Assembly: GCF_009731355.2 (NCBI RefSeq)
Contig: NZ_AP022810.1
Span: 2,570,001 to 2,634,000, forward strand
Direction of reading: 5' to 3'
Source: Desulfuromonas sp. AOP6
Lineage (GTDB): Bacteria > Desulfobacterota > Desulfuromonadia > Desulfuromonadales > SZUA-540
DNA length: 64,000 nt
Below are positions 1-64,000 of the stretch, one piece after another (position 1 is the first letter of the stretch; each line of letters starts with the position of its first letter). The notes under the pieces were generated by a model. It worked only from the letters and a program-made list of their open reading frames with translations, did no database searches and was not told where the DNA came from. A program made the position numbers and the translations under genes.

Positions 1-1169
1 GGGAAATCCTCGTAGAGCAGGCCGTTGTCCTGGTCGGGATTGAGAAGCATCTCCTTGCGGCCGCCGCTTCCCATGATGATGAGGCAGAAACGGATGGGGG
101 GCGGCACCTTCCCTTCCTGCTTCATCTCGGCGAGAATGAGATCGAAACAGCGCCTCATGATGCAGTGGTGAATATAGGAGAGAATCTCCATGGTCTCGAA
201 ATGGGAGCGCGCCTCGCCCATGAGGGCCTTGGCCACCTTGACAACACTGGCACGAGCCGTCACCAGCTCGTCGATGGAGCGCGCCTCCTTGACGCTGCCC
301 ACCAGGATCATCGACTTCTGGCTGCGGTATTTCATGAGATCGCGCAAGGTCACCATGCCCACCACTTCACCGCTATCGATGACCGGCATGTGCTTGATGC
401 GGTGCCCCATGAGAAAGCTGGTGGCCTCGTACATATAGGCGTCCACGGGCATGGTATGGGGATTGGCGGTCATGACGTCGGCGGCGGTCAGCATGTCGCA
501 ATCGGCGCCTTCCCGAGCCATGACCTTACGCACCAGATCATGCTCGGTGATGATCCCCGCGGCGGCTTTTTGGTCATCTCGGACAATGAGCGAGCCGATG
601 CCACGCTCAATCATCAGGCGAGCCACCTCGCGCACTGGAGTAGTCGACGTACAGGTCTCCACCGGCGACGACATGATCTCGGACAGGCGCTTTTTGAATG
701 GATAGGCCTCCATCTGCGTCAGCGCCTTCTGGGTATGATCCTCGACCATCTCCGAATAGAGGCTGCGCACGCGAGAAAGGATGGTACGAGTGAAGTGCTC
801 GGTAATCTGGGGGCAATGCTTGGCGGCACGGGTCAGCAGTTCCTGAGGCAGCAGATAACACTCCGTGGCTTTCACCGTGCGGGCTCCGGCCGTGTAGCGT
901 TCGCCGGTAAAGATGGGGGTTGCACCGAAAAACTGTCCCTCCTTGCGGTAGTCGACGACCATTTCCACACCGCCGGGAGTCAGGGCGACGATCTCCACCA
1001 GCCCCTTATTGATTAAATAAAGATACCCGGTTGGAGAATCATGCTGGTGAAAAACATGGGTGTGGGGAGGGAACTTCTGGGTGACGGCATGCTGTTCGAA
1101 ATCGGCCAGAATATCCGCCGGGAGCTGACTGAAGGGTTCCGTAGCTTGTAAGGTCTTTATCAAATCCAT
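1..1169 (-). CDS. cNMP-binding / CBS-pair / DUF294 nucleotidyltransferase-like signalling protein (3' end cut by window edge)
   Basis: I translated this directly from the minus strand; about 389 residues are visible. An N-terminal cyclic-nucleotide-binding fold (roughly residues 10-125) is followed by a CBS pair (about 170-300, including ITEHDLVRKVMAREG and VVGMVTLRDLMRYR). The start of a DUF294 domain follows, with the motif IIMGSGGRKEMLLNPDQDN, the nucleotidyltransferase-like GSxGR signature. In the family this order gives a soluble sensor that couples nucleotide binding to a putative nucleotidyl transfer; substrate unknown. The ATG at 1169 begins MDLIKTLQATEPFSQL, the usual start of the cNMP fold. 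Domain order is clear; physiological role is not. Confidence 0.85.
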   Translation of the reverse strand, partial: MDLIKTLQATEPFSQLPADILADFEQHAVTQKFPPHTHVFHQHDSPTGYLYLINKGLVEIVALTPGGVEMVVDYRKEGQFFGATPIFTGERYTAGARTVKATECYLLPQELLTRAAKHCPQITEHFTRTILSRVRSLYSEMVEDHTQKALTQMEAYPFKKRLSEIMSSPVETCTSTTPVREVARLMIERGIGSLIVRDDQKAAAGIITEHDLVRKVMAREGADCDMLTAADVMTANPHTMPVDAYMYEATSFLMGHRIKHMPVIDSGEVVGMVTLRDLMKYRSQKSMILVGSVKEARSIDELVTARASVVKVAKALMGEARSHFETMEILSYIHHCIMRRCFDLILAEMKQEGKVPPPIRFCLIIMGSGGRKEMLLNPDQDNGLLYEDF

Positions 1170-1226
1170 GACAACCCCGCTTTTGCCTGCCATAACTCTG
1201 CCCTGGTGTGCCGTCATACGAAAAAA

Positions 1227-1287
1227 GCCTCCTGGAACGGGAAGCTTCTTTCATTGTTCGAACGGGGACAACCCGCCATCAGGAGGC
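1227..1287 (-). terminator. Probable rho-independent terminator of the small membrane protein gene
   Basis: GCCTCCTG (1227-1234) is complementary to CAGGAGGC (1280-1287). On the minus strand the stem is followed by six T. The inner loop can pair further through CGGG/CCCG. The stem begins at the stop codon of the gene ending at 1279. Confidence 0.5.
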
Positions 1288-1668
1288 GGAGGAGTCTTTC
1301 TTCTTTTTTTTACGGCCCAGGTTCATGGGATGCGCCTGCCGGCTGATGATGAAATCGAGGAAGATCTTGATCCAGATGGTCGAACCGGCCACGGCGATCC
1401 AGGATTGCGGATCTTGCAGCGCCCCCAGGCCGAGCAGGATACCCAGCGCGGTTCCCAGCGCCACCAGGCCGGCGGCCAGATTGACCAGCCCCACCAGGGT
1501 GGCCCATTTCTCCGGCCGGGGAGGCGACTCTCCCCGCTTGAGGGCGACTTCGGAATAATCGCGCTTGCCGAATATCCGCCAGGTCCGCCGCAGCCAGAAG
1601 AAGGCCATGGGGAACAGGGCGAGAAACAAAACCCACTGCAGCACGAAATTGAAATAGTAGTTGAACAT
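1279..1668 (-). CDS. Small integral membrane protein, unknown function
   Basis: 129 residues from the ATG at 1668, which has GGGAG eight bases upstream. Longer upstream readings run through the terminator of the neighbouring symporter gene and are less likely. The protein has about three hydrophobic segments (roughly residues 5-22, 48-72 and 80-100) and a lysine-rich C-terminus (RKKKKKDSSAS), as expected for a cytoplasmic tail. No family is recognised. It lies between a sensor-type protein and the solute symporter, but a terminator separates it from the symporter, so co-transcription is not supported. Confidence 0.7.
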   Translation of the reverse strand: MFNYYFNFVLQWVLFLALFPMAFFWLRRTWRIFGKRDYSEVALKRGESPPRPEKWATLVGLVNLAAGLVALGTALGILLGLGALQDPQSWIAVAGSTIWIKIFLDFIISRQAHPMNLGRKKKKKDSSAS

Positions 1669-1761
1669 AATCAGACTCCCGTCATCCTCTACAGACCCGA
1701 AACACCGTTTAAAACGAACCCTTTTTACCTGATGAAGAAGGCTGCAATCAATATAAATCTG

Positions 1762-1791
1762 AAAAAAAACCCCGCCAGCGCACTGGCGGGG
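1762..1791 (-). terminator. Rho-independent terminator of the symporter operon
   Basis: Nine-base-pair stem CCCCGCCAG/CTGGCGGGG (1770-1778 with 1783-1791) with a four-base loop. On the minus strand it is followed by eight T (A-run at 1762-1769). It lies 44 bases past the symporter stop codon. Confidence 0.85.
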
Positions 1792-1834
1792 TAAACAAAT
1801 CAAACTGACATTCTGTAATTAGCGTATGGAAAGC

Positions 1835-3646
1835 CTAGTGTCCGTGGCTTCCATCCACAGCCTTGGCACCACGAGGTACGCGGACGCTTTCGACCAGGTG
1901 CTGGATGTGCTCGGGGGGAGCTGCGGTCATCTTGCTGACCACATAAGCCACGCCGAAGTTGATCAGGGCACCGATGGCACCGAAGGCCTCGGGGGTGATG
2001 CCGAAGAAGGCGTTGGCGCCGCCGATCAGACCGAGATAATCGGTTCCCTTGATGAAGAAGATCCCCTTGTGAGCAAAGACGTAGAACAGGGTAACCGTCA
2101 GACCGGCGACCATGCCGGCGATGGCACCTTCTTTGTTCATGCGCTTGTTGAAGATACCCATCATCAGACAGGGGAAGAGGGAGCTGGCGGCGATACCAAA
2201 GGCCAGGGCCACGGTACCGGCGGCGAAGCCCGGCGGGTTGAGGCCGAGGTAACCAGCAACCACGATGGAGCCGGCCATGGCGATCTTGCCGGCCATCAGT
2301 TCAGCCTTTTCACTCATGTTGGGCATCCACATGTCCTTGAGCAGGTCATGGGAGATAGCCGAGGAGATGGCGAGGAGCAGACCGGCCGCGGTGGAGAGAG
2401 CGGCGGCCAGACCACCGGCAGCAACCAGGGCGATGACCCAGTTGGGCAGCATGGCGATCTCAGGATTGGCCAGAACCATGATATCGGCGTTGACTGAAAG
2501 CTCGTTACCTTGCCAGCCAGCCGCTTGGGCCTTGGCCAGAACCTCGGGGTTCTTCGTCTTGTCGTTGTAGTACTGGATGCGGCCGTCGCCGTTCTTGTCG
2601 TCGAACTTGAGCAGGCCGGTCACTTCCCAACGCTGCATCCAGGCCGGACGCTCTTCGTACACGATGCTGTTTTCCGTGGCATACATGTCGCCATCCGACA
2701 TAACGGCCTTGTTGACGGTAGCGTGCAGGTTCATTTTGGCCATGGCGGCCACGGCAGGCGCGGTGGTGTAAAGGATGGCGATGAAGACCAGGGCCCAGCC
2801 GGCAGAGTAACGGGCGTCCTTAACCTTGGGCACCGTGAAGAAGCGCACGATGACGTGGGGCAGACCGGCGGTGCCGATCATCAGGGAGACCGTGTAGACG
2901 AACATGTTCAGCTTGCTGCCCGGCACCGACGTCGTATATTCGGCGAAACCGAGGTCGGTCACGATGAGGTTGAGCTTCTCCAGCAGGCTGACGCTGCTGC
3001 CAACCATGTCGGAGCCAAGGCCCAGCTGGGGGATGGGGTTGCCGGTCAGCTGCAGCGAGATGAAGATGGCCGGAACGGTATAGGCCAGAATCAGGACGCA
3101 GTACTGGGCGACCTGGGTGTAGGTGATGCCCTTCATGCCGCCGAAAACGGCATACATGAAAACGATGGCCATTCCGATGTAGATACCGGTTGCGTTGGAG
3201 ACGCCGAGGAAGCGGGAGAAGGCGACACCGACGCCGGTCATCTGACCGATGATGTAGGTCAGAGATGCCGTCAGCAGACAGATGACCGCCACCGAGCTCG
3301 CGCCCTTGGAATAGAATCGGTCCCCGACGAACTGCGGCACGGTAAATTTACCGAACTTGCGCAGGTAGGGAGCCAGGAGCATGGCCAGCAGAACGTAGCC
3401 GCCGGTCCAGCCCATAAGAAAGAGAGAGCCGCCGTAGCCCATATTAGCGATAAGGCCGGCCATGGAGATGAACGATGCGGCCGACATCCAGTCAGCGCCG
3501 GTAGCCATACCGTTCAGGACAGGGTGAACGCCGCCGCCGGCGACATAGAATTCACTGGTGCTCCCGGCTCTGGCCCAGATGGCGATGCCGATATAGAGAG
3601 CAAAAGTGAGACCAACGACAAGATAGGTGATTGCTGCGAGACTCAT
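1835..3646 (-). CDS. Na+/solute symporter, acetate-permease (ActP-like) large subunit
   Basis: 603 residues of a sodium:solute symporter with about 13 membrane segments. It is longer than classic ActP (about 550) because of a hydrophilic insert near residues 310-370, fitting the VC_2705-type subfamily that pairs with a DUF4212 subunit. Motifs include GADWMSAASFISMAGLI and GGMKGITYTQ. The start at 3646 is chosen because GGGAGGAG lies five bases upstream; the longer reading begins inside the intergenic gap. It follows the DUF4212 gene by 13 bases, so the two form an operon ending at the 1762-1791 terminator. Likely role: uptake of acetate or another short carboxylate across the inner membrane. 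The substrate is inferred, not visible. Confidence 0.88.
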   Translation of the reverse strand: MSLAAITYLVVGLTFALYIGIAIWARAGSTSEFYVAGGGVHPVLNGMATGADWMSAASFISMAGLIANMGYGGSLFLMGWTGGYVLLAMLLAPYLRKFGKFTVPQFVGDRFYSKGASSVAVICLLTASLTYIIGQMTGVGVAFSRFLGVSNATGIYIGMAIVFMYAVFGGMKGITYTQVAQYCVLILAYTVPAIFISLQLTGNPIPQLGLGSDMVGSSVSLLEKLNLIVTDLGFAEYTTSVPGSKLNMFVYTVSLMIGTAGLPHVIVRFFTVPKVKDARYSAGWALVFIAILYTTAPAVAAMAKMNLHATVNKAVMSDGDMYATENSIVYEERPAWMQRWEVTGLLKFDDKNGDGRIQYYNDKTKNPEVLAKAQAAGWQGNELSVNADIMVLANPEIAMLPNWVIALVAAGGLAAALSTAAGLLLAISSAISHDLLKDMWMPNMSEKAELMAGKIAMAGSIVVAGYLGLNPPGFAAGTVALAFGIAASSLFPCLMMGIFNKRMNKEGAIAGMVAGLTVTLFYVFAHKGIFFIKGTDYLGLIGGANAFFGITPEAFGAIGALINFGVAYVVSKMTAAPPEHIQHLVESVRVPRGAKAVDGSHGH

Positions 3647-3659
3647 GTAGGCTCCTCCC

Positions 3660-3914
3660 TTATTGCTCGTGAACGTCAAATTTTTCGTCGATCTTATTCA
3701 TCAGAAACGCATAGATGAAGATAAGAGCCACGAAGATGTACATCGATCCCTGCTGAGCGAACCAGAATCCCAGCGGGTAGCCTCCCAGACTGATGTTGTT
3801 GAGAGCATCGGCAAACATAATGCCCGCCCCGTAGGACACCACAAACCAGACCACCAGGATCTGGCCTACCAGTGTTAGTACTGACTTCCAATACGCTTGT
3901 GCACTTCTGTCCAT
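3660..3914 (-). CDS. DUF4212 small subunit of the solute symporter
   Basis: 84 residues starting MDRSAQAYWKSV, with two membrane segments (about residues 15-37 and 53-76) separated by a GGYPLGFWFAQQGS loop characteristic of DUF4212. The start at 3914 has AGGAGGA four bases upstream. Proteins of this family are encoded directly before the large VC_2705-type symporter and are thought to be its accessory subunit. Here the gap to the large subunit is 13 bases, which supports co-translation. Confidence 0.88.
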   Translation of the reverse strand: MDRSAQAYWKSVLTLVGQILVVWFVVSYGAGIMFADALNNISLGGYPLGFWFAQQGSMYIFVALIFIYAFLMNKIDEKFDVHEQ

Positions 3915-4336
3915 AAAATCCTCCTCCTGGTTGGGGAAAATGGCGAATCGCCATTTCACCATGCGAAACCTTCCCTTTCGTTTGCAAACCTAGTGTTCAT
4001 TCTAGCGGCAAAAATCATTTCGTCTATTTTGCCTGAGCACCTCCTAGCTAAAAAAGTAGTTTAATTGACCCTGAACCCTCACATCAGAAACCGCTTTTCA
4101 CACCGCGAGTAAATCAAAAACATGCATATCCAGTGAACGTTGTTATTTTCAGCAAAACCTTATTTCACTGACTTTGGTTTCAATTATCGCCAAAGAGATC
4201 CACATGTCAACAAAAAATTAAAACTCTGTTTGAATTTTTCACACCTAGCGAGATCACGATGGGATAAAAAAAACAGAAAACCATTTCAGCACAAGTAGTT
4301 AACCCCATAAAACAGTTCACCCCAAAGACTCACACC
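3915..4336. other. 422-base non-coding stretch upstream of the symporter operon
   Basis: AT-rich leader region between the symporter operon (transcribed leftward) and the end of the IclR gene. It should contain the operon promoter. I found no convincing sigma-54 element, riboswitch, long repeat or small ORF with a good ribosome-binding site. Confidence 0.5.
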
Positions 4337-5086
4337 CTAACTGGAAATGAAGCCCATCCGAGAACTAATCACATCCCCTGCCCCACAGAGGGAAGCCAGC
4401 AGCCCCATCGACAACCCGTCCACATCGAGGCGAAAATCAGGTCCAACTACCGTCAAGGCCCCGACCACTCGACCGCCGGAAGCCAACAGGGGCACTGCCA
4501 GAGCGGCACTACCCTGCCCAACACCATGCAGATCAGCACAGGCTCCACATTCAAGGATCGCCGCATCCTCAGCCGGCAACAAAACGGCCTCCAGACATGA
4601 ACCCGCGGCACCGGCCACGCCATGCTCAAAAGCCTGCAAGACCCGCCCTGCCGCGCAGCCCCCCAGGGGAAACCTCTTGCCCACCAGAGAAACCACCTTC
4701 ACCTGCTGAGAACAATCCACGCCATCGAGAAACAGCGCCTCATCTCCCCGACGCACCACCAGGTAGACCGCCTCACGATATTCACGGGCCAATGCCTCCA
4801 TGACGGGTTTCGATTTGCGCAACAGATCCATCCGAGACAGGAGCTTCTGACCAACCTCATAGGCCAGCGGCCCCAAGCCATAACCTCCCGCCCCCTTGCG
4901 ACGCTCCACATAGCCTCGACTCTCAAAGGTCGCCAGCAGGCGAAAAACACTCGCCTTGTTCATCCCCAACCGCTCACTCAGCTGCGAAAGGGTGATTTCC
5001 TCATCCTGATCCCCCAGCGCCTCAAGCAGCATCAAGGCATTCTCCACAGACTGCACGCTGTAATCGCCACGCTCCCTGACACGCAT
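4337..5086 (-). CDS. IclR-family transcriptional regulator
   Basis: 249 residues. An N-terminal winged helix-turn-helix (about 10-75; LSQLSERLGMNKASVFRLLATFESRGYVER, split here as LSQLSERLGMNKAS and VFRLLATFESRGYVER) is followed by an IclR effector domain to the C-terminus. An ATG at 5107 is possible, but the ATG at 5086 has a GGGGTGGGGG purine run 6-8 bases upstream and is preferred. It lies upstream of, and in the same orientation as, the acetate-type symporter operon across a 422-base gap, so local control of that transporter is a reasonable inference. The effector is unknown. Confidence 0.85.
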   Translation of the reverse strand: MRVRERGDYSVQSVENALMLLEALGDQDEEITLSQLSERLGMNKASVFRLLATFESRGYVERRKGAGGYGLGPLAYEVGQKLLSRMDLLRKSKPVMEALAREYREAVYLVVRRGDEALFLDGVDCSQQVKVVSLVGKRFPLGGCAAGRVLQAFEHGVAGAAGSCLEAVLLPAEDAAILECGACADLHGVGQGSAALAVPLLASGGRVVGALTVVGPDFRLDVDGLSMGLLASLCGAGDVISSRMGFISS

Positions 5087-5188
5087 AGTCAGCCCCCACC
5101 CCCACATCAAATCTGGGATAATTTATTACAACGTTCTATGTTTTATCGACGTTTACTCTATAGTTTTTGGACGGTTGCGAAATAATAG

Positions 5189-6700
<1,512 letters not shown>

Positions 6701-6717
6701 TTCGCAGCCCTTTTGTG

Positions 6718-6749
6718 AAAAAGCCGGCCCCACAGGGTCGGCTTTTTTT
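6718..6749 (+). terminator. Rho-independent terminator of purB
   Basis: Ten-base-pair stem AAGCCGGCCC/GGGTCGGCTT (one G-U pair) with loop CACA, ending in seven T. Confidence 0.92.
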
Positions 6750-6939
6750 ATGGTGGCCTCGTGAAGGCGTTGTCAGACCGCCAAATACCGGAACCCGGCT
6801 AAGAGCGAAACAGCCAAGGACGGGCTAACCCCCTGTTTTTGAACGACATAGAAAGAGGGGTCCAGCTTGGTGACAATTTTGCAGTGCTCGTGGCGAACCG
6901 GGCCTCGCCTCGGACATTTCCTTCATCTGCGGAGACACC

Positions 6940-9681
6940 ATGAAGATCGTTGTTACCCTGGTCGGCGTGCTCGCAGGCGCCTTTCTCTACAGCTCCCACA
7001 ATCGTTTATTGCTGAGTGCCGCCATCTGCGGCCTCCTGGCCTGGCTGTGGGTGCGCCTCCAGCACCTGCAGGCCCGCCTGGGCAACCTGGAGTACCGCCT
7101 GAACGAGGCCCTTCATTCACTGGAAGCGGCCAAGCAGTCCTCGGCGCAGCACAGCGAATCTCCACGGGACAAGGCCCCCGCCTCCAGCGAGGAGTTCCTG
7201 TTCGAAATCGAGGCACAGGAGCCCCTGCCCCCCCGGGAAGTGCCGGTACGCGCCGCCACAGCTGTGCGGCCGACGCCACCCCCGACGAGACCGGCGGTGT
7301 CACGGCCTATGCCAAAGAAAGCTCCTCAGAAACCGGCGCAACAGATCGAGCTATGGAACATCCTGGTCTCCTACTTCACCGGCGGCAACGTGGTGGTACG
7401 GGCCGGGGTGGTGGTGCTGTTTTTCGGCGTCGCTTTCCTGCTGAAATACTCGGCCGAGCGTAACTTTATCCCCATCGAACTGCGCCTGCTGGGAGTCGGC
7501 CTGGGCGCCATCGCCCTGCTCCTGTTCGGCTGGCGCCTGCGGGTCAAGAAACCGGCCTACGCCCTGATCGTCCAGGGAGCCGCTGTCGGCATCCTCTACC
7601 TGACCATCTTCGCAGCGATGCGCCTCTACCACCTGCTGCCGGCAGGGCTGGTGCTCCCCCTGCTCGTCGCTTTGTCGATCCTCTCGGCTACCCTCGCCAT
7701 TGCACAGGACGCCCGCAGCCTCGCCGTCATTGGCATCCTCGGCGGCTTTCTGGCGCCGATTCTGACCTCGACGGGCGAGGGGAGCCACGTCATGCTCTTC
7801 AGCTATTACGCCCTGCTCAATGCCGGCATCTTCTATACGGCCTGGCACCGCTCCTGGCGGGAGCTCAACCTGCTCGGCTTCGTCTTCACCTTCGCCATCG
7901 GCGCCCTGTGGGGACACGGCAATTACCGCCCCGAACTGTTCGCCACCACCGAACCCTTCCTCATCCTCTTCTTCCTTTTCTATTTCATGCTGGGGATTCT
8001 TTTCGCCCGCAACCAACCCTTCGACTTCAAAGGGTACGTCGACGGCACCCTGGTGTTCGGCACCCCCATCGTCTGCTTCGGCCTGCAGGCCGTACTGGTG
8101 AGGCCCTATGAATATGGCCTGGCCTGGACGGCCCTGGCGGCAGGACTGCTCTATACCGGTACCGCCTGGCTGCTGTTCCGCCGCGGCGGCCCCGCCATGC
8201 GCACCCTGGTGGAGGCCTTTATGGCGACGGGCGTGGTGCTCGGCACCATCGCCATCCCTCTGGCCCTCGATGGCCGCTGGACCTCCGCCGCCTGGGCCCT
8301 TGAAGGGGCGGCCATCGTCTGGCTCGCCCTCCGCAAGGGGCGCTGGATGCCCCGCGCCTTCGGTCTCGCCCTTCAGCCTCTGGCCGGCTTTGCCTTCCTG
8401 ACGGCGGCCGCAGTACCGCCACCGAACCTCCCCCTGGTCAACAGCGCCTTTCTTGGCTGCCTGGCCGTGGCCTTCGCCGGCTTCTTCAGCGCCGGGGTTC
8501 TCTACCGTTACCGCGACAGCGTCCCCACCGCCCGCATGGAAAGCGCCCTCCCCCTGGTCTGGGCGCTGCTGTGGTGGTTCGGCGGCGGGCTGCAGGAGAT
8601 CAACACCTTTGTCTACTCCCCGTACCGGCCGGCAACCAGCCTGGCCTTCTTCGCTCTCTCGGCCGCCCTCGCCTTTTTCATCGGCGAAAAACAGCGCTGG
8701 GAGGATATGAAGCACGTCTACAAGGCGTTGCTGCCGGCCATGATTTTCTCCTTCGCCCAGACGTTCTGGACCGTGAACCGCCATCCCTTCACCCACGGTG
8801 GCGTGATCGCCTGGCCACTGGCCTTCGCGGTTCTCTATACCCTGCTCCATCGTGATCGGCAAAGCAGCCTGGCCCGGCACCTCGCCACCCTGCACCTGGG
8901 GGCGCTGCTGCTGCTCATCGCCCTGGTGACCTGGGAGGCGGCCTGGTGGACCGACCACCTGGTCCGCGGCGCCGATATCTGGCCGCTGGTCACCTGCGCC
9001 CTGGTGCCGGCACTGTTCGTCCTGGCCCTGAGCCGCCGCTGGAATGCCGCTGTGTGGCCTCTCACGGACTACCGGCGAACCTACCTGGTCTACGGTCTGA
9101 CCCCGGTGATCTTCGCTCTGTGGGGGGGCTCGATCCAGATTAACCTGATCAATGCGGGCGGGGCGCGGCCGCTCCCTTACCTTCCCCTGCTCAACCCCCT
9201 CGACCTGACCCAGGCTTTTGTCTTTTTGGCGATGGGATTCTGGAGCACCACGCTCACCCGCCATCTGGGGGAGCAGCCCTTCGGTCTCGAGCGCGTCCCC
9301 CGGCTGGCCCTATTTGGCGGCACGATTTTCTTCTGGCTCAACGCCGTGCTCATTCGCACCCTGCACCATTGGGGCGGGGTGCGCTTTTCCTCCCAGGCCA
9401 TGGCTGCCTCCGACCTGGTGCAGACCTCCCTCTCCATCTTCTGGACCCTGTCGGCCCTGATGATCATGCTGTGGGCCTCGCGCCGGCAGGTGCGGGTGTT
9501 GTGGCTGGTGGGGGCCGGCCTGGTCGCCGTCGTCATCCTCAAACTCTTTGCCGTCGACCTCGCCAACACCAGTACGATTGAACGCATCGTCTCCTTCATC
9601 GGCGTCGGGGTGATCTGCCTGATCATCGGCTATCTGGCACCTCTGCCCCTGCGTGCCCGGGAAGGCTCGGAGACTTCATGA
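6940..9681 (+). CDS. DUF2339 polytopic membrane protein
   Basis: 913 residues. An N-terminal membrane segment and short coiled region (about residues 28-60) precede a Pro/Ala-rich linker (to about 125). The remainder is an almost uninterrupted series of some two dozen hydrophobic helices, the DUF2339 arrangement. The function of the family is unknown; an inner-membrane location is clear. GGAGA lies five bases before the ATG. The stop overlaps the start of the DUF3999 gene by ATGA, so the two are translationally coupled, a pairing seen repeatedly for these families. Confidence 0.88.
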   Translation: MKIVVTLVGVLAGAFLYSSHNRLLLSAAICGLLAWLWVRLQHLQARLGNLEYRLNEALHSLEAAKQSSAQHSESPRDKAPASSEEFLFEIEAQEPLPPREVPVRAATAVRPTPPPTRPAVSRPMPKKAPQKPAQQIELWNILVSYFTGGNVVVRAGVVVLFFGVAFLLKYSAERNFIPIELRLLGVGLGAIALLLFGWRLRVKKPAYALIVQGAAVGILYLTIFAAMRLYHLLPAGLVLPLLVALSILSATLAIAQDARSLAVIGILGGFLAPILTSTGEGSHVMLFSYYALLNAGIFYTAWHRSWRELNLLGFVFTFAIGALWGHGNYRPELFATTEPFLILFFLFYFMLGILFARNQPFDFKGYVDGTLVFGTPIVCFGLQAVLVRPYEYGLAWTALAAGLLYTGTAWLLFRRGGPAMRTLVEAFMATGVVLGTIAIPLALDGRWTSAAWALEGAAIVWLALRKGRWMPRAFGLALQPLAGFAFLTAAAVPPPNLPLVNSAFLGCLAVAFAGFFSAGVLYRYRDSVPTARMESALPLVWALLWWFGGGLQEINTFVYSPYRPATSLAFFALSAALAFFIGEKQRWEDMKHVYKALLPAMIFSFAQTFWTVNRHPFTHGGVIAWPLAFAVLYTLLHRDRQSSLARHLATLHLGALLLLIALVTWEAAWWTDHLVRGADIWPLVTCALVPALFVLALSRRWNAAVWPLTDYRRTYLVYGLTPVIFALWGGSIQINLINAGGARPLPYLPLLNPLDLTQAFVFLAMGFWSTTLTRHLGEQPFGLERVPRLALFGGTIFFWLNAVLIRTLHHWGGVRFSSQAMAASDLVQTSLSIFWTLSALMIMLWASRRQVRVLWLVGAGLVAVVILKLFAVDLANTSTIERIVSFIGVGVICLIIGYLAPLPLRAREGSETS

Positions 9682-11075
9682 AAATCCTGTTTGCCACATT
9701 GATTCTTCCCCTGGTGCTGGCCGGCGCTTCCGGCCCAGCCGCAGCGGCTCCGACACCGGACGCATTCGCCTACGGCCTGCCCCTGGAGACGACGGAAGAC
9801 AACGCTCTGATCGAGGTGATTCTTCCCCTCGCGGTCTACCAGGGAGTCACCCGCGACGACCTGGGCGACCTGCGGGTCTTCAACGCCGACGACCAGGTGG
9901 TGCCCCACACCCTGCGCCAGCCGATCCGCACCCGGCAAAGCGAAGAGACGCTCACCACCGAGCTCCCCTTCTTTCCCCTTCGGGGGGAGGCGGCGCCCAT
10001 CGGCAGCGATCTCTCCCTGCGGGTCGAACGCTCGGCCGAAGGCACCATCGTCGATGTGCGCGCGAACGAATCGGCCTCTGCCTCCAACGACCCCCCGGTC
10101 GCTGCCTACCTGATCGACGCGAGCGCCCTGGAAGACGGTATCGACGGACTGAAGCTGAGCTGGCAGCAGACCGAAGCGAATTTTCTGGGCCAGGCGATTC
10201 TCGAGGCGAGCGACGACCTCAAAGTCTGGCGCCCCCTGGCCACCGCCGCGGTCGCCAACCTGACCTGGCAGGGGCATCATCTCGAACAGCAGAAGATCTC
10301 CCTGCCGCGCACCCGGGCGACCTACCTGCGCCTGCGCTGGCCGGCCGGCCAGGAGCCCCTCGCTCTGGCGTCCGTCGCCGTAGTCACCCGTACCGACATC
10401 CCGGTGGCGCAGCCCCCACGTCAGAGCTTCGAGCAAGAGGCCATGGCCATCGCCGGCGAGCCGGGAAGCTACCGGGTGGATCTTGACGGCGCTGTCCCCA
10501 TCGACTCGGTGCGCATCCGTCTGCCCGGCAACAACACCCTGGCGCAGGTGCGGCTCTTTTCGGGCGCAACCCGCGAGCAACCCGGGCACGAACGCTGGCG
10601 AGGAATGGTCTACACCCTGAATATTCGTGGCCAGGAGCTGCGCAACGATGCCATCATGCTCCCGCCGACGCGGCACCGCCACTGGCTCCTGACCTTCGAG
10701 CAGAACGGCGAGACCACTCACCCCACCCCGGTGCTGGAGTTCGGCTGGCAGCCCGACACCCTGGTCTTTCTCGCCCAGGGCGCAGGCCCCTTCCGCCTCG
10801 CCTACGGCAGCGGCCAGGTGTCTGCACCAAACACGCCGGTCGAAGCGTTCCTGCGTGCCAACGGCAACGGCAAGACGCCGGGGATGACCCCTGCGGCGGC
10901 AATCGCCGGTGAGCCGTACGTGCTGGGGGGCGAAGAGAGGTTGCAGCCGGCCCCCCTGCCCATCCCCTGGAAAAAATATCTTCTTTGGGGGATTCTCGTC
11001 GGGGGTGTGCTGCTGATCGGCGTGCTGGCAGCCTCGCTGCATCGTCAAATGCACGCCAATCAGGGGAAGCCGTAA
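9678..11075 (+). CDS. DUF3999 exported, membrane-anchored protein
   Basis: 465 residues. A signal peptide (about 1-23, ending AGASGPAAAA), a large beta-rich periplasmic portion, and a single C-terminal membrane helix (about 433-455) with a short basic tail. This matches DUF3999, partner of DUF2339. The start overlaps the preceding stop. Together the pair may form an envelope complex, but no biochemical role is known. An 11191-11224 hairpin ends the transcript. Confidence 0.85.
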   Translation: MKILFATLILPLVLAGASGPAAAAPTPDAFAYGLPLETTEDNALIEVILPLAVYQGVTRDDLGDLRVFNADDQVVPHTLRQPIRTRQSEETLTTELPFFPLRGEAAPIGSDLSLRVERSAEGTIVDVRANESASASNDPPVAAYLIDASALEDGIDGLKLSWQQTEANFLGQAILEASDDLKVWRPLATAAVANLTWQGHHLEQQKISLPRTRATYLRLRWPAGQEPLALASVAVVTRTDIPVAQPPRQSFEQEAMAIAGEPGSYRVDLDGAVPIDSVRIRLPGNNTLAQVRLFSGATREQPGHERWRGMVYTLNIRGQELRNDAIMLPPTRHRHWLLTFEQNGETTHPTPVLEFGWQPDTLVFLAQGAGPFRLAYGSGQVSAPNTPVEAFLRANGNGKTPGMTPAAAIAGEPYVLGGEERLQPAPLPIPWKKYLLWGILVGGVLLIGVLAASLHRQMHANQGKP

Positions 11076-11190
11076 GAGGAAAATCCGTCTCGACAACCTG
11101 CCGAAATAACAAGACAAAATTTTCAGCAACGCCCTCGCGAAAATATCTCTTTGTTCCTGGCGAAAAATCATTTATATTCCGCGCCTCTTT

Positions 11191-11224
11191 CACCCCCTTC
11201 ACCACTTTCGAAGGGGGTGCTTTT
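11191..11224 (+). terminator. Rho-independent terminator after the DUF2339-DUF3999 pair
   Basis: Ten-base-pair perfect stem CACCCCCTTC/GAAGGGGGTG with a nine-base loop, followed by CTTTTC. It stands only 18 bases before the radical SAM start, so it may also attenuate read-through into that gene. Confidence 0.8.
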
Positions 11225-11241
11225 CGTGACGCGGAGGCCGC

Positions 11242-12663
11242 ATGATCACAGAGATATCGTCCGCAGGCAAAGCCCGGCTCGTTGAAGGCAACCGCAGCGA
11301 ATACGGCGAGCACTACGACCGCCTCACCTTTCTCGGGCCGGCGCAGACCGAACTGGCCTCGGCCCGGCGCCGTGAACTCCTGGACGCCCTGGCGGGCAAG
11401 GCCCTGGTCGGCTGCGGCGGCACCAAGCTTGACTGCACCGACCTTTCGCCGGGATGCCGGCTCTGCGCAGAGGGGAGCTGGTCCTGTCTGTTCGTCAACG
11501 GCCGCTGCAACTGCGACTGCTTCTACTGCCCCGCTTCGCAGGACGACATCGGCCTGCCGACCACCAACACCGTCGACTTCCGCACCCCGGCCGACTACGT
11601 CACCTATCTGGAGCGTTTCGGCTTCCGCGGCGCCAGCATGAGCGGAGGCGAACCGCTACTGACTCCCAACCGAACCCTGGCCTTCATAGAGGCCATCAAA
11701 AAGCGCTTCGGCGCCGACATGCACGTCTGGCTCTACACCAACGGCACCCTGGCGACCCCCGACCTGATGAAGAGGCTGCGCGACGCCGGCCTCGACGAGA
11801 TCCGCTTCGATATCGGCGCCACCGGCTACCGGCTCGACAAGCTGCGCCTTGCCGTCGGCCATATCCCCACCGTGACCGTCGAGATCCCCGCCATCGCCGA
11901 AGAGAAAATACTGATGCAAGCCAAAATGGTCGAGATGGCCGAGGCCGGCGTGAATTACCTCAACCTGCACCAGCTGCGCCTGACCCCCTACAACTTCGAG
12001 CGCCTCGCCCCCCGCGGCTACACCTACCTGCATGGCGACAAGGTCACCGTGCTCGACTCGGAGCTGACGGCGCTAGAGCTGATCCACTACGGCCGCGAGC
12101 AGCGCATCCCCCTGCCGGTCAACTATTGCTCCTTCGTCTACAAAAATCGCTATCAGAACCGCGCCTCCCGGCGGCGCAACGCCCCCTTTCTGACCAAAGG
12201 CTACGAGCAGCTTACCGAAAGCGGCTACATCCGCACTCTGACTCTGACCGGACCGAGCGAGGCCATCGCCCGCCAACGTGCCCAACTCGAGGCCGTGTCT
12301 GCGCCCTGCGAGCAATGGTCCCTGAGCCACAACGGCGAGCGCCTGAGCATCCACCCGGCCCTCTGGCCCTTGATCGATTTTTCCGGCTTGCGCCTGCTGA
12401 TCGCCTACGCAACGGCCCGGCAGCTGCCCGCTGTCAGCTATCGCAATCCTTTTGTCGCCGTCAAACTTGGCGACAGAAAACAAGTCATTGTCGAACGAGC
12501 CAAAGTTGCGGCCGACTTCGAACTTCAGGACGAAAAGATCGGCCGTTTTTCCCAGACCTTTTTGTCCTCAGCTCCCCCTTTCTCGCCGTGCTTCGAGGAT
12601 GACCTCTTTGAAAGTCTGGCCCGTTTTGAATGGATTCCAAAGGGTTTGCAGGCTTATTTTTGA
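11242..12663 (+). CDS. Radical SAM protein with cysteine-rich N-terminal extension
   Basis: 473 residues. The radical SAM 4Fe-4S motif CxxxCxxC is C89-C93-C96 (in CNCDCFYCP), followed by the GGE motif (MSGGEPLL, about 133-140) and a TIM-barrel core to about residue 290. Five further cysteines precede it at 58, 65, 72, 75 and 82, suggesting an auxiliary iron-sulfur or zinc site. A C-terminal domain of about 150 residues has no recognised fold. CGGAGG is four bases upstream of the ATG. It resembles Fe-S oxidoreductases distantly related to pyruvate-formate-lyase activases, but no substrate protein gene is adjacent and the reaction cannot be assigned. Confidence 0.82.
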   Translation: MITEISSAGKARLVEGNRSEYGEHYDRLTFLGPAQTELASARRRELLDALAGKALVGCGGTKLDCTDLSPGCRLCAEGSWSCLFVNGRCNCDCFYCPASQDDIGLPTTNTVDFRTPADYVTYLERFGFRGASMSGGEPLLTPNRTLAFIEAIKKRFGADMHVWLYTNGTLATPDLMKRLRDAGLDEIRFDIGATGYRLDKLRLAVGHIPTVTVEIPAIAEEKILMQAKMVEMAEAGVNYLNLHQLRLTPYNFERLAPRGYTYLHGDKVTVLDSELTALELIHYGREQRIPLPVNYCSFVYKNRYQNRASRRRNAPFLTKGYEQLTESGYIRTLTLTGPSEAIARQRAQLEAVSAPCEQWSLSHNGERLSIHPALWPLIDFSGLRLLIAYATARQLPAVSYRNPFVAVKLGDRKQVIVERAKVAADFELQDEKIGRFSQTFLSSAPPFSPCFEDDLFESLARFEWIPKGLQAYF

Positions 12664-12709
12664 CCGGCAGGCCTGGGTCATTATTTCTTTTTTCGGCCCT
12701 GAACGGCAG

Positions 12710-12738
12710 ATGGCCAGCAGTGTGAAACCGCTGGCCAT
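12710..12738. terminator. Hairpin between convergent genes, possible weak terminator
   Basis: Nine-base-pair perfect stem ATGGCCAGC/GCTGGCCAT with an 11-base loop, in the 112-base gap between two converging genes. It lacks a clear T-run on either strand. Confidence 0.4.
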
Positions 12739-12775
12739 CTGTTGAGTTGTATCAATATTTACCGAAACGTTTCTT

Positions 12776-13657
12776 TTATTTAAGAAGATAACGTCCCACG
12801 TAGTTCTTGGAGAACTGAAAGGCCGTGCGGCCGCAGCGCTTGCTTTTGTCATGGGACCACTGGATGGCCTCCTGCTGCACTTCGCGGGTCCAGGGGATCT
12901 CCACCTGCCGCTTGCGCGCCTCGCGCTCGATGCACAGGCGCACCGCGTCGAGATAGCGGTCCTGCGAGAAGACATGAAAGGCCACCCAGAGGCCGAAGCG
13001 GTCGGAAAGAGAGACTTTTTCCTCCATGGCCTCGCTCTGCTGCAGCTCGCCTTTGACATATTTGCCGCCCAGGTGATCCCCCTCATATTCGGGCAGCAGG
13101 TGGCGCCGATTGGAGGTGACGTAGATCAGCACGTTTTCCGGGGCCGAGTAGACCGAGCCGTCGAGAGCACTTTTAAGCATTTTGTAGCTGAGTTCTCCCA
13201 CTTCGAAAGTCAGATCGTCGCATAGCAGGATAAAGCGGTAGGGCTCGTTCTCAACGGCAGAAAATATTTCTGACAAATAGATAAGGTCCTCTTTTTCCAC
13301 CTGGATAACCCGCAGTCCCTTAGGCGCGTACTCATTAAGCAGAGCCTTGACGAGGGATGATTTTCCCGTGCCGCGCGAACCCCACAAAAGAGCGTTGTTG
13401 GCGGGAAGGCCGGCAAGAAACTGGCGGGTATTGTTGATCATGATCTGTTTCTGCTCCTCAACGCCAAGCAACTCACCAAGGGTCGTATTGTCCGTCACCT
13501 TGACCCGCTCCAGATAGCCAGAAAAGGAGTGGCGACGCCAGTTGGCGGCATAACAGCTTGACCAGTCGACAGGTTTGACCGCCTTGGGCAGAAGCATTTC
13601 CACAGAGCCGAGCACGCGCTCGAGTTGAGCCACAACCTCAGGCTTCAGATTCATCAT
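12776..13657 (-). CDS. DUF815-family P-loop ATPase
   Basis: 293 residues. Walker A GSRGTGKSS at 93-101 and Walker B FILLCDDLTF at 142-151; a following TSNRRHLLPE is typical of the AAA-type DUF815 family. A C-terminal helical part carries RKRQVEIPWTREVQQEA. The start at 13657 (ATGATG) has AGAGGA seven bases upstream; the much longer reading has none. Cytoplasmic ATPase of unknown function. It is monocistronic and divergent from the cold-shock gene. Confidence 0.85.
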   Translation of the reverse strand: MMNLKPEVVAQLERVLGSVEMLLPKAVKPVDWSSCYAANWRRHSFSGYLERVKVTDNTTLGELLGVEEQKQIMINNTRQFLAGLPANNALLWGSRGTGKSSLVKALLNEYAPKGLRVIQVEKEDLIYLSEIFSAVENEPYRFILLCDDLTFEVGELSYKMLKSALDGSVYSAPENVLIYVTSNRRHLLPEYEGDHLGGKYVKGELQQSEAMEEKVSLSDRFGLWVAFHVFSQDRYLDAVRLCIEREARKRQVEIPWTREVQQEAIQWSHDKSKRCGRTAFQFSKNYVGRYLLK

Positions 13658-13837
13658 GACAAATTCCTCTCTTAAATAGATGGTCGATGGTTTCGCCCTG
13701 AAGAAAGCAACCCATCGAGGGACATCAGCACAGGCACAAAAGCAGACTGTATACGCCAACCTCCCTGACCCTGTCAAACCGAAAATCATGGCAGAACCCG
13801 CAGGAATTCTCCCGCCATGAAAAAAACAAAAAAACGC

Positions 13838-13867
13838 TTGCATTTTAAATTTCACTCATGCTAGGGT
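13838..13867 (+). promoter_or_regulatory. Candidate promoter of the cold-shock gene
   Basis: TTGCAT (13838-13843), an 18-base spacer, then extended -10 TGcTAGGGT (13859-13867). Transcription would begin near 13874, giving a leader of about 165 bases. The -10 match is only partial. Confidence 0.45.
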
Positions 13868-13940
13868 TTCCACAATCAAGCAAGCTTTGTTTATTTTCTG
13901 TTGCCCGATAGATTGACATGGCGTCGATCAGGTAGAAAAG

Positions 13941-13971
13941 ACACAGACCTTCTTGGGTTCTGTGTTTTTTT
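13941..13971 (+). terminator. Terminator-like hairpin inside the cold-shock leader
   Basis: Stem ACACAGA-CC/GG-(GT)-TCTGTGT with loop TTCTT and eight T directly after (13964-13971). It lies about 70 bases before the cold-shock start codon and downstream of its candidate promoter. It looks like an attenuator, or the end of a small RNA of about 100 nucleotides made from the same promoter. Confidence 0.65.
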
Positions 13972-14038
13972 ATTTTCAGCAGATACCGGAGCTTGCACAA
14001 CACAAAGCCCCTATAAAGGGGAACACGGAGTAGAAAAA

Positions 14039-14239
14039 ATGGCACAAGGCACTGTAAAATGGTTCAATGACGCAAAGGGTTTTGGTTTTATCGAGCAGGA
14101 CAACGGACCCGATGTATTCGTTCACTTCTCAGCAATTCAGGGCGATGGCTTCAAGTCTCTCGCCGAAGGTGACCGCGTTACGTTTGACGTCACCCAAGGT
14201 CAGAAAGGCCCCCAGTCGGCCAACGTGCGGAAGATCTAA
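14039..14239 (+). CDS. CspA-family cold-shock protein
   Basis: 66 residues, standard CspA size. RNP1 (KGFGFI) and RNP2 (VFVHFS) motifs are present after [13 protein letters not shown]. The protein binds single-stranded RNA/DNA and acts as an RNA chaperone in the cytoplasm. CGGAG lies nine bases before the ATG. A small hairpin CCCCT-ATAA-AGGGG (14008-14021) sits just upstream of the ribosome-binding site, and a terminator-like hairpin further upstream, so leader-based regulation is likely. Which csp paralogue this is cannot be told. Confidence 0.96.
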
Positions 14240-14264
14240 GCCGGATCCTTCAGCATCAATATGT

Positions 14265-14298
14265 GAAAAAAGCCTGTGGTTAGCCACAGGCTTTTTTC
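14265..14298 (+). terminator. Rho-independent terminator of the cold-shock gene
   Basis: Nine-base-pair stem AGCCTGTGG/CCACAGGCT with loop TTAG, A-run before and T-run after. Symmetric, so it could act in both directions. Confidence 0.92.
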
Positions 14299-14319
14299 TT
14301 TTTCAGAAGGTCAAACCCT

Positions 14320-14336
14320 CCCCCCCCCCCCCCCCC
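14320..14336 (+). repeat. Homopolymeric tract of 17 C
   Basis: Uninterrupted run of 17 cytosines, 81 bases before the DUF3422 start and just past the cold-shock terminator. Its position matches that of the DUF3422 promoter region, where length changes could alter promoter spacing. Confidence 0.9.
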
Positions 14337-14416
14337 TCACTTGTCGTGTATACACGGTTGCACTCTCACCCGCCACAAGTTATCCTCTAGCATCTCATCA
14401 CGGAGGATTGACTGCC

Positions 14417-15727
14417 ATGCCCCCCGCTTCCCTGCCCTTCTCTACCCACCCGCAAAGAGACGATCTCTATAACGAACTTCACGCCCGCCCTTTCCAGGTC
14501 ATCACTGCACCACAACTGATCAGCCATCTGGCCTTCAAAGCGCAGCCGCAGGAAATGGACAACGCCTTTATTCACCTTTGCGAACTCTGCCGTCGCTACA
14601 GCGTCAACCCTCCCCCTCCCGACATGGGTTCTTACCAGCAGGACTTCGGTGGTTTCACGCTTCGCTGGGAACGGCACATGGAATTTTACGCCCTGACCTT
14701 TCTTCGCAGCGAACAGGCTGGGCCTGAACCCTTTCGACAGCCTGCCATCGGCCTGATCCCTCCCGACTGGCTCTCCATGCTGCCGGGCGAGGCAATTGCC
14801 GCTTTTCATGTTGTGGTCGATGGAGGCCTTCTCGCCATCGACCCCGAAGACCTGACACGCTACTTTGAAGGCCATAAACTCATCATCAGCGCTCCGCGCG
14901 AAGGCAAAGCCTTTTTCTGCACAGCCTTCAGGCTACACAGTGACGGATTCGGCCGTTTCCTTGTTCAGAACCGCGGCAGCTCAGACCAGCAGACAGGCCG
15001 CCTCATTCAGCGGATTATCGAACTGGAGACCTATCGCCTGCTGGCCCAACTCTCCATCCCCCTGGCCAAGCACCTTTCGACTCAGCTTCATGACATGGAC
15101 AGGGAGCTGGCGGATTTATTGGCCCGGGTCCAGTCCAGCGGCAGCGCCGTCGACGAACGCTCTCTCCTTCAGAATCTGTCACTGCTGTCGACGCGTCTCG
15201 AGACTTTTCGCACGGAAACCAATTATCGTTTCTCTGCTACACGTGCCTATCACGAGCTTGTTCATTCGCGATTGAGGAATATAAGAGAAAGCAAAATAGA
15301 AGGACACATGACCGCCACCGAATTCATGACCCGGCGTTTGAACCCCGGCATGCGCACCTGTGAATCGGTCAGCAACTGGATGGAGGATCTCTCTCGCCGC
15401 ATCGAGAGAGCCGGCGACATGCTGCGCACCCGGGTCAATCTCACCCTGCAGGAACAGAATAAAGGACTGCTCGGCGCTATGAATCGCCGTAGTCGCCTCC
15501 AGTTTCGACTGCAGGAAACCGTTGAAGGCCTTTCGGTCGTGGCCATCACCTATTACATGGTGGGGCTGCTCAGCTACATCTTTAACGGCCTGCCCCTTGA
15601 CACCTGGAGACTTGAAAAACCCATCCTTCTGGCAGCCTTGGTCCCTGTTGTCCTTGCCGCCGCCTGGGGGCTGACCCATCGCATCAAACATCGACTGATC
15701 AAAGAGCCGACCCAGCCGGAAGAATGA
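14417..15727 (+). CDS. DUF3422 membrane-associated protein
   Basis: 436 residues. The N-terminus HPQRDDLYNELHARPF is the hallmark of DUF3422. A long soluble portion with coiled-coil-prone helices (about 235-375) is followed by two membrane helices near the C-terminus (about 375-397 and 405-425), so it is anchored in the inner membrane by its C-terminal end. GGAGG is ten bases before the ATG. Function unknown. A 17-C tract lies in its presumptive promoter region. Confidence 0.85.
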   Translation: MPPASLPFSTHPQRDDLYNELHARPFQVITAPQLISHLAFKAQPQEMDNAFIHLCELCRRYSVNPPPPDMGSYQQDFGGFTLRWERHMEFYALTFLRSEQAGPEPFRQPAIGLIPPDWLSMLPGEAIAAFHVVVDGGLLAIDPEDLTRYFEGHKLIISAPREGKAFFCTAFRLHSDGFGRFLVQNRGSSDQQTGRLIQRIIELETYRLLAQLSIPLAKHLSTQLHDMDRELADLLARVQSSGSAVDERSLLQNLSLLSTRLETFRTETNYRFSATRAYHELVHSRLRNIRESKIEGHMTATEFMTRRLNPGMRTCESVSNWMEDLSRRIERAGDMLRTRVNLTLQEQNKGLLGAMNRRSRLQFRLQETVEGLSVVAITYYMVGLLSYIFNGLPLDTWRLEKPILLAALVPVVLAAAWGLTHRIKHRLIKEPTQPEE

Positions 15728-15771
15728 CGGCATTCCTGACAAGAAGGGACTGGACTGCGGCCTGAAACTGA

Positions 15772-15800
15772 TTGACAATCCACGCAAATTGCGCTAAATA
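15772..15800 (+). promoter_or_regulatory. Promoter of tRNA-Thr
   Basis: Perfect -35 TTGACA (15772-15777), 17-base spacer, TAAATA (15795-15800). Start of transcription near 15807, 12 bases before the mature tRNA. Confidence 0.7.
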
Positions 15801-15818
15801 CATGAACCTCATGGCTGC

Positions 15819-15893
15819 GCCGCCCTAGCTCAGAGGTAGAGCAACGCACTCGTAATGCGTAGGTCATCGGTTCAACTCCGATGGGCGGCTCCA
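15819..15893 (+). tRNA. tRNA-Thr (anticodon CGU)
   Basis: 75 bases with a full cloverleaf: 7-bp acceptor GCCGCCC/GGGCGGC, D arm GCTC...GAGC, anticodon stem ACGCA/TGCGT with loop CTCGTAA (anticodon CGT at 15851-15853), T arm with GGTTCAACTCC, and encoded CCA. It reads the ACG codon. Confidence 0.97.
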
Positions 15894-15900
15894 CAAATTA

Positions 15901-15939
15901 AAAACAGGCACTTGTCGAGGCACGGCAGGTGCCTGTTTT
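15901..15939 (+). terminator. Terminator of tRNA-Thr
   Basis: CAGGCAC (15905-15911) pairs with GTGCCTG (15929-15935); flanking A4 and T4 extend the stem. Confidence 0.7.
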
Positions 15940-15983
15940 GTTCATGCCTGTGTTTCTCGGCAGAGCAGGCCGGAGCTCATTTC

Positions 15984-16904
15984 ATGGACTTGCACAATCT
16001 TCACTGTATCGATCTCGACCAGCCCCGCCATACAGGCTTTCGCCAGTTTATCAGTGCGTGGCTCTACAGGGACAACCATATCAGCCTGCTGGTTGACCCC
16101 GGTCCGCTTTCCACCATTCCCATCCTGCTTGAGAAACTGCATAAACTCGGAGTCTCCCACCTCGATTACGTGCTGCTTACCCATATCCATATTGATCATG
16201 CCGGCGGTACCGGCGCCCTTCTCCAAACCTTTCCCGACGCCCACGTCATCTGCCATCCCGAGGGAATTCCCCACCTGATCGCCCCTGACAAACTCTGGCA
16301 GGGCTCCCGCAAGGTACTGGGGACACTTGCGGATACCTACGGCGAGATTGTGGATGTACCCGCAGACAGAATCCACTTCGAGGAAGAACTGGCCGGCGGT
16401 GCCATCCGAGCCATTCGCACACCGGGACACGCCGCACATCACGTCAGCTACCTGATGGACGATGTGCTTTTTGCCGGAGAGGTGGCGGGTGTGCATGCCG
16501 AGGTGCCCGGGGGGACCTATATGCGTCCGGCAACACCGCCTCGTTTCATCTTGCAGGTGGCGCTCGATTCCATAGACCGTATGCTGACCCTGGCGCCAAA
16601 ACGCATGGTCTTTGCCCACTATGGGCTGGTTGACGATGCCCCCAGACATCTTCGAATTGGCCGCGACCAACTGATTCTATGGGTGAGGGGCGCCGTTGAA
16701 ACGAGCCAATCCGACCCCGATGATCGTGAGTCAGAACTGATGGACTGGCTTCTGGCCCATGACACCATCTTCCGGCATATCTTCGAGCTGCCCTCCGACA
16801 TTCAGGCCAGAGAGCGTTATTTCCTCGGCAATACCTTCAAAGGCATGATGGATTACGTCGACACCCTGTCACCGGCCGAACAAAAACGCCTTCTCTCCCC
16901 TTAA
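15984..16904 (+). CDS. Metallo-beta-lactamase-fold hydrolase
   Basis: 306 residues. The metal motif HxHxDH is at 67-72 (THIHIDHAGG), with later ligands in TPGHAAHH and the C-terminal KRMVFAHYG. The N-terminal MBL domain (1-220) is followed by a helical C-terminal part. Such proteins hydrolyse thioesters, lactones or phosphodiesters; the substrate is not evident. The ATG at 15984 has CGGAG nine bases upstream; the longer reading runs into the tRNA. It lies alone after the tRNA terminator. Confidence 0.88.
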   Translation: MDLHNLHCIDLDQPRHTGFRQFISAWLYRDNHISLLVDPGPLSTIPILLEKLHKLGVSHLDYVLLTHIHIDHAGGTGALLQTFPDAHVICHPEGIPHLIAPDKLWQGSRKVLGTLADTYGEIVDVPADRIHFEEELAGGAIRAIRTPGHAAHHVSYLMDDVLFAGEVAGVHAEVPGGTYMRPATPPRFILQVALDSIDRMLTLAPKRMVFAHYGLVDDAPRHLRIGRDQLILWVRGAVETSQSDPDDRESELMDWLLAHDTIFRHIFELPSDIQARERYFLGNTFKGMMDYVDTLSPAEQKRLLSP

Positions 16905-17100
16905 CCATCCCTCCGAACAATGAAACGTCGAGTTTTTTTACACCGCAGGGCTATCTGAATCTCGCTCGCCATCTATGTCGCCCTCCAATCGCCCCCAAAA
17001 GCTCCTTCCCTTTCCATCACAAGTGTCGCCTTTCTTTACACCACATCTTCCAAAACTCATTCTCCCATGAATTATCCTGTAATTCCGGCCACTTAAAGAA

Positions 17101-17116
17101 CGGCACTTTTTTTGCT
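17101..17116 (+). promoter_or_regulatory. Sigma-54 (-24/-12) promoter of the PEP-CTERM gene
   Basis: CGGCAC-N5-TTTGCT with GG (17102-17103) and GC (17114-17115) exactly ten bases apart, matching the TGGCAC-N5-TTGCW consensus except for the first T. It lies 55 bases upstream of the ATG. PEP-CTERM genes are commonly driven by sigma-54 through the PrsK/PrsR pair, which fits. Confidence 0.75.
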
Positions 17117-17171
17117 ATTTAACAAAGAAAACAATAGGGCTTAGCGCAAAACGAGCCGAAAGGAAGCCGCC

Positions 17172-17801
17172 ATGAAAAAATTACTGTTTTCAACCCTGCT
17201 CGCTCTGGTTCTAACCGGGAGTTCCGCTCTGGCCTTCGTTGTGGATCTGACCACTCCCAACGAGCCTGGCATGCCCACCATGACCTATGCCACGGTTACA
17301 GGCTTTGTCGATGCCGGCGATAACAGCGTCTTCCATTTCGAAATCAACCTGGCAGATGGGATGGGTGCCTTTCTCAACGGCGGCGACAATTTCGGTCTGG
17401 ACAAATTTTACTTCAATACCGACCTGAGCCTCACCGAAGGCATGTTCCTCAATCTTGACCCCAACACCTGGAACGTGAACTTTATCAACAACAATGTAGC
17501 CGGTTTTGGGCTCTTTGATCTCGAATTGGTGGACCCTGGAAAGAGAAGTCTCAGTTTGAGTTTTGACATCGATTATATCGCCGCCATCACCGAGGAAAAC
17601 TTCTTCCTCCTCTCCGCCGATCCGGCCGGCAATGGCAACGGCCATTTCGCTGCCCATATTGGCGGGTTTGAATATGACGACTTTGGAAGCATTTATGTCC
17701 GTGACGGTGACGCACCTCCGCCTGTGCCCGAACCCGGCACCTTGCTCCTTCTCGGCTCAGGCCTTCTGGGACTGACCCTTTACCGCCGTATCAGAAAATA
17801 G
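17172..17801 (+). CDS. PEP-CTERM sorting-domain secreted protein
   Basis: 209 residues. Signal peptide (about 1-21), a beta-rich mature region, then the exosortase sorting signal: VPEPG (about 185-189), a hydrophobic helix (LLLLGSGLLGLTLY) and the basic end RRIRK. Such proteins are cut and anchored or released by an exosortase (EpsH/XrtA) linked to exopolysaccharide export. AAAGGAAG precedes the ATG. No exosortase gene is in this window, so one must be encoded elsewhere. The mature portion shows no recognised enzyme domain. Confidence 0.9.
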   Translation: MKKLLFSTLLALVLTGSSALAFVVDLTTPNEPGMPTMTYATVTGFVDAGDNSVFHFEINLADGMGAFLNGGDNFGLDKFYFNTDLSLTEGMFLNLDPNTWNVNFINNNVAGFGLFDLELVDPGKRSLSLSFDIDYIAAITEENFFLLSADPAGNGNGHFAAHIGGFEYDDFGSIYVRDGDAPPPVPEPGTLLLLGSGLLGLTLYRRIRK

Positions 17802-17830
17802 CAAATCGACTTACTCCATAGGCTTTCTTG

Positions 17831-17861
17831 GCAAGGGCCACCACGCAGCGGTGGCCCTTGC
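17831..17861 (+). terminator. Hairpin terminator of the PEP-CTERM gene
   Basis: Perfect 12-base-pair stem GCAAGGGCCACC/GGTGGCCCTTGC with a seven-base loop; the downstream T content is modest. Confidence 0.75.
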
Positions 17862-17959
17862 TCTATGCTGATTCTTCAAAAAGCACCTCGTCCCACTGGC
17901 AACAGGTCATTTTCTTTATATACTTATAGTCGTACCCCTTTCATTGAGGAGATATGACC

Positions 17960-18331
17960 ATGACCACGCCACGACGTTTCGGTCGCATCCCCTTTGCGGC
18001 GAATCTCACCCTGAGTCATAAAGGCCAGTCTCATTCCGGCAACTTGCAGGATATCGCCCTAAAGGGCGCGCTGCTTCACTTTGACAGCCTGCCACCGCTG
18101 CACCACAACGATGTCTGCCAACTGGATATTCCACTTCTGAACAGCGACATCGTCCTGCATTTCACGGCGGAAGCCATTCACTTTCATCAGGACAGCATCG
18201 GTTTCCGCTTTACGGAGATGGATCTGGAAACGATGAGTCATCTGCGCCGTCTGCTGGAGTTGAATACTGGCAATGCAGACAAGATTGAAAAGGAGATGTC
18301 CTTTCTTCGTAAAAACGCCCCATCCCCCTAA
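17960..18331 (+). CDS. Single-domain PilZ protein
   Basis: 123 residues. The first c-di-GMP motif RxxxR is RRFGR near the N-terminus; the second, normally D/NxSxxG, reads DIALKG (Ser replaced by Ala). The C-terminus is a helix rich in charged residues. An ATG at 17954 is only two bases from AGGAG, so the ATG at 17960 (spacing eight) is preferred. A cytoplasmic c-di-GMP receptor is the family role; the altered second motif may weaken binding. No partner gene is adjacent. Confidence 0.82.
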   Translation: MTTPRRFGRIPFAANLTLSHKGQSHSGNLQDIALKGALLHFDSLPPLHHNDVCQLDIPLLNSDIVLHFTAEAIHFHQDSIGFRFTEMDLETMSHLRRLLELNTGNADKIEKEMSFLRKNAPSP

Positions 18332-18375
18332 GCGGAAAAGCTTCGGATACATTAAATGATTAAATCTTGCCCCAG

Positions 18376-18403
18376 TTGCATTTATGACTGAATGTGTTAC
18401 AGT
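18376..18403 (+). promoter_or_regulatory. Candidate promoter of the rubrerythrin operon
   Basis: TTGCAT (18376-18381), 16-base spacer, TACAGT (18398-18403). Start of transcription near 18410, 50 bases before the rubrerythrin ATG. Confidence 0.45.
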
Positions 18404-18460
18404 TTTGATCGTTGCCAAGAACCGGCACCAATTATCACATCAAAAGGAGAGACAGACATT

Positions 18461-19036
18461 ATGGCTTCACTGAAAGGCACCAAAACTGAAAAAAATATCC
18501 TGACTGCATTCGCTGGCGAAAGCCAGGCCCGCAATCGCTACACGTATTTTTCAGCCCAGGCTAAAAAAGAAGGCTTCGTGCAGATATCAGACATTTTTGA
18601 AGAGACCGCCAACCAGGAAAAAGAGCACGCCAAACGCCTTTTCAAGATGCTTGAAGGCGGTGAAGTCGAGATCACGGCGTCCTTTCCTGCCGGAGTCATC
18701 GGCACCACCGCTGACAACCTCAAAGAAGCGGCTGGCGGGGAAAATTACGAGCACAGCACAATGTACCCCGAGTTTGCTGAAATTGCCCGCCAGGAAGGCT
18801 TCAATGACATCGCCGATGTCTTCATGGCCATTGCAGTCGCCGAAAAACAGCATGAAAAGCGCTACCTCGACCTTCTCGCCAACATTGAAAACCGCCGCGT
18901 CTTCAAGCGGCCTGAAACCGTGGTCTGGCGTTGCCGCAACTGCGGATATCTTCACGAAGGCCCTGAGGCCCCTGACAAATGTCCGGCCTGCGACCATCCG
19001 CAAGCTCACTTTGAACTGCTCGGCGAAAACTACTGA
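18461..19036 (+). CDS. rbr: Rubrerythrin
   Basis: 191 residues, the usual two-domain size. The N-terminal four-helix diiron domain carries the conserved Glu ligands (AFAGESQARNRY, near E20; ANQEKEHAKR; VAEKQHEKRY). The C-terminal rubredoxin-like domain has CRNCGY and CPACDH. It reduces hydrogen peroxide in the cytoplasm of anaerobes. AAAAGGAGA precedes the ATG. It is followed 15 bases later by desulfoferrodoxin, together making a superoxide-to-peroxide-to-water route. Confidence 0.96.
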   Translation: MASLKGTKTEKNILTAFAGESQARNRYTYFSAQAKKEGFVQISDIFEETANQEKEHAKRLFKMLEGGEVEITASFPAGVIGTTADNLKEAAGGENYEHSTMYPEFAEIARQEGFNDIADVFMAIAVAEKQHEKRYLDLLANIENRRVFKRPETVVWRCRNCGYLHEGPEAPDKCPACDHPQAHFELLGENY

Positions 19037-19051
19037 TTGAAGGAGGAGCAC

Positions 19052-19432
19052 ATGCCCAAGAGACTGGAAGTGTACAAATGTGACGTATGTGGCAACATCG
19101 TAGAAGTGTTGCACGCCGGTGCAGGCGACCTGGTATGCTGTGGTGAGAACATGAAGCTTATGACCGAAAATACGGTCGATGCCGCCAAGGAAAAACATGT
19201 CCCCGTGATCGAAATTGGCAAGAATTCCATCACCGTTAAAGTTGGCAGCGTTGCCCATCCAATGGAAGAAAAGCACTACATTGAATGGATCGAGATCATT
19301 GCCGACGGCAAGGTGTACCGACAGTTTCTGAACCCCGGAGACAAACCAGAGGCCACCTTCCCCGTCTCCGCCAGCAAAGTCACCGCCCGTGAATACTGCA
19401 ACCTGCATGGGCACTGGAAAGCCGACTCCTGA
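19052..19432 (+). CDS. dfx: Desulfoferrodoxin (two-centre superoxide reductase)
   Basis: 126 residues. The N-terminal desulforedoxin centre is C10, C13, C29, C30; the catalytic Fe(His)4Cys site is H49, H69, H75, H119 and C116, with the EKH motif at 47-49 carrying the active-site Glu-Lys. It reduces superoxide to hydrogen peroxide without making oxygen. AAGGAGGAG lies just upstream. All ligands are intact. It shares an operon with rubrerythrin, which removes the peroxide, and is followed by a 19-base-pair terminator. Confidence 0.97.
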
Positions 19433-19452
19433 TCGTCGTGCGTCAGCTGAAA

Positions 19453-19494
19453 AACGTAAAAAGGCACCTTCGCAAGAAGGTGCCTTTTTACGTT
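19453..19494. terminator. Bidirectional rho-independent terminator
   Basis: Perfect 19-base-pair stem (19453-19471 with 19476-19494) with a GCAA tetraloop and A5/T5 tracts within it. It serves the rubrerythrin operon and the convergent pseudo-receiver-PilZ gene. Confidence 0.95.
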
Positions 19495-19543
19495 GAACAT
19501 GTCGTGATCATAACCCTGGACTAGCTTGCAAAAGAGACCCGTC

Positions 19544-20230
19544 TCATTCGGGAATAGCATCGAGATGCTCCACAAGCAGGGCTCGATAGGTTTCGGGAAT
19601 GTCGGTGAATTCGATCCCCATGCCGATTGGCAGGGTTTTGGCCTTGATCCACTCCGGATGGTTAACCCAGGCGACCCGCCCACGGCAACTCAAAGAGGCA
19701 ACAGGCAGGGATATTTCGAGAAGAACCACCGTATCGATGGGCAACAGTTCGGCCGTCTCGATAAAAACGCCGCCCGTACTGAGATTGAATGTGTACCCCG
19801 GCCGCAAATGAAAAGTATCAGGGCCGCAAAGAACAGGGACTTCAACTTCTTTGCGCGGGGCGGCGGGATCGACAATGCCGAGGACATCACAGGCTGCGGC
19901 CACCAGCTCCTTAGCTTCGAACGGCCTGGCGATCACTGCATCACAAACGCTCCCCTGCCTGACCTGTTCCTTCTCTTTAACAATCAGCAGGATGTGGGTA
20001 TTGCGCAGAAAAGGGTCGCTCTTGATCCGCTGGCTGAGTTCGGCTCCGTTGAGAGAGTCGGAATCGGCTTCAACAATGACAAGAACCGGATCCTCCTCTT
20101 CCACCAGAGACATGGCCGTAGCCTGATCGGAAGCCAGCAGAAAATCAAAACCGGCCCGGTGAAAAAAGGAATTTTCCATCGCGGTGACGATTTCTGGCTT
20201 CTGGACAAGTAAAATTTTCTTCCGTTCCAC
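19544..20230 (-). CDS. Degenerate receiver domain fused to PilZ
   Basis: 228 residues. The N-terminal receiver-like fold (1-120) lacks the acidic pair (LLVQKP instead of LLVDDE); at the phospho-acceptor position it has Glu (E54 in VIVEADSD), and the conserved KP is ARPF. The C-terminal PilZ domain (about 130-225) keeps the NxSxxG motif (NLSTGG), but no clear RxxxR is seen. It is thus probably not phosphorylated in the usual way and may respond to c-di-GMP or a protein partner. The start is GTG at 20230 with GGGAGGA five bases upstream. Confidence 0.82.
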   Translation of the reverse strand: MERKKILLVQKPEIVTAMENSFFHRAGFDFLLASDQATAMSLVEEEDPVLVIVEADSDSLNGAELSQRIKSDPFLRNTHILLIVKEKEQVRQGSVCDAVIARPFEAKELVAAACDVLGIVDPAAPRKEVEVPVLCGPDTFHLRPGYTFNLSTGGVFIETAELLPIDTVVLLEISLPVASLSCRGRVAWVNHPEWIKAKTLPIGMGIEFTDIPETYRALLVEHLDAIPE

Positions 20231-20410
20231 AGCATTCCTCCCGAAATCGTCACAAGGATGACAGACAATAACGGCATTTGGCCGGTCGCACGGTGCGGAT
20301 AGACCAAATTAGCACGTTATTGCCCGGACGAGAAATCCTTATGCAAAAAAAACGCCGTCGATTAAGAGCCTACGATAACGTCAACAGGAACAAGCCTATC
20401 ATAGAATCGA

Positions 20411-20444
20411 AAAAAAAAAGCCGAAGATATCTTCGGCTTTTTTT
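20411..20444 (-). terminator. Rho-independent terminator of the SlyD-like gene
   Basis: AGCCGAAGATATCTTCGGCT is a perfect palindromic stem flanked by a long A-run and T7. It can act on both strands. Confidence 0.88.
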
Positions 20445-20487
20445 AATTTTTCCACTTAACTGACATCGTCCACAAAACGGCTCAATA

Positions 20488-20916
20488 TCAGAGAATTTCT
20501 ACCAGTTCGATATCGAAGGTCAGTTCTTTACCAGCCAAAGGATGGTTTGCATCGAGGGTAACGGTCACATCCGTCAGATCGGTGACTTCAACGACGAAAG
20601 GCTCGCCTTCTTCCTGGGTAACCTCCAATTGGCGGCCCAGAGTTAATTCAAGATCTCCCGGCAGATCCTTTCGGGCCAGTTCAATCACGAGCTCGTCAAT
20701 GCGGGGACCATAGGCCTGCTCAGCCCCGATGGTGATTGTTTTACTCTCACCAACCTGCATCCCGACGATAGCCTCGTCAAATCCGGGGATAACCTCGCCC
20801 TGCCCAAGCGTCAAGCTAAGAGGTTCGCCCCCCTTTGAACTGTCAAAGGCAGTCCCGTCCTCAAGACGTCCTGCATAATGTACTTTGATCGAATCGCCAC
20901 TTTTTGCTGCTGCCAT
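20488..20916 (-). CDS. SlyD-like FKBP peptidyl-prolyl isomerase
   Basis: 142 residues. An FKBP domain interrupted by an insert-in-flap segment, the SlyD architecture (VHYAGRLEDGTAFDSS, GFDEAIVGMQVGE, then AYGPRIDELV). The histidine-rich nickel-binding tail of E. coli SlyD is absent; the protein ends FDIELVEIL. Cytoplasmic folding catalyst/chaperone. GGAAAGGA precedes the ATG. It lies 143 bases downstream of the other FKBP gene but beyond a terminator, so the two are separate units. Confidence 0.93.
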   Translation of the reverse strand: MAAAKSGDSIKVHYAGRLEDGTAFDSSKGGEPLSLTLGQGEVIPGFDEAIVGMQVGESKTITIGAEQAYGPRIDELVIELARKDLPGDLELTLGRQLEVTQEEGEPFVVEVTDLTDVTVTLDANHPLAGKELTFDIELVEIL

Positions 20917-21000
20917 GAAAAGTCCTTTCCAGAAGGCTCATCTTGTTTCGGCAAGCCTTCTTGCTTTTGGTTGGGATGATTATCCGTCATCCTTCAAAAC

Positions 21001-21037
21001 AAAAGGCCGCCAGGGCAGTTTAATTGCCCTGGCGGCC
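21001..21037 (-). terminator. Rho-independent terminator of the FKBP lipoprotein gene
   Basis: Perfect 13-base-pair stem GGCCGCCAGGGCA/TGCCCTGGCGGCC, loop GTTTAAT; on the minus strand followed by TTTTGTTTT. Confidence 0.9.
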
Positions 21038-21059
21038 GCCAGCACTCTACCGTGAAATA

Positions 21060-21767
21060 CTACTTAGGTTCTATTTCCAGCAATTCAACTTCGAAAATCA
21101 GGGTAGCATTGGGGCCGATGGCAGGCCCGGCGCCACGCTGGCCGTAGGCCAATTCAGCCGGAATATACAACTCGTACTTGGCTCCTTTTTTCATGAGCTG
21201 AAGGGCCTCGGTCCAACCCGGGATTACCCCATTGACGGGGAAGGTTGCCGGCTCACCTCGACTGTAAGAGCTGTCAAACTCGGTGCCATCCACAAGGGTT
21301 CCACGATAGTGAACGGAAACCGTATCTTCCGCCTTGGGAGAAGCTCCCTCGCCTGCACTGACGACCTTGTACTGCAGGCCGCTGGGAAGACTGACAACGC
21401 CCTCTTTCTTGGCGTTTTCAGCCAGAAAAACCTGGCCTTCCTTCTTGTTCGTTTCAGCCAGCTCGCTGATCATTTTCTGCTGTTTTTCCATCATCTGCTG
21501 CTGAAAAGCAGTCATCGTCTCTTCAATCTGTTCGTCGGTCAGCATGGGCTGAGCATCGGCGAGCGCGTCCTTCATACCCTTGAGAAGAAGGGCCGGCTCG
21601 ACCTCGACGCCCTGCGCCTTGAAGTTGCGACCGATATCCAAACCGATGCTGTAGCTGACCTTGTCTTTAAGGTCTTTAAGTTCTGGTGCTTTTTCCTGGG
21701 CCGTACATCCCGTAGCCACAAAGAGGAGGCTGAGGATGGCGACGAGAGAGAAACTTTGCCTTTTCAT
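21060..21767 (-). CDS. FkpA/Mip-type FKBP isomerase, lipoprotein
   Basis: 235 residues. A lipoprotein signal peptide (1-20) ends at the lipobox FVATGC. An N-terminal helical dimerisation region (about 30-125, KVSYSIGLDIGRNFK) precedes a classic FKBP domain (VHYRGTLVDGTEFDSS, AYGQRGAG, LIFEVELLEI). Mip/FkpA proteins assist folding in the periplasm or outer membrane. The start at 21767 has AAGGA five bases upstream. No operon partner. Confidence 0.93.
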   Translation of the reverse strand: MKRQSFSLVAILSLLFVATGCTAQEKAPELKDLKDKVSYSIGLDIGRNFKAQGVEVEPALLLKGMKDALADAQPMLTDEQIEETMTAFQQQMMEKQQKMISELAETNKKEGQVFLAENAKKEGVVSLPSGLQYKVVSAGEGASPKAEDTVSVHYRGTLVDGTEFDSSYSRGEPATFPVNGVIPGWTEALQLMKKGAKYELYIPAELAYGQRGAGPAIGPNATLIFEVELLEIEPK

Positions 21768-21852
21768 TTCGTTTCCTTTCACCTAGCGAAGAGTTGACAT
21801 GGATACATGTGTGGCAGGCTTTTGGCCAACACATTCATAACCTGTCGCCCAT

Positions 21853-23166
21853 TCAGGTGTCAACTACTCTTTTGGGCGGCGCACCCGCCTGAACACCGGT
21901 CAGAGTAAGCATTCCCACCAGCGCAATGCCCAGCAAACACAAGATAAAGGGCAACCATCCCCACCCCTTGTAAATGAGACCCGGCAGATAGGAACCGACC
22001 ACCCCTCCACCGTAATAAAAGGCGACATAGACGCCGTTCACCACCCCTTTGTGACTGGTGGCCAGGCGGTTGAGGTGGCCGGTGGCCGTCGAATGAACAA
22101 GAAACATGGCGCCGCAAAAGAGAAACATAACCACAAACAAAACGGTGACATGGTCGGTCGCCAGCCCCAGCAACGCCAGACAGAATACTCCCATGCCGGC
22201 AAGGATAGCGCGCCTGCTGCCGCCCAGCCACGCACTGAACCGCACCGCCATGAGGGAGGTCACCATGCCCATGACATAACCGGAATACATGAGACCAATG
22301 CGGAATTCATTGGCCTGGTCACTGATTTCAGTCAGGCGGAAAGGCAGAAAGTTCATGATGGCCGCGAAGACCAGAAAAAGGCAGAAGATCAGGAGATAGA
22401 TGCGGCGATAAAGAGGGTGAGACAGCGTCTTCCACAGCAGGTCGGCTTTTGGTCGACTGACACTCAGTGACTCGGGCCCCTTCAGGCTAAAGAGAAAGAC
22501 AAAGCAGATGGCAAGGCTGATGGCCAGAAGGAGAAAACTGTGGCGCCACCCCCAGGTGGTGGCGATAAATCCAGAGCAGGCCCGACCAAGAAAACCGCCG
22601 AGAATCGTGGCCGTCACGTAGACGGCCATGGCACGCTGGATGCGGGAAGGGCCGGCCTGCTCTGACACATACGTCATGAGCGCCGTCAGCATGGCGGGTA
22701 TCAGCAGACCTTGCAGGAGGCGAATGACCATCAGTTCCGCGAAGGAAGGGGCATAGTAAAACCACAATTCTGTTACGGCCAGCAAAAAGACAGCCACTTT
22801 CAGCATGCGCCGGGGAGAAACCGTCTCCAACACGAAACCATAGACGAGAGGGGCCAGACTCAGAGGGATAAAAGCCACCGTGGTCAACAGGGCAGCGGTC
22901 TCGGAAGACACGGCAAACTCCCGCACGATGACCGGCAAGAGCGGCTGCGGGGCATAGAGGGCCGAGAGAGTAAGAACAGTTGTCAGAATGATGATAAACA
23001 TGGGCATATCCTGAACTCTTGCGCCGAAGGACATCATTGCGGCCACGCCGAGAGGTTCAACGACATCGACTCGCATTCTCTCGGGATTGTGGCCATTTGA
23101 CAACCGATTTTTTATTTCCCCCGAGGAAGACTCCGGGTCAGGACCCTGAGATGGGGAATTCTCCAT
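21853..23166 (-). CDS. MFS transporter (YnfM-like)
   Basis: Up to 437 residues with 12 membrane segments, like the E. coli YnfM arabinose-efflux-type branch. Motifs include YAPQPLLPVI in helix 1 and HSTATGHLNRLATSHKG in a late helix pair. The substrate is unknown. The start is uncertain: ATG at 23166 gives a 55-residue hydrophilic N-terminus without a good ribosome-binding site; ATG at 23001 has AGGA eight bases upstream but would begin directly with helix 1. The gene is divergent from znuA. Confidence 0.8.
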   Translation of the reverse strand: MENSPSQGPDPESSSGEIKNRLSNGHNPERMRVDVVEPLGVAAMMSFGARVQDMPMFIIILTTVLTLSALYAPQPLLPVIVREFAVSSETAALLTTVAFIPLSLAPLVYGFVLETVSPRRMLKVAVFLLAVTELWFYYAPSFAELMVIRLLQGLLIPAMLTALMTYVSEQAGPSRIQRAMAVYVTATILGGFLGRACSGFIATTWGWRHSFLLLAISLAICFVFLFSLKGPESLSVSRPKADLLWKTLSHPLYRRIYLLIFCLFLVFAAIMNFLPFRLTEISDQANEFRIGLMYSGYVMGMVTSLMAVRFSAWLGGSRRAILAGMGVFCLALLGLATDHVTVLFVVMFLFCGAMFLVHSTATGHLNRLATSHKGVVNGVYVAFYYGGGVVGSYLPGLIYKGWGWLPFILCLLGIALVGMLTLTGVQAGAPPKRVVDT

Positions 23167-23249
23167 TGAAAAATAGGCCCACATCCGATATACCTTGATT
23201 CGCCCACAAATCAGCCGCGAAGCTTGTCGGTCCGGCTCATCAAAGGACA

Positions 23250-24146
23250 ATGAATATCATGAGAAAAGCCCTGCTTTTTCCTCTGCTGGCCATCCTCCTG
23301 GCGGCGTGGCCGTCGCAGGCTGCGCCCCTTCAGGTTTTTGTCAGTGTTCTGCCGCAGAAATATATCGTCGAACGCATCGGCGGTGACGATGTAGAGGTCT
23401 CGGTCATGGTGGGGCCAGGCCGTAGCCCGGCCACTTATGAGCCGACGCCAAAGCAGATGGCCACGCTGGCCACGGCCGCCGTTTATTTTCGCATTGGGGT
23501 CGCTTTTGAAACGGTCTGGATGGAGCGCATCCGTGCCAACAATCCGGACCTGCGCATCATTGATCTGCGCGAAGGACTCGCTCTGCGCTCCATCGAAAGC
23601 CACAGCCATCACGATCATGGCCACGACCATCACGATGAAGAGGACGCCGAGGGACTTAAAGACCCCCATGTCTGGACAAGCCCCCAACTCGTTCAAGTCA
23701 TGGCTGGCAGGGTACTGTCCGTGCTGGCGACACTCAACCCGACTGGAGAAGCGACCTACCGCAGCAACTATAAGGCCCTGATGGCTGACCTCGAATCCCT
23801 CGACCGGGATATCCGGACGAAACTGTCTCCCCTGACCAATCGCCGCTTTCTCATTTTTCACCCTTCCATGGGCTATTTTGCCGACACCTACGACCTGCTG
23901 CAGGTACCCATCGAAATGGAAGGCAAGGAACCGGGGGCCAGAACCCTGGCCCGCCTGATCGACGAAGCCAGGGAGCAGAACATCCGCGTCATTTTTGTGC
24001 AGCAGCAATTCAGCCGCCGACTGGCAGAGAATATCGCCAGTTCCATCGGGGCCACGGTCATAGCCATCGATCCTCTCGCCGAGGACTATCCAACCAACAT
24101 GCGCCACATCGCGGAGGTCTTCGCCGCGGCGATGGATAAGAAATGA
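23250..24146 (+). CDS. znuA: Zinc/manganese ABC transporter, periplasmic binding protein (ZnuA-like)
   Basis: 298 residues of cluster A-I binding protein. Signal peptide 1-24. A histidine-rich loop (HSHHDHGHDHH, about residues 116-126) is typical of zinc-binding members. Metal-site motifs are DPHVW, FHPSMGYF and IDPL; but the segment that normally holds the first His (SPHxYEP) reads SPATYEPTP, so that ligand is replaced by Ala. AAAGGA precedes two nearby ATGs (23250, 23259); the first is annotated. The next gene overlaps by four bases. Zinc rather than manganese is inferred from the His loop. Confidence 0.88.
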   Translation: MNIMRKALLFPLLAILLAAWPSQAAPLQVFVSVLPQKYIVERIGGDDVEVSVMVGPGRSPATYEPTPKQMATLATAAVYFRIGVAFETVWMERIRANNPDLRIIDLREGLALRSIESHSHHDHGHDHHDEEDAEGLKDPHVWTSPQLVQVMAGRVLSVLATLNPTGEATYRSNYKALMADLESLDRDIRTKLSPLTNRRFLIFHPSMGYFADTYDLLQVPIEMEGKEPGARTLARLIDEAREQNIRVIFVQQQFSRRLAENIASSIGATVIAIDPLAEDYPTNMRHIAEVFAAAMDKK

Positions 24147-24883
24147 GCCCGGCCGTCATTGAGCTCGCCCAGGTCTTTTTCCGTTACGATGAGATCCCCG
24201 TGCTGGACAATGTCACTCTGTCCATTGAACAGGGTGAGTTTCTCGGCATTGTCGGCCCCAACGGCAGTGGCAAGAGCACCCTGCTCAAATTGATCCTGGG
24301 ACTTCTCTCGCCGACCTCGGGAAGCGTACGGGTCTTCGGGAAACAGCCCGGCCAGGCCTGCCAGAAACTGGGTTACGTACCTCAGTTCGCCACTTTTGAC
24401 CGCCGTTTCCCCATCAGTGTCTTAGATACGGTTCTGCAGGGAAGACTCGGCAAAACGAGATCAATCCTCGGCTATGGCGAAAAAGATCGGCAGGTCGCGC
24501 GGCAGGCCATGGCCGAAGCGGAAATACTAGACCTGCAGGATCGCCCCCTCTCTACCCTGTCCGGCGGGCAGAGGCAGCGGGTACTCATCGCCAGGGCGCT
24601 GGCCTGCGAACCGGAGGTGCTCATTCTCGACGAGCCCACGGCCAATATCGACCCGCGGGTCGAAGCCGGCGTCTTCGACCTGCTCCAGCGCCTTAACGAG
24701 CGCGTCACCGTCATCGTCGTCTCCCATGATATCGGTTTTATTTCCGGCTACGTCAGCCGCGTCGCCTGTCTCAACCGCACCCTGGTGTGCCATGCCACTT
24801 CCGACATTAGCGGCGAAGTAATAGAGAACCTTTACGGGATGCCCATGCAGATGGTCCATCATCACACTGTTCTTAAGAAATAA
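24143..24883 (+). CDS. znuC: Zinc/manganese ABC transporter ATPase
   Basis: 246 residues. Walker A GPNGSGKST (38-46), Q-loop VPQFATFD, signature LSGGQ (139-143), Walker B VLILDEP (159-165), switch His in VVSHD. It powers the ZnuA/ZnuB importer at the inner membrane. ATGA overlap with znuA and a seven-base gap to the permease show an operon in the order binding protein, ATPase, permease. Confidence 0.95.
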   Translation: MSPAVIELAQVFFRYDEIPVLDNVTLSIEQGEFLGIVGPNGSGKSTLLKLILGLLSPTSGSVRVFGKQPGQACQKLGYVPQFATFDRRFPISVLDTVLQGRLGKTRSILGYGEKDRQVARQAMAEAEILDLQDRPLSTLSGGQRQRVLIARALACEPEVLILDEPTANIDPRVEAGVFDLLQRLNERVTVIVVSHDIGFISGYVSRVACLNRTLVCHATSDISGEVIENLYGMPMQMVHHHTVLKK

Positions 24884-24890
24884 AGGATCC

Positions 24891-25733
24891 ATGGAAACCT
24901 TTTTTGAAGCCGTGCTGAACCAGACCTTCATGCTAAACGCCCTCATTGGTGGACTGCTGGCCAGCATTGCCTGCGGCATTGTCGGCTCCTTTGTCGTCGT
25001 CAAGCGCATCGGCTATATTGCCGGCGGCATCGCCCACGCCGTGCTGGGCGGCATGGGGATAGCCTATTATTTCGGCTATAGCCCCATTGGCGGCGCCATT
25101 GTGGCCGCCCTCCTGTCGGCGGGTATCATCGGCTGGATCAACCTGCACTGGAAACAGCAGGAAGACACCATCATCAGCGCGCTCTGGTCCGTGGGCATGG
25201 CCACCGGCGTGCTGTTCATCGCCCGTACCCCGGGCTACAACGTCGATCTCATGAGCTATCTCTTCGGCAACATTCTCATGATCCCCCGACAAGACCTCTA
25301 TCTTATTTTCATCCTCGACCTGGCCATCGCCCTCATTATCCTTCTTTTCTACAAGCAGTTTTTGGCCGTGGCCTTCGATGAGGAATTCGCCCGCCTGCGG
25401 GGCGTTCGCGTCGACCTCTTCTATCTGCTGCTTCTCGCCCTTGTTTCCCTGACCGTCGTCATCCTGATCCAGGTGGTTGGTTTGATCATGGTCATTGCCC
25501 TGCTCACACTGCCGGCAGCCATTGCTGGACATTTTGTTCACTCTCTGGCTAAGATGATGGTGCTGGCGACTCTTTTCGGAGCTTTTTTCACGACCGGCGG
25601 ACTCTTCATCTCCTACCAGCCGGATCTTCCCGCCGGGGCCACCACTGTTCTGCTGGCGGGGTTGGGTTACCTGCTTTCTTCCCTCTTTGCCAGCCTGCGC
25701 CATCGGTTTCGGCGTCCCATGAACCCACGTTGA
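24891..25733 (+). CDS. znuB: Zinc/manganese ABC transporter permease
   Basis: 280 residues with about eight membrane helices of the ABC-3 permease family (GIVGSFVVVKRIGYIAGGIA, then HAVLGGMGIAYYFG). AAAGGA is five bases before the ATG. Third gene of the znuACB operon. No Zur-like palindrome was recognised upstream of znuA. Confidence 0.94.
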   Translation: METFFEAVLNQTFMLNALIGGLLASIACGIVGSFVVVKRIGYIAGGIAHAVLGGMGIAYYFGYSPIGGAIVAALLSAGIIGWINLHWKQQEDTIISALWSVGMATGVLFIARTPGYNVDLMSYLFGNILMIPRQDLYLIFILDLAIALIILLFYKQFLAVAFDEEFARLRGVRVDLFYLLLLALVSLTVVILIQVVGLIMVIALLTLPAAIAGHFVHSLAKMMVLATLFGAFFTTGGLFISYQPDLPAGATTVLLAGLGYLLSSLFASLRHRFRRPMNPR

Positions 25734-25772
25734 CCGCCTGACCGACAAAACAACCTACCCTGGAGACCAACC

Positions 25773-27083
25773 ATGATGACCGCCTTTTGGGGCATAATGA
25801 CCCTCGGCATCCTTATATTTGTTCATGAACTGGGCCACTTTCTTGTCGCCAAATGGTCCGGCGTCAAGGTCCTTCGCTTTTCCCTCGGCTTCGGGCCCCG
25901 TCTGCTCGGCTGGAAAAAGGGAGAAACGGAATACCTCGTCTGCCTTCTCCCCTTCGGGGGCTATGTCCAGATGCACGGCGAACGCAAGAACGGTCCTGAA
26001 GAAGAACCTGTCTGCAGCGACGACGACAGGGCCTTCACGAACAAAGGGGTTCTCACCCGCATGGCCATTGTGGCGGCGGGGCCACTGACCAACCTGTTGC
26101 TTCCTTTTCTCATCCTGCCTGTCGCCTACATTGTCGGGGTGCAGACGCCCGCCTACCAGATAGAAACACCCCACATTGGCTATATTGCCACTGAAAGCCA
26201 AGCTGACGACGGTGGCTTCTTGCCTGGCGATCTGCTCGAAAGCATCGATGGGCGCTCGGTCGCCACCTGGGAAGACGCCAATTCCGTATTCGCCATGGCC
26301 GCGAAAGAGGAAGTGAACATCACCATCCGCCGCCAGGGGCAGCGGCAGGACCTGCGACTCGCCAAGGTCGCCGGCGAGAGCTATGACCTGCGCAGTGTCG
26401 GGATTTTTCCGGAGCAGGTAGCCCTTCTCGGCGAGGTCTTTGAAGGGGATCCTGCCGGAGAAGTGGGTCTGCGCGTGGGGGACCGCATTGTCGCCATCGA
26501 CGGCACGCCCATCAACAGCTGGTACGATGTGGGCACGGTCATCAATGCCTCCGGCGGTGATGAAATCGATGTGGAGGTACAACGCGAGAATGGTCTTCTT
26601 CACTTCACCATGCTGCCAGAGCAGAACGCACAGGGGCGTTTCCTGATCGGCATCTCGCCGCTTCAGGAAACCTACCTGAAACACTTTCCTCCTCTTGAGG
26701 CCATCAAGGCCGGGGCCCAGAAGACGGTGGAACTGATGCGCCTCACCGGTGACTTCCTGCGTCAGTTGGTGGCCGGCAACATTTCCACCGACAATATCGG
26801 CGGGCCGGTCATGATTGTACAGACGGCAGGGGCCGCGGCCGAAACGGGAATCGCCGCCACGCTGCTTTTTCTGGCCTTTCTCAGCATTCAGCTCGGCTTT
26901 TTGAATCTGCTCCCTGTTCCGGTGCTGGACGGCGGACATCTTGTCTTTTTTCTCATCGAATTGATCTTCAGGCGTCCCTTGCCACAGGCGGCCCAGGAAA
27001 CCGCCCTGAAATTCGGTCTTCTCCTCTTGCTGCTGCTGATGGGGCTGGCGCTGTTCAACGACTTCAGCCGCTTCTTCTCCTGA
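25773..27083 (+). CDS. rseP: RseP-type site-2 intramembrane zinc protease
   Basis: 436 residues. HELGH zinc motif at 18-22 in the first membrane helix, third ligand motif LDGGH in a C-terminal helix (PVPVLDGGHLVFF), and two PDZ-like domains between (about 125-205 and 215-290). It cleaves membrane-bound anti-sigma factors and remnant signal peptides. GGAG lies seven bases before the ATG. It follows znuB by 39 bases, which could place a zinc enzyme with a zinc importer in one transcript, but the usual uppS-cdsA-dxr neighbours are missing. Confidence 0.93.
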   Translation: MMTAFWGIMTLGILIFVHELGHFLVAKWSGVKVLRFSLGFGPRLLGWKKGETEYLVCLLPFGGYVQMHGERKNGPEEEPVCSDDDRAFTNKGVLTRMAIVAAGPLTNLLLPFLILPVAYIVGVQTPAYQIETPHIGYIATESQADDGGFLPGDLLESIDGRSVATWEDANSVFAMAAKEEVNITIRRQGQRQDLRLAKVAGESYDLRSVGIFPEQVALLGEVFEGDPAGEVGLRVGDRIVAIDGTPINSWYDVGTVINASGGDEIDVEVQRENGLLHFTMLPEQNAQGRFLIGISPLQETYLKHFPPLEAIKAGAQKTVELMRLTGDFLRQLVAGNISTDNIGGPVMIVQTAGAAAETGIAATLLFLAFLSIQLGFLNLLPVPVLDGGHLVFFLIELIFRRPLPQAAQETALKFGLLLLLLLMGLALFNDFSRFFS

Positions 27084-27174
27084 CGTCGACTTGCGACCTG
27101 ACGTTTCTCCGCTACTATTGTGGGAAATAAACCAACCGTCTACTCACGACGGCACAAAAGGGAGGCAATAAACG

Positions 27175-27726
27175 ATGCATCAACTCAAATTCATCCTGCT
27201 GGCAGGGGCAGTTCTGCTGCTGGCCCCATTGAGTCTGTGGGGAGCCGGAGAAGAAGGCATCTCCTATCGCGGGCTCGGGGACAGTGTCCCCATTTTCAGC
27301 TTGGCGAGCAGCCAGGATCGCCTTTTTTCCTATGATCGGGACTTTTATGGAAAACATCACCTGATCCTGACCTTCTTCCCCGCTGCCTTCACCCCTGTCT
27401 GAACGGGTGAAATGGAGGGTCATCAGAGGAATCTCTATCTCTATGACCGCTTCAACGCCCGCGTCGCGGGCGTCAGCCGGGACAATGTCGACACCCTTAA
27501 ATACTTCGCCGCCGAATACGGTCTGACATTTCCGCTTTTTTCCAATACGTCCACCTACTTGGGGACCTGGCTCGGTGCCTATGGGCCGGGGTCACCCGTT
27601 TTTGCCCGCAGGACCGTGGTCATCGACAAGTGGGGAATTATCCGCTACACCAAAAGCGGCAACCCGAATTATCACGAAGTCTTGCAGGTTCTTAAAAAAC
27701 TGCATGCCGAGGAGGTGACCCCATGA
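27175..27726 (+). CDS. Selenocysteine-containing peroxiredoxin, exported (TGA at 27400-27402 read as Sec)
   Basis: 183 residues when the in-frame TGA is read as selenocysteine 76. Both flanks are in the same frame and form one continuous AhpC/TSA-type peroxiredoxin: FFPAAFTPV-U-TGEMEGHQRNLYLY. Sec stands exactly at the peroxidatic cysteine. An N-terminal signal peptide (about 1-24) indicates a periplasmic enzyme. GGGAGG precedes the ATG. A stem GGTCAT/ATGACC (27418-27423 with 27443-27448) just after the TGA is a candidate bacterial SECIS. It overlaps the lipoprotein gene by ATGA. It should reduce peroxides in the envelope. Standard gene calling would split or truncate it. Confidence 0.88.
27402..27448 (+). 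promoter_or_regulatory. Candidate bacterial SECIS element
   Basis: Directly downstream of the UGA, a hairpin with outer stem GGTCAT/ATGACC encloses AGAG/CTCT pairing. Position fits bacterial SECIS elements, which lie immediately 3' of the UGA inside the coding region. The exact fold was not computed. Confidence 0.45.
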
Positions 27727-28340
27727 TCTTTTCCCTCACCGGTCTATGGCGACAACTGTTTATTCTGGCAATTTTTCTGCTCTTTTCCGGCTGTGCCTGG
27801 TTACCCGCCGCCGCCCCGCCACCATCCCCCCTTCAGGTTCAGGAAAACGGCACCTCGGTGTGGCAGGACGAGTTCGCCTTTGTGGCACCGCCTTCCCCCT
27901 GGGAGCTTGTCCAACTTGACGAGGACGATTATTCCCTGGCGTACATGAAGCTGTGTCGGGGCAGCTATCCCTGCCAGTCCACCCTGGCCTATGCGGAAGA
28001 GCCCTTTGGCTATTCCCTCGATTTCGAGCAGCGGGTACCGGAGTTTTTCAAACGATTCCTCTGGGCCTCCCGGGTACAGTTCGCCAAACCGACCCTGGAG
28101 AAGACGACTCTCTTCGGAAAGGAAGCGCTGATCGCCGACACCGAAGGGATTGAGCCTGTCAAGGGCCACAAGGTCTGGAGCAAAATCGTCTTTGCCCGCC
28201 GAGGCGAGCGGGTCGTCGCCTTCTACTATACCCAATGGCGGCCGGCGGAAGCCGACTACGATCAGGCAGACGTGGAGGCCTTTGACCGTTTCGTCGAGAC
28301 CTTCCGCTACCTCAAACCTTCCTTTTACGAAACCTTGTAG
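27723..28340 (+). CDS. Hypothetical lipoprotein
   Basis: 205 residues. Lipobox LFSGC after a 22-residue hydrophobic signal, then a Pro-rich stretch (PAAAPPPSP) and a compact soluble domain with two cysteines close together (LCRGSYPC). No family recognised. The start overlaps the stop of the selenocysteine peroxiredoxin (ATGA), so the two are translated together and may act together in the periplasm. Confidence 0.8.
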   Translation: MIFSLTGLWRQLFILAIFLLFSGCAWLPAAAPPPSPLQVQENGTSVWQDEFAFVAPPSPWELVQLDEDDYSLAYMKLCRGSYPCQSTLAYAEEPFGYSLDFEQRVPEFFKRFLWASRVQFAKPTLEKTTLFGKEALIADTEGIEPVKGHKVWSKIVFARRGERVVAFYYTQWRPAEADYDQADVEAFDRFVETFRYLKPSFYETL

Positions 28341-28359
28341 CAAAACGAAAAGAGATCAT

Positions 28360-28401
28360 AAAAAAAGACGGATCACTTTGGCGAGTGATCCGTCTTTTTT
28401 T
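28360..28401. terminator. Bidirectional terminator between convergent genes
   Basis: Perfect 18-base-pair stem from A7-GACGGATCACT to its complement ending T7, loop TTGGCG. Confidence 0.95.
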
Positions 28402-28421
28402 ATACCTGTGAGAATACCTGC

Positions 28422-29144
28422 TCAGAAATTGACGACCAGGGCCACGCCGAGGATTCTGTCGGTTTTTTCCGAGCCCGGCGCCGGCTCGTTGTCGTATTTC
28501 ACGACATAACTGGTTTTCATGGACAGAAAACTGTTTAGGGCTGCGATCAGGGCCGTCTCGCTGTTCAGCAGCCAGTTGTCCGAAGTCTCGAAATCAGGCA
28601 GATATTCGAGGGTCTGCGAAAAACGGTTCTTTTCAGTAAACTGGTATTGGTATTCACCGAAAAGGCGCCCGCCCAGATATTCTTCGGAAGAGCCGTCCGT
28701 GTATTCATCCATGGTATAAGTCAGGCCGGCCTCGCCGCGCAGAAAGTGCTTGGGGCCGTCCAGAAATTTGTAGCCGAGGCCCAGGCCAAAGGTATAGCGG
28801 CTGTCGGTACCGGCGAACTTATCCTGCAGCCACCCGGCCGTGCCAAAAGTAAAGAGCCGCTCGGACAGGGCATAGTCCCCCCGCAGCTCCGTCATGTACG
28901 ATTCCGCTGTTTTTTCCCCATCCGTCTCGCCGTACAAGGCCTGCAGTTTCCAGGTCGCCAGAATCCGTTCGGTGAGGTTCACCTGAAGCTTGTTTTTAGC
29001 CGAAAGCGTGGTAACTTCCGTGTTGCCGCTGGTATCGACATAGGACAATTCCGCCTCATCGCTCCATTTCTGGTCTTCTGCCAGGGCTTCAGCCCCTGGT
29101 AGAAGCAGCAGCAGAAAAACACTCAAACACGTAAAAAATTTCAT
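28422..29144 (-). CDS. DUF481 outer-membrane beta-barrel protein
   Basis: 240 residues. Signal peptide 1-22, then repeated amphipathic strands and a C-terminal phenylalanine (VALVVNF) as in barrel proteins. The opening WSDEAELSYVDTSGNTEVTT is the DUF481 (YdiY-like, salt-induced) signature. AAGGAGGAG is five bases upstream of the ATG. The function in this family is unclear. Confidence 0.87.
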   Translation of the reverse strand: MKFFTCLSVFLLLLLPGAEALAEDQKWSDEAELSYVDTSGNTEVTTLSAKNKLQVNLTERILATWKLQALYGETDGEKTAESYMTELRGDYALSERLFTFGTAGWLQDKFAGTDSRYTFGLGLGYKFLDGPKHFLRGEAGLTYTMDEYTDGSSEEYLGGRLFGEYQYQFTEKNRFSQTLEYLPDFETSDNWLLNSETALIAALNSFLSMKTSYVVKYDNEPAPGSEKTDRILGVALVVNF

Positions 29145-29205
29145 ATTCTCCTCCTTCAGCGTTCATCAGCTCCATGTTCAGGGGACACCTCACCAGGCAA
29201 ATGTT

Positions 29206-29284
29206 CCGCCAAAACGATTTTGACAAGCATAATTATAGACGATTTGATTATTCATGCAGTAACACCATGACGGTATTTTGGCGG
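29206..29284 (+). promoter_or_regulatory. Inverted repeat flanking a possible promoter upstream of glycerate kinase
   Basis: CCGCCAAAA (29206-29214) and its perfect complement TTTTGGCGG (29276-29284) bracket TTGACA (29220-29225), 17 bases, TTTGAT (29243-29248). This could be a promoter held between two operator halves; no regulator is identified. The rest of the 274-base gap shows nothing else. Confidence 0.35.
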
Positions 29285-29418
29285 TGGCGGCTGATTATTT
29301 GAGCCATTTAGGGGCATCTGCTCACATTCGACCTGTTTTTTTATTTCCAACCACCTCTTTAATGCGTTATTTCTTTTTTGTGATAAAAGGCTCTCCTTAA
29401 ATCACAGGAGCAGAGGAC

Positions 29419-30792
29419 ATGATCCGAGCCACCGAATTCAAGCACCTGAACGACATCTTTACCGCTGCCTTGGCGAGGGTCGATCCCTATCGCATGATTC
29501 TCAATCGTGTGCGCTTAAACGGCAGCCTGCTGACCATCGATATCGAGGACGATTTTATCGAGGTCGATCTCAACGACTACCGGCAGCTCTATGTCATGGG
29601 GACGGGCAAGGCGACGGCCAAGATGGCTCTGGCCTTCGAGGAGATCCTCGGGGCGCGCATCGACCGGGGCCTCATCGCCGTCAAGTACGGTCACACCGAA
29701 ACGCTTAACCATATTGAAACCCTGGAGGCCGGCCATCCCGTACCGGACGACGCCAGCGTCCTGGCCGGCCAACGCATGCTGGAGATGGCCGCCGCCGCGG
29801 ACGAAAAAACCCTGGTCATTCATCTTATTTCCGGTGGCGGCTCCGCCCTGCTGGCCTGCCCTTTCCAGGGCGACAACAGGGTGGAGGGCCTCAGTCTGGC
29901 CGACAAACAGCAGGTCACCCGCGCCCTGCTGGCCTGCGGCGCCACCATCAACGAGATCAACGCCATCCGCAAACACCTGTCGGACATCAAGGGCGGTCGT
30001 CTGGCGCGGGCCATCGCCCCGGCTCGCTGTCTGAGCTTTATCCTTTCCGACGTGGTCGGCGACCGCCTCGACGCCATCGCTTCCGGCCTGACCAGCCCTG
30101 ACCACACGACCTTTGCCGACTGCCTGGAGATCCTGAATAAATACGATATCGCCGGCGAAATTCCCGCGAAAGCGCTGGCCGTCCTGCAAAGAGGCGCCGC
30201 CGGCGAACTGAAGGAGACTCCCAAGCCGGGCGATGCCATTTTTGACCGCGTGGCCAACATTTTGATCGGCAGTAACTATGTCAGCCTGCTGGCCGCCCGT
30301 GACGCCGCCAGACAATGGGGCTACCACACGACCATCCTCACCTCCCAGGTGAGCGGCGAGGCCCGTGAATGGGCCAAGGTGCTGGTAGGGATCGGCAAGG
30401 ACATCCGCAAGGCCAGTGTACTCAGCCGCAAACCGGCCTGCATTATCGCCGGCGGCGAAACCACCGTGACCCTGCGCGGAAAAGGCAAGGGTGGACGCAA
30501 CCAGGAGATCGCCCTGGCAGCCCTGGCGGAGATGCAGCAGGACCCGGAAAACTGTCTCGGCCTCTACCTGCTGTCGGCCTCCACCGACGGCAACGACGGC
30601 CCCACCGAGGCCGCCGGCGCCTTCGCCGCCGTCGAACTGCTGGCGGATGCGGAGCAAAAGGGGCTCTCCGTCGGCGCCTTTCTACGCGACAACGATGCCT
30701 ACACCTTCTTCGACCAGATCGACGGCCTGCTGAAGACGGGGCCGACCAATACCAACGTCTGCGACCTGCAGATCCTCATCGTTACGGAATAG
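29419..30792 (+). CDS. Glycerate 2-kinase (MOFRL/DUF4147 family)
   Basis: 457 residues. N-terminal DUF4147 domain (GTGKATAKMA, HLISGGGSALLACP, NAIRKHLSDIKGGRLA) and C-terminal MOFRL domain (GKGKGGRNQEIALAALAEM, STDGNDGPTEAAGA). The family phosphorylates glycerate to 2-phosphoglycerate with ATP in the cytoplasm. CAGGAG precedes the ATG. Its stop lies three bases from that of the converging acetate-kinase-like gene. Confidence 0.93.
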   Translation: MIRATEFKHLNDIFTAALARVDPYRMILNRVRLNGSLLTIDIEDDFIEVDLNDYRQLYVMGTGKATAKMALAFEEILGARIDRGLIAVKYGHTETLNHIETLEAGHPVPDDASVLAGQRMLEMAAAADEKTLVIHLISGGGSALLACPFQGDNRVEGLSLADKQQVTRALLACGATINEINAIRKHLSDIKGGRLARAIAPARCLSFILSDVVGDRLDAIASGLTSPDHTTFADCLEILNKYDIAGEIPAKALAVLQRGAAGELKETPKPGDAIFDRVANILIGSNYVSLLAARDAARQWGYHTTILTSQVSGEAREWAKVLVGIGKDIRKASVLSRKPACIIAGGETTVTLRGKGKGGRNQEIALAALAEMQQDPENCLGLYLLSASTDGNDGPTEAAGAFAAVELLADAEQKGLSVGAFLRDNDAYTFFDQIDGLLKTGPTNTNVCDLQILIVTE

Positions 30793-30795
30793 CCC

Positions 30796-32046
30796 TCAGG
30801 GGCGGATGAAGGAATAGGGATAGCTCAGGTGGTCCGCATAGGTGCCGGCCAGAATCGCGGCGGCGTCCTCGGCGAAGACCCGTTCCTCGTTGGCCGGCAC
30901 CACAAAGACCTTGACCGGCGAATCGTCTCGGGTGATGGTCGTTTCCCCCGGCATGGCCACGGCGGAACGGTTGCGCTGGGAATCAAGGTGAATGCCTAAA
31001 AACTCCATGTCCGCCAGGATGCGCTCCCGGCTGATCCACTCAAGGTCCCCCGCCCCCGCGGTAAAAACAATGGCGTCTACGCCGCCCAACGCGCTCATGT
31101 AGGCGCCAATGTACTTGCGCAACCGGTAGGTTTCCATGCGGAGTGCGAGTTGACAGCGCTCATCGCCGTCCACCACGGCAGCCAGCACATCGCCGCGTTC
31201 GCTGAAGCGACCGGTGATTCCTCGCAAGCCGCATTCGAGATTGAGAATGCTGTCCATCTCCCGCGGTGAATAGCCGCCCCGGGTCATGACATAGGGGAGG
31301 ATACCGGCATCGATATCGCCGCAACGCGTGCCCATGATGGCCCCTTCCAGAGGCGTCATGCCCATGCTGGTGTCGACGGAGAGGCCCCGGCGGATGGCAC
31401 AGAGGGAAACGCCGCGATCGACGTGGATGGTGATGAGATTGCATGTGCCCGGATCCTTGCCAAGGCGCACGGCCGCCCTCTTGGACATATAAAGGTGCGA
31501 GGGGCCATGAAAGCCATAGCGGCGCACCTGGTGCTTTTCGTACCATTCGTAGGGAAGAGGATAGATGAAAGCGGTCGGGCTCAGTGTTTGATGAAAGGCG
31601 GTGTCGAACACGGCCACCTGGGGAACGTCGGACAGTAGAGCGATGGCCGCTTCAATGCCGGCGATGTTCGGCTCATTGTGCAGGGGCGCCAGCCGGCGCA
31701 GGTCTTTAATGGCTGCCAGCACGTCGCCATCGATCTGCACCGAACGGGTAAAACGGTCGCCGCCATGGGCGACGCGATGGCTTATGGCCCCGAGATGTTC
31801 CCCCTCCTGCAGCACCCCCTGGTCGGCATCGCTGAGCACTTGGAGGATGAGGGACAGGGCTTGGCGATGATCGGAACAGTCCTGAAAGCTGACATGGGTC
31901 GGACGACCCGGCACGTTGTGGGTCAGGGTTGTGCCACCGACGGCGACCCGATCCACCTGTCCACGGGCCAAAAGGACCCGGCGACGCCAATCGAAAAGAT
32001 GATAGCGCACCGAGTAACTCCAGCAGTTCAACGTCAGTATAAACAT
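30796..32046 (-). CDS. Acetate kinase family protein with altered nucleotide-binding residues
   Basis: 416 residues, aligned without gaps to numbering known for Methanosarcina AckA: N7, S10, S12, R91, D148, H180 and R241 are all present, as is the NEE motif near 386-388. But the N-terminal NCGSSSxK reads NCWSYSVR (G9W, S11Y, K14R) and HLGNG reads HVDRG (N211R). These positions contact phosphate or nucleotide. It may therefore be a diverged acyl kinase or a regulatory paralogue, not the main AckA; no pta is adjacent. AAGGAGTGGG precedes the ATG. Confidence 0.85.
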   Translation of the reverse strand: MFILTLNCWSYSVRYHLFDWRRRVLLARGQVDRVAVGGTTLTHNVPGRPTHVSFQDCSDHRQALSLILQVLSDADQGVLQEGEHLGAISHRVAHGGDRFTRSVQIDGDVLAAIKDLRRLAPLHNEPNIAGIEAAIALLSDVPQVAVFDTAFHQTLSPTAFIYPLPYEWYEKHQVRRYGFHGPSHLYMSKRAAVRLGKDPGTCNLITIHVDRGVSLCAIRRGLSVDTSMGMTPLEGAIMGTRCGDIDAGILPYVMTRGGYSPREMDSILNLECGLRGITGRFSERGDVLAAVVDGDERCQLALRMETYRLRKYIGAYMSALGGVDAIVFTAGAGDLEWISRERILADMEFLGIHLDSQRNRSAVAMPGETTITRDDSPVKVFVVPANEERVFAEDAAAILAGTYADHLSYPYSFIRP

Positions 32047-32274
32047 CTTCCCACTCCTTCCAAAAGCCTAACAGGTGGCACATATATTCCCACATAGCGA
32101 ATCCAGTGCCAATCTCGCATGATGCTACAAGGGATTCAACGATTTTTTTCAGCGCCCGAAAGTACCGCTAAACCGATTAAGGGAACTGGAATTCCTCCTT
32201 CATATCTTTTGATTTTCCGGCAAAAAGCGTCATAATGAAATCATTTAAAGCGCTTAGACTGGAAAGGTCGGTAC

Positions 32275-33348
32275 ATGCCCAGAAAACTGATCCGCAAAAG
32301 AGGCAAACCTGCAGGCTCGGCACCCGGCACCCTGATTCATGTCGGGGAGAAACGTACGGAACGCGTTCACCTCCATTATATCGACTACGATGCCCAGCAG
32401 TTGGAGGAACAAGACATTTCCGCCGATGAAGCCGCCGCCTGCTGCCCTCTCAAAGAGCGCCCGACCGTAAGTTGGATAAACGTCGATGGCATCCACCATC
32501 CGGCGACCATCCAGACGATTGGTGACTGCTACAGCCTGCATCCCCTCGTCCAGGAGGACATCCTCAACACCGATCACCGCCCCAAATTCGAAGCCTTTGA
32601 CGATTACGCCTTCATCGTGCTCAAAATGCCCTTTTACGACGCAGAGCGCCGTGAGGTGCGCACCGAACAGGTCAGCCTCATCCTGGGTAACCACTTCGTA
32701 CTTTCCTTTCAGGAAAGGGAGGGGGATGTCTTCGACAAGATCAGAGACCGTCTGCGCAACAACAAGGGACGCATACGCAAAATGGGTGCGGACTATCTGG
32801 CTTACGCCCTGATTGACGCCGTGGTCGACCACTATTTTTCCATCATGGAACAGATTGGCGATCAGATTGAGGATCTGGAGGATGAGCTGATCAGAGAACC
32901 GGACCAGGAGACACTGCACGCCATTCACAACTTCAAGCGCGAGATGATTCTGCTACGCAAGTCGGTCTGGCCCCTGAGAGAGCTGATCAGCGGGATGCAG
33001 CGGGACGAGTCTGACCTGATCAGCGATACGACGAAAATTTACCTGCGCGACGTCTATGATCACACCATCCAGGTCATCGACACGGTAGAGACCTTTCGCG
33101 ACATCATCACCGGCATGCTCGACCTGTACCTGTCCAGTCTGAGCAACAGGATGAATGAGGTCATGAAGGTGCTGACCATCATGGCCAGCATCTTCATCCC
33201 CCTGACCTTTCTGGCCGGCGTCTACGGCATGAACTTTCACTACATGCCCGAACTCACCTGGCGCTGGAGCTACCCCGCCTTCTGGCTGATCATGATCGCT
33301 ATCGGCCTGGGCCTTTACGTCGCCTTTAAAAGGAGAAAATGGCTGTGA
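32275..33348 (+). CDS. corA: CorA-family magnesium/cobalt transporter
   Basis: 357 residues. A long N-terminal cytoplasmic domain, two C-terminal membrane helices, and the selectivity motif YGMNF between them; a basic C-terminus KRRKWL. GGAAAGG precedes the ATG. Forms a pentameric inner-membrane divalent cation channel. It is the first gene of a run with a P-loop ATPase (31-base gap), MscS, a permease and a photolyase. Confidence 0.94.
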   Translation: MPRKLIRKRGKPAGSAPGTLIHVGEKRTERVHLHYIDYDAQQLEEQDISADEAAACCPLKERPTVSWINVDGIHHPATIQTIGDCYSLHPLVQEDILNTDHRPKFEAFDDYAFIVLKMPFYDAERREVRTEQVSLILGNHFVLSFQEREGDVFDKIRDRLRNNKGRIRKMGADYLAYALIDAVVDHYFSIMEQIGDQIEDLEDELIREPDQETLHAIHNFKREMILLRKSVWPLRELISGMQRDESDLISDTTKIYLRDVYDHTIQVIDTVETFRDIITGMLDLYLSSLSNRMNEVMKVLTIMASIFIPLTFLAGVYGMNFHYMPELTWRWSYPAFWLIMIAIGLGLYVAFKRRKWL

Positions 33349-33379
33349 AGCTTTTATCCTCCTCCACCGGGATATTTCT

Positions 33380-35752
33380 ATGAAGAAGGAAAGCTGCCAG
33401 CGCCTCATGGAACGCCGGGCCAAGCACGACTCCTTTCTGGGCACAGAAGACGGTCTGCCCGTTTTGGAGCAGTTTTTTGGCGACCTGGAGTCGACCTTCA
33501 TCGCAACTCGGCAAAACGCCCTTGCGCGCCTCGAAAAAAGCCAGGAAACCTTGTCCCAGAGCCTCGACAAGGCGGCCGAAGACCTGGCGAAGAGCCTGGA
33601 AAAACTGACGGCCGCCTTCGACGAGACATCGCAGGGGCAGGCTGGCGACGACAAGGCGACAAAAAAACTGCCGAGTGAAATCGACGCCCAGATGCTGTGG
33701 CTCTATCAGCGCGTGCGCTATCAGCTAGACCAGGCGCTCAAACCGTTCACTTCCAAGCGCCGACCGGTCGGGCAGAGCCTGGAGCAGATTTATGACGGCT
33801 ACCAGGCCTGCATCAAAAAACTGCCGCAGGAAATCGTCCTGATCAAACCTCGTCAGGAAGGCACCGAGCCTCTCCATGGCCAGAGCATCTTCGCCCGGGA
33901 GAAAACGGCCTTTCTCGAGCGGGTCTGCGCCTCCTCCCTGGCGCCCCTTAACCGCCTTCTGTTCTGGCAGGCCCGAGGCCAATTGAAGCGGCGCTATCGC
34001 CAGATCCGCCTCCCGGCCCAGCAGCTTGCCCGGCAGCATCTTCCCGACCGGCAGCAGGTGAGTGAACATCGGCTGGTCAAGGATTATGAGACCGTTTTCG
34101 AGAAAACCAGAGAGACGTTGGGGGATAGCTGGCGAAACCTGCGCTTCAACCTGACGGCCGCCATCGAAGAGCTCAACGAGCTGCTGAATAACCGCCAGAA
34201 AGACGATGAGGAAACTTTGTCAGCGGCCGAATGGCACGCCAAGCTGGCGGAGATACGCAAGCTGGTTGTGGAGGTTCTGGAGCAGACCGCCGCCAGCCTG
34301 CAGGAAGTCGATGCGCCCCTGGCCTCCTTTTTTGAAGAGTTCCCCGCCCAACTCGACCTGGAGCACGAGCGGCTGGCCTCCTTCCTTTACGAAGACATGC
34401 TCAAGGCCCGCCTCTGGCGGGCGCGCCTGCGCTGGGAATTCCATCGGCGCCTCCTGGCCATCCGCTGCCGGTTCAAGCGCTTGAGCAAAGAGCTGAACCT
34501 TCCTGCCGACCAGCAGGAGGCCAAAGGGCTGCTGGCGCAGCTGCGGAAAAAGGCGGCGGTTTTCCTCCCCTTTTTAAAAGTCAACAAAGGGGCGGCGCAG
34601 GAAGAACTGCTGCGCATGGCCGATCTTCCGTCCAAAACCGAACTGGCTCGGCAAAGCCAAAATCTTCCCCCGGTTTACCGGCGCCTCTTCAACAGCGGCC
34701 CCCTGCGCAGCCGGGAGTTTCTCGTCGGCCGCGATGAAGAGATGGAGACCCTTGCCGAGGTGCTGAATCGCTGGCAGGAAGGGCGCACCTGCAGCGTGGC
34801 CATCACCGGCCCGGAAGGCAGCGGCAAGACCACCCTGGTCAACTGTTTCGCCAGTGAATACGGCGCGCGGCACCCCCTGATCCGGCAATCCATCGGAAAA
34901 AGACTGCGCCGCGAGGAGGATGTACTCGCCCTCTTCGCACAATGGTTCGACGAGGCTCCCCCTTTCGTGGCGCTGACGGATGTGGTGGCCTATATACGGT
35001 CCCGGGAGCCGTTTATTCTGATGGTGGAAGACGGCCATAATCTGCTGTTGCGCACCATCGGCGGGCGACAGGCTGCCGAAGCTTTTCTCTATGTGCTTCT
35101 GGCGACCCGGGGACACTGTCTGTGGGTGATGACCTTCCGGCAATACCCCTACATCCGCTTGGATTATCAGCTGCGTCTTGGGCAGTACTTCACCCACCAG
35201 ATACAGACCCTTTTTCACAGCAGCGCCGAAATCCGCGACATGCTGCTGCTGCGCCAGCACACCACCGGCTACAAACTGCACTTTTTGCCGGAAAAGGATA
35301 AGGAAGTGGCCGAAGACGCTTCCGAAGAAGACCTGGCCGCCGCGCAAAAAGAGCGGAAGGAGAAATATTTTCGCCAGATGTTCGAGGCCTGTTGCGGAAA
35401 TATCCACGCCGCACTCTATTACTGGCAGTTGAGCGTCCACTATGACCCTGAGAGCAAGGAGATCCGCGTCTGCCCGCTGGGCCGGATCGATTACCGCTTC
35501 GTGAAGAGCCTGGAACGCCTCACCCTTTTCAGCCTCTCCGAGATCATCAGTCATGGGGGGCTCTCGGTGGGAGAGCACAGTGAGATCTTCCGGCTTTCTC
35601 CTCTGCGCAGCCAGCTGACCCTCGACTATCTCGGGCAGATCAATCTGCTCGAAATCGCCGAAGCCGATGGTCCCGAGCGTCGCTATACCATCAACCCGAT
35701 CTTCGTCGGGCCGGTCAGCGATATCCTTCTCTCTCAGAACATCCTCTACTGA
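33380..35752 (+). CDS. Large P-loop ATPase with helical N-terminus, unknown function
   Basis: 790 residues, no signal or membrane segment. Residues 1-430 are charged and helix-rich (several coiled-coil-prone stretches), followed by FLVGRDEEMETLAEVL, the lead-in of AAA_16/STAND-type NTPases. Walker A GPEGSGKTT is at 477-485 and Walker B FILMVEDGHN at 545-554. The C-terminal 200 residues resemble a winged-helix regulatory part only loosely. It sits between corA and mscS with gaps of 31 and 13 bases, suggesting an ATP-dependent role in envelope ion or osmotic control; this is inference from context. The ribosome-binding site is weak (GGGA). Confidence 0.8.
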   Translation: MKKESCQRLMERRAKHDSFLGTEDGLPVLEQFFGDLESTFIATRQNALARLEKSQETLSQSLDKAAEDLAKSLEKLTAAFDETSQGQAGDDKATKKLPSEIDAQMLWLYQRVRYQLDQALKPFTSKRRPVGQSLEQIYDGYQACIKKLPQEIVLIKPRQEGTEPLHGQSIFAREKTAFLERVCASSLAPLNRLLFWQARGQLKRRYRQIRLPAQQLARQHLPDRQQVSEHRLVKDYETVFEKTRETLGDSWRNLRFNLTAAIEELNELLNNRQKDDEETLSAAEWHAKLAEIRKLVVEVLEQTAASLQEVDAPLASFFEEFPAQLDLEHERLASFLYEDMLKARLWRARLRWEFHRRLLAIRCRFKRLSKELNLPADQQEAKGLLAQLRKKAAVFLPFLKVNKGAAQEELLRMADLPSKTELARQSQNLPPVYRRLFNSGPLRSREFLVGRDEEMETLAEVLNRWQEGRTCSVAITGPEGSGKTTLVNCFASEYGARHPLIRQSIGKRLRREEDVLALFAQWFDEAPPFVALTDVVAYIRSREPFILMVEDGHNLLLRTIGGRQAAEAFLYVLLATRGHCLWVMTFRQYPYIRLDYQLRLGQYFTHQIQTLFHSSAEIRDMLLLRQHTTGYKLHFLPEKDKEVAEDASEEDLAAAQKERKEKYFRQMFEACCGNIHAALYYWQLSVHYDPESKEIRVCPLGRIDYRFVKSLERLTLFSLSEIISHGGLSVGEHSEIFRLSPLRSQLTLDYLGQINLLEIAEADGPERRYTINPIFVGPVSDILLSQNILY

Positions 35753-35765
35753 CGGGTGAATCCTC

Positions 35766-36626
35766 ATGAAAGACGAAACCGCTAAATTTATTACCGAGCT
35801 GTTCAGCGACAGCCGCCTGCTGGTCGCTCTGGCCGTCATCGTCGCCGTCTGGCTCTTCACCCGGGTTTTGCAGAAACTGGCTGAAATTCTGGCCGACAAG
35901 TTTTCCCGCTACCGTCTATTCATCTCCAGCCTCTTTCCCGTACTGCGACTGCTGACCTGGCTCATTGCCATTCCGGCTATTACCTTCTCCATCCTCGAAC
36001 CTCCCATGAACACGGTGCTGGCCATCACGGCTTCGGCCGGTCTGGCCATAGGCCTCGGCGCCCAGGATCTCATCCGCAACCTCATCGCCGGCATCCTCAT
36101 CCTCTTCGACCGCCCCTTTCGGGTGGGAGACATGGTCAAAGCGGGGGATCACTACGGGGAAATCACCGATATCGGACTGCGCTCCGTCACCCTGCATACC
36201 TTCGACGACAGCTATGTCACCTTGCCCAACTCCATGGTGCTGGGCCAGGCCGTTTCCAATTCCAACACGGGAGAACTCGACGAGATGATCGTCACCGAGC
36301 TTCTGCTGCCAGCCTCGATCGACACCCAGACTGTCCGGGAAATTGCCTGGGAGGCGGCGGCCTGCTCGCCCTACGTCTATCTGAAAAAACCGATCACCAT
36401 CATCGTTGAGGACCATTTTGACTTCACTTTTCTTACCCGCTACAAGATCAAGGCCTATGTGCTCGACGTCCGTCTTGAGCGTCTGATGGCCAGCGACATC
36501 ACCGAGCGCATCAAGCAGGAGATCAATCGACTAGGTTTGCTGCCCCCGGCTGAGGCCAACAAGATCTTTCAGGCTAACGATCCCTTGCCCACCACGGCGG
36601 CGCCGGCGGAGAAGAGTACTCCGTGA
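35766..36626 (+). CDS. MscS-family mechanosensitive channel
   Basis: 286 residues. About three membrane helices (16-35, 55-75, 80-105); the pore helix glycine/alanine pattern ITASAGLAIGLGAQDLIRN and the following beta domain (FDRPFRVGDMVKAGDHYGEI) are classic. Releases solutes on hypo-osmotic shock. It is 13 bases after the ATPase gene, and its stop overlaps the next start. Confidence 0.93.
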   Translation: MKDETAKFITELFSDSRLLVALAVIVAVWLFTRVLQKLAEILADKFSRYRLFISSLFPVLRLLTWLIAIPAITFSILEPPMNTVLAITASAGLAIGLGAQDLIRNLIAGILILFDRPFRVGDMVKAGDHYGEITDIGLRSVTLHTFDDSYVTLPNSMVLGQAVSNSNTGELDEMIVTELLLPASIDTQTVREIAWEAAACSPYVYLKKPITIIVEDHFDFTFLTRYKIKAYVLDVRLERLMASDITERIKQEINRLGLLPPAEANKIFQANDPLPTTAAPAEKSTP

Positions 36627-37852
36627 ACTGGACCGTCCTGCTCATCTTTCTTTTTGTCTACCTTGGCATGATCCTCGGCAGGCTGCCCGGCCTTGCCCTC
36701 GACCGCACGGGCATTGCCCTGCTCGGCGCCCTGCTGCTGCTTGTCACCGACCAACTGACCCTGACCGAAGCCTGGCTGGCCGTCGATGTGCCGACCATCG
36801 CCCTGCTCTTTGGCCTGATGATCGTCTCCGCCCAGTTCCGGCTCGGCGGTTTTTACAGTCGGCTGACTCTGGGGCTGGCCGCAGCAGACCGCTCGCCCGA
36901 ATATCTGTTGGCCATGATGATTGCCGCCAGCGGTTTGCTCTCGGCTCTGCTTGCCAACGATATCGTCTGCCTGGCCATGGCACCCATGCTGGTGGAAGGC
37001 TGCCTGCGGCGGCAACTCAACCCCAAACCCTTTCTACTGGCCCTGGCCTGTGCCGCCAATGTGGGTTCGGCCGCCACCCTCATCGGCAATCCCCAGAACA
37101 TGCTCATCGGCCAGAGTCTCGGGCTGTCCTTTGCCGGCTATCTTCTCGACGGCGGCCTGCCCGCCCTGCTCGGTCTCGGCCTGACCTGGTGGATCATCGC
37201 CCGCGTCTATCGCGGGCGTTGGCACTGCGCGCTGCCACCCCTGATGGTCGAGGCGCCCGTCTATGACCCTTGGCAAACGCGCAAGGCCTTTCTCGTGCTG
37301 ATTCTGCTGGTCGCCGCCTTTCTCGTGGCGCCCTGGCCCCGTGAACTGCTGGCTTTGGCGGCGGCCGGCATCCTGCTCAGCAGTCGTCGCCTGGCCTCGG
37401 GTCGCATACTGGCCCTGGTCGACTGGCAGCTACTCGTCCTGTTCATTGGCCTCTTCATCGTCAATAAGGCGCTGGCCGATGCCGGCCTGCTTGCCCAGGG
37501 CATGCAGGCCCTCGCCCTCACCGGAGTCGATCTGCACCATCCCGGCTGGCTCTTTGCCGTCACCGTGCCCCTCTCCAATCTCGTCTCCAACGTGCCGGCC
37601 ACTCTGCTGCTGCTACCCGCCGCCAGCCACCCCCTGGCCGGACCGGTCCTCGCCCTGGCCAGCACCCTGGCCGGCAACCTGCTTATCGTCGGCAGCATCG
37701 CCAATATCATCGTCGTCGATCAGGCCGCCCGCTTGGGCATCACCATCGACTGGCGCGAGCATGCCCGCATCGGCATCCCCGTTACCCTGGCGACCCTCTC
37801 CGTCGCCGCCCTGTGGCTCTGGCTGCGGGCTGGTATGATCGCTGGCGGCTAA
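36623..37852 (+). CDS. SLC13/ArsB-superfamily anion permease
   Basis: 409 residues with about 11-12 membrane segments. Ion-transporter signatures: LLANDIVCLAMAPML, NVGSAATLIGNPQNMLIG in the first half and NLVSNVPATLLLLP with a second GNLLIVGSIANIIV in the other, an inverted duplication. The GTG start at 36623 overlaps the MscS stop (GTGA). Could carry dicarboxylate, sulfate, arsenite or Na+; the sequence does not decide. Confidence 0.87.
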   Translation: MNWTVLLIFLFVYLGMILGRLPGLALDRTGIALLGALLLLVTDQLTLTEAWLAVDVPTIALLFGLMIVSAQFRLGGFYSRLTLGLAAADRSPEYLLAMMIAASGLLSALLANDIVCLAMAPMLVEGCLRRQLNPKPFLLALACAANVGSAATLIGNPQNMLIGQSLGLSFAGYLLDGGLPALLGLGLTWWIIARVYRGRWHCALPPLMVEAPVYDPWQTRKAFLVLILLVAAFLVAPWPRELLALAAAGILLSSRRLASGRILALVDWQLLVLFIGLFIVNKALADAGLLAQGMQALALTGVDLHHPGWLFAVTVPLSNLVSNVPATLLLLPAASHPLAGPVLALASTLAGNLLIVGSIANIIVVDQAARLGITIDWREHARIGIPVTLATLSVAALWLWLRAGMIAGG

Positions 37853-37871
37853 CACCGAGAAAGGAGACTTC

Positions 37872-39335
37872 ATGACTGCGGTTCCCCCCCTGCGCCTTCG
37901 CTCCCTCAATGACAAGGCTCCACGCCCCGAGGGGCAGTTCGTCCTCTACTGGATGGTCGCCTTTCGGCGCCTCGGCTGGAACTTCGCCCTGCAGCACGCC
38001 GTGGAGCTCGCCCGTCAATATCAGCGCCCCCTCCTGGTGGTAGAGAGCCTGCGCTGCGACTATCCCTGGGCCAGCGACCGCCTCCATAGCTTCCTCCTCG
38101 ACGGCATGGCCGACAACGCCCGTCTGCTGCGGGAGAGCCCTGTCTCTTATCATCCCTACGTGGAGCCACGGCCCGGCGCCGGAGAGGGACTCATTCCCTT
38201 TCTCGCCCGGTCCGCCTGTGCCATCGTCAGCGACGATTTCCCCTGCTTTATTCTGCCCGACATGCTTCAGACCGCCGCGGCGCAATCTTCCGTGGCCTTC
38301 ACCGCCGTGGACAGCAACGGCATCCTGCCCCTGCGAGCCACCGAAACCCTTTATCCGTCCGCATACGCCTTCCGCCGCTTTCTGCAGAAGAACCTGGTCG
38401 GCCCCCTGCTCAGTCCGCCCCAGGCCGATCCCCTCCACGGGCAGCCGCTGCCTGAGTTGAAACAGCTTCCCGAAGAGTTACACCAGCGCTGGCCGGCCTG
38501 CCCTGTCGAGCAGCTGCAAAAGCCGCAAACCCTGCTGGCCGAGCTTCCCCTCGACCATAGTGTACCCCCTGTCGACATTAAAGGCGGCCCCCTCGCGGCC
38601 CGAGAAGCCATGGAGGACTTTCTCCAGCACAAACTCAGCCGCTACGCCGCCGAACGCAACGAACCGGAAGCCGATGTCACCAGCGGGCTCTCCCCCTATC
38701 TGCACTTCGGCCATATCAGCGCCCACCAGATCGTTCACGAGCTCTTGCAGGCACAGGACTGGTCCCCCCACCGCCTCGAAAGCAAACCGCGGGGACAGAA
38801 AGAGGGCTGGTGGGGTCTCGACGTCAACGCCGAAGCCTTCCTCGATCAGCTCATCACCTGGCGCGAGCTCGGCTTTAACATGTGCGCGCACAACCCGAAG
38901 TACGATCGCTACGAATCACTGCCACCCTGGGTGCGAGCCAGTCTCGAAACGCACGCCGACGATCCGCGCCAATACCTCTATACGCTGGACGAATTCGCCG
39001 CCGGCGCCACCCACGATCTGCTGTGGAACGCCGCCCAACGCCAACTCGTCCGCGAAGGACGCATGCACAACTATCTGCGTATGCTCTGGGGGAAAAAGAT
39101 ACTTGAATGGACCCGCCATCCCCGGCAGGCTCTGGAGGTGATGATCGAACTCAACAACCGCTACGCCCTTGATGGCTGCGATCCGAATTCGACCAGCGGC
39201 ATCTTCTGGTGTCTGGGCCGCTACGATCGCCCCTGGGGGGAACGGCCGATTTTCGGCAAAATCCGCACGATGAGTTCGGAACGCACGGCCAAGAAGGTAC
39301 AAGTGAGGAAGTATCTGGAGACTTATGGGAAGTAG
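37872..39335 (+). CDS. Class II CPD DNA photolyase
   Basis: 487 residues. The N-terminal antenna domain begins with the class II motif FVLYWMVAFRRLGWNFAL; the C-terminal FAD domain has TWRELGFNMCAHNP and ends with DGCDPNSTSGIFWCLGRYD and RPWGERPIFGKIR, typical of class II. It repairs cyclobutane pyrimidine dimers using light. AAGGAGA is five bases upstream. It is the last gene of the corA run, 19 bases after the permease. An odd gene for a subsurface anaerobe, but class II enzymes do occur in this group. Confidence 0.94.
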   Translation: MTAVPPLRLRSLNDKAPRPEGQFVLYWMVAFRRLGWNFALQHAVELARQYQRPLLVVESLRCDYPWASDRLHSFLLDGMADNARLLRESPVSYHPYVEPRPGAGEGLIPFLARSACAIVSDDFPCFILPDMLQTAAAQSSVAFTAVDSNGILPLRATETLYPSAYAFRRFLQKNLVGPLLSPPQADPLHGQPLPELKQLPEELHQRWPACPVEQLQKPQTLLAELPLDHSVPPVDIKGGPLAAREAMEDFLQHKLSRYAAERNEPEADVTSGLSPYLHFGHISAHQIVHELLQAQDWSPHRLESKPRGQKEGWWGLDVNAEAFLDQLITWRELGFNMCAHNPKYDRYESLPPWVRASLETHADDPRQYLYTLDEFAAGATHDLLWNAAQRQLVREGRMHNYLRMLWGKKILEWTRHPRQALEVMIELNNRYALDGCDPNSTSGIFWCLGRYDRPWGERPIFGKIRTMSSERTAKKVQVRKYLETYGK

Positions 39336-39368
39336 AGAGAGCTGGATTGGTTGGCTGTCAATTTGCAC

Positions 39369-39388
39369 AAGGGGTCAGGCCTGACAAA
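39369..39388 (+). repeat. REP-like sequence, solitary copy
   Basis: AAGGGGTCAGGCCTGACAAA, palindromic core GTCAGGCCTGAC. Identical to the copy at 40073-40092 beside the transposase gene. It separates the photolyase gene from a relE fragment. Confidence 0.85.
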
Positions 39389-39397
39389 TTAACTTGG

Positions 39398-39517
39398 CCC
39401 TTAGGGGGCCTGAGGCGATACCGCGTCGGAGACTGCCGCATTGTCTGCGACATCCAAGACGGCACCTTGCAGATTTTGGTGATCAAGCTTGGTAATCGAT
39501 GGGAAATTTATCGATAA
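39398..39517 (+). pseudogene. 3' fragment of a RelE/ParE-type toxin gene
   Basis: The translation ending LRRYRVGDCRIVCDIQDG, LQILVIKLGNRWEIYR matches the C-terminal 39 residues of the intact RelE-type toxin 25 bases away, which has LWRYRVGDFRIICEIQDE and GHRREIY. The N-terminal half and start codon are missing; the REP-like sequence lies immediately upstream. It is on the opposite strand and too diverged to be a recent duplicate. Confidence 0.75.
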
Positions 39518-39541
39518 AAAGAGGGGACTTGGGCCAGTTCA

Positions 39542-39811
39542 TCAGCGCACATAGATTTCGCGGCGGTGGCCAATGGCCAAGGCAAGGACAACCAGCTTTT
39601 CATCTTGAATCTCGCAGATGATTCTGAAATCACCCACCCGGTAGCGCCATAGGCCGGACAAATCCCCCCGAAGCGGCTCCCCAAAATGGCGGGGGTTTTT
39701 GCATCCCTCAATGCGATCCGCAAGCCAACCCAACAGACGTTTCTGAACAGACTTGTCCAATTTGCGCAGTTGCTTCTCGGCAAACGCGTCGATTTCAATC
39801 GTCCAGCCCAA
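39542..39811 (-). CDS. RelE-type mRNA interferase toxin
   Basis: 89 residues. RelE fold with basic helix (KQLRKLDKSVQKRLLGWL) and the C-terminal LWRYRVGDFRIICEIQ plus GHRREIYVR typical of the family. Ribosome-dependent mRNA cleavage is the family activity. It starts at TTG (39811) with GAGGAAAG six bases upstream and overlaps the antitoxin gene by 17 bases, the normal antitoxin-first arrangement. Confidence 0.92.
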   Translation of the reverse strand: MGWTIEIDAFAEKQLRKLDKSVQKRLLGWLADRIEGCKNPRHFGEPLRGDLSGLWRYRVGDFRIICEIQDEKLVVLALAIGHRREIYVR

Positions 39812-40007
39812 GATCTTTCCTCAGCTCTTTGAGAGATTTCCGCGTGCCGTTTTCAGCCAGTGCCTGCCGGGCCAAAGCCAAATCCTCATTGTCTTCAAGA
39901 TAACGAACGATCGCCTCACGAACAACAGCACTACGGCTGCTTTTGCGGGCCTTGGCAACCAAGTCCAGTTCGTGCTCAAGTTCTTTTTCCAGTCGAATTG
40001 CCAGCAT
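39795..40007 (-). CDS. Ribbon-helix-helix antitoxin (RelB/CopG-like)
   Basis: 70 residues. The N-terminal strand MLAIRLEKELEHELDLVA and helices SSRSAVVREAIVRYLED form a ribbon-helix-helix DNA-binding domain; the C-terminal part (ARQALAENGTRKSLKEL) would wrap the toxin. Start 40007 has GGGAGGA five bases upstream. The pair is probably autoregulated at the short AT-rich leader (40008-40072). Confidence 0.9.
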   Translation of the reverse strand: MLAIRLEKELEHELDLVAKARKSSRSAVVREAIVRYLEDNEDLALARQALAENGTRKSLKELRKDLGLDD

Positions 40008-40072
40008 AATTATCCTCCCCAAAGACGTATTACATCGTATAACAGCAAGCAATACCCCTGTCAAGTAAGTAG

Positions 40073-40098
40073 AAGGGGTCAGGCCTGACAAACGGGGA
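40073..40098 (+). repeat. REP-like sequence at the 3' end of the transposase gene
   Basis: AAGGGGTCAGGCCTGACAAA followed by CGGGGA. It contains the stop codon of the transposase gene and is inverted relative to the copy upstream of that gene. Confidence 0.88.
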
Positions 40099-41026
40099 TA
40101 TTCTTTTGAACCTGCATCACCTTTTCGACCAGACAGTCGTCATGGGCCATACGCGATTCCAGACGACGGGCGGCTTGGCTCAGGGTGGACGAATCATGCT
40201 TCAAGGCGCGCCCCAAGGCCTCCAACTCTAACCCTTGTGTCTCCCGCACCACATAAGCTGCCAAGGCCCGTGCCTCTGAGACCAGTTGCGTGCGCCGACG
40301 ACTTGAAAGATCCTGAGGACGTAAGTCATACAGGGCACATACAGCTTCAACAACAGACTCAAGCGGCGGGGGCTCTGCCAGCTTTTCATGACAACCCGCC
40401 AACACTTCCTCTACGAAAGAATCGTCCCCTAAAATCCGCCCCTCGTAGGTCCCCCGGTGAAATTCTCGGCAGTATCCATCCTGCTGACCTCCTTCTACAA
40501 AATCGCGATAATGGTCCTTTGATCTTCCCGCATCCTCGCTGAACCGGCTCAACACCCATTCGACAGTGAGCCAGGGAAGGTTCTCGCGGGATAGGTACGC
40601 ATGGTGACTTGACCAGGGATAATCATCCAGACTTTCCGCCATGCCCGCCCTCAGCGGATTCAAATGGACATAGCGTACCAGCGCCAGCAGATAAGCCTCT
40701 GCATCAATCAGCAGGGCTTTGAATCGGCCCTGAAAGATGTGGCCGGTCTGTTGAAATTTTTTGTTGAGATATTGAGTGTAGCGAAAGGAGAGATTGTGCA
40801 TGATTCGCGACAGGGCTGTTTCTTTCACCTGTACAACAAGATGCACATGATTGCTCATCAGGCAATAGGCGTGGATACGGTGCCCAAAGCGGGCTATGCC
40901 TTCCTGCAGCAGGAAGAAAAATCGACTGCGGTCCGCTTCGTCATGAAAAATGTCGTGCCCGGCATTGCCGCGTAGCATGACGTGATAACAAGCACCTGGA
41001 AAATGAACCCTCGGCTTTCTTGGCAT
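40079..41026 (-). mobile_element. REP-associated tyrosine transposase (RAYT, Y1/IS200-like)
   Basis: 315 residues. HUH motif H60-V-H62 (MSNHVHLVV) and catalytic Tyr in RYVHLNPLRAGM (Y119); FQGRFKALL is also typical. About 95 extra C-terminal residues (LVSEARALAAYVVRETQG) resemble a DnaA-type helix-turn-helix. The ORF is intact. It is bounded on both sides by inverted copies of the same REP-like sequence, the hallmark of domesticated RAYTs that act on REP elements. The ribosome-binding site is weak (AGG). Confidence 0.93.
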
Positions 41027-41046
41027 GGCCTAATGTTACGGCCATT

Positions 41047-41072
41047 TCCCCGTTTGTCAAGCCTGACCCCTT
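41047..41072 (-). repeat. REP-like sequence upstream of the transposase gene
   Basis: On the minus strand AAGGGGTCAGGCTTGACAAA followed by CGGGGA; one mismatch to the 40073 copy. With that copy it gives 26-base inverted ends enclosing the transposase gene. Confidence 0.87.
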
Positions 41073-41104
41073 TGCACCACCTTTGCACCACCGCCTGGCG
41101 CACC

Positions 41105-41132
41105 AAAAAAAACCGGGCCCTTGCGGGCCCGG
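41105..41132 (-). terminator. Rho-independent terminator of the cytochrome operon
   Basis: Eight-base-pair stem CCGGGCCC/GGGCCCGG with loop TTGC; the minus strand continues into eight T. Confidence 0.9.
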
Positions 41133-41200
41133 CAATTTCAAGAACAAATTGTGACTGCTACTTAAGGTTAACCATTTGCTTCTGAATTGTTAGGAAGCTA

Positions 41201-43180
41201 TCAGGGTCGCGGTCGCTGGTTGCCAGCGACTGTATCGTCACCGTCAAGCCAAGTAGCAGCGGCAGGATAGGCGACGGCATCAACGGTAATAGTGCCATCA
41301 AGGGTACCATTATCCAGCCAGTCGATGGAGTCAAAGATCAGACGTTTGGCATAGAGGCTGTTGTGGGCATAGGCTCCCATTTCATGGTGCAGGTAATTGA
41401 AGTTGTGAGCGGCACCGTTGGTACCAGCACTATCCCATTCGGCATATCCATTGTCTCGATTGATTTCGGCTTCATCAAGCACGCCGTTATCATTCGCATC
41501 ACCAAAGAAGTAGGGGTAGGCCGGGGCAAAGAAAATGCCTTTGGCTGCCAGAGCTTCTTCCAGAAGTTCCAGAGCTTCATGATAAGCTTCCGCTTCATGC
41601 TCAAGGAATGCTACAGCGGCAGCGGCTGTTTGATCGCCAAAATCAGTGGTGGTATCAACAGTGACTAAGCCAGGCCCGTGCTCACCATCATGGCATTCAA
41701 CGCATTTGGTGGAATTCAGAGCCGTGATTACGCCCGCTGCATCCTTAGTGAAAACCTCAAAAGTGTGGCTTTCAGCCGAAGACATGTGACAACCGGCACA
41801 TGGGCCTTCCTCAGCCTCTGGACCACTACGACCTTCTACGAAACCGACTTCATCATGGTCGTACCAGCCGAGATCAGCGTAGCTAAGCCCTTCGTATTCA
41901 TAGCCGGGGTGCACAGTGGCCTGGAAGATGGTGGCAGCAGCGTTTTTATAATGGGTTTTGGTAGCTGCAGTACCTTTAAAGCTGCCATCGGTATTGGTGT
42001 CAAAGTCCTCAACCAGGCTGTCCATATTGCCACGGCCGGCATGACAGTTGGCGCAGACGTTGGAGGAACCAAGGTCAGGCAACGAGGCAGCTGCGCCGGC
42101 AACTGTATAACTCACAGGAATGGCGCCAGGATTACGCATATCAGCCTGGTTGTTTTTGTGACAGGTCCAGCAGTACACCAGTTCATTTTGGCCTGAGCCA
42201 CCAGCAGCAGCCCAGTCGGCAAGGTGAGCGAAACTGTTGTTTTCTTCATCGTACATCGCAGGGTCATTCAGGAAGTTCGCAGCACCTGTAGCCGTGTGAC
42301 ACATCTGACAATCGGCTCGGTCTTTCTCGACACCATCAGCTTTGTAGGTTGAATCCCAGTTGTAGTGTGCCCAGGCGCTGTTTTTGTCGCCGTCTTTAAC
42401 CCCTGCGGCAAGGTAAGCAGCCAATCCTGCTGCCTCGATAGCATCCTCTTCGTCTTCAGTCAAATTGGCCGGGTCTACTGCGTTAGCCAATTCAGCAGCC
42501 TCTGCGGCATCCTGTGCCGCTTCCTTAACGGCCACAAGATGGCCGGCATGGGCCGACTCAGACCACTGAGCATTGATTTCCAGATCGAGGGTATGCCCAT
42601 CGAAGTGGCAATCCTGACAACCGGTCTGCTCATTCATTTTAACAACGTAACCTTCTATAACATTCCCCGTTGCAGGGTCATCATAGTGAGTATCGTTGAT
42701 TATGCGACCGATGCTGGTTGAATGATACCCGGCGGTAGTTTCGGCACTATGACACTTGCCGCATTGGGCCGGCCCTGGCAGCGGCGCAGCAAAGGGCCCT
42801 GAACCATAATGGAATTCACCACCACCATGACAGGATTCGCAGCCGATAACATCACGGATTTCTTCATCACCATAGGCGATGGTCATGAGATTGCCATCGT
42901 CAAGAGGATTGTGACACTTGACGCAAGAAGAGGTCCCAGTGTGAGGATCGCCGCCGCCAGGTGACAGATCGGCGTTACCATGGGGGCCTGCCAACCATTT
43001 TTCGTTGTACACCGTGTGACATTGCGCACAGTTGGTGATACCCACGGCCTGCGCCGAGGCCAATACGTCATCAGCATCGCCCGTGACCGAACCACTCGAA
43101 TCACGGTTGCTGCCGCATCCAGCCAGAGTCAGCATGGTCACTGCTGCCACGGCTATAAGGGAAAACATGTTCCTTCGCAT
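41201..43180 (-). CDS. Decaheme c-type cytochrome lipoprotein (probable outer-surface)
   Basis: 659 residues. Lipobox LTLAGC after a 21-residue signal, then ten CxxCH heme motifs (CAQCH, CVKCH, CESCH, CGKCH, CQDCH, CQMCH, CWTCH, CANCH, CAGCH, CVECH). Near the C-terminus DANDNGVLDEAE (about 561-572) matches every key position of an EF-hand calcium loop. The start at 43180 has AAAGGAGG upstream. Third gene of an operon after a porin-like barrel and a periplasmic decaheme cytochrome; as the lipoprotein member it is the candidate surface cytochrome passing electrons to metals or other cells. No close match to OmcB, OmcS or OmcZ can be claimed by eye. Confidence 0.9.
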   Translation of the reverse strand: MRRNMFSLIAVAAVTMLTLAGCGSNRDSSGSVTGDADDVLASAQAVGITNCAQCHTVYNEKWLAGPHGNADLSPGGGDPHTGTSSCVKCHNPLDDGNLMTIAYGDEEIRDVIGCESCHGGGEFHYGSGPFAAPLPGPAQCGKCHSAETTAGYHSTSIGRIINDTHYDDPATGNVIEGYVVKMNEQTGCQDCHFDGHTLDLEINAQWSESAHAGHLVAVKEAAQDAAEAAELANAVDPANLTEDEEDAIEAAGLAAYLAAGVKDGDKNSAWAHYNWDSTYKADGVEKDRADCQMCHTATGAANFLNDPAMYDEENNSFAHLADWAAAGGSGQNELVYCWTCHKNNQADMRNPGAIPVSYTVAGAAASLPDLGSSNVCANCHAGRGNMDSLVEDFDTNTDGSFKGTAATKTHYKNAAATIFQATVHPGYEYEGLSYADLGWYDHDEVGFVEGRSGPEAEEGPCAGCHMSSAESHTFEVFTKDAAGVITALNSTKCVECHDGEHGPGLVTVDTTTDFGDQTAAAAVAFLEHEAEAYHEALELLEEALAAKGIFFAPAYPYFFGDANDNGVLDEAEINRDNGYAEWDSAGTNGAAHNFNYLHHEMGAYAHNSLYAKRLIFDSIDWLDNGTLDGTITVDAVAYPAAATWLDGDDTVAGNQRPRP

Positions 43181-43215
43181 AAAAACCTCCTTTTGGTGTT
43201 GTAACGAAGTAAGCG

Positions 43216-44037
43216 TTAGTGACACTTACGACAGGTCTTTCCGTCGCTGGCCCGCTTGAGGCGGCCGTCGATATCGCTCCAGTCCGCAGGATGCGGATTC
43301 ACCCGCAGGCCGCTGGTGGCGCTGTGACACTTGAGACAGATATCCCCTTGTGGGTGGCAGGCCTGGCAGGTGGCCAGGTTCTTGCGGGCCTCACGGGCGT
43401 GAGCCTGCGACCAGCCGGTGGTGCTGGGGATGACCGAGTCACTGGTGTGGCAGGTGATACACTGTTCTTCGCTGTAGTTGGCGTGCAAGCCATCCAGAGT
43501 GCCGTCGGTCCAGCCACGGCGGTGTGAATCAAGAGCCAGGTCAGCCGGAGCGAACTGGTTGTGGCAGTCGGAGCAGTAGTTGGGCTCGTGGCAGCTGGAG
43601 CACAGCTGCTGGTTGGTGCGGGCGGCGATGGGGTGGGTTACGTGGAAATCGCTGCGATGCACGTTGATCATGTTGTTGCCGAAGTCACCCATTTCGTCGG
43701 AACGCCCCGAAGTGTGGCAGTCCATGCAGTAGCTCTGCTGGTGGCAGGCGGCGCAATCATAGGTGTTGCCCTTGGCAAAGGGGCGGTGGTTAAGGGCCCA
43801 GACGGGTCCGTGGGTTTTGAGTCCCGGCATCTTGACGGTGTCGACCCAGCTCTGGTCGTGACACTGCAGACAGGCCGAGGTCTCGGGAACGATGCTCTGC
43901 GCCCCCTCCACGTGGCAGGTGGCGCAATCCGACCCTTTAATGTGGGTCAAATGCTCGGCGTGGTCGAAATCGACCGCCAATGCCGGTAGCGCCCACGCAA
44001 AGGTGACGGCCATAACGGCGATTAAACAGCGGATCAT
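43216..44037 (-). CDS. Periplasmic decaheme c-type cytochrome
   Basis: 273 residues. Signal peptide 1-21 (ends LPALA) without a lipobox, and ten CxxCH motifs in 250 residues (CATCH, CLQCH, CAACH, CMDCH, CSSCH, CSDCH, CITCH, CQACH, CLKCH, CRKCH); several come as close pairs, and the last is the C-terminus itself. The heme density is like the periplasmic partners of porin-cytochrome complexes. It is 15 bases after the barrel gene and 35 before the lipoprotein cytochrome. Confidence 0.92.
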   Translation of the reverse strand: MIRCLIAVMAVTFAWALPALAVDFDHAEHLTHIKGSDCATCHVEGAQSIVPETSACLQCHDQSWVDTVKMPGLKTHGPVWALNHRPFAKGNTYDCAACHQQSYCMDCHTSGRSDEMGDFGNNMINVHRSDFHVTHPIAARTNQQLCSSCHEPNYCSDCHNQFAPADLALDSHRRGWTDGTLDGLHANYSEEQCITCHTSDSVIPSTTGWSQAHAREARKNLATCQACHPQGDICLKCHSATSGLRVNPHPADWSDIDGRLKRASDGKTCRKCH

Positions 44038-44052
44038 ATCGTCACTCCTTTA

Positions 44053-45267
44053 CTAAAAGAGGATATTGAGGCGAATGCGGCCACGATTGTAGTAGTCCCA
44101 CAGATCACTCTCAACCCGCTCGATCTTGGCCTGCACGTTGACCTTTTTGGTGATGTAGCCGGTCACGTCAGCCCAATAGCGGGAGCTGGTGGTTTCGTCA
44201 TCTTCGTCATCGATGCGACGGTCCAGAACATCGACCTCCAAACCAACACCAGCCTGTACGTAAGAATTGAACAGATAGGCAGCGCGGGCTTTGAAGCCCA
44301 TGAGGTCCTGACCGTCGCCGTCCTCGCGCACAACACCGGTCAGATAACCGGAAAAGTTGCGGGTACGGATTTTCTCGATACCGGCCTCGAAGACGTCAGC
44401 ATCAGCGAACTCGGGGTAGATCTCGCGGGTGTAGCGGCCAAACGTATGCAGACCCACGGCGATGCGGTAGGTCAGTTCGGCCATGACTTCTTCGTACTCG
44501 TTGACGGCAAAGACGGAATAAATGGAGGTGGCGGAGAATACCGGGAGGGAGTAGAGATATTCAGCCCGCAGGCCCCATTTGTCGTTGGGCCGGTACTTGG
44601 CGCCACCCAGGAAGTAGGAGATGCTGTTGGACAGATAGTCGAACTGGACTTCGCTGTAGAGGTTGAGCACGTTATTGAAGTCGTAGTCGACATCGAGCCC
44701 GAAGAGCTCTTTGGCCAGATCGCCGTTATCCCACTTCTGAACATAGGACAGACCCAGGTCGAGACTGTCGAAGAAGCGTCCGCTGAGCTCGCCACCGAAC
44801 ATGAGGTCGTCGGCGCTGTACCCGCTGTAATAGGCGACGTCGCCACCGCCGAACAGAGCCAGCTTGAGGGGACCGAGGTTGTCATAGTCGAGATAGAGAC
44901 CATCCATCATCGAGGCCCCGGCCGTGGTAGAGATGAACTGCCGACCGAACTTCAGATTCAGATCGTCGATCAGGTCCTTCTTTTCGAAATACGCGTAGTA
45001 GAGACGGCTCTCGATATCGACTTCGTTTTTGAAGTCATCGGCCAGGCGGCCGTAACCACGGAAGTCGAGCCCATCGCCGTCGATGTCCCTGACATTGAGC
45101 ATCAGGTACTGATAGGCCGGCATGGCGGTGTCGCCATCGGCATCATCGTACCATTCGATCTCGGTGCTTGAGCGTCCCGAGATCGAGGCTGCCAGCGCAT
45201 CGACCGCCGGCATGAGCGCCAGCAGTATCGCGGCCATGCAGACCGTCCATCGGTGCCATACTTTCAT
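44053..45267 (-). CDS. Outer-membrane beta-barrel, putative porin of a cytochrome conduit
   Basis: 404 residues. Signal peptide 1-27, then alternating amphipathic strands with aromatic girdles (RLYYAYFEKKDLIDDLNLKF, GLRAEYLYSLPVFS) and a C-terminal Phe (RIRLNILF). TAAGGAGG is six bases before the ATG. As first gene before two decaheme cytochromes it fits the barrel of a porin-cytochrome (Pcc/Ext-like) complex that lets cytochromes make contact across the outer membrane. It is recognised by architecture, not by family name. Confidence 0.83.
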   Translation of the reverse strand: MKVWHRWTVCMAAILLALMPAVDALAASISGRSSTEIEWYDDADGDTAMPAYQYLMLNVRDIDGDGLDFRGYGRLADDFKNEVDIESRLYYAYFEKKDLIDDLNLKFGRQFISTTAGASMMDGLYLDYDNLGPLKLALFGGGDVAYYSGYSADDLMFGGELSGRFFDSLDLGLSYVQKWDNGDLAKELFGLDVDYDFNNVLNLYSEVQFDYLSNSISYFLGGAKYRPNDKWGLRAEYLYSLPVFSATSIYSVFAVNEYEEVMAELTYRIAVGLHTFGRYTREIYPEFADADVFEAGIEKIRTRNFSGYLTGVVREDGDGQDLMGFKARAAYLFNSYVQAGVGLEVDVLDRRIDDEDDETTSSRYWADVTGYITKKVNVQAKIERVESDLWDYYNRGRIRLNILF

Positions 45268-45834
45268 GTTGCCTCCTTAACATGATGGCTGTGAAGTAAC
45301 CCCGGATAAAATCCGGCAACTCAATCAGACCTGTTTCCAACCCCTCCCAAGGTCATCGCCAGGTCTTGCCTTCTTACCGTTCCTTTTCGCTATCTCCTCC
45401 TTTGCTTCGTGTTGTGACAAGGGATATCTCACTGAAACTAAGGGGAATGCCCCAGGCCTTTTTGCCACATAGTTCATGAGAGAAATACTCTATCTGTTAC
45501 ATTGAGTAGCAGTTTTTGTACCACAAAGCGTTACTTCTCCAAAAATATCCCTCTTTCCCCTCCTGTCAAGGCAAAGCCACTTTTTTAGCACCACAAACAT
45601 TAAAATAATTTTTTAATCTACAAAACGGCATGTTACGATCGATCACATCTCTGCAGACTCCTCGGCCATATGGCGTTCAGGCATGGCCATAAAGCTGAGC
45701 GGCTTACTAGGGATTCATTAATCCATATTTCCATATATGGTAACACTTAAGTATCGCTGGTTAGCCTGGTGGCGGGATGATAAGATAAACCACCTACTTC
45801 ACGGCTACCTTCATTTTCGATGAGGAGTCCTGCA
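45268..45834. other. 567-base non-coding region between the cytochrome operon and the methyltransferase gene
   Basis: Divergent promoter region. It is AT-rich around 45580-45640 and includes a perfect 10-base palindrome CCATATATGG (45731-45740) that could be an operator for the methyltransferase side. No sigma-54 element, c-di-GMP riboswitch or small ORF was convincing. Confidence 0.5.
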
Positions 45835-46416
45835 ATGTCTGAAAAGAAGTTCAATCCAGCCAAACTGGCCAAGTTGAACCACCCCGACCGATACGACAGA
45901 GAAAACCCGGAAAGGATATGGAAAACTCTGAAGCTTGATAATCCCCGGGTCATCGTCGACATAGGGACCGGCACTGGATTCTTCGCCATCCCCTTTAGTC
46001 GGCACATGCCTGAGGGCACCGTTTACGCCTGCGATATCGCTGACGAAATACTGCAGTGGCTTGAAGAAAATTTGCCCGAAGAGCTGCGCGACCGCATTAT
46101 TCCCGTTAAAATGGAGGAACGAGCCGTCCCCCTGCCTGCAGGCATCGCCGACCTGGTTCTCATGGTCAACCTGCATCATGAACTGGAAGACGCGGCGGCT
46201 ATTTTGTCCGAGGCTTTTCGCCTGCTGAAACCCGGCGGCAAGGTGGCCATTGTCGACTGGAAAGACGAACCGACAGAGAGCGGTCCGCCCCTGGAAATTC
46301 GTGTCAGCGAACAGAGCCTCATCGACCAGCTCGCTGCCGCCTGCTTCGAGCAGATTAGGGCGCATGCCAGCCTGCCGTGCCATCATTTTCTGGAAGCCGT
46401 CAAACCACAGCATTAA
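45835..46416 (+). CDS. Class I SAM-dependent methyltransferase
   Basis: 193 residues. SAM-binding motif I VIVDIGTGTGFFAIPF, motif II with VYACDI, and post-motif ADLVLMVNLHHELED with LLKPGGKVAIVDWKDE. Small soluble Methyltransf_11/25 fold. The start at 45835 has GAGGAG seven bases upstream. Such proteins are often called UbiE-like, but the substrate is not evident. It is 26 bases before the flavoprotein gene, so probably co-transcribed. Confidence 0.88.
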   Translation: MSEKKFNPAKLAKLNHPDRYDRENPERIWKTLKLDNPRVIVDIGTGTGFFAIPFSRHMPEGTVYACDIADEILQWLEENLPEELRDRIIPVKMEERAVPLPAGIADLVLMVNLHHELEDAAAILSEAFRLLKPGGKVAIVDWKDEPTESGPPLEIRVSEQSLIDQLAAACFEQIRAHASLPCHHFLEAVKPQH

Positions 46417-46442
46417 TAGAACTTTTACGAAAGGACAGAACC

Positions 46443-47798
46443 ATGGCAAAGGAGAGACTCCTGGTGATTGGCGGTGACGCCGCCGGCATGAGCGCCGCTT
46501 CGAAAGTGGCGCGCGAAAAGCCTGAAACCGAGATCGTCGTTTTTGAACGTTCCCCCCATACTTCCTACTCGGCCTGCGGCATGCCCTATTACATCGCCGG
46601 CATGGTGGAAGAGGTCGAGTCCCTGATCGCCCGCACTCCCGCCCAGTTCCACGACAAGTACAACATCGACGCCCGCGTGCATCACGATGTGCTTGAAATT
46701 GACCCGACCCAGGGTAAATTGCGGGTACTGAACCGCGAGAGCCGCACGGAAAGCTGGGAAAGCTATGATCAACTGCTCATCGCCACCGGCGCCGAACCCT
46801 TCTGCCCCGAGATGGCCAACGCCCACGCCCAGGGCATATTTGGCCTGTCCACCCTGCAAAGCGGTATCCGGGTACGGGAATTTCTCGACGAACACCACCC
46901 CAAACAGGCCGTGGTGGTCGGCGGTGGCTATATCGGGCTGGAGATGGCGGAAGCGTTGGTGCGCCGCGGCATGAGAGTTTCGCTGATTCAGATGGGAGAA
47001 CAGGTCATGGAAACTCTCGATCCCGATATGGGGGCGCTGGTCTCGGAGGCACTGCGGGAAATTGGCGTCACGCTTTACCTGAAAGAATCGCTGCAGGGTT
47101 TTGAGGCAAAAAACGGCCGCGTGACCGCTGTAATTACGGATCAGCGCACCCTGCCAGCCGACTGCGCCATTCTGGGCATGGGAACCAGACCTAACAGTAT
47201 TCTGGCGGCCGAGGCCGGCATATCCCTGGGGGTGAAGGGGTCCATCAAGGTGAATGCCCGCATGCAGACCGACATGGCGGGTATCTGGGCGGCGGGCGAT
47301 TGTGTGGAATCGATGAATCGGGTAAGCGGCAAACCCATGCACATTGCCCTGGGGACCGTGGCCAACAAACAGGGGGTGGTGGCCGGCACCAATATCGCCG
47401 GTGGCTATGCGACCTTTGCCGGCGTGCTGGGGACGGCGGTCAGCAAAATCTGCAAATATGAGGTGGCGCGCACAGGACTGCTGGAGAGGGAATTGCCAAA
47501 ACTGGGACTGGAAGCGGTTACCGCTACCATCCGCAGCCGCACCAGGGCCGGTTATTACCCCGGCGCCGGGCGCATCACGGTCAAACTGCTGGCAGAAAAA
47601 GGGAGTGGACGTCTATTGGGTGGACAGATTGTCGGATTGGAGGGCGCGGCCAAGCGTATCGACATCCTGGCCACGGCTCTCTATGCCGGCTTGCGGGTAC
47701 AGGATATCGTCGATCTCGACCTGAGCTACGCGCCGCCCTTCTCGCCGGTGTGGGACCCGGTACAGACGGCGGCCCGGCAGCTGTTATCGCAGGTGTAG
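46443..47798 (+). CDS. CoA-disulfide reductase / NADH oxidase-type flavoprotein
   Basis: 451 residues. N-terminal FAD fold (LVIGGDAAGMSAASKVAR), redox Cys45 in SYSACGMPYY, NAD fold with VVVGGGYIGLEMAEAL, second FAD motif IWAAGDCVE, and a C-terminal dimerisation domain. The single active cysteine places it in the CoADR/Nox/peroxide-reductase group, which reduce CoA-disulfide, polysulfide or peroxides with NAD(P)H. AAAGGA precedes the ATG. A rhodanese domain, present in some relatives, is missing. Confidence 0.92.
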   Translation: MAKERLLVIGGDAAGMSAASKVAREKPETEIVVFERSPHTSYSACGMPYYIAGMVEEVESLIARTPAQFHDKYNIDARVHHDVLEIDPTQGKLRVLNRESRTESWESYDQLLIATGAEPFCPEMANAHAQGIFGLSTLQSGIRVREFLDEHHPKQAVVVGGGYIGLEMAEALVRRGMRVSLIQMGEQVMETLDPDMGALVSEALREIGVTLYLKESLQGFEAKNGRVTAVITDQRTLPADCAILGMGTRPNSILAAEAGISLGVKGSIKVNARMQTDMAGIWAAGDCVESMNRVSGKPMHIALGTVANKQGVVAGTNIAGGYATFAGVLGTAVSKICKYEVARTGLLERELPKLGLEAVTATIRSRTRAGYYPGAGRITVKLLAEKGSGRLLGGQIVGLEGAAKRIDILATALYAGLRVQDIVDLDLSYAPPFSPVWDPVQTAARQLLSQV

Positions 47799-47814
47799 GA
47801 ACATAAAGGGCTCA

Positions 47815-47925
47815 TCACCACCAAGGCACTAAGACACCAAGAAATCCCTGAATCTCAGAGGGAGCCAGGCTAGGTTTTTTGCCCCGACACCAGACCTTCT
47901 TGGTGTCCTGGTGTCTTGGTGGTGA
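47815..47925. repeat. Dispersed inverted-repeat element, copy A
   Basis: Left arm TCACCACCAAGGCACTAAGA through 47844, right arm from 47897 to 47925 (ends CTTGGTGGTGA), complementary with few mismatches, about 52 bases between. It fills the gap between converging genes and may act as a terminator-like structure. Same family at 58656 and 60061. Confidence 0.88.
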
Positions 47926-47940
47926 AAAAGCTTTTTAAAA

Positions 47941-49308
47941 TTAAAGGAAGCCGAATTTCTTCATACGGTAACGAAAAGCGTCAATGCCCAGATGCAGCAG
48001 CTTGGCCGCCTTGGACTGATTTCCTTCCGACACTTCCAGGGCCTGGCGAATGAGCTCGCGCTCGACTTCTTCGATATCCACCCCTTCCGGCGGAATGCGG
48101 AAACTCAGGGGGCCGCTGCCAGTAGTGGCTTTGGCCACGATCTCCTGGGGGAGATGTTCGAGCAGCAAGGTCTCATCATTTTCGAGAATAATCGCCCGCT
48201 CGAGGACGTTCTTGAGTTCACGGATATTGCCGGGCCAGCCGTATTCAAGCAGAAACTTCTCGGCCATTTTGGAAATCCCCTTGACGCTCTTGCCGAACTC
48301 ACGATTGAAGTGAGAGACGAAGTGCTCTGTCAGCGGGAGGATATCATCCTTGCGCTCGCGCAGGGCAGGCAGATAGATGGGGATAACCTGGATGCGGTAA
48401 TAGAGGTCGTTGCGAAAGCTTCCATCCTCGATGCCCTTGAGCAGATCCTTGTTGGTGGCCGAAATAATGCGGACGTCGACACGGATATCCTTGGTGCCGC
48501 CTACCCGGCGGAAGGAGCGCTCTTCGAGGACACGCAAGAGCTTGGCCTGCATCCCCGGCTCCATATCACCGATCTCGTCGAGAAAGATCGTGCCGCCGTC
48601 GGCCAGCTCAAAAAGGCCTTTTTTAAGCATTTTGGCATCGGTAAAGGCGCCTTTCTCGTGCCCCATCAACTCACTTTCCAGCAGGGTCTCGGGTACAGCG
48701 GCGCAGTTGATAGCCATGAAAGGCTTTTCGGCGCGGGCGCTCTCATAGTGAATGGCCTTGGCGATGAGCTCCTTCCCCGTGCCGCTTTCACCCTGAATAA
48801 GGACGGTGCTGGCATCACTGCGGGCGATCTTTTCGACCATCGCCAGCACGTTCTTCATGTGGCGGCTGTTGCCGATAATTTGGTTAATACCGAACTTGTG
48901 GGAGTGGACGGTACGCAGGTTGGCGACTTCTTTTTTGAGATCGCCGGTCTCGAGAGCCTTATTGATGACGATGGCCAGCTCATCGAGGTTGAAGGGTTTG
49001 TTGACATAGTCGAAGGCCCCCATGCGCATGGCCTGCACAGCCGTTTCAAGCACCCCCAGAGCCGTCACCATGATGACGATAATCTCGTCATCAATATCCT
49101 TGACCTTCTGCAACACGTCCAGACCGTTGATACCGGGCAGCTGGATGTCGAGGAGGATGAGATCGGGAGCGTCTTCCTGCACGGCCTTGATGGCCTCTTC
49201 GCCGGAGGCTGCCGTCCCCACGTCATACCCCTGCTTGCGCAGGTTCTGCTCAAGGGACCAGCGGATAAGATGTTCGTCGTCAACAACCAGAATCTTATAC
49301 TTGCGCAC
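47941..49308 (-). CDS. NtrC-family sigma-54-dependent response regulator
   Basis: 455 residues. Receiver domain (1-120) with D54 as phospho-acceptor and the DD pair at 10-11; AAA+ domain with Walker A GESGTGKE (173-180) and Walker B IFLDEI (241-246); Fis-type helix-turn-helix at the end (NQSKAAKLLHLGIDAFRYRM). The sigma-54 contact loop reads GAFTDA (220-225) instead of GAFTGA. GTG start at 49308 with AAGGAG upstream. The start overlaps the histidine kinase gene by 14 bases, making a cognate two-component pair. Confidence 0.95.
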   Translation of the reverse strand: MRKYKILVVDDEHLIRWSLEQNLRKQGYDVGTAASGEEAIKAVQEDAPDLILLDIQLPGINGLDVLQKVKDIDDEIIVIMVTALGVLETAVQAMRMGAFDYVNKPFNLDELAIVINKALETGDLKKEVANLRTVHSHKFGINQIIGNSRHMKNVLAMVEKIARSDASTVLIQGESGTGKELIAKAIHYESARAEKPFMAINCAAVPETLLESELMGHEKGAFTDAKMLKKGLFELADGGTIFLDEIGDMEPGMQAKLLRVLEERSFRRVGGTKDIRVDVRIISATNKDLLKGIEDGSFRNDLYYRIQVIPIYLPALRERKDDILPLTEHFVSHFNREFGKSVKGISKMAEKFLLEYGWPGNIRELKNVLERAIILENDETLLLEHLPQEIVAKATTGSGPLSFRIPPEGVDIEEVERELIRQALEVSEGNQSKAAKLLHLGIDAFRYRMKKFGFL

Positions 49309-50803
49309 TTTCGACTCCTTCCAATCCTAATGCCTGCCCCGCTGTAACAGGCAATTCAATCGTAAATGTCGTCCCTTCACCCAGGCGGCTTTCCACACTG
49401 ATCGTCCCCTGATGCTGTTCAAGCAGCTGCTTGCAGATGGGCAACCCCAACCCGGTGCCCTGGGTTTTGGTGGTATAAAAAGGGACAAAGATCTTGTCGA
49501 GTTCTTCCTGGGGAATCCCTTTGCCCGTATCGGAAATTTTCAATTGTACGACGGGCTGACCGTGTCTTTCCACCAGCGTCGTACCCAGCATGAGAGACCC
49601 GCCGGCCTGCATGGCCTGTATGGCATTGATACTGATGTTGAGCACCACCTGCTGGATCTGTTTCTCATCGGCCCACACCGGCGGCAAATCCCGGGTCAGG
49701 TCTTTGCGGCGGTGGATATTGCGGGCTTCGGGGTGCTGGGAAACGAAAAAGAGCGTCTTTTTCACCAGGTCGTTGAGATCGACATAGGAAAACTCCGGCT
49801 TGCCCGGCCGGCCGAATACCAGCAGATCGGTAGCCGTTTTGTCGAGACGGCGAAGCTGTTCAAGAATCTGCTGAAAAATGTCGCGACGTGGGTCATCCTC
49901 GGGAAAATCATCGGCCATGACCGAAATGGCGCTGCTGATACCCGCCAGGGGATTTTTCACTTCGTGGGCAACCCCTGTGGCCATCTCTCCCAACGAGGCC
50001 AGGCGATCCGCCCGTTCCATCTGTTGAAAATGATAACTTTCGAGCTGCTTTCGCGCCTGCTGCAGATTCTCCACCATGGAGTTGAAACTGCTGCTGACCC
50101 GCGCTATCTCGTCATTGCCTTCGGGGAGCAAGCGGACGCTTAGATCTCCGTTTTCCACCTGGGCCATCTTACTCTGCAGCGTCAGGATGGGCCGCTTGAC
50201 GAAACGAATGAGGATGACGGCGCTTCCCAAGGAGAGGAGCACCAGGATAACGCCGGTGGTGGCGGCAAAAAACTCGGTGGACTCCTTCAGACGATCCATC
50301 GAGGGTGACAGGGAAAAGTTAAGGCTTAACAAGCCGATAATCTCGTCCTGCCGTTGCGCATGACAGCGATAGCAAACCTGCTGCGATCGGATAGGTCGCA
50401 CCATGCCGAGAACCTCTTCGCCATCCACCTCGAAAATGGCTTCGACGTCTTGATTGCGGTAAAGTTCAAGCTCCCTCGGATTGACGCGTTGACCGATCTC
50501 TTCGGGCTGAGCGGACTTGATAATCGTGCCATCGGGCTCAAAAATGCGGACATGAACAATGCGGCTGCCGCGGCCGACATTTTCCAGGGTCGCCTGCACG
50601 TCATCGCTGTTGCCAACGCGCATGGCGTTGAAAATGGCGTTTTCGATGGTCGTCAGCAGAAGCTCGGCACTCTCTTCGGCGGACGCCTGCATGTCCTGAT
50701 GATCGCGCTGTATGTGCACCAGGGAAAAAGCGGCTACCCCGATGGACAACAACAGGATATTGAGCAGAATAACGCGACTGATAAGACTTTTGAACAAGGG
50801 CAA
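49295..50803 (-). CDS. Sensor histidine kinase with a periplasmic c-type heme motif
   Basis: 502 residues. TM1 about 9-29, periplasmic sensor 30-182, TM2 about 183-201, HAMP, then HisKA with phospho-His280 (GVAHEVKNPLAG) and HATPase (NISINAIQAM, GTGLGLPIC). The sensor ends with CYRCH (144-148), a covalent c-heme attachment motif placed on the periplasmic side where heme is attached. It may sense redox state or a gas ligand. The start is TTG (50803, or 50797 with better spacing to AGGGGGA). The partner is the overlapping NtrC-type regulator. Confidence 0.92.
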   Translation of the reverse strand: MPLFKSLISRVILLNILLLSIGVAAFSLVHIQRDHQDMQASAEESAELLLTTIENAIFNAMRVGNSDDVQATLENVGRGSRIVHVRIFEPDGTIIKSAQPEEIGQRVNPRELELYRNQDVEAIFEVDGEEVLGMVRPIRSQQVCYRCHAQRQDEIIGLLSLNFSLSPSMDRLKESTEFFAATTGVILVLLSLGSAVILIRFVKRPILTLQSKMAQVENGDLSVRLLPEGNDEIARVSSSFNSMVENLQQARKQLESYHFQQMERADRLASLGEMATGVAHEVKNPLAGISSAISVMADDFPEDDPRRDIFQQILEQLRRLDKTATDLLVFGRPGKPEFSYVDLNDLVKKTLFFVSQHPEARNIHRRKDLTRDLPPVWADEKQIQQVVLNISINAIQAMQAGGSLMLGTTLVERHGQPVVQLKISDTGKGIPQEELDKIFVPFYTTKTQGTGLGLPICKQLLEQHQGTISVESRLGEGTTFTIELPVTAGQALGLEGVESAQV

Positions 50804-50847
50804 GTCCCCCTGACTGACCAGAAAGGTACGGGATACGACGGATCCGA

Positions 50848-51789
50848 TCAGGCCTTTTTCTGCAGAACCCGCTGTGCGGCTTCGACCAGATGGGCGGGTG
50901 TCAGTCCATAATGGGCCAGCAGCTCTTCCGCCGTGCCCGACTGACCGAAAACATCGCGGAGTCCGACTCGCTCAACAGGAACGGGGTGGCTTTCACAGAG
51001 GGCTTCGCAGACGGCGCCAGCCAGTCCGCCGATTACCGAATGTTCTTCTGCCGTCACCACCGCCCCTGTCTCACGGGCGGCCTTGATGACGAGATCAGTG
51101 TCCAAGGGTTTGATGCTGCCCAGGTGCAGCACTCGCGCCTGCACTCCGCCTTCGGCGAGGATGGCGGCCGCCTCCAGGGCCTGCGCCGTCATCAAGCCTG
51201 TCGTAATGAAGGTCAGGTCGGTGCCATCACGCAGGACATGCCCCTTGCCAATGGTAAAATCACAGCCGTTTTCGAAAACGACAGGCACCTTGGAGCGGCC
51301 CAGGCGCACGTAGACGGGCCCGTCGTATTTGGCGACCGCCCGGATGGCAGCTTCGGTTTCGGGGCCGTCGGCGGGGCAAAGCACGGTCATGTGAGGCAGG
51401 GCCCGCATGATGGCCAGGTCTTCCACCGACTGGTGCGAGCCGCCGTCTTCACCAACGGTGATACCGCCATGAGTGGCGACGATCTTGACGTTGAGTTTGG
51501 CGTAGGCCACGGACTGGCGGATCTGCTCGAAGGCACGGCCGGCAGCAAAAACGGCAAAAGTGGAGGCAAAGGGAATCATGCCTCCCGCCGCCAGACCAGC
51601 AGCCATACCGACCATGTTCGCCTCGGCGATGCCGGCATTGAAAAAACGCTCTGGAAATTCTTTGGCGAATTGGGCGGTCTTGGTCGACCCGGACAGGTCG
51701 GCGTCCAGGGCCACAATACGGGTATTCTCACGGCCGAGTTCGACCAGGGTCTTGCCATAGGCATCTCTAGTTGCGATCATCTCGCTCAC
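50848..51789 (-). CDS. Transketolase, C-terminal subunit
   Basis: 313 residues: pyrimidine-binding domain (MVGMAAGLAAGGMIPFASTF, HGGITVGEDGGSHQS) and C-terminal domain. Split transketolases are encoded as two genes in many anaerobes and archaea; the N-terminal half is 43 bases upstream. Non-oxidative pentose phosphate pathway, cytoplasm. GTG start with GAGGA upstream. Confidence 0.94.
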   Translation of the reverse strand: MSEMIATRDAYGKTLVELGRENTRIVALDADLSGSTKTAQFAKEFPERFFNAGIAEANMVGMAAGLAAGGMIPFASTFAVFAAGRAFEQIRQSVAYAKLNVKIVATHGGITVGEDGGSHQSVEDLAIMRALPHMTVLCPADGPETEAAIRAVAKYDGPVYVRLGRSKVPVVFENGCDFTIGKGHVLRDGTDLTFITTGLMTAQALEAAAILAEGGVQARVLHLGSIKPLDTDLVIKAARETGAVVTAEEHSVIGGLAGAVCEALCESHPVPVERVGLRDVFGQSGTAEELLAHYGLTPAHLVEAAQRVLQKKA

Positions 51790-51832
51790 GGTATCCTCAT
51801 CATTCGGTTTGTATTCTTAAAAAGTTGGCGAA

Positions 51833-52651
51833 CTACAGCTGCTTGAGCGCCTCGGCCAGTTCGGTGTCGCTGGGCGGCACGCCATGATAGCTGGCCTTGT
51901 GCTCGAAGAAGGAAACGCCCTTGCCCTTTACCGTGCGGGCAATAATCATGGTGGGGCGATCCTTGGTCTTTTCGGCGTCGGCCAGCGCCAGGCAGATGGC
52001 GCGGACATCGTGCCCGTCTACCTCGAGTACGTGCCAGTTGAAAGCGAGAAACTTGGGTCCCAACGGCCCGACATTCATGACCTTGGCCACCTCACCGTCG
52101 ATCTGCAGACCGTTCTGGTCCACGAAAACACAGAGATTGTCCAACTTATAATGTGCCGCGGCCATGGCGGCTTCCCATACCTGACCTTCCTGCACTTCGC
52201 CGTCACCCAGCAGGCAGTAGATGCGGCTGTCCGGCTTGCGAAGACGGGCCGCCAGGGCCAAACCGACGGCCTGGGAAAAGCCCTGGGCCAAAGAACCGGT
52301 ACAGACCTCGACCCCCGGCGTTTTATTCATGTCGGGATGTCCCTGCAGGTGGCTGCCCAGGCGGCGCAGCCCCTTGAGGTCGTCGCGGGAGAAATAACCG
52401 GCTTCGGCCAGACAGGCGTACAAGGCCGGGGCGGCATGGCCCTTGGAGAGCACAAAGCGGTCGCGATCCTCCCAGGTAGGGTTACTGGGATCATGGCGCA
52501 TCTTGTGGAAAAAAAGAACCGTCAGCACATCGATGGCGGAAAGACTGCCACCCGTATGGCCGGATTTAGCCGAGTTCAGCATCTTGAGAATTTCAACACG
52601 GAGATCGCGGGCGGTTCGCTCCAACTCCTGGACGGTCTGGTCGGTCAACAT
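51833..52651 (-). CDS. Transketolase, N-terminal (ThDP-binding) subunit
   Basis: 272 residues. Thiamine-diphosphate motif GDGEVQEGQVWEAAMAAAHY with the NG end (VFVDQNGLQIDG), and SGHTGGSLS, LSKGHAAPALYA near the substrate site. Start 52651 is chosen because homologues begin near MLTDQTVQELERTA; the GGGAG is 11 bases away. It completes the two-gene transketolase. Confidence 0.94.
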   Translation of the reverse strand: MLTDQTVQELERTARDLRVEILKMLNSAKSGHTGGSLSAIDVLTVLFFHKMRHDPSNPTWEDRDRFVLSKGHAAPALYACLAEAGYFSRDDLKGLRRLGSHLQGHPDMNKTPGVEVCTGSLAQGFSQAVGLALAARLRKPDSRIYCLLGDGEVQEGQVWEAAMAAAHYKLDNLCVFVDQNGLQIDGEVAKVMNVGPLGPKFLAFNWHVLEVDGHDVRAICLALADAEKTKDRPTMIIARTVKGKGVSFFEHKASYHGVPPSDTELAEALKQL

Positions 52652-52703
52652 CAGGCGGGTGCTCCCTTTCACAAACGTGCCCACACGGCGGCGGGCAGAT
52701 GGA

Positions 52704-53192
52704 TTAGCGGGTTTTCTTGTCGTCACCGACAAGGTAGGAAAAGATGAGATCATCGAGGCTTTCCGCCGGCACAGCGGAAGAAGGCGCGCTTTGAGAAGGC
52801 GCCGAAGAAGCGGGTGTTTTTTCCTCGGCTGAAATCGGCGCTGTCTTTTGGGGTTCTTTCAGACCCGGAGCGGCGGCAGGAGGCATCGGCTCAGCTTTGC
52901 TCTGGGAGCCGGGGGAGGCTTCAGCCTTCGCGCCGAAGAGAACGGCATCGAGCTCCCCGTCTTTAAGGCGACGTATCATCTCCCGGTGCTGCGTTTTCAT
53001 GCGGCCTTCAACGACGGTTTCCAGGTGACTTGTGCCAAGGATGTCGGCATAGGAGGTTTTCTTCGACGCCAGAATGGTCCCCCCCCTGTAGAGCAGGGTG
53101 ACGATATGGGGATTCTTCAGCCCACCATCTTCGGTCTGGATATGGTAAACCTCGTTTTTATACCGAAAATTATGATTAAAGCCAACAACCAT
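52704..53192 (-). CDS. Conserved-looking hypothetical protein
   Basis: 162 residues. An ordered N-terminal half (MVVGFNHNFRYKNEVYHIQT, ILASKKTSYADIL) is followed by a Pro/Ala/Ser-rich tail and a short C-terminal helix (SLDDLIFSYLVGDDKK). No signal peptide or membrane segment. GAGAGGGG precedes the ATG. No family or function recognised; it sits between metH and the transketolase genes. Confidence 0.75.
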   Translation of the reverse strand: MVVGFNHNFRYKNEVYHIQTEDGGLKNPHIVTLLYRGGTILASKKTSYADILGTSHLETVVEGRMKTQHREMIRRLKDGELDAVLFGAKAEASPGSQSKAEPMPPAAAPGLKEPQKTAPISAEEKTPASSAPSQSAPSSAVPAESLDDLIFSYLVGDDKKTR

Positions 53193-53294
53193 GTCGCCCC
53201 TCTCCGCACCTGGTAGTAATCATGGCGAAACTAGCATACTCCGCCAAATGGCGCAACAGGATTGATGTTATGCCGCCTTAACACCAAAAGACGG

Positions 53295-55706
53295 CTAGCT
53301 CTGACGGGCAGTGCTGAAAAGAGCCTTGACCTTGTCCACCGCTTCCAGAGCGTCGGCGGCATAGAGATCGGCACCTATGCTGTCGGCGTAATCCTGGCTG
53401 ACCACGGCGCCCCCGACCATGGTAAAAACCCGCACCCCGGCCTCACGCAACTGACGGATAGTCACGTCCATCTGGTTCAGGGTGGTGGTCATCAGCGCCG
53501 ACAGGCCGACGGCGTCGACCTCGTGACGGGTGGCCTCCTCGACGATGCGCGCTGCCGGTACATTCTTGCCAAGGTCGATAACCTCGAAGCCGTGATTTTC
53601 CAGCAGGGTGCAGACGATGTTTTTGCCAATGTCGTGAATGTCCCCTTCGACGGTGGCCATGAGGATACGACCAAGACTGCGGCTCTTTTGCCCTTTCATC
53701 TCTTTTTTGAGACGGCCGAAGGCGGTGTGCATCGTTTCGGCGGAAAGCATGACCTGGGGCAGAAAAATCTGGTTTTTGCCGAAACGACGGCCGACCTCCT
53801 CCAGGCCCGGCAACAGTCCTTCATTGCTGATGTCCAGGGGTTCCAAACCTTCAGCCAGCGCCACCTCGATCAGGGCGACAATGCCTTCCTGGTCGCCTTC
53901 GATAACGGCGGCAGCCAGACGCTGGCGGATATTCGGAGGAACGCCGTCGTTCTGCGGCGCGGCCAGAGGCGTAGTAACGCCGCCATACACATCGATATAG
54001 GCCTCGGCCCGCTGATCCCTCCCCAACAGAACCATAGCCGCCCGGTAGGCATCCATCATACGCTCTTCTTTGGGATTGACGATAGCGGCGGCCAGCCCCG
54101 CCTCCAGAGCCATGGCGAAAAAAGCGGCGGAAAGAACCGGTCGCGCCGGCAGTCCGAAGGAAATATTGCTGACCCCCAGCACCGTAGCCAGCCCGAGTTC
54201 CGACTTCACCAGGCGCAGCGCCCGGATGGTCTCCATGGCCCGCTTCTGCTCCGCCGATACCGTGAGCGTAAGGCAGTCGATGATGACATCCTCCTTAGGC
54301 AGGCCCAGGGCTTCGGCGGCGTGCAGGATTTTGCGCGCCACCTCCAGACGACCCGCGGCCGTTTCGGGAATACCCGTCTCATCCAGGGCCAGGCCGATGA
54401 CGGCGGCGCCATATTTACGGGCCAGCGGTAGTATTTTCATCAGGCTTTTTTCTTCGCCCGACACGGAATTGATGAGAACCTTGCCGTCGGCGGCCTTCAA
54501 ACCTTTTTCCAACGCCACGGGATCGGAAGAATCAAGAACCAGGGGAGCGCCCACCACCCCGCTGACCGCGTAGACCGCCCTTTCCAGGGCGGCCGGTTCA
54601 TCCACACCCGGGGCGCCGCAGTTGACGTCGAGCAGGGTGGCCCCCGCCGCGACCTGCTCTTGCGCCTCGCGACGGATGTAGGCGGTTTTGCCTTCGCGCA
54701 GTTCGGCCGTGTACTTCTTTTTTCCGGTAGGATTGATGCGCTCGCCGATCACGGCGCAGGGAGCGTCTCCCCCAATGGGCACGACGGTGCCGCGACTGGA
54801 AAGGTAGCCGCGACGCGGCGGCGCCTGCCAGGCCATGGAGCGCCCCTGCAGCGCCTGACGCATGGCGCGGATATGGGCAGGGGTGGTGCCGCAACAACCA
54901 CCGATAATACGGACCCCGATGGTCAGCAGGCGATCGTGATAGGCGGTCATTTCCTCGGGAGTACCGGGAAAAACCGTGACTCCGTTGCGCAATTCAGGGA
55001 GGCCGGCATTGGCCTGGGAGATCAGCGGCAGCGAGGTGACGGCGCGCATTTTCTCCAGCAGGGCGTAGATGCCATCGATACCCAGGCCGCAGTTCGATCC
55101 GATCACGTCGACACCGAGGGCGTCCAGGGTAACGGCCGCGGCTTCCGGCGGCGTACCCAGCACGCTGCGGCCACCATCATCAAAGGTCATCTGGGCGACA
55201 ATAGGCAGGGAGGAGAACTCGCGGGCGGCGATAACGGCGGCGCGGAGTTCGCGGATATCGAGAAAGGTCTCCATGGTGACGAGGTCAGCGCCCGCTTCGG
55301 CAAAAGCCCGCACCTGTTCGCCGAAAATTGCGACCATCTCATCGAAATCAGCATCCCCGACAGGAGCCAGAAAACGCCCGGTGGGTCCGATGGAGCCGGC
55401 CACGAAGCGATTGCTGCCGGCGGCCTGCCGCGCCAGCTCGACGGCGCGGGCATTGAGGTCATAGACCCGGTCCTGCAGACCATAGTGGCCCAGCTTGGCT
55501 GAGCTGCCGCCAAAGGTATTGGTGACGATGATATCGGCACCGGCTTCGACGTACTCCCGGTGAATGCCGACCACCACCTCGGGGGCGTCTTCATTCATGG
55601 CCTCGGGACAGCCGCCCGGGGCCAAGCCTCTCTCCTGCAGCATCGTCCCCATGGCCCCGTCAAGAATGAGGACCTGCCTTGCCAGCGCCTCGCGAAAATC
55701 GGCCAT
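53295..55706 (-). CDS. metH: Cobalamin-dependent methionine synthase lacking the reactivation domain
   Basis: 803 residues against about 1,230 in E. coli. Homocysteine-methyltransferase domain (1-290) with zinc ligands C206, C271, C272; pterin-binding domain (about 320-580); B12 cap and binding domain with DxHxxG (D689-H691-G694) to the end. The SAM-binding reactivation domain is absent, so a separate protein must re-reduce cob(II)alamin. GGGAGGA precedes the ATG, which overlaps the preceding stop (TGATG). Confidence 0.94.
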   Translation of the reverse strand: MADFREALARQVLILDGAMGTMLQERGLAPGGCPEAMNEDAPEVVVGIHREYVEAGADIIVTNTFGGSSAKLGHYGLQDRVYDLNARAVELARQAAGSNRFVAGSIGPTGRFLAPVGDADFDEMVAIFGEQVRAFAEAGADLVTMETFLDIRELRAAVIAAREFSSLPIVAQMTFDDGGRSVLGTPPEAAAVTLDALGVDVIGSNCGLGIDGIYALLEKMRAVTSLPLISQANAGLPELRNGVTVFPGTPEEMTAYHDRLLTIGVRIIGGCCGTTPAHIRAMRQALQGRSMAWQAPPRRGYLSSRGTVVPIGGDAPCAVIGERINPTGKKKYTAELREGKTAYIRREAQEQVAAGATLLDVNCGAPGVDEPAALERAVYAVSGVVGAPLVLDSSDPVALEKGLKAADGKVLINSVSGEEKSLMKILPLARKYGAAVIGLALDETGIPETAAGRLEVARKILHAAEALGLPKEDVIIDCLTLTVSAEQKRAMETIRALRLVKSELGLATVLGVSNISFGLPARPVLSAAFFAMALEAGLAAAIVNPKEERMMDAYRAAMVLLGRDQRAEAYIDVYGGVTTPLAAPQNDGVPPNIRQRLAAAVIEGDQEGIVALIEVALAEGLEPLDISNEGLLPGLEEVGRRFGKNQIFLPQVMLSAETMHTAFGRLKKEMKGQKSRSLGRILMATVEGDIHDIGKNIVCTLLENHGFEVIDLGKNVPAARIVEEATRHEVDAVGLSALMTTTLNQMDVTIRQLREAGVRVFTMVGGAVVSQDYADSIGADLYAADALEAVDKVKALFSTARQS

Positions 55707-56317
55707 CAGTTCCTCCCACCCGGATTGTCCCCAAGGGGCTCCTCGGGAACCACTACAGCAGGCTCCCGGCTGAAGCGAAAATCAACCGTCACCGGCTCGG
55801 CAATCCCGACATGCCCCCGGATGCTTTCACGACGCTGGCCGTCAATCAGAAACTGGACCTGCCGAATATAGGGGAAGTTCGCCGCCAGCGTGTTCGTCAC
55901 CCCATAAACGGTCATCAACTCGGAAAAACTCCCGCCCGGGTGAAAAGAGACCAGGTCGGCGTTGAAATCGACGGTGGCCAGCGCGCCGTCCACCTCGATA
56001 TTTCTCAACACGGTTTGCGCCGGCAAAATGGCGATGGATGAGGTGGTCGGCCCGTCAATCAGGGCCTGGATGGTGTCCCGCAGGCACGCTTCCTCCTCCT
56101 GACAGTTTTCGATCTCGCGCGTTTCCGGCAGCAGGTAGTCCGCCGATGGGGCGGCGAAATAGAGCATAATTTCGCGCATGACCTTGGGCTCCTCCACCTC
56201 TGCCGCCGGCTGCGGCATGGAAGTCGGCGAAGACGCCAGGTAATTACGCAGCACCAGCGCAGCCAGGGCCAGGATGATCACGGCCACGACGACCAGAAGC
56301 AGGCGATATCCCTTCAT
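55706..56317 (-). CDS. GerMN-domain membrane-anchored protein
   Basis: 203 residues. N-terminal membrane anchor (about 5-26), linker, then a GerMN domain (MLYFAAPSADYLLPETREI, ATVDFNADLVSF, LMTVYGVTNTLAANFP). Periplasmic; function outside spore formers is unknown. AAGGAGA lies ten bases before the ATG. Its stop overlaps the metH start. Confidence 0.85.
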   Translation of the reverse strand: MKGYRLLLVVVAVIILALAALVLRNYLASSPTSMPQPAAEVEEPKVMREIMLYFAAPSADYLLPETREIENCQEEEACLRDTIQALIDGPTTSSIAILPAQTVLRNIEVDGALATVDFNADLVSFHPGGSFSELMTVYGVTNTLAANFPYIRQVQFLIDGQRRESIRGHVGIAEPVTVDFRFSREPAVVVPEEPLGDNPGGRN

Positions 56318-56365
56318 AAACGTCTATCTCCTTGTAATTTTTAATGAGGATTCAAAAGCAGGCGG

Positions 56366-57169
56366 TCAGATCCAGTCGAGTTCGATCTGCTCCACGCCCT
56401 GCAGGTCCGCCCCCAGAAAAGCACCGCCCACTCTTTCGAAGCGGGTCGGCACATCGGTGACGAAAAAAGCTCTTTTCCCGGAGGCGGTTTTGCGCAACAA
56501 GCCTGCCGAGGCCAGGATTTCAGCCACCGTGCGGGCGGTCTCTTCCGCCGAATCGATCAAGCGTACCTCCTCGCCCATGACGGCGCGGATGGTGCTCTTC
56601 AACAAGGGATAGTGGGTGCACCCCAGAACCAGAGTGTCGATGGAGCGCGCCTTGAGGGGGGCCAGATATTCCTCGGCCGTCAGACGGGTCACAGGATGCT
56701 CGACCCAGCCTTCTTCCGCCAGGGGCACAAATAGGGGGCAGGAAATATTAAAAACATCAATAGAGGGATTGCAGCGGTGGATGGCGGCGGTATAGGCGGC
56801 GCTCTTGACGGTTCCCTCCGTGCCGATGACGCCGATACGGCCTGAATGCGTCTGGGCCGCCGCCGTGCGGGCGCCCGGTTCGATCACACCAATGACAGGC
56901 AGGCTGAAGCGTTCCGCCAGCGCGGGCAAAGCCACGGAAGAGGCCGTATTACAGGCTACCACCAGCATCTTGACTCGGTGACTGGTCAGAAACGCAGCCG
57001 CTTCCAGCGCATAACGCACCACCGTCTGCGGGCTCTTGGTCCCGTAGGGGACCCGGGCTGTATCGCCGAGATAGACGATATCCTCGCCGGGAAGCTGCTT
57101 CACGATCTCCTTGAGAACGGTAAGCCCCCCCACTCCTGAATCAAAAACACCTATGGCACGTTCGGACAA
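56366..57169 (-). CDS. murI: Glutamate racemase
   Basis: 267 residues from a TTG start. Catalytic cysteines lie in VACNTASSVA and LGCTHYPLL; the N-terminus ERAIGVFDSGVGGLTVLKEI is standard. Supplies D-glutamate for peptidoglycan. TTG at 57169 has GGAAAGGG seven bases upstream; the ATG at 57217 would add 16 untypical residues. First gene of the long minus-strand run down to the two-component pair. Confidence 0.95.
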   Translation of the reverse strand: MSERAIGVFDSGVGGLTVLKEIVKQLPGEDIVYLGDTARVPYGTKSPQTVVRYALEAAAFLTSHRVKMLVVACNTASSVALPALAERFSLPVIGVIEPGARTAAAQTHSGRIGVIGTEGTVKSAAYTAAIHRCNPSIDVFNISCPLFVPLAEEGWVEHPVTRLTAEEYLAPLKARSIDTLVLGCTHYPLLKSTIRAVMGEEVRLIDSAEETARTVAEILASAGLLRKTASGKRAFFVTDVPTRFERVGGAFLGADLQGVEQIELDWI

Positions 57170-57359
57170 AAGAGGCCCTTTCCATGGGATAGCTGAAGCG
57201 CCTGAACAAGCATGCAATCCTAGAAAAACTGCCTGGAAAAGTCAAGAAAAACGCCCTTTTTTCGCTTTGTCTTCCCGACAAAAACTGTTAAGGTAATCAA
57301 TCGGTCACACTTGGTGTTTCGCTTATCCGCAACCATACCTAACAAGGGAGATTGGCTTC

Positions 57360-57692
57360 ATGGATTTTTCCAGCGTTGCTGAATTCTTTGATCGTTTCCA
57401 GACCGAACGGGTTATCGAATTTCTCAACGACATGAATGTCGGCGAGCTTATCTACAACCCCCTCTTTCTTGGCATCATGGGCGTTCTGGCCATCCTGTCC
57501 CTGATCATGCGCTGGCGCATGCTGCTGGTCACTCTCTTCAGCGTCGTCGGCTTTGCCGGTCTCATTTCCTACACCCTGGAGCGAGGCACGGACATCAGCA
57601 GTCCCAGCGACCCCACGCTACTCCTTTTCGTCGCCGCGGGAGCCGTACTCGTCATGGCCGCCATCTATTTTCTTTTTATCAAAGGGGACTGA
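57360..57692 (+). CDS. Small membrane protein, unknown function
   Basis: 110 residues with an amphipathic N-terminal segment and three membrane helices (about 33-52, 53-72, 85-106). AAGGGAGA precedes the ATG. It is 54 bases before the diheme cytochrome gene, so the two may cooperate in a membrane electron-transfer step; this is context inference only. Confidence 0.75.
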   Translation: MDFSSVAEFFDRFQTERVIEFLNDMNVGELIYNPLFLGIMGVLAILSLIMRWRMLLVTLFSVVGFAGLISYTLERGTDISSPSDPTLLLFVAAGAVLVMAAIYFLFIKGD

Positions 57693-57746
57693 CGACGCGG
57701 TCTCTTTCTGCGTCCGGACCTCACCCGATCACTCGATGGAGATTTC

Positions 57747-58016
57747 ATGCTGAAAAAACGTGACCTTGCCCTGATCGTTTTAGCCGTTATCATTCTGGCC
57801 TTTCTCTGGGCCGCCCCCGAAGAGACGACCAGTCGCGTCCCCTACGACGATACCCACCGCCCCTTTCATGACATCGTTAAAAAAGAAGGCAAAAAAGCGG
57901 CTGAAAAATCCTGCGAAACCTGCCACAACGCCGAGGGCGTGCCTTTCCCGGCCGAACATCCCCCCAAATTCCGCTGTCTGTTCTGCCACAAACTGGAAGA
58001 AACGCCGGCATCCTAG
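57747..58016 (+). CDS. Small membrane-anchored diheme c-type cytochrome
   Basis: 89 residues. An uncleaved-looking N-terminal membrane helix (about 7-23) and two CxxCH motifs (CETCH, CLFCH) within a short periplasmic part; HRPFHDIVKK may supply distal histidines. GGAGA is four bases before the ATG. It resembles a minimal cytochrome c7/c3 fragment. The next gene follows in 17 bases. Confidence 0.85.
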   Translation: MLKKRDLALIVLAVIILAFLWAAPEETTSRVPYDDTHRPFHDIVKKEGKKAAEKSCETCHNAEGVPFPAEHPPKFRCLFCHKLEETPAS

Positions 58017-58033
58017 CGCGCCGGTGCTGCCGC

Positions 58034-58648
58034 ATGCCTGAAAGAGATTGTCGCCCGACTGAAATAGACCTGAGCGGCGCCATGGACGCGCTCTGCCGCG
58101 ATCTCTGCGGCAGCCTGCCGGAGCTGAAACACATCGACCCCGACCGTGTTCTGTTCAGCCTCAGTCGCTCGCGGGCCAAAGGTACCCATGGCGTCTATGC
58201 GCGCATCGCCCCCCTGCGGTTTTGCAACGGCCACAGGGAAAACAGCCGGCGCCGGGGTCGCTACCTGGAAACCTTTCGGATGCCCGTACTTCATCACAAC
58301 GGGCGGGACATCCTCTACCTGATCACCCTCATGACTCCGCGATTTCTGCGCCTGCCCCTAGAGCAGAAACTCATGACGGTCATTCACGAGCTCTATCACA
58401 TCTCCGAAGCCTTCGACGGCGACATCCGCCGCTTTCCCGGCCGCAACTTCGCCCACGGACATTCTCGCAAGGCCTATAACCGCATCATCGGCGCCCTGAT
58501 GCAGTCCTATCTGGGCACCACCCCCGACCCAGCCCTGCTGAATCCTCTACAATTCGACGAAAAAGACTGGCAGGAAGGGCGCGTCAGACTGTCAGGACTG
58601 CGTGTCCCCTTGCCCAAAGCCAAACTGGTCGCCCGCCTTCGCGTTTAA
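58034..58648 (+). CDS. Putative zincin-like metallopeptidase
   Basis: 204 residues. HExxH motif HELYH inside VIHELYHISEAFDGD, with later histidines in FAHGHSRKAY as potential third ligands. No signal peptide. It resembles the small putative phage-type metallopeptidase families, but membership is uncertain. No good ribosome-binding site is seen at this ATG; ATG 58082 is an alternative. A dispersed repeat element follows at once. Confidence 0.7.
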   Translation: MPERDCRPTEIDLSGAMDALCRDLCGSLPELKHIDPDRVLFSLSRSRAKGTHGVYARIAPLRFCNGHRENSRRRGRYLETFRMPVLHHNGRDILYLITLMTPRFLRLPLEQKLMTVIHELYHISEAFDGDIRRFPGRNFAHGHSRKAYNRIIGALMQSYLGTTPDPALLNPLQFDEKDWQEGRVRLSGLRVPLPKAKLVARLRV

Positions 58649-58655
58649 CGGCGGC

Positions 58656-58792
58656 TTCACCACCAAGTCACCAAAGCACCAAGAAAATCAAAAATAATTC
58701 CTATAACAAAACTCCCAAAGACGGGCATGTGCCTAAAGGCCTAACACCACGAGATATGGAGATGTTCTTGGTGTCTTTGTGGCTTGGTGGTG
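58656..58792. repeat. Dispersed inverted-repeat element, copy B
   Basis: Left arm TTCACCACCAAGTCACCAAA (58656 to about 58686), right arm 58765-58792 ending GGCTTGGTGGTG. A further degenerate left-type arm lies at 58817-58847. Same family as 47815-47925 and 60061-60164. Confidence 0.87.
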
Positions 58793-58849
58793 CAATGGTT
58801 GCCAGGGTTTTAGCCTTTCTCACCACGTAGTCACCAAACCACCAGGCAA

Positions 58850-58875
58850 AAAAACACCGGGGACAGGCCCCGGTG
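58850..58875 (-). terminator. Rho-independent terminator of the CbiMN gene
   Basis: Perfect eight-base-pair stem CACCGGGG/CCCCGGTG with loop ACAGG, followed on the minus strand by a T-run. Confidence 0.88.
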
Positions 58876-58908
58876 CCGATGTTCTCAAGGTATTTCGAGG
58901 CAGTCCGC

Positions 58909-59940
58909 TCAGGCCGACTCCTTCGATCTCCTTTTCAGCAGGAGTCCAGCGACCGTCGCCAGCATCAGGGTCAGGCCGCCGCCGACGATTCCGGCCGTGG
59001 AGGTGCCGGCATCCACCTGCGGCCAGGTCTCTCTTTCGACGGACGCTGCCACACTCTCTTCTTGCGGACGGAAACCATAATCCGGGAAAATAGCCAAACG
59101 TTGCTGCACCGACGCCAGCCCACCGGGCAGCTTTTCTCCTTCACCCTGTTTTTCTTCAAAGCCAGCCTTGGCGAGGGCCCATTCCAGGCCATCGGGATGA
59201 GCGGAGGCAAACCAGGAAAAAGCCCCGCCCAGCAGAATCGCCGCCGCCGACAGGACGGCCAGAGCCTTTTTGCGCTGGCCGGAACCGGCTGAAAAGGTAG
59301 GAGTCATGGCCAGCAGCTCCGGGCGCATCTGGCCCACATAGCGGACCACCGCGGCCGTGACCAGCCCCTCCACCAGACCAATACCGAGATGGATGGGCTG
59401 CATGAGCATGGCAAAGGTGACAAAAGGAAGCTCGGCCAAACCCGACAGGGTTGTCTGCAGAACGACCGCGAAGGCACCGAACTGCAGAGCGACAATCGCG
59501 CCAAGGACGGCCGCAAAGGTACGCCTGCCATTGCTGGCACCACCAGCGGTCAACGGGCGGTAAAGAAAAGGATAGGCCAGCAGACAGGGGAACAGCCCCA
59601 GATTAATGAGGTTGCTGCCCAGCGCCAACAACCCGCCATCAGCAAAGAAGAGCGCCTGCACCGTCAACACCGAAGCCACTACCAGAAAGGCAGCGTGAGG
59701 ACCCAGCAGAATAGCGAGCAAAAGGCCGCCACCAAGATGGCCGCTTGAACCGGTTCCAGGCAGAGTAAAATTGATCATCTGGGCGGCAAACACAAAAGCC
59801 CCCAGCACCCCCATGAGAGGCACCATGCCGTCCGCCAGGCGGCCCTTGAGACGGCGGGCACAATAACCGAGAGTCGCGGCGGCGGCAATCCACATCGACC
59901 CGCCAACAGCAGGGGAAAGCAGAGCATCAGACATGTGCAT
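58909..59940 (-). CDS. CbiM-CbiN fused substrate-capture component of a nickel/cobalt ECF transporter
   Basis: 343 residues. The N-terminus MHMSDALLSP supplies the metal-binding amino-terminal motif of CbiM/NikM; seven or so helices follow to about 220. A CbiN/PDGLE-type part (ASAHPDGLEWALAK) and a last membrane helix complete it. The NikMN fusion is typical of nickel systems. GAAGGAG is six bases before the ATG (59940). The EcfT-like cbiQ start and nikR are 4 kb away, which points to nickel. Confidence 0.92.
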   Translation of the reverse strand: MHMSDALLSPAVGGSMWIAAAATLGYCARRLKGRLADGMVPLMGVLGAFVFAAQMINFTLPGTGSSGHLGGGLLLAILLGPHAAFLVVASVLTVQALFFADGGLLALGSNLINLGLFPCLLAYPFLYRPLTAGGASNGRRTFAAVLGAIVALQFGAFAVVLQTTLSGLAELPFVTFAMLMQPIHLGIGLVEGLVTAAVVRYVGQMRPELLAMTPTFSAGSGQRKKALAVLSAAAILLGGAFSWFASAHPDGLEWALAKAGFEEKQGEGEKLPGGLASVQQRLAIFPDYGFRPQEESVAASVERETWPQVDAGTSTAGIVGGGLTLMLATVAGLLLKRRSKESA

Positions 59941-59973
59941 GGGGCAACTCCTTCAAGGTATCGCGGCCAGATG

Positions 59974-60023
59974 ATGCCACGTTTTCCATTTTCGTGTTAC
60001 CAACCTGCCTGAAATAGTAATTT
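59974..60023. promoter_or_regulatory. Possible NikR half-site upstream of CbiMN
   Basis: GTGTTAC (59994-60000) is a perfect half of GTGTTAC-N13/14-GTAACAC, but no good partner is at the right distance (GTAATTT after 16 bases). It lies 54 bases upstream of the ATG. Tentative. Confidence 0.3.
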
Positions 60024-60060
60024 CCCGGGGAAGATTGTCAAGCTTTCACATAAGGACGGA

Positions 60061-60164
60061 TTCACCACGAAGGCACGAAGACACCAAGGGAGGCCAATAA
60101 GCTGGCCGACCCAAGGGGGACATCCCATAGAGATTACTGACTTTTCTTGGTGTCTTGGTGGTGA
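60061..60164. repeat. Dispersed inverted-repeat element, copy C
   Basis: Left arm TTCACCACGAAGGCACGAAG with following ACACCAAGG (60061-60090), right arm 60144-60164 ending TCTTGGTGGTGA. Third copy of the family, between the CbiMN promoter region and nrdG. Confidence 0.87.
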
Positions 60165-60210
60165 GCAGGATTTGGTCTATGTCGCCAGAGGGAAGATACG
60201 CTCCTCCCGA

Positions 60211-60906
60211 TCACAATCCACGGATCTGCACATCTTCGACGTAGGTCTCGGCCAGGAGGGCAAAGCGTCTGACCTCGTCTGCCGGGTGGGGTTCGAGGGT
60301 CTGCAGGGTTTCGGCAAGGGCATGGCGGGGCACGAATTGCTGCAGTACCCAGGTGCGCGCCCCGGAAAGGGCCTGTCCCATCTGGTGAATGTCGGCCTCT
60401 TCGACCAGACCGGGAACGCAGGTAGTGCGAAATTCGTATTCCACCCCGGCCTTCATAACCAGCTCAAGGGAGCGCCGCAGAGCCTGGCCATCGACGGGGG
60501 CGTTGTGCAGTTCCCCGTAACGCTCGGGCGTAGTTTTAAGGTCGATGGCCAGGTAATCGACCAGTTTTTCCCAAAGCAGGCCTTCGAGCACCTCGGGGGC
60601 AAGACCGTTGCTGTCGAGCTTCACCAGCAGGCCCAGACCCTTGACCTGTCGCAGGAAGGGAACCAGCCCGCCATCGACCGTCGGTTCGCCGCCGGAGACA
60701 ACAACGCCGTCGATGAAGCTGCGCCGCGAGCGGAGCTCGTCGATCAGATCGTCTACAGGATAATCGGGATAAAGGTCCGGGTTGAGGACCAGATCAGGGT
60801 TGTGGCAGAAGGGGCAGGTGAGGTTGCAGCCGCCGTAAAACACCAGGGAAGCGATCCTGCCCGGGTAATCGAGCAGGCTCGTTCCCTGGAATCCTTTGAT
60901 GGGCAT
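60211..60906 (-). CDS. nrdG: Anaerobic ribonucleotide reductase activase (radical SAM)
   Basis: 231 residues. Radical SAM motif C27-C31-C34 in GGCNLTCPFCHNP, GGE motif VVSGGEPTVDGG. It belongs to the longer NrdG subtype (about 230 residues). It would install the glycyl radical on NrdD. It starts three bases after the stop of the 48-residue glycyl-radical ORF, whose product is the expected substrate. Confidence 0.93.
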   Translation of the reverse strand: MPIKGFQGTSLLDYPGRIASLVFYGGCNLTCPFCHNPDLVLNPDLYPDYPVDDLIDELRSRRSFIDGVVVSGGEPTVDGGLVPFLRQVKGLGLLVKLDSNGLAPEVLEGLLWEKLVDYLAIDLKTTPERYGELHNAPVDGQALRRSLELVMKAGVEYEFRTTCVPGLVEEADIHQMGQALSGARTWVLQQFVPRHALAETLQTLEPHPADEVRRFALLAETYVEDVQIRGL

Positions 60907-60909
60907 GGA

Positions 60910-61056
60910 TTACTCGTCGCTGCCCGCTTGGCCCACCACAAACTCGGTGCGGTCCTTGAATTCCTGCTTCTTGCCCTTGTTCCACTGCTGAACGGGACGG
61001 AAGAAGCCGCAGACGCGGGAGTACACTTCCGTCTTTGAATCACATTTGGTTGCCAT
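60910..61056 (-). CDS. Separate glycyl-radical C-terminal piece of class III ribonucleotide reductase
   Basis: 48 residues, found directly from the DNA. YSRVCGFFRPVQQWNKGK carries the glycyl-radical signature RVCG[YF] with Gly17 as radical site, equivalent to the extreme C-terminus of ordinary NrdD (E. coli RVCGYLG, followed by NAGKQEE). A strong AGGAGG eight bases upstream of the ATG shows it is translated by itself. The large NrdD ends 102 bases earlier and lacks this segment. 662 plus 48 residues equals the usual length of a one-piece enzyme (E. coli 712). The piece could work like YfiD, which restores pyruvate formate-lyase. Confidence 0.88.
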   Translation of the reverse strand: MATKCDSKTEVYSRVCGFFRPVQQWNKGKKQEFKDRTEFVVGQAGSDE

Positions 61057-61085
61057 AATGCCTCCTGGTGGGTGTCAAACGTAAG

Positions 61086-61148
61086 GCGTGAGGGGTGAGG
61101 CGTTAGGCGAAAGGCTTTGACCCACTCCTCACGCCTCACCCCTCACGC
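61086..61148. repeat. Inverted repeat in the gap between the two nrdD parts
   Basis: GCGTGAGGGGTGAGGCGT (61086-61103) and its perfect complement (61131-61148) enclose 27 bases. 18-base-pair perfect stem. No T-run follows, so it is more like a REP/MITE-type palindrome than a terminator. Confidence 0.88.
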
Positions 61149-61158
61149 ATCACGGGAA

Positions 61159-63147
61159 TTAAGCCGCCCTCCCCTCGTGATTGTGGGGGCAGGCGAAATG
61201 TTCACCGGTGATGTAGCCATGCACCGGACAGATGGTAAAGGTGGGGCTGATGGTGAAATAGGGCAGATGGAAGTTCTCGGCGATGCGTCGCACCAGCAGG
61301 CGGGCACTGCGCCAGTCCTCCAGCCGTTCACCAAGGAAACCGTGAAAAACGGTGCCGCCGGTATACAGGGTCTGCAGGCCGTCCTGATGCTGCAGGGCCT
61401 GAAAGATATCCTCGGTGCTGCCGACGGGCAACTGGGTCGAGTTGGTGTAATAGGGTTCGTCGCTGCCGGCGGTGATGATGCCGGGGTACTTCTTGCGGTC
61501 ACGGTTGGCCAGACGGAAGCTCGTTCCCTCGGCCGGCGTCGCCTCCAGATTGTAGAGGTGACCCGACTCCTCCTGGAAAACCTCCAGCTGCTTGCGCATG
61601 AACTTCAGGGTCTCTTCCGCCAGCGCCTTGCCTTCGGCCGTATCGATCGACTTGCCGATGAGGTTCAGACTGGCCTCGTTCATCCCCAGCAGACCGATGG
61701 TGGAGAAGTGGTTGTCCCAGTAGTGACCGCTGCGCTCCTTGATACCGGTGAGGTAGAAGCGGCTGAAGGGATAAAGCCCTTCCTCGGTGAAGCGGTCGAG
61801 CTGTTTGCGCTTGATTTCGAGGGATTCGTGCGCCAGCTTCATGAGCTCGGCGATGCGCTCGAAGAAAGCCTCTTTCGTCTTGGCGACATAAGCCGCCCGG
61901 GGCAAATTCAGCGTTACCACGCCGATGGAGCCGGTCAGCGGGTTGGAGCCGAAGAGACCGCCGCCGCGACGGCGCAGTTCACGGTTGTCGAGGCGCAGGC
62001 GGCAGCACATGGAACGGGCATCGGCCGGGTCCATGTCCGAGTTGATGAAATTGCTGAAATAGGGGATGCCGTATTTGGAGGTCATCTCCCAGATCGGCTG
62101 AAACCTGGGGCTCTCCCAGTCAAAGCCGACAGTAATATTGTAGGTGGGGATAGGGAAAGAGAAGATGCGCCCTGAACTGTCTCCCTCCATCATAACCTCA
62201 CAGAAGGCCTGGTTGAACAGATCCATCTCCTCCTGGAAATCTCCGTAGGTCACATCCATGAGCTCGCCACCAATAACCACGGCCTCGTCCTTCATGTTGC
62301 TGGGCGGGGTCATGTCCATGGTGATATTGGTAAAGGGGGTCTGGAAGCCAACGCGCGTGGGCACGTTCATGTTGAAAATGAACTCCTGAACGGCCTGCTT
62401 GACTTCTTTGTAATTGAGCTTGTCGTAGCGGATAAAAGGGGCCAACAGGGTATCGAAGTTGGCGAAGGCCTGAGCCCCGGCCGCCTCCCCCTGCAGGGTA
62501 TAGAAGAAATTGACCGCCTGACCGAGAGCGGTGCGAAAGTGCTTGGCGGGGCCGCTCTGCACCTTGCCGTAGGCGCCGGTGAAGCCCTTGAGCAGCAGCT
62601 CTTTCAGATCCCAGCCACAGCAGTAGACGGACAGCATGCCGAGATCGTGGAGATGGAAGGCCCCCTCACGGTGCGCATCGGCGATATAGCCCGGATAGAT
62701 TTTGTTCAGCCAGTAGTTGCTGGTGATATTGGCGGCAATGTGGTTGTTGAGGCCCTGCAGCGAATAACCCATGTTGGCGTTCTCGTTGACGCGCCAATCC
62801 TCCTGGCTCAGGTAGGAATCGATCGCCTCGATCGACTCCTTCATGAACTCCTTGGTTCGGCGCAGATTGTCGTGCTGCTGCCGGTAGAGGATATAGGTTT
62901 TGGCGGTCTGGGCGTGGCCATTTTCGATGAGGCTCTTCTCGACCAGATCCTGCACATTTTCAACGGTGGGAATGCGGCCATCCTTGTAGATGACCTCCAG
63001 GATGCCGACGACCTGATGGGCAATACGGCCCGCCTTGTCCATGTCCTTGCCACCGACGGCGCGCACGGCCTTCTGAATGGCCTCATTGATCTTTCGTTCC
63101 TCAAAAGCGACCAGCCGGCCATCCCGTTTGCGAATGTATTCGAGCAT
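61159..63147 (-). CDS. nrdD: Class III anaerobic ribonucleoside-triphosphate reductase, catalytic part without glycyl-radical site
   Basis: 662 residues. N-terminal ATP-cone (about 3-95, KRDGRLVAFEERKINEAI), then the ten-strand barrel with the conserved CCRLRLD cysteines, GGLFGSNPLTGSIGVVTLNL. It ends in a probable zinc site (CPVHGYITGEHFACPHNH), and the RVCGY loop is missing; it is encoded by the next ORF. Reduces ribonucleotides to deoxyribonucleotides without oxygen. Upstream are tandem NrdR boxes. GGAGGGAAGAG precedes the ATG. Confidence 0.94.
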   Translation of the reverse strand: MLEYIRKRDGRLVAFEERKINEAIQKAVRAVGGKDMDKAGRIAHQVVGILEVIYKDGRIPTVENVQDLVEKSLIENGHAQTAKTYILYRQQHDNLRRTKEFMKESIEAIDSYLSQEDWRVNENANMGYSLQGLNNHIAANITSNYWLNKIYPGYIADAHREGAFHLHDLGMLSVYCCGWDLKELLLKGFTGAYGKVQSGPAKHFRTALGQAVNFFYTLQGEAAGAQAFANFDTLLAPFIRYDKLNYKEVKQAVQEFIFNMNVPTRVGFQTPFTNITMDMTPPSNMKDEAVVIGGELMDVTYGDFQEEMDLFNQAFCEVMMEGDSSGRIFSFPIPTYNITVGFDWESPRFQPIWEMTSKYGIPYFSNFINSDMDPADARSMCCRLRLDNRELRRRGGGLFGSNPLTGSIGVVTLNLPRAAYVAKTKEAFFERIAELMKLAHESLEIKRKQLDRFTEEGLYPFSRFYLTGIKERSGHYWDNHFSTIGLLGMNEASLNLIGKSIDTAEGKALAEETLKFMRKQLEVFQEESGHLYNLEATPAEGTSFRLANRDRKKYPGIITAGSDEPYYTNSTQLPVGSTEDIFQALQHQDGLQTLYTGGTVFHGFLGERLEDWRSARLLVRRIAENFHLPYFTISPTFTICPVHGYITGEHFACPHNHEGRAA

Positions 63148-63218
63148 CCCTCTTCCCTCCTTTGTGCGGAATCAACAGTGCGAATTTAGCACAGGAAGAA
63201 ACCCTGTCAAGGCAAAAA

Positions 63219-63266
63219 ACACAACATATAGACATTGCAAATTCACGCACCCACAATATCTGGTGA
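63219..63266 (-). promoter_or_regulatory. Tandem NrdR boxes of the nrdD promoter
   Basis: ACACAACATATAGACA (63219-63234) and CCACAATATCTGGTGA (63251-63266) each match about 12 of 16 positions of the NrdR consensus ACACwAtATaTwGtgt. They are separated by 16 bases, so they lie three helical turns apart, as in known NrdR operators. Located 72 bases upstream of nrdD. Confidence 0.78.
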
Positions 63267-63389
63267 TATAGCGGGCATAACCTGTGAAATAACGGTGGAC
63301 AGAAACGGCCAAGTCCCCAATATTCTTGACCCTCCTGGAAAGGCGTGCTAAAGACTCTGGAATATCACCACACCAACAGGGATTTTACG

Positions 63390-63809
63390 ATGGCCGATCT
63401 GACACGCTTCGGCATTTCCATGGATGAGCGACTGCTGTCGCGCTTCGATGAACTCATCACCGGCAAGGGCTACGTCAACCGCTCCGAGGCCATTCGCGAT
63501 CTCATTCGCAATGCCCTGGTGGAAGACCGCTGGGCCCGGGATGACGAGGAAATCGTCGGCACGGTGACCCTGGTCTATGATCACCATACCCGTGATCTGG
63601 GAGACAAACTTATCGAGCGCCAGCATACCCACCATCAGGCCATCATCTCGACCCTGCATGTCCACCTCGACGCCCATCACTGTCTGGAGGTCCTGGTCGT
63701 CAAGGGGACGTCCGCCAAGGTCAGGCATTTGGCCGACGAACTCATCGGTACCCGCGGCGTCAAGCACGGCAAACTGGTCACTACCACAACGGGCCAGGAC
63801 CTGGCCTGA
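63390..63809 (+). CDS. nikR: NikR nickel-responsive regulator
   Basis: 139 residues. Ribbon-helix-helix ([34 protein letters not shown]) and a C-terminal ACT domain. Nickel ligands H79, H90, H92, C98 have exactly the spacing of E. coli H76, H87, H89, C95. The start at 63390 has AGGGA upstream. It lies ahead of the cbiQ gene and its likely operator. Confidence 0.96.
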
Positions 63810-63843
63810 TCACCGGCGCGCGGAGGCACCTTGACGCCCACCC

Positions 63844-63870
63844 GTGCCACGAAAGCGCCATTCGTAACAC
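63844..63870 (+). promoter_or_regulatory. NikR operator upstream of cbiQ
   Basis: GTGCCAC-N13-GTAACAC: 12 of 14 positions of the palindrome GTGTTAC-N13/14-GTAACAC, the motif I recall for NikR in this branch of bacteria. It lies 13 bases before the cbiQ start and 34 after the nikR stop. Confidence 0.65.
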
Positions 63871-63883
63871 CGAAGGCTCCGCC

Positions 63884-64000
63884 ATGGCCCCTATCGACAC
63901 AGCCCTCTTCAACCTGGGAAAACTGGACGACCTGGCCGCGCGGCAGAGCCCTCTGCACCGCCTGGACCCCCGCGCCAAGGTTCTCACCACCCTGGTCTTT
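63884..64000 (+). CDS. CbiQ/NikQ-type ECF transporter transmembrane component (3' end beyond window)
   Basis: The first 39 residues are visible: MAPIDTALFNLGKLDDLAAR then SPLHRLDPRAKVLTTLVF, which is the characteristic N-terminus of CbiQ/EcfT permeases (LDPRxKxL). It should couple to the CbiMN protein and an ATPase for nickel uptake. It starts 75 bases after nikR. Confidence 0.85.
   Translation, partial: MAPIDTALFNLGKLDDLAARQSPLHRLDPRAKVLTTLVF

Follow-up and report, generated by a model that had tools for sequence, protein, structure and literature searches.

The window analysed here is a stretch of 64,000 nucleotides (positions 2570001–2634000) of the genome of Desulfuromonas sp. AOP6, which consists of one contig of 3.27 Mb. 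Near its middle lies a peroxiredoxin gene interrupted by an in-frame TGA, followed by a lipoprotein gene, and two adjacent RNA hairpins occupy the coding region after the TGA (Table 1). Upstream on the plus strand, three ORFs (23250–25733) resemble by eye a ZnuA/ZnuC/ZnuB-type metal ABC transporter, and downstream of them an RseP-like peptidase (Peptidase_M50) is encoded at 25773–27083. Beyond the lipoprotein gene, a DUF481 protein lies on the opposite strand (28422–29144, minus).

Table 1. Features of the peroxiredoxin locus in window coordinates.
Feature	Position	Strand	Evidence
Predicted exported peroxiredoxin gene (183 aa, putative Sec at codon 76; stop TGA 27724–27726)	27175..27726	+	translation, domain match, homologs, AlphaFold
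Putative Sec-encoding TGA within the PxxxTxxU active site	27400..27402	+	translation, homolog alignments
N-terminal hydrophobic segment (signal peptide or anchor; end by eye)	27175..27249	+	hydropathy
Hairpin H1, SECIS candidate: 27413–27423 and 27425–27429 pair with 27438–27448 and 27450–27454; loop 27430–27437	27413..27454	+	fold, covariation
Hairpin H2: 27455–27462 pairs with 27466–27473; loop GUC 27463–27465	27455..27473	+	fold, covariation
Lipoprotein, 205 aa; start overlaps the peroxiredoxin stop (ATGA); PsbP/Mog1-like predicted fold	27723..28340	+	lipobox, neighbourhood, structure prediction

The start codon, the inner TGA, and the terminal TGA share a single frame with no further stop. 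When the inner TGA was read as a residue, positions 27175–27723 gave 183 amino acids with one U at codon 76; standard ORF calling on this frame gave only a 104-aa fragment (27412–27726). The AhpC-TSA domain (PF00578) matched the read-through protein at E 1.2e-19 over residues 35–158, spanning the TGA, which agrees with the original prediction that both flanks stay in frame. PDB peroxiredoxins were sequence matches of the read-through protein, and U lay opposite the active-site Cys of AhpE and the catalytic Cys of Cys relatives. P69, T73, and U76 build the PxxxTxxU motif. The AhpC-TSA domain, TxxU peroxidatic motif, and in-frame TGA place the protein among the selenocysteine peroxiredoxins, which as such are a known kind: the available parts of PMC1794560 and PMC13188914 already catalogue this family (TxxU, PF00578) in bacteria. 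An identical gene is present in G001, a genome of the same genus. The gene product is very probably a selenium-containing, peroxide-destroying enzyme sent out of the cell interior.

The TGA had been placed at the peroxidatic position from a single sequence, and homologs bore this out. Opposite codon 76, a stop was found in 92 of 92 tblastn matches with at least 45% identity among the fetched loci (44 distinct, window included); below 45% identity, 46 matches had a stop and 13 had Cys at that residue. Within the order, 50 of 136 genomes gave a peroxiredoxin match at E 1e-8. The close clade occurred in 21 of these 50, as 20 matches with at least 56% identity and one TGA each, together with a copy in G126 divided over two contigs. 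A second group in the order, about 29–40% identical, likewise had the TGA, and four Cys relatives (36–44% identity) were found in G005, G123, and G124. Scanning one genome for each GTDB species led to 27 loci. Among the matches listed for 395 phylum genomes, with up to nine candidates scored in each, all 25 at E 1e-25 held the TGA.

For the clade, 36 loci were picked with a U-containing pattern and ten duplicate contigs were dropped. Because the picking pattern contains U, the TGA in these 36 loci is no count, while the 92 of 92 is free of that choice. Alignment A1 comprised 35 full-length distinct clade genes, with the truncated L043 outside it, and eight more were used out of sample; L077, missed by the first pattern, was later used out of sample. 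Phylum loci repeating earlier loci were counted once. The mature part had no Cys besides Sec in 36 of 36 loci (L043 truncated) and in 8 of 8 further members, so that the chain has no resolving cysteine and is of the 1-Cys (here 1-Sec) type. Three loci (L070, L075, and L076) carried a Cys peroxiredoxin (TPVC) 2.6–5.4 kb upstream of the Sec-peroxiredoxin, and the N-terminus of this TPVC protein reached the hydrophobicity limit used below in one of the three.

The SelA, SelB, SelC, and SelD implied by a selenocysteine codon were all found on the same chromosome, and the absence of this machinery, named beforehand as the outcome that would count against the prediction, was looked for and not seen. 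The best tRNA-Sec match scored 77.3 bits at 2450386–2450477, where ARAGORN called a tRNA-SeC with anticodon tca; a second match was barely at the 47-bit cut-off. SelA (620 bits), SelB (395 bits), and SelD (359 bits) exceeded their curated cut-offs, and their genes are neighbours, together at 2468469–2472736. The host SelD (L018) has an in-frame TGA of its own (SAG-U-AAKLGP) and is therefore probably a selenoprotein too.

The N-terminus of the clade proteins indicates a signal peptide or anchor. A 15-aa N-terminal stretch with a Kyte-Doolittle mean of at least 1.6 was present in 43 of 43 clade members, all above 1.9, versus none of the 24 Bcp controls (20 of them measurable), which supports export as suggested by the signal peptide of the original prediction. 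A lipobox-like match was seen in 5 of the 43 N-termini with a crude pattern that misses some visible by eye. The AlphaFold model of residues 33–183 showed a peroxiredoxin fold (pLDDT 94.5). Its best structural matches were Bcp1 (Z 23.9, rmsd 1.6, 147 residues), Bcp4, and the 1-Cys peroxiredoxin AhpE (Z 23.5), with many other peroxiredoxins within about 1 Z unit. AhpE (PDB 1xxu, 4x0x) and Sulfolobus Bcp1 (3drn) were among the best matches by both structure and sequence. As in AhpE, catalysis would depend on one chalcogen, and a resolving Cys is absent; unlike AhpE and Bcp1, the protein is predicted to have Sec in place of Cys and to be exported. Arg145 lay opposite an Arg of AhpE in the alignment, which we take to be Arg116 of the mutant entry 4xih. 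The NCBIfam model NF040737 (peroxi_PrxU) gave 26.1 bits against a curated cut-off of 270, which leaves the protein outside that family.

With the bacterial Sec-peroxiredoxins of PMC1794560 and PMC13188914, as far as the available parts describe them, the window protein shares the TxxU site, the peroxiredoxin fold, and occurrence in Deltaproteobacteria. Its clade differs in the hydrophobic N-terminus, the Cys-free mature part, the lipoprotein partner, and the two hairpins after the UGA, on all of which those parts of the two papers make no statement. PMC1794560 lists Sec-peroxiredoxins for Syntrophus and Geobacter. A search of literature titles and abstract openings, covering few subscription papers and no bioRxiv preprints, returned no exported Sec-peroxiredoxin, no second bacterial SECIS hairpin, and no report of this lipoprotein.

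The partner lipoprotein has an FSGC lipobox with a nearly invariant Cys24. It gave no match in Pfam or NCBIfam, and no Pfam family was listed even at E values as high as 1. The ATGA overlap of its start with the peroxiredoxin stop was present in 35 of the 36 loci with sequence there, L061 being gapped. Among the matches listed for the order, all 25 full-length lipoprotein copies adjoined a peroxiredoxin (21 Sec and 4 Cys), and a 26th, partial match in G108 (38 bits, 48 positions) lay away from any peroxiredoxin. Lipoprotein matches were listed in all 21 of the order's clade genomes and, in the phylum sample, in 20 of 20 genomes with a clade match of at least 198 bits, three of which are also in the order set (among the matches listed in both cases). 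One genome outside those 20, G284, carried part of the lipoprotein at a contig start. In G369 there was a second, partial match. At the Cys-peroxiredoxin loci L122 and L123 the overlap was again ATGA, and at L121 the lipoprotein started 21 nt after the first base of the peroxiredoxin stop. At L120 (G123:C20), the Cys-peroxiredoxin and the lipoprotein domain were found in one 427-codon ORF with the lipobox mid-way, as a fusion or a lost stop.

The predicted structure of the lipoprotein (pLDDT 87.8) resembled the PsbP-type CyanoP 2xb3 (VIA-align Z 11.7, rmsd 3.0, 139 residues) and Mog1 1eq6 (Z 11.4). Identity to these proteins was 10–14% with no Pfam match, so the likeness to PsbP is one of predicted fold, and function is not transferable from it. 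The two non-lipobox cysteines were considered as a redox pair; of the 39 sequences aligned, counting duplicate contigs, 23 have one and 24 the other, so such a pair is not general. The lipoprotein most likely anchors the peroxiredoxin, delivers substrate, or brings reductant.

The RNA after the TGA is constrained beyond its protein. Synonymous constraint spanned about 25 codons past the TGA: mean excess codon identity was 0.35 at +1 to +21 (20 columns) versus 0.08 elsewhere (127 columns; p 4e-7), and the best 21-codon stretch began at +4. The codons of Gly +6 and Asp/Glu +15 were linked, as GGT-GAC in 22, GGC-GAG in 12, GGG-GAC in 1, and GGG-GAG in 1 of 36 genes. The stem-loop that the original prediction placed after the TGA was recovered with 81 bases (z −4.51; 1 of 200 shuffles as good) and not with 46 (z 0.36), since the stem is complete only with 54 bases and another hairpin comes after it. 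Folds of 34–46 nt after the TGA gave no signal, and 61 nt gave z −1.36. At gathering score, a tRNA was the sole Rfam hit across the window. With strict filters, model R1 matched the host genome once (E 0.01) among 33 scored candidates. A stem spanning the UGA itself, drawn by eye, was dropped, as the third base of Gly +2 varies without preserving it.

Compensatory changes support the two adjacent hairpins H1 and H2, and covariation supports a structured RNA extending to about 73 nt past the UGA. Neither H2 nor the coupled lipoprotein gene was part of the original prediction. In the 35 sequences of A1, the two-hairpin structure had 95.0% of cells paired versus 92.3 in shuffles, 26 cells changed on both sides versus 9.3, and a covariation score that none of 500 shuffles attained. 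On one of the five covariation measures, the count of further pair types, it was no better than shuffles (318 of 500 reached it). H2 showed double changes in 4 of 8 pairs with 97.9% of cells paired, and H1 in 1 of 16 pairs with 93.6%. RNAalifold alone predicted H2 and a shorter H1 whose lower part is displaced by one base. In the drawn register, the H1 alignment columns 20/48 and 21/47 were unpaired in 13 and 14 of the 35 sequences; pairing there requires that the register shift and an A bulge out.

Changes on the same branch were counted on trees built without this RNA region; pair numbers take the T of the TGA as position 0 (window position = 27400 + number). H2 pair 57/71 showed 5.2–5.5 double changes versus 0.79 expected, pair 61/67 showed 2.0 versus 0.24, and pair 56/72 showed 1.0 versus 0.02. 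The innermost H2 pair, 62/66, hardly co-changed (0.5–0.6 branches versus 0.3 expected). For H1, pair 29/38 gave 4.0–4.5 versus 0.5–0.7 expected, and pair 20/47 of the shifted register gave 2.9–3.5 versus 0.36; pair 20/46 of the drawn register showed no same-branch co-change.

Of the 89 distinct Sec-peroxiredoxins examined, 86 have H2 with 7–8 of its 8 pairs. These include two genes missed by the pattern and added later (L160 and L165, with 8 and 7 pairs) to a set of 84, from which one gene identical over the 84 nt had been dropped. Out of sample, the 8 further clade members and 13 other Sec-peroxiredoxins also had 7–8 pairs. The H1 drawn here misfits those 13 (mean 6.6 of 16 pairs); by eye, the minimum-energy folds of 12 other Sec-peroxiredoxins have a hairpin of different sequence at the place of H1 in 11. 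Against a synonymous-codon null, H2 gave z 14.3, 7.0, and 7.1 in the Sec groups (values inflated by relatedness) versus 0.8 (n = 4), 0.4 (n = 3), and 2.0 (n = 24, Bcp) in the Cys groups. The corresponding values for H1 were 18.3, 4.2, and 3.0 versus 1.9, 1.9, and 3.5 (Bcp). Because the Cys and Bcp controls also slightly exceed this null, z values up to about 4 have no weight here.

In minimum-energy folds, a hairpin of at least 6 pairs at the place of H2 was present in 23 of 43 clade genes, 40 of 41 other Sec-peroxiredoxins, and 4 of 31 Cys controls. Failures of H2 among the 84 genes concerned the innermost pair 62/66 in 11 and pair 55/73 in 2. The remaining three Sec-peroxiredoxins, L159, L164, and L186, have the TGA and only 3–4 of 8 pairs, and were therefore kept apart from the H2-bearing set. 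By eye, these three have no evident signal peptide. In two of them the minimum-energy fold contains a compact hairpin whose GGUCU loop lies 15 nt past the TGA; in the third this hairpin is seen by eye. Chloroflexota are represented in the comparison by L079 alone (6001–6423, H2 8 of 8 pairs), in which a glutaredoxin-like stretch follows the Sec-peroxiredoxin in the same ORF by eye.

The bacterial SECIS model, as given in the available part of PMC13188914, has a 3–9 nt loop with G in its first two places, located 16–37 nt after the UGA, and a subset of genes is stated there not to fit it. The window gene shares with this model a stem-loop in the coding region directly after the UGA, but has two hairpins where the model has one. 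Neither satisfied the rule in the minimum-energy fold, with the model's energy limit left aside: the H1 loop AAUCUCUA lies at 27 nt without G in its first two positions, whereas the H2 loop GUC follows a GUN pattern at 60 nt from the UGA. A less favoured alternative hairpin, AGAG-GAAU-CUCU, would satisfy the rule by eye. A qualifying hairpin occurred in the minimum-energy fold of 4 of 84 H2-bearing Sec-peroxiredoxins, none of the 3 compact ones, and 6 of 31 Cys controls; in this set the rule therefore fails to discriminate.

For the roles of the two hairpins, we tentatively suggest that H2 may be the one bound by SelB, as a distal SECIS located some 60 nt past the UGA and thus outside 16–37 nt, and that H1 may serve as a spacer helix bringing H2 to the decoding site; we regard this as possible rather than probable. 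The H2 loop was GUN in 84 of 84 Sec-peroxiredoxins and begins with the G-U preferred in the published model, though it is partly forced by the protein because Val is conserved there. H2 is also kept in Sec-peroxiredoxins with a different H1 sequence, including one Chloroflexota contig. In addition, the H1 loop lacks the G of the published model, and the Sec-peroxiredoxins without H2 carry the compact GGUCU hairpin at 15 nt.

H1 alone could instead be the SECIS, with H2 acting outside Sec insertion in ribosome pausing, mRNA stability, or tuning of the coupled gene, and to this we give substantial credence, a little short of an even chance. The loop of H1 lies at the usual distance, H2 is beyond the range given in the available part of PMC13188914, and L159, L164, and L186 carry the TGA without H2. 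However, H2 tracks Sec, in 86 of 89 distinct Sec-peroxiredoxins against Cys relatives that have 3–7 of 8 pairs, near the synonymous null. H2 had 8 of 8 pairs in L115, L116, and L117, the Sec-peroxiredoxins of G198, G418, and G358, genomes with no lipoprotein among the matches listed.

It is improbable that H2 is an artefact of protein conservation, in which the peptide A/T-Q/R-V-L-G in GC-rich codons is nearly palindromic. The stretch GCCCAGGTCCTGGGC is almost self-complementary, and 7 of 8 pairs were present in 4 of the 24 Bcp controls, including L138 with the same peptide, in a group with z 2.0. (Thirty Bcp controls were fetched and six off-pattern ones set aside, one of which, later read, had 3 of 8 pairs; seven further Bcp matches lie outside the set.) Against this, the excess over the synonymous null, even if inflated by relatedness, is far larger in the Sec groups. 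Moreover, three pairs vary without ever being unpaired in the 84 genes and co-change on the tree: 56/72 (CG 72, UA 8, UG 4), 57/71 (GC 62, AU 14, GU 8), and 61/67 (AU 48, GC 19, GU 17).

For the UGA itself, reading as an ordinary amino acid, or dominant termination with a short product that matters, is very unlikely: the genome has a complete Sec machinery, codon 76 lies where Cys relatives have their catalytic Cys, and a truncated chain would lack the catalytic residue. A pseudogene, or a TGC/TGT misread as TGA, is conceivable for one TGA in a single genome, but this misreading, named beforehand as a way for the prediction to fail, is excluded: all 44 distinct stretches with 45% identity or more carry this stop. 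The intact flanks, the synonymous constraint past the TGA, and the Sec machinery also speak against a pseudogene or misreading.

From the sequence evidence, we consider it highly likely that the product is an exported peroxiredoxin with one selenocysteine, whose gene heads a two-gene unit completed by the lipoprotein of predicted PsbP-like fold, and that UGA 27400 is read as Sec via a two-hairpin RNA. The ribosome would read the UGA using the host tRNA-Sec and SelB, guided by the two adjacent downstream hairpins. Once exported, the enzyme would reduce peroxide through Sec76, which the PxxxT motif and the conserved Arg145 would hold in place, and this residue would become a selenenic acid. Regenerating Sec76 would take an external reductant, since the mature chain is free of cysteine. 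The ATGA overlap would couple translation of the lipoprotein to that of the peroxiredoxin, and its output would thereby be tied to Sec read-through. If H2 is the hairpin bound by SelB, selenium supply would also gate the lipoprotein, because its start codon overlaps the stop.

Searches for bacterial selenoprotein genes often use a one-hairpin model, and 80 of the 84 H2-bearing Sec-peroxiredoxins fail its loop and spacing rule in the minimum-energy fold. Which of the two hairpins SelB binds bears on how distant from its codon a SECIS can be.
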